From positions 1 to 32,945 of the forward strand of contig CAIVSQ010000046.1 of assembly GCA_903908605.1 (NCBI GenBank): DNA of 32,945 bases, written 5' to 3'. Source of the DNA: an uncultured Anaerolineae bacterium. Its GTDB lineage: Bacteria; Chloroflexota; Anaerolineae; Anaerolineales; Villigracilaceae. Positions 1-32,945 of the stretch are shown in pieces. The position numbers and the translations under genes are program-made. A model generated the notes under the pieces. The model made no database searches, had not been told where the DNA came from, and saw nothing but the letters and a program-made list of their open reading frames with translations. Each line of letters starts with the position of its first letter. Positions within the stretch are counted from its first letter, which is position 1.

Positions 1-1029
1 CCTGTCCTCAGCCGCACTCCGAGCCTTACCCCGACCATCTCACCGACCCGCACTCCGACCGTGACCTTGACGCCCTACCTGAGCCGGACACCGACCGTCA
101 CCAGCACGCTGACCCTCACCAAAACGCCAACCGTCACGCGCACTGTCACGCAAACCTACACGCCGACTGTCACGCTGACGCCTTTCCTCAGCCGCACTCC
201 GACCGTGACCGTGACGCCCTACCTGAGCCGGACACCGACCATCACCAGCACGCTGACCCTCACCAAAACGCCAACCGTTACACGAACGGTTACGCTGACT
301 TACACACCTGCATTCACTGCAACACCCTATCTGAGTCGCACGCCGACCGTCACAAGAACGCCCACGCCTACAAAAACGGCTTCCTTAACGTTCACAGCCA
401 CCATTACCAGGACTGTCAGCCCAAGTTTCACACCGACAATAACAAAGACCAGCCGCCCAACTGCGACAATAACCCTGACCGCCACGATCACCCCGACGCG
501 CAAGGCGACCAATACGCCCACGGTGACCAACACGAACGCCCCGACCTTTACACCCCGGCCGATATTGGTGCTTACCCTCGCGCCAACCCAAACCAAAAAG
601 CCACAGGCAAGTGCCACACGCATGCCGGCCAAATCCTTGACCCCCACGGCCGAAGCTACTCACAGCCCAAGTCTCACACCTACAATCACCGACACACGGG
701 TGCCAACCAGGACAGCCGCACTCGGCTTAACCCTGCCAGCGAGCATGACATTGACCGCAAGCGCATCCCCCCAGCCAACCATGACGAGCACAACCGGGCC
801 AACTGAAACGCCATTGCAACCTGGGGAGATCACCACAGCTACGAACCCAGCGTCTGCCACGCCTGCGCAGACCCAGCCTAATCAACCCACGCCCTCGGCC
901 ACGCCGGTCAGCATGCCCGGTTCAAAGTCAGCCACCCCCGGCTGGGTGCCCATCGCGCTGGTAGGCATTATGCTGCTCGGATTGGTTCTGGCCACCGTGT
1001 ACAGGTGGCGACGCGGTAAGTTGCTGTAA
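1..1029 (+). CDS. Thr/Pro-rich mucin-like surface protein, C-terminal membrane anchor (5' partial)
   Basis: The reading frame is open from base 1, so the start lies outside the window; 342 residues are visible. Almost all of it is a low-complexity Thr/Pro/Ser stalk built on TPTVT and TPYLSRTPT units, with no folded domain that I can recognise. The last 30 or so residues are a hydrophobic segment (VPIALVGIMLLGLVLATVY) followed by RWRRGK, a typical single-pass anchor with the basic tail in the cytoplasm. The likely role is an extended, possibly glycosylated, cell-surface spacer carrying whatever domain lies upstream; that domain is not visible. Such linkers are common in Anaerolineae. The stalk includes a 144-bp tandem duplication, annotated separately. 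The function is unknown, but the coding call is strong. Confidence 0.8.
   Translation, partial: PVLSRTPSLTPTISPTRTPTVTLTPYLSRTPTVTSTLTLTKTPTVTRTVTQTYTPTVTLTPFLSRTPTVTVTPYLSRTPTITSTLTLTKTPTVTRTVTLTYTPAFTATPYLSRTPTVTRTPTPTKTASLTFTATITRTVSPSFTPTITKTSRPTATITLTATITPTRKATNTPTVTNTNAPTFTPRPILVLTLAPTQTKKPQASATRMPAKSLTPTAEATHSPSLTPTITDTRVPTRTAALGLTLPASMTLTASASPQPTMTSTTGPTETPLQPGEITTATNPASATPAQTQPNQPTPSATPVSMPGSKSATPGWVPIALVGIMLLGLVLATVYRWRRGKLL
49..336 (+). repeat. Tandem 144-bp coding repeat, two copies
   Basis: Copy 1 begins at 49 and copy 2 at 193, a period of 144 bp or 48 codons. The first 90 or so bases of the two copies differ at only a few positions, for example gtgaccttg versus gtgaccgtg. A third, more diverged unit follows from about 320. 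The period is a multiple of three, so copy number can change without breaking the frame. Confidence 0.75.
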
Positions 1030-1151
1030 TAAAACCCTAATACTTTCAGACCATCCATACTTTATTAATGCGGTCAAACGCCCGTCAAGAATCCTCTTCT
1101 TACGCTTACAGCCGATTTCGTTGTACAATTGGCCCTCAGGAGATAGAGAAA

Positions 1152-1856
1152 ATGGCTAAAAAACAAAACAAAAAAATAAATAGAAAACAAGTTCCCCAAA
1201 AAATGAGCACCACCATGCAGTTTGCCATCGCCGCCGGGATTGTGGCTGTGGTCATTCTGGTTGGTTTGTTTGCATCTGGTCAGTTTAGCAAGAAACCTGC
1301 ACAGGCCAGTGCTACCCCGGAAACTCAGGCCGCACCACCAGTAAGTGGCAAGCAGTATGACAGTGCCCCCCCCATGACAATTGACACGAGCAAGCAGTAT
1401 TTTGCGACCTTCAAGATGGCCAAGGGTGGGGAATTTGTGGTTGAACTATACCCGACCAAAGCGCCGCTCACAGTCAACAGCTTTGTGTTCCTGGCTCGTG
1501 ACGGGTATTTTAACGGCGTTACTTTCCACCGTGTGCTGGAGGGTTTCATGGCCCAGGGTGGCGACCCCACCGGCACTGGCATGGGTGGCCCTGGCTACGA
1601 GTTCGTGAACGAAGACAGCGACCTGACCTTTGACAAACCAGGCGTGATGGCAATGGCTAATGCCGGGCGCGATACCAACGGCAGCCAGTTCTTCATCACC
1701 TTTGGCCCAACAGAACAACTCAACGGTGGCTACACCATTTTTGGACAGGTGACCAGTGGCATGGACGTGGTCAACGGCATCACCCGCCGCGATCCCGAAC
1801 AAAGCCCCGATTTCCCCGGTGACGCAATCGAAACCATCACCATCGAAGAAAAATAA
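1152..1856 (+). CDS. Membrane-anchored cyclophilin-type peptidyl-prolyl cis-trans isomerase
   Basis: This 234-residue protein has a basic N-terminus, one membrane segment at about 23-42 and a short linker, then a complete cyclophilin domain. Family motifs are present: FHRVLEGFMAQGGDPTGTG, MANAGRDTNGSQFFIT and GGYTIFGQV. Cyclophilins catalyse prolyl peptide-bond isomerisation; the anchor puts this one on the outer face of the membrane, suggesting a role in folding exported proteins. I chose the ATG at 1152 because AGGAGA lies 8 bases upstream; the in-frame ATG at 1068 has no such site and adds 28 unlike residues. A strong terminator follows directly. Confidence 0.9.
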   Translation: MAKKQNKKINRKQVPQKMSTTMQFAIAAGIVAVVILVGLFASGQFSKKPAQASATPETQAAPPVSGKQYDSAPPMTIDTSKQYFATFKMAKGGEFVVELYPTKAPLTVNSFVFLARDGYFNGVTFHRVLEGFMAQGGDPTGTGMGGPGYEFVNEDSDLTFDKPGVMAMANAGRDTNGSQFFITFGPTEQLNGGYTIFGQVTSGMDVVNGITRRDPEQSPDFPGDAIETITIEEK

Positions 1857-1861
1857 GTGCA

Positions 1862-1894
1862 AAAAAAGCCCTGGAAAAAATCCAGGGCTTTTTT
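1862..1894. terminator. Bidirectional Rho-independent terminator
   Basis: GCCCTGGA (1868-1875) and TCCAGGGC (1881-1888) form an 8-bp perfect stem with an all-A loop, flanked by an A-run on the left and six Ts on the right. It can serve both the cyclophilin gene and the convergent MFS gene. Confidence 0.9.
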
Positions 1895-1899
1895 GATTC

Positions 1900-3090
1900 T
1901 CATGCCACAGCAGGATCGGGTACTTGTATCTGCAAGACCACAAAAAAGTTCAGCACGGCAATGACAACCCCCAATAAGAAGACATACTGGAAGCCAAACG
2001 CATTCCAGATTACGCCACCCAGCAGAGCAACCAATATCGAAAAGATATGATCGATCGTCACACCGGCGCTGAGAGCCGCCTGAATATCTTCAGGTTGCAG
2101 TGCGATTTTTTTGATGTACATGGAGCGGGCCATGCTGACTGAAAACAACATCTGGTCAAACAGGTAAAACACGCATACCGCAATGAAGGCGATACCGGCA
2201 GGAAAAACAAACTTGGAGAAACCGTATCCCAGGCAGACGAACACCAGCAGGACCGCTTCTGAGGCCAGCACGAAACGCTCGCCCAGCTTATCGATCATAC
2301 GCCCCAGGAAAGGCTGGAAGATGATCCCGATCACACCCCCAATGGTCATCAGAGTGGCAATGGTTTGGGTGGGCTGGTTGAAAATGGTGACAATCACCCA
2401 CGGTGCAAAAGTGATGAACAGCTGTTTGCGCGAACCTGACAGGACGTTCAACAGGTAGAAAAGATTGTATTCCTTGCGAAGCTTGAGAAATTCGCGTGGG
2501 CGGGTGGTATCTTCCGGTTTCATGCTGTACATTAAAACAGCCGCGATCCCCAAACCAATGGCCGACATGACAAAGGAATGCTGAAAAGTAAACCCCAGAT
2601 ACTTGAAGCCCACAAAAACCAGGAAGCTTCCACCAATGGCGGCCATATTGCGAATGGCATTCAACTGGCCAAGACGCTGACCCGTTTTACCGGGTTCAGC
2701 TAGCTCCATGCCGATTGTGGATGCGATCGGCATGAACAAATGCTGGCCCTGGCTGTATATAAACAGGAAGAAGACCATCAGCGCGTAGGTAGGAGCAAAG
2801 AATCCGATCAGCAATACCCCCACAAAGCTGAGCACCAGCGAAAGCGCACCCAGGCGCCGGCTGCACAAGAACCATAGCAACGCTGTCACAAAGACCACCA
2901 GGAAACCAGGCAACTCCCGTGGAAATTCGATAAAAGAACGTTGAAAACCGCTCAGGGCATACCGTTCGTTTAAAAAGTTATTAAAGGTTGAATCAAATAT
3001 GCTGTAGGCTATGCCCATGGAGAGGGATGCAAATGCGAATAATTTCAATTCACGCGGGGCAGTGCCCAGGCGATTTAACCAGGTTGTCAT
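1900..3090 (-). CDS. MFS transporter, 12 TM
   Basis: This 396-residue, very hydrophobic protein shows about twelve membrane segments in two halves, with a charged central loop (MKPEDTTRPREFLKLRKEY, about 190-208) as in the major facilitator superfamily. A motif-A-like stretch, GRMIDKLGERF, lies after the first helices of the second half. The substrate cannot be read from the sequence. The start has a purine-rich AAGGGAAAG just upstream. It stands alone, ending at the shared terminator at 1862-1894, and is preceded on the same strand by the DUF4404 gene and its hairpin. Confidence 0.85.
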   Translation of the reverse strand: MTTWLNRLGTAPRELKLFAFASLSMGIAYSIFDSTFNNFLNERYALSGFQRSFIEFPRELPGFLVVFVTALLWFLCSRRLGALSLVLSFVGVLLIGFFAPTYALMVFFLFIYSQGQHLFMPIASTIGMELAEPGKTGQRLGQLNAIRNMAAIGGSFLVFVGFKYLGFTFQHSFVMSAIGLGIAAVLMYSMKPEDTTRPREFLKLRKEYNLFYLLNVLSGSRKQLFITFAPWVIVTIFNQPTQTIATLMTIGGVIGIIFQPFLGRMIDKLGERFVLASEAVLLVFVCLGYGFSKFVFPAGIAFIAVCVFYLFDQMLFSVSMARSMYIKKIALQPEDIQAALSAGVTIDHIFSILVALLGGVIWNAFGFQYVFLLGVVIAVLNFFVVLQIQVPDPAVA

Positions 3091-3202
3091 ACTTTCCCTT
3101 TTCTTGCTACCTGAAATTTGGATCTATTGAATGCAGGTATGATAGCCCTTGTCGCTGGGATGTGCAAGCTCGTCTTCATGCCAAAAGCTTATCCTTTTAT
3201 TA

Positions 3203-3245
3203 AAGCAAACGACCTTCGGGATATTCACCCAAAGGTCGTTTGCTT
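3203..3245 (-). terminator. Long hairpin, probable terminator of the DUF4404 gene
   Basis: AAGCAAACGACCTT (3203-3216) pairs perfectly with AAGGTCGTTTGCTT (3232-3245), a 14-bp stem with a 15-nt loop in which GGG and CCC can pair further. On the minus strand it is followed by TTAATAAAAGG, so the U-tract is weak. Confidence 0.65.
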
Positions 3246-3261
3246 CAGGCTGGTGGGGATA

Positions 3262-3534
3262 TTAAATACCAGCGTTGCTCAACCCTTCCATGATTTTGGA
3301 AAGGATATTGGTCAACGTAGGATGGGTAATCTCAAAATGGCGGACAGATTCGTCCATACGATCCATCACGCCTCGCTCCGCATAAGGTTGCTTGTCATCT
3401 GACCTGGCCAACAATTCGCGAATATCATTTCCAAGGTCCTGAAGCAGTTCTCGGCCCTTATCATCCACGCTTTGCGTATGCTCAATTTCCGAATGAAGCT
3501 GTTCCAGAAGCTTACGTAAACCCTGTTCGTCCAT
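3262..3534 (-). CDS. DUF4404 family protein
   Basis: This small acidic protein (90 residues from the second ATG) is predicted mostly helical. The pattern LRKLLEQLHSEIE near the start and the ending VRHFEITHPTLTNILSKIMEGLSNAGI (key part HPTLT...L.NAGI) match my memory of the DUF4404 family, whose function is unknown. The ORF can start at 3540 or 3534; AAGGAGG lies 1 base from the first ATG but 7 from the second, so 3534 is preferred. It is followed by a 14-bp hairpin. It may belong to the upstream minus-strand run, but about 100 bases separate it from the next gene. Confidence 0.75.
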   Translation of the reverse strand: MDEQGLRKLLEQLHSEIEHTQSVDDKGRELLQDLGNDIRELLARSDDKQPYAERGVMDRMDESVRHFEITHPTLTNILSKIMEGLSNAGI

Positions 3535-3634
3535 GATCATGCCTCCTTGAATTTATCAGACAATTTCACTTTCATTTTACAACGTTTCGGCCAAAACAAG
3601 TGAGCCAAGCGGCATCAGGATCAAAGAAAAACGC

Positions 3635-3892
3635 CTAGTGCAAGATTTCCTCATCGGCCAGATCGGCCTCCTTGAGAATTTTCAGAGCATCAGCCTTAAT
3701 CTCAGCCCCCGCACCGGCGGAATGCGGCAAATATTTAACCAGGTCACGAGCCTGGCGCAGCAGGTCTTTCACCTGGGCGACATAAGAAAAGTCATATTTA
3801 CCGCCATCTGTGGGCAGGGGGTATTCGCGCGCTTTTTGAATCAGGGCACGGGCGAGGACCAGGCGTTCGGCAGCGGGGATCAGGCGGGGCAT
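3635..3892 (-). CDS. Small conserved hypothetical protein
   Basis: This 85-residue soluble protein is mainly helical, with no Cys and no membrane segment. I do not recognise a family. It has a good ribosome site (AAGGAGA, 6 bases before the ATG) and sits 32 bases downstream of the lipoprotein gene on the same strand, so it is likely cotranscribed. The repeated pattern of Leu/Ala with Arg/Lys and Asp/Glu (ARALIQKAREYPL, VKDLLRQARDLVKYL) suggests two or three amphipathic helices. No function is proposed. Confidence 0.7.
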   Translation of the reverse strand: MPRLIPAAERLVLARALIQKAREYPLPTDGGKYDFSYVAQVKDLLRQARDLVKYLPHSAGAGAEIKADALKILKEADLADEEILH

Positions 3893-3924
3893 ATTTTCTC
3901 CTTGGAACCATACACGAATAACAT

Positions 3925-4497
3925 TTAAGGGCAGCGCGGTGAGTAAGATACTTCGGTTGCAAAGACCTGGGTCTGGCCCAGCCGTTGATTACTTTTATCC
4001 AACCCTACAAACTGGTACTGCAACCAGGCATCCCTGTAGCGGGCATCCTCAGGCAGGGCAGTGGGTGCGAGGATAATTTCGTATAACCCAGAACCTGCCG
4101 GACGCATGGACAAATTGATCCAGGCTGTCACAAGCCCGGTCGCTTTGTCCTTCAGGCGGAATAGCAATAATACCTGGGTAATGTCAGGCGAACCAGCCCG
4201 AACATCAAAAATGATCTCCTGCGGATCACATCTCAGGTGGAGTTGGTCGGAGGAACGGCTGAGTTTTTCAAATAAACCAGCTTCCTCCGCTGCAACCAGG
4301 GTGGCGGTCTGCCTGGGAGCCTGGGTTGGCGTGGAAGCCGGTGTCGGAGCTGGTGTAAGCGTCGCCTGGCTGGCTGGGGGTGCTGGTGTGGGTACAGCAG
4401 GCAGGGCAGCTGGGCTGGCACAGGCGGTCAACATCCACACCAGCCCGCAAATTACCGCTCCAAACCTGGCCAAGCGATCCCGCCGGATTATATCCAC
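3925..4497 (-). CDS. Putative lipoprotein with Thr/Pro linker
   Basis: The 190-residue protein begins with a signal peptide ending in a lipobox (MLTAC, Cys about 26), then a linker rich in Pro, Thr and Ala (about 30-65), then a 115-residue globular domain of predicted beta strands with two Cys (LHLRCDPQE and the C-terminal SPRCP). The domain is not a family I can name. The GTG start at 4497 overlaps the end of the upstream membrane-protein gene by 10 bp, implying translational coupling; a TTG eight codons later would give a more compact signal peptide. It is probably displayed on the outer face of the membrane. Confidence 0.75.
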   Translation of the reverse strand: MDIIRRDRLARFGAVICGLVWMLTACASPAALPAVPTPAPPASQATLTPAPTPASTPTQAPRQTATLVAAEEAGLFEKLSRSSDQLHLRCDPQEIIFDVRAGSPDITQVLLLFRLKDKATGLVTAWINLSMRPAGSGLYEIILAPTALPEDARYRDAWLQYQFVGLDKSNQRLGQTQVFATEVSYSPRCP

Positions 4498-5111
4498 CCC
4501 AGTAGACCAGCGAAAACCACCAGCATGAACGCATCCACGCCAACGATCGTTGATATAAAAGCGATTTGTTTTTTGGGCTGCCAGTCATAACACGAAAACG
4601 CAGCCCAAAAGAAGGGGATGTAAACCGTCAGGAATACGGGCAATGCGCCCCACCATGGATAAATCCAAACAAATACAGGGGTACGCACCAAGAATATTTC
4701 AACAATGGCGAAGAAAGCAGCATTGCCAAGAATGAAAAGCCAGCGATTGTTGATCCCCAGGATTTTCATGCGAGGATCATTGGGCAACAGCTTGCTCATT
4801 ACCAGGCCGGCGATTGAAAACATGAAACTCAACTCGATGCCCACCCCAACCAGAAGGAGAAACGCAGTACCGGTCGGCACGGTCCACAAAGCATGACCGC
4901 TGAAGTGCTGGATCAAGGCGTTGAGAATTTCGAAGAACCAGTGCACTGCATAGAGCGCCAGCCCGGCGGCAATGCCCTTCCAGTTTCGGTTGGCAATCTC
5001 AGTCATGTAAACATAGACCACCAATGCCAGCAGGCTGATCACGTACCACTGGAAATTCTCACCACTGCGCAAAATCCGCAGGGCTAATGCAGTTGATTCA
5101 GGGTTATTCAT
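4488..5111 (-). CDS. Integral membrane protein, about 6 TM, unknown family
   Basis: This 207-residue protein has six clear hydrophobic segments (about 22-40, 48-68, 82-105, 122-145, 150-172, 180-205) and short loops. Short conserved-looking stretches include HWFFEILNALIQHFSGHALW and WIYPWWGALPVF, but I cannot assign a family. The ribosome site GAGGAGAAA precedes the ATG. It starts 12 bases after the LysM lipoprotein ends and overlaps the next lipoprotein, so the three form an operon of envelope proteins. Transport or sensing roles are both possible; neither is supported by a motif. Confidence 0.75.
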   Translation of the reverse strand: MNNPESTALALRILRSGENFQWYVISLLALVVYVYMTEIANRNWKGIAAGLALYAVHWFFEILNALIQHFSGHALWTVPTGTAFLLLVGVGIELSFMFSIAGLVMSKLLPNDPRMKILGINNRWLFILGNAAFFAIVEIFLVRTPVFVWIYPWWGALPVFLTVYIPFFWAAFSCYDWQPKKQIAFISTIVGVDAFMLVVFAGLLGWI

Positions 5112-5123
5112 CGCTTTTTCTCC

Positions 5124-6128
5124 TCATGGCCGGGCTTCAACCCAAATTTCCACGCGCTCAATCGCTGTTTCCAGGCTGTAGACAGAGAGTAAAAAGGGCT
5201 GCGAAGCACCTGGTTGCAAACTGCCACTCCACTCCCAACGCCGGCTGCCGGTCATCCGACCCTGCGAGTCATAACAAACGGCAACCAGCCATATGGATGA
5301 AGCTGGTTTTTGATCTCCCGCCAGGCTGACCTGACCCTGCACCTGCGCCGAAAGCCCGTCCCAACGAATGCTGGTCAATAAGTTACGCACTTCAGTCCGC
5401 AGGTAACGCTGATCGCCGGCATTCATCAACATTGCGGTCAGCACCCGTGATTGGATACGGGCATCGGTCACACCTGTTTTAAAATAGACGACAGCTGGCA
5501 GGGCAGCGCCCGCCGGAAGGACATTCAATGGCAGGATGGCCTCAAGGCTCTCCACGGTTTGACCCTGCTGGTCAAGCAGATCCACCATTAGCCGGATGTT
5601 TTCCAAGGGTCTGGGGTAAGGATTGGAGATAGGGACAATGCATGTGGTGCCAGTGCCAGACGGACGGCAAAAAGCAGGACCAGGTTGCAGCGGCACAGGC
5701 GTGCTGAGCGCAACACCATTTCCATCCACCATCGCAGGAGGGATAACAAGCGACTGCCCGAGTGCCAGGTCCTGCGGGATGACTTTCGGGTTGGCTGCCA
5801 GCAAATCATCGACGCTAATTCCAAAACGTTTGGCAATCGAACTGAGGGTGTCATTGGCGACCACCTGGTAAATGACAGGGGTTGGGGTAAAGACAGCAGT
5901 CGGGCTGGGTGACACCGTCATGGTCGGAAAAACCAGCAATGTACGTGTTTGATAAGGAACCAGGGTGCTTACTTGAGTCGGAACCGGCGGCGTCTGGGTG
6001 GCAACACATCCGGATATCAGCGAACTCGCCAGGATAAACATGATCAAGCCACCGAAAGCCCTTACCAGGGTAACCAGTGAGAAAATATAATTCCAGTACA
6101 GCCGGCATGGACCTGGCAAATTTATCAT
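5124..6128 (-). CDS. LysM-domain lipoprotein
   Basis: From the ATG at 6128 the protein is 334 residues: a hydrophobic signal with lipobox ISGC (Cys 41), a Thr/Pro-rich linker, one LysM domain at about 86-130 (YQVVANDTLSSIAKRFG ... NPKVIPQDLALGQSLVIP), and a 190-residue predicted beta-rich C-terminal region with a Cys pair. LysM domains bind N-acetylglucosamine glycans such as peptidoglycan, so this probably links the membrane to the wall. The start is uncertain: ATGs at 6173 and 6128 and a TTG at 6191 are all in frame, with only weak ribosome sites. It is first in an operon with the 6-TM protein and a second lipoprotein. Confidence 0.8.
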   Translation of the reverse strand: MINLPGPCRLYWNYIFSLVTLVRAFGGLIMFILASSLISGCVATQTPPVPTQVSTLVPYQTRTLLVFPTMTVSPSPTAVFTPTPVIYQVVANDTLSSIAKRFGISVDDLLAANPKVIPQDLALGQSLVIPPAMVDGNGVALSTPVPLQPGPAFCRPSGTGTTCIVPISNPYPRPLENIRLMVDLLDQQGQTVESLEAILPLNVLPAGAALPAVVYFKTGVTDARIQSRVLTAMLMNAGDQRYLRTEVRNLLTSIRWDGLSAQVQGQVSLAGDQKPASSIWLVAVCYDSQGRMTGSRRWEWSGSLQPGASQPFLLSVYSLETAIERVEIWVEARP

Positions 6129-6301
6129 CCATCCTATTGTCACCCTTTTCAGTTTTTTTGGCAATACGCCCATATTCCTTGAATACGCCAAGGAGGATAA
6201 AACATAGGTAGATAATTGTGTTATCCATGGATAACGGACATGGGCCTGACAAATTAACCCAATCTTGATTTCCCTATCATCAAAAATGAAAAGCGTTTCT
6301 C

Positions 6302-6330
6302 TTGCCCGGTCTGATGTGCTGTGCTAAACT
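6302..6330 (+). promoter_or_regulatory. Promoter of the TPR gene (leaderless)
   Basis: TTGCCC at 6302-6307, a 17-bp spacer and an extended -10 (TGCTAAACT, hexamer 6325-6330). The expected transcription start falls on the ATG at 6337, and there is no Shine-Dalgarno site, so the mRNA is probably leaderless. Confidence 0.6.
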
Positions 6331-6336
6331 GAATAT

Positions 6337-8178
6337 ATGCTGCCAGACAAACAAAAACCCGAACTTACCCCTGAAGAATCCATGTTCATTGAGGCCAAAG
6401 AGGCTGTACACGCAAACAACCTTGCGCGTGCACGTGATCTCATGACCAGGCTGTTACAAACCAACCAGCAGAACCCGGAATACTGGGTGTGGTTAAGTGC
6501 TGCCATGGAAACTCCAAAAGAACGCCTGTATTGTCTGCAAACAGCCTACAAAATCGATCCATCCCACCCTGCGGCAAAACGCGGCCTGGCCATCCTGGGG
6601 TCACTTCCTCAGGCCGAGGTCCTGCCACCATTCCCAATGAACCACCCGCGCCCCTGGGAAGCCAGGCTAAAACAGGCCGAGGAAAAACCAAAAACTGCCA
6701 AGAGCCCGGCCTTCAGGCTGATCGTCGCAATCGGGGCGATTGTTCTGCTGCTAATCGGTGCCGGGGTTGGCGTTAGTATACTGACCAAGAAGCCGGTGGC
6801 CACCCAAGCTCCGATTGGCACTCCACGACCAACCGTGACTCCCTATGCGACAAACAGCAACGCAGACATCCCGGTTGTAAATACCCTGCGCCCACTTGCA
6901 GACCTGATCAGCACTCCCTATACCCCCACCCCAATCTATGCGGCCACTCCACACGGCGATATCGCCGGGGATAGCTACCGTGGCGCGATGCGGGCCTATA
7001 AAAACGGGCAGTGGGAAAATGTGGCAAACATGATGGCTCAAGTGGCAACAGCCCAGCCCGGCTCAGTTGATGCTTTGTATTTTATCGGCGAGGCGAAGCG
7101 TTTGAGCGGGCAGTACCAGGCAGCCATTAATGAATTCAACACAGCCATCGCGCTCAATCCAAAATTTGCGCCTTCCTACCTCGGGCGGGCCCGGGCCGAT
7201 CACGCCTTGAATCCCAAGAAAAACATTCTTGAGGATTTAACCAAGACCATTGACCTGGATCCGAATTACGCCGAAGCCTACATGGAACGCGGGATGTATT
7301 ACATCGAGTTAAAAGATTTCAAAGCAGCCCAAGCCGATTTGCAAATGACCGCCAGCCTGGGCGATTCTCCCATGGTGGAACTCAGCTTGGCCAAGCTTTA
7401 CCTCGCCCAGCAGGATAATGAAGCTGCCCTGGAAGCAGCCAAACGTGCAAACCAGATGGACTTGAGCATGTTGGAGGGTTACCTGGTGCTGGGAATGGCC
7501 TACCGGGCCAACAATCAGACCATACAGGCAGTGGAAGTGTTGGAAACCTACCTGAAGTACCAACCAGACAATGCCGAAGCCTTTGCCGTACTGGGGGCCG
7601 CCTATTACAACCGGGGCGAATTTGATAAAGCCGAAGTCAATCTGCTTGAATCGCTGCGGCTAAATCAATACAACGTGGACGGTTATTTCTGGCTTGGCCA
7701 AACTTACCTGCAGCTGGAAAAATTTGATAAAGCCATTTCAAATTTCCAAAAAGCACGCGACATGGATGAAGCCTCATTTGACATAGGCGAAGGGCTCGCC
7801 AAAGCCTACATGGGCAAATTGGAATTCAATAATGCCTATATTGCCATCATCAAAGTGGAAAAATCAGCCGAAACGCCTCAACAAAAAGCACGCTTTATTT
7901 ACATCCGTGCACTTTCGCTGGACCAACTCAACCAACCCGAGGCAGCTTACCGCGATTGGCTTGAAATCAGCAAAATGACAACCGATGCAACTACGGACGA
8001 GATGATTCAAACTGCATTACGCCGGTTGACCGAGCTGCGCACGGCTACCCCCACCATTACCGCAACCAGTACAAAGTTGCCGACCATGGCGCCCGGAACC
8101 TTACGCCCCACCATCACTCCCAAGCCATCCGACACACGCGTACCCACCATCACCCCCAAGGTTACCCCAACCCCATAA
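6337..8178 (+). CDS. Membrane-anchored TPR-repeat protein
   Basis: This 613-residue protein has an N-terminal cytoplasmic part of about 125 residues with one or two degenerate TPR-like units (ending DPSHPAAKRGLAILG), a single membrane helix near 130-150 (LIVAIGAIVLLLIGAGVGV), a Thr/Pro linker, then at least eight tetratricopeptide repeats (about 215-545; for example GQYQAAINEFNTAIALNPKF and GEFDKAEVNLLESLRLNQYN), and a Thr/Pro-rich tail. TPR arrays are protein-interaction scaffolds; here the array faces outwards, so it may organise envelope complexes. No catalytic motif is seen. The gene has its own promoter and starts without a ribosome site. Confidence 0.85.
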   Translation: MLPDKQKPELTPEESMFIEAKEAVHANNLARARDLMTRLLQTNQQNPEYWVWLSAAMETPKERLYCLQTAYKIDPSHPAAKRGLAILGSLPQAEVLPPFPMNHPRPWEARLKQAEEKPKTAKSPAFRLIVAIGAIVLLLIGAGVGVSILTKKPVATQAPIGTPRPTVTPYATNSNADIPVVNTLRPLADLISTPYTPTPIYAATPHGDIAGDSYRGAMRAYKNGQWENVANMMAQVATAQPGSVDALYFIGEAKRLSGQYQAAINEFNTAIALNPKFAPSYLGRARADHALNPKKNILEDLTKTIDLDPNYAEAYMERGMYYIELKDFKAAQADLQMTASLGDSPMVELSLAKLYLAQQDNEAALEAAKRANQMDLSMLEGYLVLGMAYRANNQTIQAVEVLETYLKYQPDNAEAFAVLGAAYYNRGEFDKAEVNLLESLRLNQYNVDGYFWLGQTYLQLEKFDKAISNFQKARDMDEASFDIGEGLAKAYMGKLEFNNAYIAIIKVEKSAETPQQKARFIYIRALSLDQLNQPEAAYRDWLEISKMTTDATTDEMIQTALRRLTELRTATPTITATSTKLPTMAPGTLRPTITPKPSDTRVPTITPKVTPTP

Positions 8179-8224
8179 ACAACCCTGTCAACCCGACAGG
8201 TAAATCAGCTCGTAGAGAAAACTC

Positions 8225-8686
8225 GTGCCCACCAAACCCAACAAAAAGCAACAAAAGAAAAGCTCTTTGGCGCAATATGTACGCCAGCCGATTGTCCAGA
8301 TCGGGATCGTACTGGTTGCCGTATTAATCATCGTCGTGATTTTTACCCTCACCCGCAGTGGTAATTCCGGCGCGGAAGCAGCCGAAATCAGTGTTACACG
8401 GGCACACCAGCTTTACCAGCAAAAAGGCGTCTTTTTTGTCGACGTACGCGAACAAGATGAATGGGATTCATTCCACATACCCGGCACCACGTTAATCCCC
8501 AAAGGACAGCTGGCCAACCGTTTGATCGAAGTTCCAAAGGATCAACAAATTGTGGTGGTTTGCCGCTCTGGCAACCGCTCACAACAGGGGCGCGATATAC
8601 TGCTCCAGGCCGGCTACACCAAGGTCACCAGTATGGCCGGTGGGGTTACCGAATGGAAAACACAGGGGTTTCCGATCGAGCCTTAA
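8225..8686 (+). CDS. Membrane-anchored rhodanese-like domain protein
   Basis: The 153-residue protein has a very basic N-terminus (KPNKKQQKK), one membrane helix (about 22-42) and a single rhodanese domain at about 55-150. The domain shows VDVREQDEW...HIPGT and the active-site loop VVVCRSGNRSQQG with catalytic Cys113. Rhodanese domains carry a persulfide on this Cys and transfer sulfane sulfur, or serve in redox or sulfur trafficking; the anchor puts this one on the outer face of the membrane. The start is GTG at 8225 with only a weak purine stretch upstream. It lies 46 bases after the TPR gene and ends at a strong terminator. Confidence 0.85.
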   Translation: MPTKPNKKQQKKSSLAQYVRQPIVQIGIVLVAVLIIVVIFTLTRSGNSGAEAAEISVTRAHQLYQQKGVFFVDVREQDEWDSFHIPGTTLIPKGQLANRLIEVPKDQQIVVVCRSGNRSQQGRDILLQAGYTKVTSMAGGVTEWKTQGFPIEP

Positions 8687-8700
8687 TAAAATTCGAAGAT

Positions 8701-8746
8701 AAAAAAGCGGCGGTCAGTTTATTCACCTGATCGCCGCTTTTTTTTT
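8701..8746. terminator. Bidirectional Rho-independent terminator
   Basis: GCGGCGGTCAG (8707-8717) and CTGATCGCCGC (8727-8737) pair over 11 bp with one G-U, with A6 on the left and a T-run of nine on the right. It serves the rhodanese gene and the convergent DUF971 gene. Confidence 0.9.
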
Positions 8747-9094
8747 CTATTTTTTGCCTCGCCTGCACACCGGGCACGGGCACAATGCCCGCAGGTAATG
8801 CCAGTTGTAAATCCCGTAATCATGCCCATCTTCCCAAACAATGGTGATGGCGTACGATCCGGTTGGTTTAACCGTGACGATACGGGTAGCGGGAGAATCC
8901 TCAAAAGAAAATTTAAAGACTTCAGCATCCGGTTCGGATTTCATATTTTCATGTCCGCCGCGACACTGGGCACAGGGGCAGGCAGCCCTTAGCAGAGAAA
9001 ATGGATAAATACTGGAATGACCATCCCCCCAGGTGATCGTCATTTCCAGGGCAGGCCGATTGGCGGTGATACCGTTGGGTTTTTCAGAAAGCAT
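8747..9094 (-). CDS. DUF971-like protein with two CPCxxC motifs
   Basis: From the ATG at 9094 (GGGAAA upstream) this is 115 residues. It contains two copies of a half-domain: MTITWGDGHSSIYPFSLLR then CPCAQC (Cys 39, 41, 44), and ITIVWEDGHDYGIYNWHYLR then CPCPVC (Cys 105, 107, 110). This W-x-D-G-H ... LR-x-x-CPC-x-x-C layout is that of DUF971, the domain also found at the N-terminus of gamma-butyrobetaine hydroxylases and near iron-sulfur carrier genes. The Cys sets probably bind a metal. The gene starts 11 bases after the SH3b gene and is likely cotranscribed with it. The longer 147-residue frame has no support. Confidence 0.8.
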   Translation of the reverse strand: MLSEKPNGITANRPALEMTITWGDGHSSIYPFSLLRAACPCAQCRGGHENMKSEPDAEVFKFSFEDSPATRIVTVKPTGSYAITIVWEDGHDYGIYNWHYLRALCPCPVCRRGKK

Positions 9095-9105
9095 GGTTTC
9101 CCTTT

Positions 9106-9591
9106 TTATGGATTGATAATGCGGGTAATAAAATCGGAGGCGGCCCAACCGGTACGGGTCTGATCGTTGACAGCGGCAAGAAAATACCATTCATAGCCAT
9201 CCACCGAACGCGGGCCATCCAGGATAGTGTAAGCTTCGGTATCAAAACCGAGGAATAATTGTTTGCCATTCAAACCTGGTTCAGAACGAATGCGTAAACC
9301 CTCCCCCTGGGTACCTGTGATTTGAACAAAGGAACCGATCCCAAATTCACCCGGGGCAAAGGTGGGGGTTGGGGTGGCGATATATGGATCGACAGTAGGC
9401 GTGACAAATGGAGCGGGTGTCCTGGTTGGAACAGGGATATCCGTCACAGCTGCCAACAGGCCAGAGACATCTGGCGCGGCTGGTGCCGACCACTGAACCC
9501 AAAGGAAAGTCAACAACAAGAGCAACCCGGTCACAAACAGTGATGCGAGCAAAACCCTGGGAGAAAACAGTCGTTTCAGTTCAATGTTCAT
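9106..9591 (-). CDS. Membrane-anchored SH3b-like domain protein
   Basis: The protein is 161 residues from the ATG at 9591. It has one N-terminal membrane helix (about 12-34), a Thr/Pro-rich linker (VPTRTPAPFVTPTV, PTPTFAP) and a C-terminal bacterial SH3-like domain at about 85-158 (GSFVQITGTQGEGLRIRSEPG ... VDGYEWYFLAAV ... GWAASDFI). SH3b domains often bind cell-wall peptides. The longer in-frame extension upstream to 9726 overlaps the divergent promoter and is not protein-like. A TATAAT on this strand at 9636-9631 would give a leader of about 33 bases. Confidence 0.8.
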   Translation of the reverse strand: MNIELKRLFSPRVLLASLFVTGLLLLLTFLWVQWSAPAAPDVSGLLAAVTDIPVPTRTPAPFVTPTVDPYIATPTPTFAPGEFGIGSFVQITGTQGEGLRIRSEPGLNGKQLFLGFDTEAYTILDGPRSVDGYEWYFLAAVNDQTRTGWAASDFITRIINP

Positions 9592-9630
9592 AGCGTGGGC
9601 CGTCCCGTACTCAGGAGTGACATGTTGAAA

Positions 9631-9686
9631 ATTATAACCCACTCGACACAGACGGGCACGTTGATTGCAAGTAAAACACTTATAAT
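9631..9686. promoter_or_regulatory. Divergent promoter region with two TATAAT boxes
   Basis: On the minus strand TATAAT lies at 9636-9631, serving the SH3b gene. On the plus strand TATAAT lies at 9681-9686, six bases before the ATG at 9693; TTGATT at 9661-9666 is only 14 bp away and so a poor -35 box. The plus-strand transcript would be leaderless. Confidence 0.55.
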
Positions 9687-9692
9687 TACCGC

Positions 9693-10103
9693 ATGAATAC
9701 GATTGGTATGGTTTGCGCCCTGGCAACCTTTTTGAATATCTGGATGGGTCATGTGTTTGTGCGTTGGGCAGATCAGCGCTTCAGCAACATTTTCGCTCCT
9801 GTTGCCCTGTGTATTTGCGCCGGGTTGGGCTTTATAACCGGTGCGCTATTGTCTCCTGGCATGACGAATTCAGCAGTGCTGGGTATTACCGGCCTGGTCT
9901 TTTTGTGGGATGGATTTGAATTTATGCGACAGGAAAAGCGTGTCATCAAAGGCCATGCCCCAGCCAACCCGGCCAACCCTCGTCACCAGCGCATCCTCAA
10001 GGAACATGCCTTGGCCAGCCCGGTCCACTGGTTGGCCCTACATCCCATTGGCCGTCCATTTACGGAAGGTGAAAAACAGGCCATCCGGGAGAAGGAATTA
10101 TGA
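9693..10103 (+). CDS. DUF4491-related small membrane protein
   Basis: This 136-residue protein has three hydrophobic segments (about 1-22, 30-55, 60-75), then a basic cytoplasmic tail. The stretch GITGLVFLWDGFEFMRQEKRVIKGHAPANP resembles the DUF4491 signature (phenylalanine/tryptophan, glutamate, then QE-RV--G---NP). DUF4491 has no known function. It overlaps the next gene by ATGA (10100-10103), and that gene is a clearer DUF4491 member, so this looks like a diverged tandem paralog pair acting together. There is no ribosome site; the -10 box sits six bases before the ATG. Confidence 0.7.
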   Translation: MNTIGMVCALATFLNIWMGHVFVRWADQRFSNIFAPVALCICAGLGFITGALLSPGMTNSAVLGITGLVFLWDGFEFMRQEKRVIKGHAPANPANPRHQRILKEHALASPVHWLALHPIGRPFTEGEKQAIREKEL

Positions 10104-10432
10104 ACTGGTCTGGAATTCTCTTGGGAGTGGCAACGCTGTTAATCATGGGACTGGGTTTCTTTTGGGTCATTCGCGGTGAACGCTACTTTGGGTTGGCATG
10201 GTGGCCTTATCTCCTCACCGCCGGCCTGTTGATCATTTTTTGCTCGATGTTTATTGTGTCTGAATGGGGCTCTGCCCTGATGGGTATATTTGGAGCTTCC
10301 ATCACCTGGGGCTCGACAGAGCTAAAAGAACAAACCCTGCGCGCGGAGTTGGGGTGGTATCCGTACCGCCGTGACAAAATTGAGCCACCCTTCGCAGATG
10401 CCATTCGCAAGTGGCCCCCGCCTCATCTTTAA
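10100..10432 (+). CDS. DUF4491 family membrane protein
   Basis: A protein of 110 residues with three membrane segments (about 4-22, 32-52, 55-72) and the family pattern SALMGIFGASITWGSTELKEQ followed by RAELGWYPYRRDKIE. The family is made of short membrane proteins of unknown role. Translation is coupled to the preceding paralog by an ATGA overlap; GGAGAAGG lies upstream within the previous gene. A strong terminator follows at 10451. Confidence 0.8.
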   Translation: MNWSGILLGVATLLIMGLGFFWVIRGERYFGLAWWPYLLTAGLLIIFCSMFIVSEWGSALMGIFGASITWGSTELKEQTLRAELGWYPYRRDKIEPPFADAIRKWPPPHL

Positions 10433-10450
10433 TGCCCCTAAAGAAGTATG

Positions 10451-10493
10451 AAAAAGCTCTCCACGCTGATACCGATGCGTGGAGAGCTTTTTC
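10451..10493 (+). terminator. Rho-independent terminator
   Basis: AAAAGCTCTCCACGC (10452-10466) pairs with GCGTGGAGAGCTTTT (10477-10491), a 15-bp perfect stem with a 10-nt loop and a T-tract. Confidence 0.9.
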
Positions 10494-10595
10494 TACACAA
10501 ATCAATGAAAATTCTGCATAATTTCTGCACATCCAACGATTATGCTTTCTTTATTCCTGAAAATTCACGGACCGCTCTATATTTGGAGGCAGTGC

Positions 10596-12017
10596 ATGAG
10601 TCAAGCAACACAAAAAATACCCGGCAGAAAGGTCTGGTTATTGGTGGTTATCCTTCTTTTGGTAGCCGCCGGTGCAGGTCTTTCGGTTTGGTATCTTCAA
10701 TCTCAAACAAGCGGGAAAAGCGCTTTTGAGACCAGCCCGGCCAAACTTGGAACCCTGACCGCCGGAATAGGCGCGAGCGGGACAATCCGGGCGGGGCGCT
10801 CAGCCACCCTGGCTTGGAATTCAAATGGGCGCGTACAAAGCGTGACTGCCCAATTGGGTGACCAAGTCAAGGTCGATCAAGTCCTGGCAACACTTTCACG
10901 CGACTCGCTACCGCGCAACGTCATCCTTGCAGAAGCCGACCTGGTCAGCGCTCAGCAAAACCTGGACACCCTTTTAAAATCTGATATTAACCTGGCTCAA
11001 GCCATGCAAAACCTGGCAAATGCCAAGCAGACAGTTAAAGATGCCCAGGATGATTATGATTTCTTAACCAGGAAACGCATATCGCAAGAAGTTATCGATG
11101 ACACGGCTGATCAGATTGAAGCCGCGCGCAACCAGTTGGCACGCCTGGAATATTTCTTCAACCTGTTCTATGCCCATCGGGCAGAAGGCAGCTCAGACAA
11201 GGCAGGCATGATTATCCAATTAACCAACGCCCGCCAAAATATTAGCAACCTGGTTGCAAAATACAACTGGTATACCAGCAAGGCAAGCCCGTTGGAGATT
11301 GACAAATCGCTCGCAAGCCTGAACCTGGCCATCGCCCGGCAGGCAGACGCGCAACGAGCATTTGAGCGCGTCAAAAACGGCACAAACCCCGATGATATCG
11401 CTGCTGCCAGAGCCAAAGTCGCTGCTGCCCAGGCAACCTTGAACCTGGCACAAATTACAGCGCCTTTTGATGGCACCATCACCCTGTTGCTACCCCAGGC
11501 AGGGGATAGGATTTCCGCCAACCAGGCCGCCTTCCAGTTGGACGATTTATCAACCTTGATGGTGGATCTGCAAATATCTGAAGTCGATATTAACAATGTC
11601 GGCGTAGGACAGGAAGTTACCATCACCCTGGAAGCAGTTTCTGGCAAAACTTACAATGGCGTTGTTTCACGCGTGAACCAGGCTACCAAGGCCGGCCAAG
11701 GCGGAGTCAACTTCCTGGTTAGCGTAACATTCAAAGATGCAGATGACCTGGTCAAACCTGGCATGTCTGCGGATGTCAACATCACCACCCGCCAGGTGTC
11801 TGACGCACTGCTTATACCAAACAGCGCCATTCGCATGCTGGCAGGTCAACGGGTTGTGTATATCCTTAAGAATGACCAACCCCTGCAGGTCAACATCCGC
11901 CTGGGCTCCAGCGCAGATGCCGAGAGCCAGGTAGTCGGTGGCGACCTTAAAGCAGGCGACATGATCATTCTCAACCCACCCGCCCAGCCCACACCAATCC
12001 CGATAGCCCAACCATAA
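10596..12017 (+). CDS. Membrane-fusion / periplasmic-adaptor protein (HlyD/MacA type), copy 1
   Basis: The protein is 473 residues. One N-terminal membrane helix (about 13-34) is followed by the first half of a lipoyl domain (GASGTIRAGRSATLAWNS), a long coiled-coil hairpin (about 110-275), the second lipoyl half (ITAPFDGTITLLLPQAGD), and beta-barrel and membrane-proximal domains. It couples the FtsX-like permease downstream to the cell exterior. The ATG at 10596 is chosen for its GGAGG nine bases upstream; the frame opens at 10542 but lacks a site there. It is followed 72 bases later by a clear paralog, so the cluster encodes two adaptors. Confidence 0.88.
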   Translation: MSQATQKIPGRKVWLLVVILLLVAAGAGLSVWYLQSQTSGKSAFETSPAKLGTLTAGIGASGTIRAGRSATLAWNSNGRVQSVTAQLGDQVKVDQVLATLSRDSLPRNVILAEADLVSAQQNLDTLLKSDINLAQAMQNLANAKQTVKDAQDDYDFLTRKRISQEVIDDTADQIEAARNQLARLEYFFNLFYAHRAEGSSDKAGMIIQLTNARQNISNLVAKYNWYTSKASPLEIDKSLASLNLAIARQADAQRAFERVKNGTNPDDIAAARAKVAAAQATLNLAQITAPFDGTITLLLPQAGDRISANQAAFQLDDLSTLMVDLQISEVDINNVGVGQEVTITLEAVSGKTYNGVVSRVNQATKAGQGGVNFLVSVTFKDADDLVKPGMSADVNITTRQVSDALLIPNSAIRMLAGQRVVYILKNDQPLQVNIRLGSSADAESQVVGGDLKAGDMIILNPPAQPTPIPIAQP

Positions 12018-12089
12018 ACGGGCTTATCGAACTCTATCCTGTAACATTTACTAGCAATCATTATCGCAATCTATACCCGGAGGATCGTT

Positions 12090-13487
12090 ATGAAAATTGG
12101 CAGCTTCTTAAAAAGATTTATGATTTTTCTGCTGGTGGCTCTCGTGGCAGCAGCAGGGTTTTTCTACTGGCAAAACACTCAAAAAGCAAACGCTGTGACC
12201 AAATACCAGACCGTTGCCGCCACACGCGGTAAATTAACCGCCAGTGTCGGGGCAACCGGTACTGTACGCGCAGGTCAAACCGCCAGCCTTACCTGGCAAA
12301 CCAGTGGACGTGTGGAAACGGTGACCGGACAAATCGGCGCCAATGTCAAAACCGACGATGTGCTGGCGAACCTTGTGCAGACATCCATGTCGCAAAATAT
12401 CATCCTGGCCGAGGCGGACCTGATCAGCGCCAAAAAGAACCTGGAAGACCTGCTTGCATCCACCACCAACCTGGCGATTGCAGAACAAAAATTGGCGATT
12501 GCCAAACAGTCAGTTGAGGATGCCCAGGAAAAAGTGGATAGCATTTCTTTTGATCGCGCCACAGATAACCTGATTCAGCAGACCCAGGCCAACATAGACC
12601 TGGCCAAACGTGATGTCGCCAAGGCTGAAGATACCTACAAGCTGTATGTCAAGAAACCAGATGGGGATTCAGGCAAAGCGCAGGCTCTCTTGGTACTGAC
12701 CAATGCCCGCCAGAGACTGACCGACCTGACCAATAAGTACAACTGGTACACCGGCAAAGCCACCGACCTGGATGCCGAAAAATATAAGGCCGACTTTGCC
12801 GTAGCCCAGGCCCAAATGGCCGATGCACAGCGTGAAGTGGATCGGTTGAAGAACGGACCGAGCGAGGATGATATCGCCGCCGCAAAAGCCCGCGTAGCTG
12901 CCGCTCAGTCCACCATCAGCCAATCCAAAATCGTGGCCCCCTTTAATGGCGTGATCACTCAGTCTGAACCTGTACCCGGTGACGTCGTTTCGCCCGGAAC
13001 AGTGGCCTTCCGGTTGGATGATCTCTCTCATATGATGGTTGACCTGCAGATATCTGAAGTGGATATCAACAACATCACCGTCGACCAGCCCGTCACTGTG
13101 ACATTCGATGCTGTACAGGGTGTTACCTACAACGGGAAAGTCAACCACATCAGTCAGGCCGGCAGTGCAAGCGGCAGCGGCGTGAATTTCACCGTGACCG
13201 TGGAACTGACCGATGTTGATAACCTGGTCAAGCCCGGCATGACCGCCGCAGTAAATATCACCGTACGAGAACTAAACGATGCCCTGCTCGTCCAAAATCG
13301 CGCTGTACGCCAAATTAATGGCAAACGAGTTGTGTACGTACTAAAAGATAACCAACCTGTCACTGTGGAAATCCGCTTGGGAGCCACTTCAGACAACAAC
13401 AGCGAAGTTGTGGGTGGTGACCTCAAGGAAGGCGACCTGATCATCCTGAATCCGCCGTCCACATTCAACGGACCATTTGGCGGATAA
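12090..13487 (+). CDS. Membrane-fusion / periplasmic-adaptor protein (HlyD/MacA type), copy 2
   Basis: This 465-residue paralog of the preceding gene shares its layout throughout: membrane helix (about 8-27), lipoyl half ([18 protein letters not shown]), coiled coil (about 105-265), second lipoyl half ([18 protein letters not shown]), then barrel and C-terminal domain. Shared blocks such as [18 protein letters not shown] and NA-QRLTDL-NKYNWYT show a tandem duplication followed by divergence. GGAGG precedes the ATG. It ends 14 bases before the ATPase gene. The two adaptors may form a mixed ring, or each may work with a different substrate. Confidence 0.88.
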
Positions 13488-13501
13488 GCGAGGAACTCTC
13501 T

Positions 13502-14185
13502 ATGGCTGAACAAGTAATTACTGCTGAAAACCTGGTTAAAACATACCAGATGGGCGATGTGGAGGTCAATGCGCTGCGCGGGTTGACCATGAGCATCGAC
13601 CGTGGAGAGGTGGTGGCCATTGTGGGGCCGTCTGGCTCCGGCAAGTCCACCTTAATGAATATCCTGGGATGCCTGGACCGCCCAACATCGGGTTCTTATA
13701 TGTTGGATGGCGAACTCGTATCTCACCTTAACGATGACCAACTGGCTGATATTCGCAACCGCAAAGTGGGTTTTATCTTCCAGAGCTTCAACCTGCTCTC
13801 ACGTGCCACAGCGCTGTCCAATGTGGAACTTCCACTTCGCTATTCCGCAAGGAAAGAGGGTCGCAAAGAAAAAGCACGTCAAGCCCTGATCGCTGTGGGG
13901 CTGGAGAACCGTGTCAGCCATCGCCCATACGAACTTTCTGGCGGTCAACAACAACGCGTGGCCATTGCGCGGGCACTGGTTAATGACCCGGCCATCATCA
14001 TGGCCGATGAACCGACCGGCAACCTCGATTCAAAAGTCGGGCAGGAAATCATGGATTTACTGCTCAGCCTAAACCGACAGGTTGGCACCACCCTTATTAT
14101 TGTTACTCATGACCCCAAAGTCGCGGCACAGACCCAACGTGTAATCCGAATTCGCGATGGCATGGTCGATACGGAGACAGCATGA
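13502..14185 (+). CDS. ABC transporter ATP-binding protein (MacB/LolD type)
   Basis: This is a complete 227-residue nucleotide-binding domain. It has Walker [10 protein letters not shown] (42-50), the Q-loop glutamine in FQSFNLL (94), signature LSGGQQQR (145-152), Walker [13 protein letters not shown] (Glu170) and the switch histidine in VTHD (203). The length and motifs match the family that energises MacB, LolCDE and FtsX-type permeases. It works as a homodimer at the inner face of the membrane. Its stop codon overlaps the permease start by ATGA, and the adaptor gene is 14 bases upstream, so the three components are cotranscribed. Confidence 0.95.
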
Positions 14186-15432
14186 ACGCGTCACAAATTC
14201 TTATTGAATCCCTCGAAAGCTTGAACGGCAACAAGCTGCGCTCAGGGCTTACCATCCTGGGTATCGTGATTGGCGTGGCCGCCGTGATTGCCATGTTGGC
14301 GGTCGGACAAGGTGCCCAAAACTCCATCACTGGCTCGATTAATGGTATTGGCACCAATGTTTTATTCGTATTCACCGGCAATCAGATGGGTCCCCCCGGA
14401 CGCAACCAGGGTGCATCTCGCAATATTCGCCCATTAACGCTGAACGATGCCAAGGCAATCAACGATGTCTTCGCCGCTCCGTCCGTTTCAGATGTGGCCC
14501 CTGTTTTGCAAGGATCCAGTGAAGCCGCCGCGCAAGGACAAACCACCAACACCACGGTTTATGGCGTAACCGCTTCTTACCAGAATGTACGCAATGAAAC
14601 GCTGACCGAAGGTGAGTTTCTCAACAATGAACATTATCTCGGCCACGCCTCGGTGGCGGTGATCGGTCCTGACCTGGCAGATAAACTCTTCGGGCGCAAG
14701 GAAGGCCTGGTGGGTGAAACCATGCGTATCGCGGGTCAGCCATTCCGCATCATCGGCGTGCTGGGTAGCAAGGGCGGTTCAGCCTTTGGCAACGCAGACA
14801 ACCAGGTTGTGATCCCCATGACCACCGCCCGCGACCGGGTCATCCGCCGCAGCGGCGACAACGTGGATATCATTTTCGTACAATCAGTCAGCGCCGAAGA
14901 GACCACCCTGGCCTCAGATGAAATCAAGCAGATCATGCAAACCCGTCACAATATCCCCGTCGGTGGTGAAAACGACTTTACCGTCTTCACCCAGCAAGAC
15001 ATGTTGCAAACGGCCTCCTCCATTACAGGTATTTTGACTATCTTCCTGGGCGGCATCGCAGGCATCTCCCTGCTAGTAGGCGGAATCGGCATTATGAACA
15101 TCATGCTGGTCTCTGTGGCAGAACGTACCCGCGAAATTGGTCTACGCAAAGCACTTGGCGCACGAAAACGTGATATCCTGACCCAATTCCTGGTGGAATC
15201 ATCCCTTCTCAGTCTATTGGGAGGTATTATCGGGATTATGCTGGGGTGGACAATTTCGTATATCGTCGGGCGGGTGGCGGTGGCAACCGGTAACGCCTTT
15301 GAACCTTCCATCACGCTTAGCTCGGTGTTGCTCGCAACCATCTTTTCCGCAGCGATCGGCATGTTTTTTGGCATCTACCCCGCCAATCGTGCCGCAAGCC
15401 TGCAGCCAGTTGAAGCACTACGCTACGAGTAA
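14182..15432 (+). CDS. ABC transporter permease, MacB/FtsX family
   Basis: The protein is 416 residues. One N-terminal membrane helix (about 22-42) is followed by a large extracytoplasmic MacB-type core domain (about 45-270) and three C-terminal helices forming the FtsX domain. Between the second and third helices lies the typical coupling stretch [22 protein letters not shown]. This family acts by mechanotransmission, exporting peptides, lipoproteins or small toxins from the outer leaflet or envelope space rather than through a pore. The ATGA overlap with the ATPase and the two upstream adaptors indicate one export complex. The substrate is unknown. Confidence 0.93.
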
Positions 15433-15498
15433 CCCGGGCGGGTCCACAAAACACCCGCAACCAGCTGGAATCCTTTCCTGTACGTTATCGGCGGCCCA

Positions 15499-16176
15499 AT
15501 GGCAAAAAAAATCTTAGTGATCGACGATGAACCCAAAATAGTCGAAATCTGCCAGGATTACTTAAAGGCATCCGGGTTTGAAGTCATTTCCGCCGGTAAT
15601 GGACAGCTTGGCCTAACCAGCGCCAGGCGCGATAAACCTGACCTGATCGTGCTGGACCTGATGATGCCTGGCATGGATGGACTTGACGTCTGCAGAGCCC
15701 TGCGCCGAGAGGGCAATACACCGATTATTATGCTGACTGCGCGCGTGGCGGAAAGCGACAAATTGGTTGGGCTTGAGCTGGGCGCAGATGACTACATCAC
15801 CAAGCCCTTCAGCCCACGCGAGTTGGTGGCACGTGTGCGAGTGGTTTTACGACGCAGCAGCGGCGATACCACCAGCGAAATTATCCGGGTGGGAGAAGTC
15901 AGCATTGACCGCACCCGTTATGAAGCCATCCTGCCAGATGCCACGGTGTTATTAACTCCGACTGAATTCGAGATTCTAGCAACCATGATGCGCCAGCCGG
16001 GACGCATTTTTTCCCGTGCACAGCTGCTGACGGCAGTTCATGGCATCGCCTTTGAAAGCTACGAACGGGCAATCGATTCACACATTCGCAACCTGCGCCG
16101 CAAGTTGGAGACCGCAGCGGGCGAGGCTCGCTATATTATCACTGTGCACGGCGTTGGATATAAGTTCGAGAGTTGA
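15499..16176 (+). CDS. OmpR/PhoB-family response regulator
   Basis: This 225-residue regulator has a receiver domain (about 4-115) with the acidic pair D9/D10, phospho-acceptor D53 (IVLDLMMPGMDG), T80 and K102 (TKPFSP), and a winged-helix DNA-binding domain (about 130-224) ending in RYIITVHGVGYKFES. It follows the permease by 66 bases and the kinase starts one base after its stop. The likely job is control of the neighbouring efflux operon in response to an envelope signal; this is inferred from position. The ribosome site is weak (GGCGG). Confidence 0.93.
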   Translation: MAKKILVIDDEPKIVEICQDYLKASGFEVISAGNGQLGLTSARRDKPDLIVLDLMMPGMDGLDVCRALRREGNTPIIMLTARVAESDKLVGLELGADDYITKPFSPRELVARVRVVLRRSSGDTTSEIIRVGEVSIDRTRYEAILPDATVLLTPTEFEILATMMRQPGRIFSRAQLLTAVHGIAFESYERAIDSHIRNLRRKLETAAGEARYIITVHGVGYKFES

Positions 16177-16177
16177 T

Positions 16178-17536
16178 ATGCGTGAGACTGGTTTAGGTCC
16201 AATCCGCACAAGGCTTTTCATCCTGCTGCTGCGCGCTTTCACTGCGGCAGTCCTGTTCATCACGCTTGTGATCCTGGCTATCATCGCATATTCACTGATT
16301 TATTACCCATCGTTTGTCAGCATTACCGAGCGCCTGCCGATTGTCACCCGCCTGGAGACCTATTACCTGATCAAACAAGATTGGCGTGGGGTCGAAATAT
16401 TGCCACAAACCGACCTAACCTCAGATTTTCACCGTTTTTGGAAAAGATCCATCCTGTTGGACGAACAAGGCAAGGTGGTCCTGGATCACGGCAATATCCA
16501 ATCTGACCTGATTGGAAGTACCTATTCAAAAAAGAAAACAGACACCCAGATTCCAATTATTGTCAATTCGGAAACGGTGGCGACCCTGTTAATGGATTCA
16601 ACCTTCATGCCATCAGAACGACAGTGGACTCTTGATTTCCTCTGGCCGATTGGGATGATATCGCTCATGATGGCTCTTCCCACTGTGATTATTGGGCTCT
16701 TCCTGATGCGCCGGTTTGTAAATCCGCTGGCGGAAGTAATCGCTGCTGCGCGCGCCGTTGCCGGCGGAGATCTTTCCACCCGGGTAAGCTCTTCCGGTCC
16801 GGATGATTTGCGCGTACTTTCAGATAGTTTCAACCACATGGCCGAATCACTGGAAGATAGTGATAATGAGCGTCGCAACATGTTGGCTGATATCGCTCAT
16901 GAATTACGCACACCACTGACCGTCATACGTGGCCGGTTGGAAGGGATTGTGGATGGTATTTACAATGCCACGCCCGAACAGATCAGCCCGGCATTGGAAG
17001 AAACCTACCTGCTCGAGCGGTTGGTTGAAGACTTGCGTCTGCTAACGTTAGTGGAAACACGACAACTACATTTTGAGCGCAAATTAACCGATTTAAAAGA
17101 ACTTGTAGCCTATGTTATCGACATTTTCCAGGCCGAGGCCGAGGACAAACACATTGAACTGGCCTGCGACAACTGCGCCCAAAGCGCAGAAGCCTGGCTG
17201 GATCCCCAACGCGCCAAGCAAGTGGTAGGCAACCTGGTCAGCAACGCAATTAGATACACACCCGAGAATGGGCACATAAACCTGTCTGTTAAGAATGAAA
17301 ATGGGCTGGTCGTTTTCACCATTGTGGACGATGGCCCTGGCGTACCCGACGAGGATATCCCCAACCTTTTTATGCGCTTTTGGCGAGGCGAAAAATCCCG
17401 TTCACGCGCTTCGGGCGGGGCCGGGTTGGGGCTTGCAATCGCTCGCCAGCTTGTAGAAGCACAGGGCGGGCAGATCGTTGCTCAAAACCGCGAATCTGGC
17501 GGATTGAAAATCACAATCACGTATCCGGCAAATTAA
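16178..17536 (+). CDS. Sensor histidine kinase
   Basis: This 452-residue kinase has a membrane helix at about 14-40, an extracytoplasmic sensor loop of roughly 110 residues, a second helix (about 155-178), HAMP (180-232), a dimerisation domain with phospho-acceptor His241 in DIAHELRTPLTVI, and a catalytic domain with N-box NLVSNAIRYTPENG, G1 DDGPGVP and G2 GGAGLGLAIAR. It pairs with the regulator just upstream. I chose the ATG at 16178, one base after the regulator stop; the longer frame from 16040 overlaps the regulator and is not kinase-like. Confidence 0.93.
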   Translation: MRETGLGPIRTRLFILLLRAFTAAVLFITLVILAIIAYSLIYYPSFVSITERLPIVTRLETYYLIKQDWRGVEILPQTDLTSDFHRFWKRSILLDEQGKVVLDHGNIQSDLIGSTYSKKKTDTQIPIIVNSETVATLLMDSTFMPSERQWTLDFLWPIGMISLMMALPTVIIGLFLMRRFVNPLAEVIAAARAVAGGDLSTRVSSSGPDDLRVLSDSFNHMAESLEDSDNERRNMLADIAHELRTPLTVIRGRLEGIVDGIYNATPEQISPALEETYLLERLVEDLRLLTLVETRQLHFERKLTDLKELVAYVIDIFQAEAEDKHIELACDNCAQSAEAWLDPQRAKQVVGNLVSNAIRYTPENGHINLSVKNENGLVVFTIVDDGPGVPDEDIPNLFMRFWRGEKSRSRASGGAGLGLAIARQLVEAQGGQIVAQNRESGGLKITITYPAN

Positions 17537-17566
17537 TCAGCTCCTTTTATTGGAAGGTAAAAACCT

Positions 17567-18175
17567 ATGGCAGATTTCAAACTGACAATTTATTCGGATT
17601 ATATATGACCCTGGTGCTATGTCGGCCAGGGTGTGGTCGCAAAGCTGGAAAATGAATACGATGTGGAAATTGATTGGAAACCTTTTTATTTACGCCCGGA
17701 TACTCCCCCGGAAGGAATGGATCTGCCCGACTATGTAAAACGTGCGCAGGCTTCAGGTGCTGACAAACGCCTGCAAGAAATGGCACAGCAAAATGGCCTG
17801 GATTTTGTCCCAACCAAACGTCTTCATAACACGCGGCTGGCTCATGAAGCCCATGCGTATGCAGCCGAAAACGGACAGGGCAAAGCCTTTCACCATGCTG
17901 TGTTTCAAAAAATCTACGGGCAAGGCCTGGATATCAGCGACTGGCAGGTATTGCGCCAGGCTGCCAGTGAGGCTGGGCTTGATCCGGACGATATGCAACG
18001 CACTGTGGATGGCGGTAAATACACACAGCTTGTCATGGAGGAGGTACAGCTTGCCAGCCAAATCGGCGTGACCGGCGTACCAACCTATGTGATCAATGAT
18101 CGTTATGCTGTGGTTGGCGCACAACCCTATGAAGTATTCAAAAACGCATTAAAGAAAATTTTACCTGGGCCATAG
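17567..18175 (+). CDS. Selenocysteine-containing DsbA/FrnE-family oxidoreductase (in-frame TGA at 17606-17608)
   Basis: Read through one TGA, this is a 202-residue DsbA-superfamily protein of the FrnE/2-hydroxychromene-2-carboxylate isomerase group. It starts M-A-D-F-K-L-T-I-Y-S-D-Y-I, then TGA (codon 14), then PWCYVGQG. Relatives have CPWC at this place, so TGA replaces the nucleophilic Cys, giving UPWC. The rest is normal: FYLRPDTPPEG, a helical insert, and the cis-Pro motif GVTGVPTYVINDRYAV (Pro172). GGAAGG precedes the ATG, and the only in-frame stop is this TGA. A hairpin fitting a bacterial SECIS lies 7-37 bases downstream. The GTG at 17633, which an ORF finder picks, would remove the active site. 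A sequencing error or nonsense mutation (TGC to TGA) is the main alternative. The protein has no signal peptide, so it is probably a cytoplasmic thiol/selenol oxidoreductase. Confidence 0.8.
17616..17645 (+). promoter_or_regulatory. Candidate bacterial SECIS element
   Basis: Upper stem CGGCC (17623-17627) pairs with GGUCG (17635-17639, one G-U), closing a 7-nt loop AGGGUGU. A lower stem GCU (17616-17618) pairs with AGC (17643-17645) across an internal loop. The apical loop begins 19 bases after the UGA and has a G in its first two positions, both as expected for SelB-binding elements. It lies wholly within the coding sequence, as in other bacteria. Confidence 0.6.
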
Positions 18176-18235
18176 ACATCCCATCGAGATGGGCTTGTCC
18201 CACTCAACATTCTCCGACTATTCAAAAGACAGGCC

Positions 18236-18973
18236 ATGGAACTTTATTTTATTCGTCACGGACAATCTGAAAACAACGCCAATTGGCAGGATCCCAACTA
18301 TGCTGAGAGCCCCGATCCAGAACTAACTCAAAAGGGGATCGAACAGGCACGCCTGCTGGCTGAGTTTATTAGCGCCAGGCAGCAGCTCCAATCAACCGAT
18401 TGGAACGCGCAAAACCGGCTGGGTTTTGGGCTGACACATGTTTACGCCAGTCTGATGTCTCGAGCTGTAAAAACAGCCGCACCCACCGCCCAAGCCCTGG
18501 GGCTGCCGTTTGCCGCCTGGGTAGATATTCACGAGGAAGGCGGCATTTTCAGCCGGGGTGATAAGACCAAACTGGTTGGCTTGCCGGGCAAACCACGCTC
18601 CTTTTTTGAGCAACATTACCCCGAATTCGCCCTGCCCGATAGCCTGGACGAAACCGGCTGGTGGAACCGTCCATTCGAAACGGACGAAGAACGCCAACCG
18701 CGCGCTGACCGCTTTTTTGCCGAGTTTTTGAAACGACATGGTGATCAGCCCGGCCGTCCAGAACACAGAGTGGCGATTTTTAGCCACGGGGGGTTTTTCA
18801 TGCGCCTGATGTGCTCAATGCTCAACCTGCCATGGAAACAAGCTTCCAACCAACTCCAATCCTGGTTCCTGCTTCATAACGCATCCATTAGCCGTTTCGA
18901 TTTCCGACAGAACGATTTGGTGATTTGCTATCTGAACCGCACAGACCACCTGCCAGATCACTTGATAACTTGA
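18236..18973 (+). CDS. Histidine phosphatase (phosphoglycerate mutase-like) family protein
   Basis: A 245-residue single-domain member of the histidine phosphatase superfamily: FIRHGQSENN (catalytic His8, Arg7) near the N-terminus, SRAVKTA (Arg76), and the second catalytic histidine in FSHGGFFMRL (His184). It lacks features that would separate a mutase from a broad phosphatase; members this size with the long middle insert (GGIFSRGDKTKLVGLPG) are usually phosphatases of unknown substrate. It starts 60 bases after the selenoprotein gene, with no clear ribosome site, and may share its transcript. Confidence 0.85.
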   Translation: MELYFIRHGQSENNANWQDPNYAESPDPELTQKGIEQARLLAEFISARQQLQSTDWNAQNRLGFGLTHVYASLMSRAVKTAAPTAQALGLPFAAWVDIHEEGGIFSRGDKTKLVGLPGKPRSFFEQHYPEFALPDSLDETGWWNRPFETDEERQPRADRFFAEFLKRHGDQPGRPEHRVAIFSHGGFFMRLMCSMLNLPWKQASNQLQSWFLLHNASISRFDFRQNDLVICYLNRTDHLPDHLIT

Positions 18974-19068
18974 TCACCTAATCAACCCACCAGGCAGTAC
19001 ATAACCGGCAACACGCTAGAACGCAATCAGCGGCATACGCCAGGCATCACCTAAAAATAGATCAACAC

Positions 19069-19106
19069 AAATAAACTCCAACAACCATGCTGGAGTTTAT
19101 TTTTTT
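19069..19106 (+). terminator. Rho-independent terminator
   Basis: AAATAAACTCCA (19069-19080) pairs with TGGAGTTTATTT (19091-19102), a 12-bp AT-rich stem with a 10-nt loop followed by Ts. Confidence 0.8.
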
Positions 19107-19274
19107 AAATAATCGGATTAACTTCAAGCCGCTCCTGTCAAACCCAAACCCTGCCAATTCACTAAAACACCAATAAATTTCGGTTTCCTGGGCATCAAAA
19201 CCTGCAAGATTCTCAAACCAGCGTCTTTGTAAGCTGCACTCACCAAACTTCAGGAAGTTTTCACTCGTCCGGAA

Positions 19275-19283
19275 TGATATAAT
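19275..19283 (+). promoter_or_regulatory. Extended -10 promoter of the Ser/Thr kinase gene
   Basis: TGATATAAT is a perfect extended -10 (TGnTATAAT). It ends nine bases before the ATG at 19293, leaving a leader of only a few bases. No good -35 box is seen, as is usual for extended -10 promoters. Confidence 0.65.
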
Positions 19284-19292
19284 TTCTTCAAG

Positions 19293-20363
19293 ATGGCACA
19301 ACCAGCGCTTCTCAACAACCGTTACCAACTTCTTGAACCGCTCGGCACAGGCGGCATGGCGCAAGTGTATCGCGCCCGCGACCTAATGCTGGAGCGCTAT
19401 GTTGCAATTAAAATGCTGCGTTCTGATTATTCCTCGGATCCCAATGTGCAAGTACGGTTCCGGCAAGAAGCAAAAGCTGCCGCCAACCTCTCGCACCCCA
19501 ATATTGTTACAGTCCATGACTTTGGTTTTGACCAGGGCAAGCTTTTTATTGTGATGGAACATGTGCCTGGCACCAACCTGAAGATCATGATCGACAACAT
19601 TGGTAAATTTACACCCGAAGAAGCGCTCCCGATCGTCATCCAGGCTTGTGCAGGACTGGGCTATGCTCACCGTGCTGGACTGGTCCATTGCGATGTAAAA
19701 CCACACAATATTTTGATCACTCCAGACCGGCGGGTCAAAGTCACCGATTTTGGTATTGCGCGAGCAATATCTGGCATTCGGCCAGATGAGCAGAGTGACG
19801 TAGTGTGGGGATCACCTTTGTACTTCTCCCCCGAACAAGCCGCCGGGCAAGCGCCATCTCCCGCGTCAGATGTGTACTCTTTGGGCGTGGTAATGTACGA
19901 AATGATGACCGGACGGCCACCCTTCGTCGCTAAAACCCCCGAGACCCTGGCCCGCCTGCACCGGGAAATGAAACCTCAACCACCCGGGGATCAAAATCCC
20001 AAGATATCGCCCGAATTAGACCAGATCATCCTCAAGGTGCTCTCCAAGGAACCCTCTGCCCGCTACCGCACAGCAGACCAACTTGGGCGAGTGTTAATGA
20101 CCTTTGGACAGCAAAAACAGACCCAGCGCCAGAAACCCGTGGCAGCTACCGGTCCAGTAACAATCACACCAGCCATCTCACCCACCGTAACACCCTCGCA
20201 ACCTGTACATACCTATCAGGAATCGGAACCTGATGATGAAGATGATGGAGTCGAAATCGATTGGGTCTCGGTGATCTTGGGATTGCTGGCCCTGGCGGCC
20301 GTAGGTGGATTGGTGCCGCTTTGGCTGGCCATTTTCTTCCGGTGGAGCAACGCGCTGCCTTAG
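19293..20363 (+). CDS. PknB/PrkC-type membrane Ser/Thr protein kinase
   Basis: This 356-residue protein has a complete bacterial Hanks-type kinase domain at about 11-275: glycine loop GTGGMAQVY, Lys40 (VAIKML), Glu59, catalytic loop HCDVKPHN (His132, Asp134, Lys136, Asn139), DFG at 152-154 and SPEQA (179-183). The HRD arginine is replaced by Cys133, so activation-loop phosphorylation may matter less. A Thr/Pro/Gln-rich linker and an acidic patch (ESEPDDEDDGVEID) lead to one membrane helix (about 322-348) with only about eight residues outside. PASTA repeats, the usual wall-sensing part of PrkC, are absent. The rpe start codon follows its stop without a gap. Confidence 0.92.
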   Translation: MAQPALLNNRYQLLEPLGTGGMAQVYRARDLMLERYVAIKMLRSDYSSDPNVQVRFRQEAKAAANLSHPNIVTVHDFGFDQGKLFIVMEHVPGTNLKIMIDNIGKFTPEEALPIVIQACAGLGYAHRAGLVHCDVKPHNILITPDRRVKVTDFGIARAISGIRPDEQSDVVWGSPLYFSPEQAAGQAPSPASDVYSLGVVMYEMMTGRPPFVAKTPETLARLHREMKPQPPGDQNPKISPELDQIILKVLSKEPSARYRTADQLGRVLMTFGQQKQTQRQKPVAATGPVTITPAISPTVTPSQPVHTYQESEPDDEDDGVEIDWVSVILGLLALAAVGGLVPLWLAIFFRWSNALP

Positions 20364-21047
20364 ATGAAAACGCCCATCATTGCCCCCTCCATTCTCTCGG
20401 CTGATTTTACCCGGCTGGGTGAAGACTTGGCCACCTGTGAAAAAGCCGGCGCAAATTGGATCCATGTGGATGTCATGGATGGTCACTTTGTGCCCAACAT
20501 GACCCTCGGCCCACTGGTGGTGGAAGCCTGTAAGCGCGCCACCAACCTGCCACTGGATGTACACCTGATGATCGAGAAGCCTGAAAGCATGCTGGAAGCC
20601 TTTGCCAGGGCAGGTGCCGATCGGCTGACGGTCCACGTGGAAACCTGCCCCCATTTGCATCGTACCATCCAACAAATTCAATCCTTGGGGGTCAAAGCTG
20701 GTGTCACCCTCAATCCAGCCACACCTGCTATCATGTTACAGGAAATTTATACACTGGTTGACCTGGTGCTTGTCATGACCGTCAACCCAGGCTTTGGCGG
20801 CCAAAATTTTATCCCCGAAATGCTTCAAAAAGTGGCTCAAATTCGCAAATCGCTGGATGAAAACGGGTCACAGGCCTGGCTCGAAGTGGATGGCGGCGTT
20901 TCAGAGAAAACACTCCCCTCTCTACTCAAAGCCGGCGCGGATGCGTTCGTGGCAGGCAATGCAGTCTTCAAACACCCTGGTGGAATCACCGCAGGGATTG
21001 CCGCCCTGCACAACTTGACATTGCCTGCTTATCGTCCGGAAAATTGA
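20364..21047 (+). CDS. rpe: Ribulose-phosphate 3-epimerase
   Basis: This 227-residue TIM-barrel enzyme interconverts ribulose 5-phosphate and xylulose 5-phosphate in the pentose phosphate pathway. Family motifs are intact: APSILSADF, IHVDVMDGHFVPN (metal ligands His34 and Asp36), DVHLMI (His67), MTVNPGFGGQ and EVDGGV (Asp176). Its length is typical. The ATG abuts the kinase stop (TAGATG), so the two are translationally coupled. The kinase-rpe-rpmB order is also seen in Bacillus subtilis. Confidence 0.96.
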   Translation: MKTPIIAPSILSADFTRLGEDLATCEKAGANWIHVDVMDGHFVPNMTLGPLVVEACKRATNLPLDVHLMIEKPESMLEAFARAGADRLTVHVETCPHLHRTIQQIQSLGVKAGVTLNPATPAIMLQEIYTLVDLVLVMTVNPGFGGQNFIPEMLQKVAQIRKSLDENGSQAWLEVDGGVSEKTLPSLLKAGADAFVAGNAVFKHPGGITAGIAALHNLTLPAYRPEN

Positions 21048-21061
21048 CCTTTAAAACAAAA

Positions 21062-21101
21062 ATCACGGTCCGAGTAACCCGAATGGGAAACCCACCGTGA
21101 T
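21062..21101 (-). terminator. Hairpin terminator between rpe and rpmB
   Basis: ATCACGGT (21062-21069) pairs with ACCGTGAT (21094-21101). The 24-nt loop can form an inner CCC-GAAT-GGG hairpin. On the minus strand it is followed by TTTTTGTTTT, a good U-tract for rpmB; on the plus strand the tail CTTTATTTG is weaker but may end the rpe transcript. Confidence 0.7.
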
Positions 21102-21122
21102 CTTTATTTGATCAGGTAAAAA

Positions 21123-21305
21123 CTACGCAGATTTCACCATCGTGCGGATGCACTTGGTGCACAGCGTCTTTTTGGTCTTGTTACCCTTATCGAAAACAGT
21201 CACCTTTTGCAAATTCGGTAAGAACTTGCGATTGGTAGCCCGTAAAGAGAAAGAGCGGTTGTGACCAAAAGTGGTGGTCTTGCCACAGTGAGCGCATTTA
21301 GCCAT
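21123..21305 (-). CDS. rpmB: 50S ribosomal protein L28
   Basis: The protein is 60 residues, the usual length for short bacterial L28. It is the zinc-binding form with four cysteines (C4, C7, C49, C52) in CAHCGK and LCTKC, and family residues GHNRSFSLRATNRKFLPNLQ. The ribosome site AAGGAT lies about 8 bases before the ATG. It is transcribed away from the asp23-fakA genes, as in Firmicutes. A TGGTATTAT box at 21335-21327 is the likely promoter. Confidence 0.96.
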   Translation of the reverse strand: MAKCAHCGKTTTFGHNRSFSLRATNRKFLPNLQKVTVFDKGNKTKKTLCTKCIRTMVKSA

Positions 21306-21326
21306 CGTAAATTATCCTTTCTTGCT

Positions 21327-21335
21327 ATAATACCA
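21327..21335 (-). promoter_or_regulatory. Extended -10 of rpmB
   Basis: On the minus strand TGGTATTAT (TG-n-TATTAT) lies 22 bases before the rpmB ATG, leaving room for a short leader with the AAGGAT site. Confidence 0.5.
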
Positions 21336-21424
21336 TTGAGCCGTTTTGTTCAGGCCCAAAATTTTACCACAAAGCGTATCCTTCTACAAGTCAAGTGTTA
21401 ATACTCACGCAAAGGAATAATATC

Positions 21425-21781
21425 ATGGGACAAGAAAAAACTACCCTGGGTAGCATACACATATCGCCCACCGCCATCGCCACCATTGCCTACCATTCCA
21501 CGCTGCAATCTTATGGTGTGGTTGGGCTGGCGCCCAAGAACCTGGCTGAAGGAATTGCATCCACGATCACTCGCGAGCCGAATCGTGGTGTCAATGTCCA
21601 TTTCGAAAGCGAAAACCTTGATATCGACATTTACGTAATCGTCGAATTCGGGACCAGGATCGCATCTGTTGCGCAAAGTGTCGCCAATGCTGTGCGCTAT
21701 GCCGTCGAAAAGAATGTCGGCCTGAAGGTTCGTAACATCAACGTCCACGTCCAGGGATTGCGAGTCAGCAATACCGACTGA
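21425..21781 (+). CDS. Asp23/Gls24 family protein
   Basis: This 118-residue protein fits the Asp23/Gls24 (YloU) family: a short beta/alpha domain starting LGSIHISPTAIATIAYHST and ending VKNVGLKVRNINVHVQGLRV-like (here EKNVGLKVRNINVHVQGLR). In Gram-positive bacteria these are envelope-stress-related proteins found at the membrane. Its gene lies between rpmB and fakA, exactly where yloU is in B. subtilis. The ATG at 21425 has AAAGGA nine bases upstream; the frame opens at 21395 without a site. It runs towards fakA, 108 bases on. Confidence 0.88.
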   Translation: MGQEKTTLGSIHISPTAIATIAYHSTLQSYGVVGLAPKNLAEGIASTITREPNRGVNVHFESENLDIDIYVIVEFGTRIASVAQSVANAVRYAVEKNVGLKVRNINVHVQGLRVSNTD

Positions 21782-21889
21782 GAGCCTTTCTGAAAAATAT
21801 TGTCCAACAGATTCAATCACAACTGGAATTGTGGTTTAGATCCCTCATAGCCCACCCCCTATCACCATCCGCGCAGGAGATTTGTACGC

Positions 21890-23530
21890 ATGCAGAGTAA
21901 GCCCTTTGATGGTTTAATGTTGAAACAATTGGTTGAGGCAGGCTTGACCTGGCTGCGTACCAATCACCAAATAGTCAATGCCTTAAATGTTTTTCCCGTC
22001 CCGGATGGCGACACGGGAACCAACATGCTGTTAACCATGACCTCAGCATACAACGAAGTGAGCAGCTCAGGCCATCAAAATGCCGGGCAAATGGCTGCAG
22101 GTGTTGCCCAGGGCGCATTAATGGGCGCCCGTGGTAATTCTGGGGTGATCCTTTCGCAGCTTTGGCGCGGATTCTCGCGAGCCATGCACGGGAAGGAAGT
22201 GATTGACGCGCAAACCCTTGCAGCCGCCTTTGCAGAAGCACGCGACACCGCTTACAAAGGAGTGGTTCGCCCGGTTGAAGGCACCATCCTGACTGTTTCA
22301 AAAGACATCGCCACAGAAGCACTCCTGGCAGCCCAGGAAACGGATGACCCCATCGTTGTGTTACGGCGCTGCGTACTGGCTGCTGACCGCTCCGTACAAA
22401 GCACACCGGAATTCCTGCCCATTCTAAAGCAGGCCGGGGTGGTGGATTCAGGCGGAAAGGGATTATTTTTTATCCTCGAAGGCATGATTCGCTTTATTGA
22501 CGGGGACCCACTGGATGCGGCTTTGATCTCCGTGCAACCGCTTTCGGCCATGAACCTGGAAAATGCGCTGGAAGATGTTGAAGAAGGCCAGGACTGGGAA
22601 GTTGTGGTCGATTTCCGTCCAAACGGCGACTTCGAACTACAAGCCTTCTATAGCGAACTAGAAAAGATGGGTACCTCCATCCAGGTCGGCGAGGGTGAAG
22701 GCATGTACCGCATGCACATTCACACCCCACTGGAAAAGCGTTACGAACCCATCGACTACATCCTGGGAATTGGCACGATTACCAAGGTTGCCATGGAAAA
22801 CCTGCTTGCCCAGATGGAAGATATTGGGAGCAAAGCAGCTTCCAATCATCTGGAGCTTGCCACCATCGAACCAGGCCAAATTGGTGTGGTTGTTGTTTCT
22901 CCCGGAACCGGCCTTTCGCGCATCTTCGCCAGCCTGGGTGTTGCAGCGGTCATCAGCGGTGGCCAAACCATGAACCCTTCCACCAAGGATATCCTGGACG
23001 CTTTTGAAAACCTGCCCACAGATAAGATCATTATTCTGCCCAACAACAAAAATATCGTGCTGGCTGCCAACCAGGCTCGCGAAGTAACCACCAAGACAGT
23101 GCGTGTTATCCCGAGCCGCACCGTTCCCCAGGGTTTGGCGGCTATGCTGCACTTAAACCCGGATGGAGATCTGGATGCCGTAGCGGAGAAAATGATCCGC
23201 TCCCTGGATAACGTAATCACCGGTGAGATCACCACCGCCACCCGGTCGGTGGAGATTGACGATGTAACCGTTAAGGATGGCCAGGTAATTGCGCTGTTGA
23301 ATGGCAAGCTGGCTGTAGCCGCTGAAAATCTTGAAGAAGCCTGTCTGGCTCTGCTTGAAAAAGCTGGCACATCCAATTATGAACTGATCACCATGTTCTA
23401 CGGCGAAGATATGAAGCATACCGAAGCCAATCGCATCGCTGACTTAATCCGTGAAAATTACCCCAGCCAGGAAATTGAAGTGCAAGAAGGCGGGCAACCG
23501 CATTACCAATTTATTTTCTCGATCGAGTAA
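21890..23530 (+). CDS. fakA: FakA/YloV-type DAK protein, fatty acid kinase subunit
   Basis: This 546-residue protein has a DhaL-type nucleotide-binding domain at about 5-200, with NVFPVPDGDTGTNM (Asp39, Asp41: the Mg-ATP aspartates) and ALMGARGNSGVILSQ, then a middle domain (VVVDFRPNGDFELQAFYSEL ... MHIHT) and a C-terminal DegV-like domain. FakA phosphorylates fatty acids held by a FakB (DegV-family) partner, giving acyl-phosphate for phospholipid synthesis. Two DegV-like genes follow at once, which supports that role. A good AGGAGA precedes the ATG. Whether the substrate is fatty acid here is inferred from family and context. Confidence 0.92.
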   Translation: MQSKPFDGLMLKQLVEAGLTWLRTNHQIVNALNVFPVPDGDTGTNMLLTMTSAYNEVSSSGHQNAGQMAAGVAQGALMGARGNSGVILSQLWRGFSRAMHGKEVIDAQTLAAAFAEARDTAYKGVVRPVEGTILTVSKDIATEALLAAQETDDPIVVLRRCVLAADRSVQSTPEFLPILKQAGVVDSGGKGLFFILEGMIRFIDGDPLDAALISVQPLSAMNLENALEDVEEGQDWEVVVDFRPNGDFELQAFYSELEKMGTSIQVGEGEGMYRMHIHTPLEKRYEPIDYILGIGTITKVAMENLLAQMEDIGSKAASNHLELATIEPGQIGVVVVSPGTGLSRIFASLGVAAVISGGQTMNPSTKDILDAFENLPTDKIIILPNNKNIVLAANQAREVTTKTVRVIPSRTVPQGLAAMLHLNPDGDLDAVAEKMIRSLDNVITGEITTATRSVEIDDVTVKDGQVIALLNGKLAVAAENLEEACLALLEKAGTSNYELITMFYGEDMKHTEANRIADLIRENYPSQEIEVQEGGQPHYQFIFSIE

Positions 23531-23549
23531 ACAAACCTGGATTACAATA

Positions 23550-23577
23550 CCCTCTCCCTGACGATACAGGGAGAGGG
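23550..23577 (+). promoter_or_regulatory. Perfect 11-bp hairpin covering the ribosome site of the DegV-like gene
   Basis: CCCTCTCCCTG (23550-23560) pairs with CAGGGAGAGGG (23567-23577) across a 6-nt loop, followed by ATTTTATT and the ATG at 23586. The 3' arm contains the only Shine-Dalgarno-like sequence, so folding would hide it. It could also be a weak intrinsic terminator or attenuator after fakA. Confidence 0.6.
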
Positions 23578-23585
23578 ATTTTATT

Positions 23586-24362
23586 ATGAGCTTGTGCATT
23601 CTTACAAATACTTCTGCAATATTTTCACCCGCTTCTGCCAGCAGCGGGCGATTGATTCGCGTCATGCCCATTGGAATGGGGGTAGAAAAAGGCACCAGCC
23701 TGCCTGGTCCAGAAGAATTCCAGGATGTTTTCAAAGATATGGAACGGGAATATAAATCAATCCTGGTTCTGACAGCCTCAGAGCACATTATCCCCCTGAC
23801 AAACACCGCATTAAAAGCCGCACAGAGCCATGGTGGCACATCCAAGATTTCCATACTAGACACCCAGCAACTTGGGCCAGGCCTGGGTCTGCTGGCACAA
23901 ATCGCGGCACGCAAAGCAGCCGCCGGGGCTGGGCTCGCGGAAGTTGAAGAACACCTGCGCTCTGTAATCCCATATTTATTTACAATTATCTTTCCTGAAA
24001 AGTTGCCCGTTTTTGAGCATGGCAATTTGCTCCCCTCTGGGAATGACCCAGCCAACCTGCCCATTTTTTCGCTTGAAGAAGGCCAACTATCGGTTTACAA
24101 AAAGGTGCGTACCCAGCGTCACTTGCTGGAAATTATGCAGGAATTCCTGGGCGAATTTGAAAACCCCCAACACCTGGCCTATTTTCACGGAAAAAACATC
24201 AGCCTGCACGCCAGGCCATTGCGCGAGGAATCCAGCGGATTATTCCCAGGCATTCACTTTCACGAGATTGAATTGAACCAGACACTGACAACATTGTTTG
24301 GCGACCATACCGTTGGGCTGACAGTGCTGGAAAAACCAGGAGAGGGCAACCTCCTGACATGA
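23586..24362 (+). CDS. Divergent DegV-like protein
   Basis: This 258-residue protein shares DegV-family landmarks in its first half: PGPEEFQDVFKDMEREYKSILVLTAS, LDTQQLGPGLGLLAQIAARKAA and EVEEHLRSVIPYLF correspond to the lipid-pocket half of DegV/FakB. It lacks the N-terminal (T/S)DS-x-D motif, the LRRxGR stretch and the C-terminal G-H-x-GP loop seen in its neighbour. It may be a partner or regulator of FakA that no longer presents a fatty acid, or a ligand binder of altered specificity. Its stop overlaps the start of degV (ATGATGA), so the two are made together. Its ribosome site lies inside a hairpin. Confidence 0.65.
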   Translation: MSLCILTNTSAIFSPASASSGRLIRVMPIGMGVEKGTSLPGPEEFQDVFKDMEREYKSILVLTASEHIIPLTNTALKAAQSHGGTSKISILDTQQLGPGLGLLAQIAARKAAAGAGLAEVEEHLRSVIPYLFTIIFPEKLPVFEHGNLLPSGNDPANLPIFSLEEGQLSVYKKVRTQRHLLEIMQEFLGEFENPQHLAYFHGKNISLHARPLREESSGLFPGIHFHEIELNQTLTTLFGDHTVGLTVLEKPGEGNLLT

Positions 24363-25207
24363 TGAAAATTGGTCTGGTTTCCGACTCTCCAACCGATCTT
24401 TCTGAAGAGCTGGTTGACCGTTACCGAATCCAGGTGGTTCCTGCCATCCTGGTGCTGGATGACCAGGCCTACCAGGATGGCATCGAGATTACACGCAGCG
24501 AATTTTACGAGCGTTTGCCTTTACTGCGCAGGTCACCAAGCACGGCCGCGCCATCCGGCGAAAGCATGGCCGCGCGTTACCAGGCTCTTTTGAACGCCGG
24601 CTGCGAACATGTTATTGGAATATTCACGGCCGAAAAATTGACCGCCATCGCTGACATCGCTCGAAAAACGGCCGAAGAATTTGCAGGCAAAATCAGCGTC
24701 ATCGAATCAGGCTCGCTATCCATGGGAACCGGATACCAGGTACTGGCAGCGGCCGAAGGGATCGAACAAGGCCAGCCGCTGACGGAAATCCTGCAGGCCA
24801 TTCAATCGGTCAGGCAGCGTACCCACACCTATGCAGCCCTGGACACGGTGGAGTATTTGCGCCGTTCAGGGCGTGTTCCGCAGGCAGCTGCCACCCTGGG
24901 CAGCCTGTTGAGTATTAAACCGATCGTTGAGCTGCGCGAAGGGATCGTAAAACCAGTTGACGCGCCGCGCACAACCCGCAAAGCCACCGAAAAATTATTT
25001 GATATTTTGGCCGGGCTTGGTCCATTGGAAAGATTAAGCATATTACACACCAACGCCGAACAACGCGCACGGGAATTTCTCGACCGGTTGGCAAATATCA
25101 GGCAAAACCTCCCCGCTGATATCCATATCGTCAATGTCACCACTGTCATTGGCACCCACGTTGGTCCGCATGGGCTGGGATTTGCTGCTGTCAGACGTGA
25201 GAAATAA
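24359..25207 (+). CDS. DegV family protein, probable FakB-type fatty-acid-binding subunit
   Basis: A full-length DegV protein of 282 residues: KIGLVSDSPTDLSEEL at the start, VPAILVLDDQAYQDG, the SPSTAAPSG segment in place of T-S-x-PS, VIESGSLSMGTGYQV, TVEYLRRSGRVPQ and the C-terminal THVGPHGLGFAAV. DegV proteins bind long-chain fatty acids in a buried pocket and present the carboxylate to FakA. Its place two genes after fakA fits this. The start could be 24359 or the ATG at 24362; both overlap the previous stop. Confidence 0.9.
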   Translation: MMKIGLVSDSPTDLSEELVDRYRIQVVPAILVLDDQAYQDGIEITRSEFYERLPLLRRSPSTAAPSGESMAARYQALLNAGCEHVIGIFTAEKLTAIADIARKTAEEFAGKISVIESGSLSMGTGYQVLAAAEGIEQGQPLTEILQAIQSVRQRTHTYAALDTVEYLRRSGRVPQAAATLGSLLSIKPIVELREGIVKPVDAPRTTRKATEKLFDILAGLGPLERLSILHTNAEQRAREFLDRLANIRQNLPADIHIVNVTTVIGTHVGPHGLGFAAVRREK

Positions 25208-25271
25208 CCGCTAGCCAATTAACCATGGTCCTATTCTCCAACGCAAGAATTTAGCCGGATTGCAAAATGAT

Positions 25272-25298
25272 GCTGTCTGCCACTTACCGGCAGACAGC
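25272..25298 (+). repeat. Perfect 10-bp inverted repeat upstream of recG
   Basis: GCTGTCTGCC (25272-25281) and GGCAGACAGC (25289-25298) enclose a 7-nt loop. There is no T-tract, so it is not a standard terminator; it may end the degV transcript by another route or protect its 3' end. Confidence 0.5.
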
Positions 25299-25390
25299 TC
25301 CCGGCGAGTTCTCGGTGGACGCAAGGTGGGGAAAACCTTCCTTAGGCAGGAATTTTGCTCTTCTGCCGGTGTTTCGGGTTTCACATAGGG

Positions 25391-25396
25391 TAAAAT
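25391..25396 (+). promoter_or_regulatory. -10 box of recG (leaderless)
   Basis: TAAAAT ends six bases before the recG ATG, where the transcription start would be expected. No Shine-Dalgarno site is present. No convincing -35 box was found. Confidence 0.45.
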
Positions 25397-25402
25397 AACT
25401 TT

Positions 25403-27940
25403 ATGCATGCATCTCTTGAAAAACTACGTAAATTTTTCCGCCTTGAAGCAGAGAATAAATATGCCAACACAGCCGTGATCGGCGGTTTGGCTAAAATTTT
25501 GGATTTTTGGGAAGCCGAAGCTCGCAACGAAGGGTTATCGGAGGACTTGATCCAACTTGTCGCATCACGCCTGCGTGACTACCAACGCTTGACCCCCACC
25601 TCGCGCGCAGACACCCTGAAAGGGGTTTGGAAACGGATCCAGGGTCAAATCCCCGATGCCGGCATGCCAATCCCCGTGTATTCTGAAAATCAAAGCACCC
25701 AAACTACTGCAAGCCCGGCGGTAACACCTTCTACACCTGTGGAAGAACGCCAGGCGCCCAAGCCTAAACCAGAAAACAACGAACCGCGCCCAGCCCAACA
25801 ACCCCGGCAAGAACGAAAACCAACGCCTGCGCGAGCTTCCTCCTACCCCGGTGCGCAAACTTCGCAAACACCAGTTGCATTAAACGCCAACCTGACCGTT
25901 CTGCAGGGGGTTGGACCAAAAAATGCCTCATCACTCGAAAAAATGGGCATGTTCACACTGGCGGACATGCTGTATTACTTTCCTCGTCGCTACGATGATT
26001 ACAGCCAACTACAGCCGATCCGCTCCTTAATGTACGGGCAGGTTGTCACAGTCATTGGACAGATACAGAGCGTCATCAACCGCCCGGTTCGCGGTGGCAA
26101 AATGCAAATCGTCGAAGTTATCATCAGTGATGGCACCGGCGCTTTACGCATCAACTGGTTCAATCAACCCTGGTTGATGAACCGGCTTAGCGAAGGTATG
26201 AATATTGCCGTAGCTGGCACCATTGAGCAGTACCTGGGTCGCCTGGTGTTAAACAGCCCCGATTGGGAACCAATCGAAACAGAACATCTGCATACCAACC
26301 GGATCGTTCCCATTTACCCGTTGACGGCCAACATTACCCAAAAATGGCTTCGACAATTAATGGACCAGGTGATCAAGTTTTGGGCACCCCGGTTACCCGA
26401 TCCACTGCCAGAATCAATCAAAACCAGCGCCGGGCTGCAAAGCCTGGGCGAAGCTATTCACCAGGCACACTTTCCCGATTCGCAAAAAGCACTGAGCGAA
26501 GCACGCGAACGCCTGGCATTTGATGAAATCTTTTATCTGCAAATGGGTGTATTACGTCAAAAACGCGACTGGCAGAGTGTTGTCGGGCGGATATTTGACG
26601 TACCGGAAGAGTGGCTGGGAGAGCGCATTGAAGCCCTCCCATTCACCCTGACAGGCGCACAAAAACGGACTGTGGATGACGTATGTGTCGATGTTGGCTC
26701 GGGACGTCCAATGAACCGCCTGATCCAGGGCGATGTTGGTTCGGGCAAAACAGTTGTGGCTGCATTGGCAGCCATGATGATCACACGTAACGGCGCTCAA
26801 GCAGCCATCATGGCTCCCACATCCATCCTCGCTGAGCAACATCTACGAAACTTCAGCAGTCTGATGACCGGGGATGGCTTGTTGCAGGAAGACCAGGTGC
26901 GCTTGCTCACCGGGGATACAAGCGCTGGTGATCGAGCCAGCATCCAGGAAGGGCTGGCTTCAGGGCACGTTAAGGTCCTCATTGGCACCCACGCGTTAAT
27001 CGAAGACCCGGTCGTCTTCAAGGACCTGCAGTTAACCATTATTGACGAGCAGCATCGTTTCGGCGTTGACCAGCGTGCCGCACTGCGCGCGAAGGGAACC
27101 AATCCCCACCTACTGGTGATGACGGCCACCCCAATTCCACGCTCATTGGCCCTGACCTTGTATGGCGACCTGGATATTTCTGTAATGGATGAAATGCCCG
27201 CTGGTCGTGAACCCGTTGCCACCCACGTGATCAAGCCACAGGAACGCGAACGCGGCTATTCGTTGATCTCCAGCCAAATTGAAGCCGGGCACCAGGCTTT
27301 CATTGTGTACCCCCTGATCGAGGAAAGCGAAAAACTCGAATCAGTGAAGGCAGCCGTCGATGATCATGAACGACTATCCCGGGAAATCTTTCCAAAGCTG
27401 AAACTTGGTCTGTTGCACGGCAAAATGAAGCCGGATGAAAAAGACTGCATCATGACCGATTTCCGCGATAAAAAGTACGATATCCTCGTATCAACCACCG
27501 TGATTGAAGTCGGGGTCGATGTACCCAACGCCACTGTCATGCTGATCGAAGGCGCCAATCGCTTCGGCCTGGCTCAACTCCACCAACTGCGTGGACGCGT
27601 TGGACGCGGTGGTGGTGAGTCCTTCTGCCTGTTGGTCCCGGACCACGCAGACGCAGCCGAAAACGCGCGTTTACAAGCAATGACTGAAACCAATGATGGT
27701 TTCAAGCTGGCCGAACTTGACCTGAAACAACGTGGACCGGGAGAATTCCTTGGAACCCGGCAATCAGGTTATGCCACCAATTTGAAAATGGCTTCCCTTA
27801 CTGATGTCAGCCTGATTGAAAAAGCGCGCAACCATGCCCAGAAAATGTTTGAGATCGACGCCGAACTGAAAGCGCCCGAGCACGCCCTATTATCCGAAGC
27901 ATTGGAGCGTTTCTGGGGTCGATCTGGCGATGTAAGTTAA
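25403..27940 (+). CDS. recG: ATP-dependent DNA helicase RecG with N-terminal extension
   Basis: RecG remodels stalled replication forks and Holliday junctions. The protein is 845 residues, about 150 longer than common RecG. Residues 1-90 are a helical domain of unknown role, 91-150 a Pro/Gln/Thr linker, then the usual parts: helix-hairpin-like LQGVGPKNASSLEKMGM, MLYYFPRRYDDYS, the OB-fold wedge, Walker A GDVGSGKT (about 443-450), DEQH (about 547-550), TATPIPRS, and helicase C motifs (STTVIEVGVDVPNA, HQLRGRVGRG). The family ending QRGPGEFLGTRQSG is present. The ATG at 25403 seems leaderless. Gene order fakA-degV-recG-coaD is conserved with Gram-positive genomes. Confidence 0.95.
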   Translation: MHASLEKLRKFFRLEAENKYANTAVIGGLAKILDFWEAEARNEGLSEDLIQLVASRLRDYQRLTPTSRADTLKGVWKRIQGQIPDAGMPIPVYSENQSTQTTASPAVTPSTPVEERQAPKPKPENNEPRPAQQPRQERKPTPARASSYPGAQTSQTPVALNANLTVLQGVGPKNASSLEKMGMFTLADMLYYFPRRYDDYSQLQPIRSLMYGQVVTVIGQIQSVINRPVRGGKMQIVEVIISDGTGALRINWFNQPWLMNRLSEGMNIAVAGTIEQYLGRLVLNSPDWEPIETEHLHTNRIVPIYPLTANITQKWLRQLMDQVIKFWAPRLPDPLPESIKTSAGLQSLGEAIHQAHFPDSQKALSEARERLAFDEIFYLQMGVLRQKRDWQSVVGRIFDVPEEWLGERIEALPFTLTGAQKRTVDDVCVDVGSGRPMNRLIQGDVGSGKTVVAALAAMMITRNGAQAAIMAPTSILAEQHLRNFSSLMTGDGLLQEDQVRLLTGDTSAGDRASIQEGLASGHVKVLIGTHALIEDPVVFKDLQLTIIDEQHRFGVDQRAALRAKGTNPHLLVMTATPIPRSLALTLYGDLDISVMDEMPAGREPVATHVIKPQERERGYSLISSQIEAGHQAFIVYPLIEESEKLESVKAAVDDHERLSREIFPKLKLGLLHGKMKPDEKDCIMTDFRDKKYDILVSTTVIEVGVDVPNATVMLIEGANRFGLAQLHQLRGRVGRGGGESFCLLVPDHADAAENARLQAMTETNDGFKLAELDLKQRGPGEFLGTRQSGYATNLKMASLTDVSLIEKARNHAQKMFEIDAELKAPEHALLSEALERFWGRSGDVS

Positions 27941-28061
27941 CTGCCACGACCAGACCTTGTTAAAAAATGGACCATCTTGTCGCTCGCCCAGGATGATTGT
28001 GTTATCTTTTTGTGCGGGCTCTATGATTACAAAGCTTTACTGCTTACTGGAGAATTAACCA

Positions 28062-28580
28062 ATGGTTCGAGCCATGTTTCCCGGCACTTTTGATCCAATT
28101 CACTATGGCCACATGGACATCGCTGAACGCGCAACCCGGCTTTTTGATGAAGTAATTATCGCTGTATATGATAAGCCACTCAAGTCTTTGTTGTTTTCAC
28201 CCGAAGAACGGATCCAACTAGTACAACAGTCTTTCCAGGGCCATCCCAAGATCCGGATCATTGGCTACAGCGGCCTAACTGTTAATACCGCCCATGAAAA
28301 CAACATCCAGGTGATTATTCGCGGCCTGCGCGTTTTTTCAGATTTTGAATTTGAATTCCGTATGGCACTGGCAAATCACCGCCTGGCTGCAGACGTAGAA
28401 ACAGTGGCGTTCATCACCAATGAAGAACACACCTTTATCTCTTCAACCACGGTTCGCGAAATTGCCATGCTTGATGGTGATATTTCCAGCATGGTGCCGC
28501 TGCATGTGGAAACTGCCTTAAAGCAGAAGGTATTGGGAATGAGTGATAGCCAACGACCAGCCAATGCACTTAGGGATTAA
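28062..28580 (+). CDS. coaD: Phosphopantetheine adenylyltransferase
   Basis: CoaD transfers AMP to 4'-phosphopantetheine, the penultimate step of coenzyme A synthesis. The protein is 172 residues, near the family length of about 160. Signature parts are present: FPGTFDPIHYGHMDIAERA with the nucleotide-binding H-x-x-H (His14, His17), IIRGLRVFSDFEFEFRMALANHRL, and TFISSTTVREIA. GGAGAA lies upstream of the ATG. It lies 121 bases after recG and before a coiled-coil protein gene that often accompanies coaD. Confidence 0.96.
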   Translation: MVRAMFPGTFDPIHYGHMDIAERATRLFDEVIIAVYDKPLKSLLFSPEERIQLVQQSFQGHPKIRIIGYSGLTVNTAHENNIQVIIRGLRVFSDFEFEFRMALANHRLAADVETVAFITNEEHTFISSTTVREIAMLDGDISSMVPLHVETALKQKVLGMSDSQRPANALRD

Positions 28581-28606
28581 GTTTTTCACAATAGTTGATA
28601 TATAAT

Positions 28607-28615
28607 TGTTATAAT
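28607..28615 (+). promoter_or_regulatory. Extended -10 promoter of the coiled-coil gene
   Basis: TGTTATAAT is a perfect TGnTATAAT; a second TATAAT lies just before it at 28601-28606, and TTGATA at 28595-28600. The leader to the ATG at 28673 is about 50 bases and includes GGAGG. Confidence 0.6.
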
Positions 28616-28672
28616 CGTAGCGTTTATTTCGCGTAATATTGTGTTGTTTGTACTCCAATGACGGAGGAATTT

Positions 28673-29173
28673 ATGGATATTCTGCATCTCATTGATCGCA
28701 TAGAAGAACTCTTTAACGAAAGTCGCGCTGTTCCTTTCACCCGCAACGTGGTTGTGGATGAAGATAAAATGCTGGATATCATCGACCAGATGCGCGTGAC
28801 AATCCCCGAAGAGGTTAAAAAAGCACAGCAAGTTGTTTCCCAAAAAGACCGCATCGTTGCCCAGGCCCAGGAAGAAGCCAGTCGCATCGTCGCCCTCGCC
28901 AAGGAAAAAGCTGAACAGATCGTCGATCGCGAAGCAATTGTAAAAAGCGCCCAAACTCGCGGCGCACAGATCGTCGCCCAGGCTCGAGATGACGCAGCCA
29001 ACACACGTCATGATGCTGATGATTATGTGATTGAATCTTTGCAAAAGCTGGAAGAAGAGGTTACCAAAGTTCTGACCCAGGTACGCAATGGTATTCGCAA
29101 AGTCGAAGAAGACAGGCTGCACGCACCCTCTGCACAGGCGATGACACCCGAATCGAATAACAAAAACAACTAA
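28673..29173 (+). CDS. Coiled-coil protein, DivIVA / ATP synthase b-like
   Basis: This 166-residue, charged, helical protein has a short N-terminal domain (MDILHLIDRIEELFNESRAVPF, read in two parts MDILHLIDRIEELF and NESRAVPF), then a coiled coil of about 100 residues with Ala/Gln/Glu/Arg repeats (IVAQAQEEASRIVALAKEKAEQIV is the core, positions about 65-90) and a polar tail. Genes of this type commonly follow coaD in Gram-positive and Chloroflexota genomes; the role is unproven, with cell division or membrane scaffold suggestions resting on resemblance to DivIVA and V-type ATPase subunit H. I use the ATG at 28673 because GGAGG lies 5 bases before it; the ATG at 28658 precedes that site. Confidence 0.8.
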   Translation: MDILHLIDRIEELFNESRAVPFTRNVVVDEDKMLDIIDQMRVTIPEEVKKAQQVVSQKDRIVAQAQEEASRIVALAKEKAEQIVDREAIVKSAQTRGAQIVAQARDDAANTRHDADDYVIESLQKLEEEVTKVLTQVRNGIRKVEEDRLHAPSAQAMTPESNNKNN

Positions 29174-29200
29174 AAAAATCCCCAGTGATGGGGATTTTTC
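29172..29200 (+). terminator. Rho-independent terminator
   Basis: AAAAATCCCC (29174-29183) pairs with GGGGATTTTT (29190-29199) around the 6-nt loop AGTGAT; the stem ends in the T-tract. It directly follows the coiled-coil gene stop. Confidence 0.88.
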
Positions 29201-29330
29201 ATTAGATAGGGTCCATGCGGTTTTTCTTACAAGGCAGGGAATGTGGATCAATTCTTTTGCCTGCACCTGAAGTTTACTGGGGGGGTACCCAGCAAAACGA
29301 AGTTCTGCCTTTAGTCATCTGCGGTTCCGC

Positions 29331-30215
29331 TCAATCAGAAAATGCAAAAGTCGGCATTCCAATAACATTTGTTTTTACGCGAAAAAGACCGCCCGTGGCA
29401 GGCAGCGCGGAAAGATCCTGCGCGTCCAGACCCTTGCGCGCTGAAGTGACATACAAATCGCTCAAATCTGGACCACCAAAACAACAGGAGGTTACGTTCC
29501 GGGCAGGAACGGCAATTTTTTCCAACATGGTCCCGCGCGCCGGATCCCAGAGCGTCACAGCCGCGCCACCCCACATGGCAATCCACAAGTTGCCATGCGT
29601 ATCGGAGGTCATACCATCCGGCCAACCAAGCCCATCGGGGATCACCACCGACTGGCGAGGATTGGCAATCTGACCACTGGTAAGGTCATAATCATAGGCC
29701 ATAACCTGGCGAGTAGGGGTATCGATGTAATAAAGCGTGTGGTGGTCCGGGCTCCATGCCAGGCCATTTGAGATGCCAATCCCACTCAACAATTTTTTCA
29801 ACGTCCCATCCGAGGCATATGAATACAGGCCGCCGCTCGTAAGCACCTCGGCGTTATCCATCGACCCGACAATCAAACGGCCATCAGGGCTACATTTACC
29901 GTCATTAAAGCGGTTGCCTGGCTGGCTGCTTTCAGGCTGGCATAACAGTTCAGATTTTGCTGTAACCGGATCGAGATAGGCTAACCCGTGGCCAAGACCG
30001 GCGATCAACCTGCCACTACGCGATGGGGCTACGCAAGTAAGCCACTGCCCATCCAAATTAACAACCGTCGCAGTCCCTGCAGCGGGACGGTAGACATGCA
30101 AAGCACCGGCAAATATATCAACCCAATACAGGCATTGATGAACGGCATCCCAGGCTGGGCCTTCACCCAGGTTAGCTCGCGCATCAACCAGTAATTCCGG
30201 AGTAGAGTAACGCAT
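29331..30215 (-). CDS. SMP-30/gluconolactonase family protein
   Basis: This 294-residue six-bladed beta-propeller hydrolase has the family's metal ligands: Glu18 (LGEGPAWD), Asn150 (GISNGLAWSPD) and Asp200 (GWPDGMTSD), plus the substrate-side RFNDGKCSPDGR (Arg102, Asn104, Asp105). Enzymes of this family open sugar lactones such as gluconolactone, xylonolactone or arabinonolactone; which one cannot be told here. No signal peptide, so it is cytoplasmic. AGGAAGG lies nine bases upstream of the ATG. It stands alone, with no sugar dehydrogenase gene beside it in the window. Confidence 0.9.
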   Translation of the reverse strand: MRYSTPELLVDARANLGEGPAWDAVHQCLYWVDIFAGALHVYRPAAGTATVVNLDGQWLTCVAPSRSGRLIAGLGHGLAYLDPVTAKSELLCQPESSQPGNRFNDGKCSPDGRLIVGSMDNAEVLTSGGLYSYASDGTLKKLLSGIGISNGLAWSPDHHTLYYIDTPTRQVMAYDYDLTSGQIANPRQSVVIPDGLGWPDGMTSDTHGNLWIAMWGGAAVTLWDPARGTMLEKIAVPARNVTSCCFGGPDLSDLYVTSARKGLDAQDLSALPATGGLFRVKTNVIGMPTFAFSD

Positions 30216-30343
30216 TTTTCAACACCTTCCTAATCGATCGATAGATTGAAATATAGTATACGACTTAATAAATACAGCAACAACACGCCGAATAGACGGA
30301 GAATGATTGATATGAGCGAACGAATGATATCCGAAATTGAGTA

Positions 30344-30372
30344 TTGACATTTTAGAATATCTGTTCTATTAT
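30344..30372 (+). promoter_or_regulatory. Strong promoter with an operator-like dyad in the spacer
   Basis: TTGACA (30344-30349), a 17-bp spacer and TATTAT (30367-30372). The dyad TAGAA-N6-TTCTA (30353-30357 and 30364-30368) lies in the spacer and reaches the -10 box, where a repressor would block the polymerase. Confidence 0.75.
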
Positions 30373-30420
30373 AAAACAAGCTGTTATCTTTACCAGTTCG
30401 AAGGTCACAAGGAGCAAGCC

Positions 30421-31140
30421 ATGAACAACCTTTCCAGTCTTCAGATTCAAAATCTCTTCCGCAAGACAGGTCTCTCACGGGGATCCATTTTCGGCGGCAT
30501 CCTCTTGTTAGCCCTTTTGGCATTCGAAGTATTTAATTATTCCACCACCGATTTTGCCCTGACCGATTTTCTCAGTGAAAATCTAAAATTTGCTGGCATA
30601 CGATGGGCCACCATTCTTTCGATAGCATTTTGCGGGATCGACTTCGCCGGCATCGCCCGCTTATTTACGCCAGAAAAAGAAACCGCCAAGGAGCCTGCCG
30701 AGGTCTGGTATCTGTTTGGCGCATGGTTGCTGGCAGCCGCAATGAACGCCATCCTCACCTGGTGGGGTGTAGCAGTGGCCATCAGTGAGCACACTTCGTT
30801 GGGTTCCTCCATCATCGGGCGTGAAACCCTGCTGAAGGTAGTACCTGTGTTTGTAGCGGTCATGGTCTGGTTGATCAGGCTGCTGATCATCGGCACATTT
30901 TCGATGTCTGGAGATCGACTGTTCTCAATGGCAGAAACCAGGCCAGGCAACCATCCTACCGCCCAGTCACGTGCAGATGCAACCAATCGCCTCGCACCTC
31001 AAACCACCGGCAGCTACAAGCCGCAAACAAGACCAATGCAGGCCACCAATCTTCAAAATACCGCCAGGCCCGAGCCCACCTACCAACCAGTTGGGATGGC
31101 TGCAAAACCACGTGATGAAAACAGCACAACATGGCGCTAG
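30421..31140 (+). CDS. Membrane protein of unknown function, about 4 TM
   Basis: This 239-residue protein has four hydrophobic segments (about 21-40, 60-80, 98-122, 140-165) and a polar C-terminal tail of some 65 residues rich in Thr, Pro, Gln and Arg, predicted disordered. I do not recognise the family. The ATG at 30421 is preceded by AAGGAGC; the frame opens at 30337 but that part overlaps the promoter. Its strong consensus promoter and candidate operator suggest regulated high expression, unusual among its neighbours. A 20-bp perfect hairpin follows. Confidence 0.75.
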   Translation: MNNLSSLQIQNLFRKTGLSRGSIFGGILLLALLAFEVFNYSTTDFALTDFLSENLKFAGIRWATILSIAFCGIDFAGIARLFTPEKETAKEPAEVWYLFGAWLLAAAMNAILTWWGVAVAISEHTSLGSSIIGRETLLKVVPVFVAVMVWLIRLLIIGTFSMSGDRLFSMAETRPGNHPTAQSRADATNRLAPQTTGSYKPQTRPMQATNLQNTARPEPTYQPVGMAAKPRDENSTTWR

Positions 31141-31152
31141 TACCAACCATTA

Positions 31153-31201
31153 TTAAAACAGGATGGGAGCGGAGTGACGACCCGCTCCCATCCTGTTTTA
31201 A
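31153..31201. terminator. Bidirectional terminator hairpin, 20-bp stem
   Basis: Bases 31153-31172 pair perfectly with 31182-31201 around the 9-nt loop AGTGACGAC. The stem has a GC-rich core (GGATGGGAGCGG) and ends in AAAA/TTTT on both sides. It lies between convergent genes. Confidence 0.85.
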
Positions 31202-31214
31202 ATTTCAACATTAA

Positions 31215-32042
31215 CTAATCGGCCGGACTTGGAACTGGCGAGCTGATTCTTGCCTTTTTCGCAAATAAATAATAAACAGCACCGGCAAGGTAGGCTAAAT
31301 AGGCCAGCACTTCAGCAAGTGAGGGGTCGCCATTATAACCAAACAGGGCTTTCAGCATCAATCCAACTTCGCTCTGGTCACTTAATAATCCATTGATATT
31401 CCAAACCGGGTCAATTAAGGCAGGAATAAACCCTGCTTCAATAAATTCATGCACGCCCACAGAAACCAACCCGGCAGCAAATATTACCAGGAGCACATTC
31501 GTCACCTGGAAAAAACCACGCAGGCTGAGCTTGCGGGTGGAGGAAAACAACATCCAACCAATAACCCCGGCCCCAGCCAGTCCGCAGAACGCACCCACCA
31601 GGGTTTGCACCGCACCCGCATTTTTCTGAACTGTTAGTAGAAACAGCGCTAACTCAACACCTTCCCTGAATACCGCTAAAAAGGCCAGCACAAAAAGACC
31701 GTTATTTTGCCCAAGCAAGGCATTTCGGGTTTTTCCTTCGATTTCCTCTTTTAGATTTCCAGCAGAATGCCTCATCCAGATGATCATCCAGGTCAGGACA
31801 CCCGCGGCAAGCAACATTGCCACGCCTTCAAAAATTTGCTCCCCGCGACCCTCGAATTCCATCCCCAGTATCATCAGCCCCACCGCAATAAGTGTGCTGA
31901 ATAATACTGCAAGGACCATACCACTCCAAACCATACGATTCAAATCAGTACGTTTCAACTTGCTCAGTACCCCAAGAACAATCCCGATAATTAACGCAGC
32001 CTCGAGACCTTCGCGAAGCGAGAGCAACAATCCAGCCAACAT
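31215..32042 (-). CDS. FTR1-family iron permease
   Basis: The protein is 275 residues from the ATG at 32042 (GGAGG eight bases upstream), with about seven membrane helices. Two R-E-G-x-E motifs define the family: LREGLEAALI (Arg10 to Glu14) in the first helix and FREGVELALF in the fourth. FTR1/EfeU proteins take up iron, in yeast with a ferroxidase. No EfeO, EfeB or multicopper oxidase partner lies next to it here. The divergent neighbour is a DtxR-type metal repressor and the shared promoter holds a palindrome, so iron or manganese control is likely. The longer frame to 32138 overlaps the promoter. Confidence 0.9.
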   Translation of the reverse strand: MLAGLLLSLREGLEAALIIGIVLGVLSKLKRTDLNRMVWSGMVLAVLFSTLIAVGLMILGMEFEGRGEQIFEGVAMLLAAGVLTWMIIWMRHSAGNLKEEIEGKTRNALLGQNNGLFVLAFLAVFREGVELALFLLTVQKNAGAVQTLVGAFCGLAGAGVIGWMLFSSTRKLSLRGFFQVTNVLLVIFAAGLVSVGVHEFIEAGFIPALIDPVWNINGLLSDQSEVGLMLKALFGYNGDPSLAEVLAYLAYLAGAVYYLFAKKARISSPVPSPAD

Positions 32043-32109
32043 AATAACCTCCAAGAAATAAAGAAGTGCGTACAGATCAATTCTTGACATGCTAAGCGAG
32101 CATGATAGA

Positions 32110-32138
32110 ATTTTATTTCTAGTATATCTAAACGGCAA
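32110..32138 (-). promoter_or_regulatory. Promoter of the FTR1 gene
   Basis: On the minus strand TTGCCG (32138-32133), a 17-bp spacer and TAAAAT (32115-32110). The spacer contains TAG-N5-CTA (32120-32130 on the plus strand), a weaker copy of the palindrome just upstream. Confidence 0.6.
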
Positions 32139-32141
32139 TCA

Positions 32142-32155
32142 TTAGTATATACTAA
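32142..32155. promoter_or_regulatory. Palindromic operator, probable DtxR-family site
   Basis: TTAGTATATACTAA is a perfect 14-bp palindrome with TTAG/CTAA arms like DtxR-family operators. It sits just upstream of the FTR1 -35 box and overlaps the candidate -35 (CTAACA, 32152-32157) of the repressor gene. Confidence 0.6.
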
Positions 32156-32181
32156 CATTTTCAGTTAGTCCAGTGTATTAT
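32152..32181 (+). promoter_or_regulatory. Promoter of the DtxR-family gene
   Basis: CTAACA (32152-32157), an 18-bp spacer and TATTAT (32176-32181). The -35 box overlaps the palindrome, which suggests autoregulation. Confidence 0.5.
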
Positions 32182-32201
32182 TTCTATCTTCAGGGTGATA
32201 A

Positions 32202-32897
32202 ATGACACGTCAGATGCCTTCAAACTCCACAACCCGCCCAACCCACACAGTGGAAGATTACTTGATGACCATGCACGTGATGGAACGGGACCATGGTGAA
32301 ATTATCGCAGCTCGCCTTGCCGAGCGCATGAACGTTGCCCCTGCGACTGTGGCCATGACGCTTAAGCGTATGGAAAGGGACAATTGGATCACAGGCACAG
32401 GCCGCAAAGCAGTTCACCTGACTGAAACTGGCCGAGCCGCCGCACATTCCGTCACCCGTCGCCACATGCTAACAGAATGGCTGCTGGCCAGCATCCTGAA
32501 AGTACCTTTGCGCCTGATTCATGACGAAGCCCATGGAATTGAACACGCCATCTCGCAGCAACTGGAAGAACGTATGCGCGAAGTACTGGGGAATCCCCAG
32601 GTATGTCCACATGGGAATCCATTTCCCGGAAGTGAGAAAGCCATCAGCAGCTGGATACCGCTCACCAATTTGCCAGTAGGCGAACAAGTCATCATTCGCA
32701 GAATCCATGAATATGCTGAAGACAATCCAGATCTGCTCAATTTTTTAATTGAAAATGACATCCTGCCGGGTGTAAGCACACAAGTTACAAATATTCTGCC
32801 CTTCAACCAGACCCTGACCATCCATGTAAACAACAGGGAGATCACACTGGGATTTCAGGTGGCCCACTTTATCTTCGCCGAAAGACCTACGGCATAA
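32202..32897 (+). CDS. DtxR/MntR-family metal-dependent transcriptional regulator
   Basis: This 231-residue regulator has a winged helix at about 15-75 (VEDYLMTMHVMERDHGEI, ERMNVAPATVAMTLKRMERDNWI), a metal-binding and dimerisation domain with the family pattern RRHMLTEWLL ... DEAHGIEHAISQQLEERM and CPHGNPFPG, and a C-terminal FeoA/SH3-like domain from about 155. Members repress metal uptake genes when Fe2+ or Mn2+ is bound. Its position, divergent from an FTR1 permease around a TTAG...CTAA palindrome, makes that permease the likely target. The ribosome site is AGGGTGATAA. The window ends in what looks like the start of its terminator (AAAAAAGCCCGCGGCG). Confidence 0.93.
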   Translation: MTRQMPSNSTTRPTHTVEDYLMTMHVMERDHGEIIAARLAERMNVAPATVAMTLKRMERDNWITGTGRKAVHLTETGRAAAHSVTRRHMLTEWLLASILKVPLRLIHDEAHGIEHAISQQLEERMREVLGNPQVCPHGNPFPGSEKAISSWIPLTNLPVGEQVIIRRIHEYAEDNPDLLNFLIENDILPGVSTQVTNILPFNQTLTIHVNNREITLGFQVAHFIFAERPTA

Positions 32898-32945
32898 CTG
32901 GATATCCCCAACACTTTAGCTATAAATGTAAAAAAGCCCGCGGCG

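Follow-up and report, generated by a model that had tools for sequence, protein, structure and literature searches.

A predicted FrnE-like selenoprotein of Anaerolineales, its SECIS element and its alternation of selenocysteine and cysteine

Does the single in-frame TGA of an oxidoreductase-like gene in an uncultured Anaerolineae bacterium terminate translation, or is it read as selenocysteine (Sec)? The gene lies in a 32,945-nucleotide stretch of contig CAIVSQ010000046.1 (assembly GCA_903908605.1; the whole stretch is hereafter called the window), and the reading that we prefer, with a probability of about 96%, is that it encodes a cytoplasmic FrnE-type oxidoreductase with an attacking Sec, the UGA being decoded via a SECIS element and the elongation factor SelB. 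The TGA, the Sec machinery, the SECIS hairpin, the Sec/Cys alternation and the fold were all observed by computation, and the coordinates of the features are collected in Table 1.

Table 1. Features of the predicted selenoprotein gene and their positions in the window.
Feature	Position	Strand	Remarks
Shine-Dalgarno-like GGAAGG	17552..17557	+	9 nt upstream of the ATG
FrnE/DsbA-like thiol-disulfide oxidoreductase gene, predicted selenoprotein	17567..18175	+	202 residues, U at residue 14
In-frame TGA, predicted Sec (U14 of UPWC)	17606..17608	+	55 distinct homologues have TGA here and 32 have Cys; no third residue occurs
Resolving cysteine C17, TGC codon (UPWC)	17615..17617	+	Invariant in 53 aligned proteins
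Predicted bacterial SECIS hairpin	17623..17639	+	Stem CGGCCA/UGGUCG, loop GGGUG at 17629-17633
GTG taken as start by mechanical ORF calling	17633..17635	+	Inside the SECIS hairpin; false start
P172 codon (GVPT), presumed cis-proline position of the thioredoxin fold	18080..18082	+	Invariant in the alignment

The original prediction, made from the letters of the window, had described a frame with one internal TGA and a ribosome-binding site ahead of its ATG, and both were confirmed: the start codon occupies 17567-17569, the terminal TAG 18173-18175, and the 202-residue frame contains exactly one internal TGA. It had also warned that a standard annotation would lose the active site, and the plain ORF list indeed holds only the frame from GTG 17633 to 18175 (180 residues), which lacks both U14 and C17; since this GTG falls within the SECIS hairpin, it is regarded as a false start. 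With Cys substituted for Sec, the full product matches the DSBA family (PF01323, E 5.8e-45) over residues 6-196. The TGA stands at the position of the family's first redox Cys (CPWC), as had been proposed. NCBIfam had no model above cut-off for the FrnE-like protein, and an Rfam scan of the window returned no match. Near the start of the window, at 61-1029, there is also a low-complexity ORF rich in Thr, Pro and Ser, with TLTPTVTRT-like repeats.

Homologues in Anaerolineales alternate between TGA and Cys codons at this position, as the original prediction had suggested checking. Over 87 distinct sequences, the codon at the Sec position is TGA in 55, TGC in 25 and TGT in 7, and nothing else occurs; in 53 aligned proteins D11, U/C14, P15, C17, A92, P172 and G184 are invariant, and P172 is the residue that we take, from knowledge of the fold, to be the cis-proline. 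Among the 121 nearest genomes, 22 of the same order, including the genome itself, match with E below 1e-50; in each of them the gene contains a single TGA, and every locus that was read has it at this same codon. Across the phylum Chloroflexota, TGA was found in 53 of 56 matching genomes (the query being a hand-made family composite that served for finding genomes only, with the TGA counts taken from the genomes), so that Sec is the usual form of this branch. The relatives named in GTDB are MAGs of Anaerolineales or Anaerolineae with 61-66% identity, and plasmids yielded only distant Cys-type relatives, at under 60% identity. A sequencing or assembly error, with base 17608 being in truth C or T and the residue Cys, might be entertained for a single draft MAG, but its probability is negligible, given that independent assemblies supply 55 distinct sequences with the same TGA, some of them in single-contig genomes (including G018, G064 and G069), and that the TGA is accompanied by a SECIS hairpin that is missing from the Cys genes.

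The hairpin is recognizable mainly by comparison. Its arms, 17623-17628 and 17634-17639, enclose a loop whose first G is nucleotide 21 past the UGA, and codons 5-10 after the UGA are nearly always GTC GGC CAG GGT GTG GTC in Sec genes; codon homozygosity over these six codons is 0.95, compared with 0.44 over 65 other conserved columns (28 genes), and the Cys genes use different codons for the same residues. All six stem pairs are formed in 45 of 50 Sec genes against 3.2 expected when synonymous codons are redrawn at the family's own codon usage, the 50 sequences being mutually related, so that these counts are not independent events, and the Sec paralogues L077, L078, L080 and L081 being excluded. 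When the 3′ arm is slid by 1-3 nucleotides, none of the 50 forms all pairs, and the apical loop starts with GG in 49. In Cys homologues the stem has decayed, with all pairs present in 1 of 32 and in none of the seven close Cys genes. Changes on both sides occur at three pairs (numbered in nucleotides after the UGA), namely 15-31 (CG, TA), 19-27 (CG, AT, TA) and 20-26 (AT, CG and TG, along with four AG breaks). These features of a covarying hairpin are those described for bacterial SECIS elements (PMC1088965), and on this comparative evidence we assign the hairpin at 17623-17639 to that class. Folded as a single sequence within a frame of 48 nt, the window hairpin shows no exceptional stability (z -0.78; the core alone gives z -2.65), and since its energy alone is unremarkable, the case rests on the comparison. 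The window's own mRNA also allows a competing hairpin at 17608-17632, between ACCCUGGU next to the UGA and GCCAGGGU from the stem and loop of the SECIS (CCCUGG with CCAGGG); it is favoured in a longer frame, and a similar structure is predicted for L015 and L071.

These data also bear on whether the TGA is a real stop, leaving a broken gene or a short peptide followed by a restart at GTG 17633. Other genes of the window do end at TGA in the usual way, and mechanical ORF calling begins at this GTG, both of which would fit such a reading; but dozens of lineages retain the TGA with the 13 residues upstream and the 188 downstream conserved as well, and a decayed gene would not be expected to hold on to one lone stop followed by frozen codons and a covarying hairpin. 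The restart, moreover, would lie inside the hairpin and yield a product devoid of both redox residues. A real stop is thus very unlikely and appears to be largely refuted by conservation.

All four genes of the Sec pathway whose presence the original prediction had made a check, selA, selB, selC and selD, were found in the genome, a MAG of 5.77 Mb in 612 contigs with 91.5% completeness and 6.4% estimated contamination. The tRNA-Sec scores 67 bits and has the anticodon TCA, and SelA, SelB and SelD match with E values of 1.6e-127, 2.1e-17 and 4.2e-103, respectively. SelD (L145, C299:9643-10575) has an in-frame TGA of its own and reads SCAGUASK across it, which indicates that SelD is itself a selenoprotein. 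The nearest matches of SelB are from three genomes of the same genus (66, 65 and 61% identity), with no other match above 58%; this speaks against contamination, and despite the 6.4% estimate SelB looks native to the genome. Among the 121 relatives, SelB is present in 99 and a tRNA-Sec above the cut-off in 107, the weakest of these matches (47-50 bits) being probably other long tRNAs. A SelB search of the TGA-carrying genome of L027 gave no match, probably because that MAG is incomplete. Decoding of the TGA as another residue (Cys or Trp), through a code change or a suppressor, would likewise produce Cys alternation at the position if TGA were read as Cys, but we consider it exceedingly improbable: other ORFs of the window end at TGA (e.g. 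1900-3090, 13502-14185 and 20364-21047), so that the genome is not simply recoded; tRNA-Sec, SelA, SelB and SelD are all present; and a general reassignment needs no SECIS element. Machinery, Cys/TGA alternation and a covarying SECIS all support the original proposal of a UPWC Sec enzyme.

What kind of enzyme this would be is indicated by its fold. An AlphaFold2 model, built on the 53-sequence alignment with Cys modelled at residue 14, has a pLDDT of 96.7 and a pTM of 0.91, and sets residue 14 immediately before helix 15-19. Its best five PDB matches are Deinococcus radiodurans FrnE (TM 0.84-0.88, 31-32% identity), followed by S. coelicolor SCO1869, and phmmer agrees on FrnE as the closest solved relative (E 2e-30). 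The Pfam and structure matches together identify a DsbA-like thioredoxin domain, in which U14-P-W-C17 forms a CXXC-type redox pair, in keeping with the FrnE subfamily of the DsbA family (PF01323, cd03024, COG2761). Judged from sequence, the N-terminus (MADFKLTIYSDYI) lacks a signal peptide. A Sec enzyme with another function, whether kappa-GST-like, similar to 2-hydroxychromene-2-carboxylate (HCCA) isomerase, or acting in the detoxification of organic or metal thiols, is unlikely; kappa GST and HCCA isomerase do have the same fold, but they rank lower (7-8) with 17-19% identity against 32% for FrnE, and every protein aligned here has the redox pair of UPWC/CPWC.

FrnE is a cytoplasmic disulfide reductase/isomerase of the DsbA family that has been linked to cadmium, diamide and oxidative stress, and its loss increases sensitivity to cadmium and diamide (PMC8945050). 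The D. radiodurans protein (DR_0659, PDB 5cnw/5coh) shares the fold over the whole length and the cytoplasmic type with the window protein at 32% identity, but has CPWC in place of UPWC and a C-terminal extension with a CXXXXC motif that aids regeneration of the active site (PMC8945050). The 202-residue window protein lacks this motif and has no Cys after C17, which would make an external reductant more likely for regeneration. The motif is not universal in FrnE, being absent from the proteins of D. maricopensis and S. roseofulvus (PMC8945050).

Genomic context offers little guidance on function. Neighbours in the window comprise a response regulator, a histidine kinase, a MacB-type ABC transporter, a histidine phosphatase, a protein kinase and a ribulose-phosphate epimerase; a search for a conserved operon partner found that these are not common to the relatives, whose own recurring neighbours resemble, as judged by eye, a large membrane protein and an exonuclease-like protein. 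As no neighbours are shared, the context gives no substrate, and proposals for substrate and reductant draw on FrnE.

From these comparisons we infer Sec insertion, catalytic direction, reductant, substrate and physiological role as follows. SelA would form Sec-tRNA(Sec) with selenophosphate supplied by SelD, and SelB, bound to the hairpin, would bring this tRNA to the ribosome at the UGA, where Sec would be inserted. In the resulting protein, U14-P-W-C17 would stand at the start of helix 1, within a thioredoxin fold into which a helical domain is inserted. Sec14 may then attack (or transfer) a disulfide, and C17 would resolve the mixed selenylsulfide, with the enzyme recycled most likely via thioredoxin/thioredoxin reductase or low-molecular thiols. 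A likely role would be fast disulfide reduction or isomerisation under oxidative or metal stress.

The distribution of the two forms points to repeated exchange between them. A tree built on 40 sequences from the close branch, beside which a wider quick tree was also made, shows Cys forms in five places; a single Cys clade is rejected (p-AU 2.4e-45), and the well supported branches force at least four Sec/Cys changes. Cys versions nested among Sec versions include L012, L016, L051 and L125. SelB is retained in the genomes of the Cys loci L012, L016 and L051, and no match was obtained in SelB searches of the genomes of the Cys loci L025, L026 and L028. Sequence numbers and the outgroup suggest a direction from Sec to Cys, with a root that is not secure owing to the long outgroup branch, and gain versus loss of Sec is to be read with the same caution. 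We lean slightly towards a history in which Sec, probably of long standing, is the norm for this FrnE branch in Chloroflexota, and the Cys forms of Anaerolineales are repeated later replacements, each with a decayed SECIS and, in some cases, SelB kept. If true, these replacements would constitute a natural series for measuring the loss of Sec and its benefit.

The family is already described as one of selenoproteins, to which the window gene adds a member. DsbA-like selenoproteins with a UxxC motif (PF01323, COG2761) were first described in 2005 from metagenomic sequences of the Sargasso Sea (PMC1088965), and by 2016 they comprised 45 proteins in 41 bacteria (PMC5029168); a DsbA-like form 1 with PF01323 was listed in 2026, and a DsbA-like selenoprotein has been found twice in Lokiarchaeia/Helarchaeales. 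Form 1, as described, has the same domain, a UxxC motif and a SECIS directly after the UGA, and nothing in the window gene differs from it in kind, the particulars here being the Chloroflexota branch, UPWC and a defined SECIS with a GGGUG loop. Sec-containing FrnE is also known from algae (PMC6627142) and from SelenoDB (PMC3965025). By its description, the algal protein likewise combines the FrnE family with Sec, but it is eukaryotic, and in eukaryotes SECIS elements are located in the 3′ UTR, unlike in the window gene, where the element lies just after the UGA. In the literature searched, of which coverage was incomplete, no report combined Chloroflexota, DsbA and selenocysteine. What is new is the member, its SECIS, the spread in Chloroflexota and the repeated Sec/Cys switches inside Anaerolineales. 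The finding opens no new kind of system; its value is that standard gene calling would truncate a redox enzyme common in Chloroflexota, the mechanical start removing the active site, and that it provides a clean set of close Sec/Cys orthologues with intact or decayed SECIS, several with the Sec machinery kept, which can serve to study why organisms retain Sec.

Two further DsbA-like forms with TGA were encountered. The paralogues set apart from the SECIS analysis make up a second, more distant Sec branch in the same order (YVUPWCFMAESGL), with a hairpin of its own (GAGUCC-GGUCU-GGACUC) in a shifted register, the loop lying at nucleotide 25 after the UGA. The third form, HDTVUPFCRIGKRHL (L084, in the same-family genome G054), is distant from the other two.
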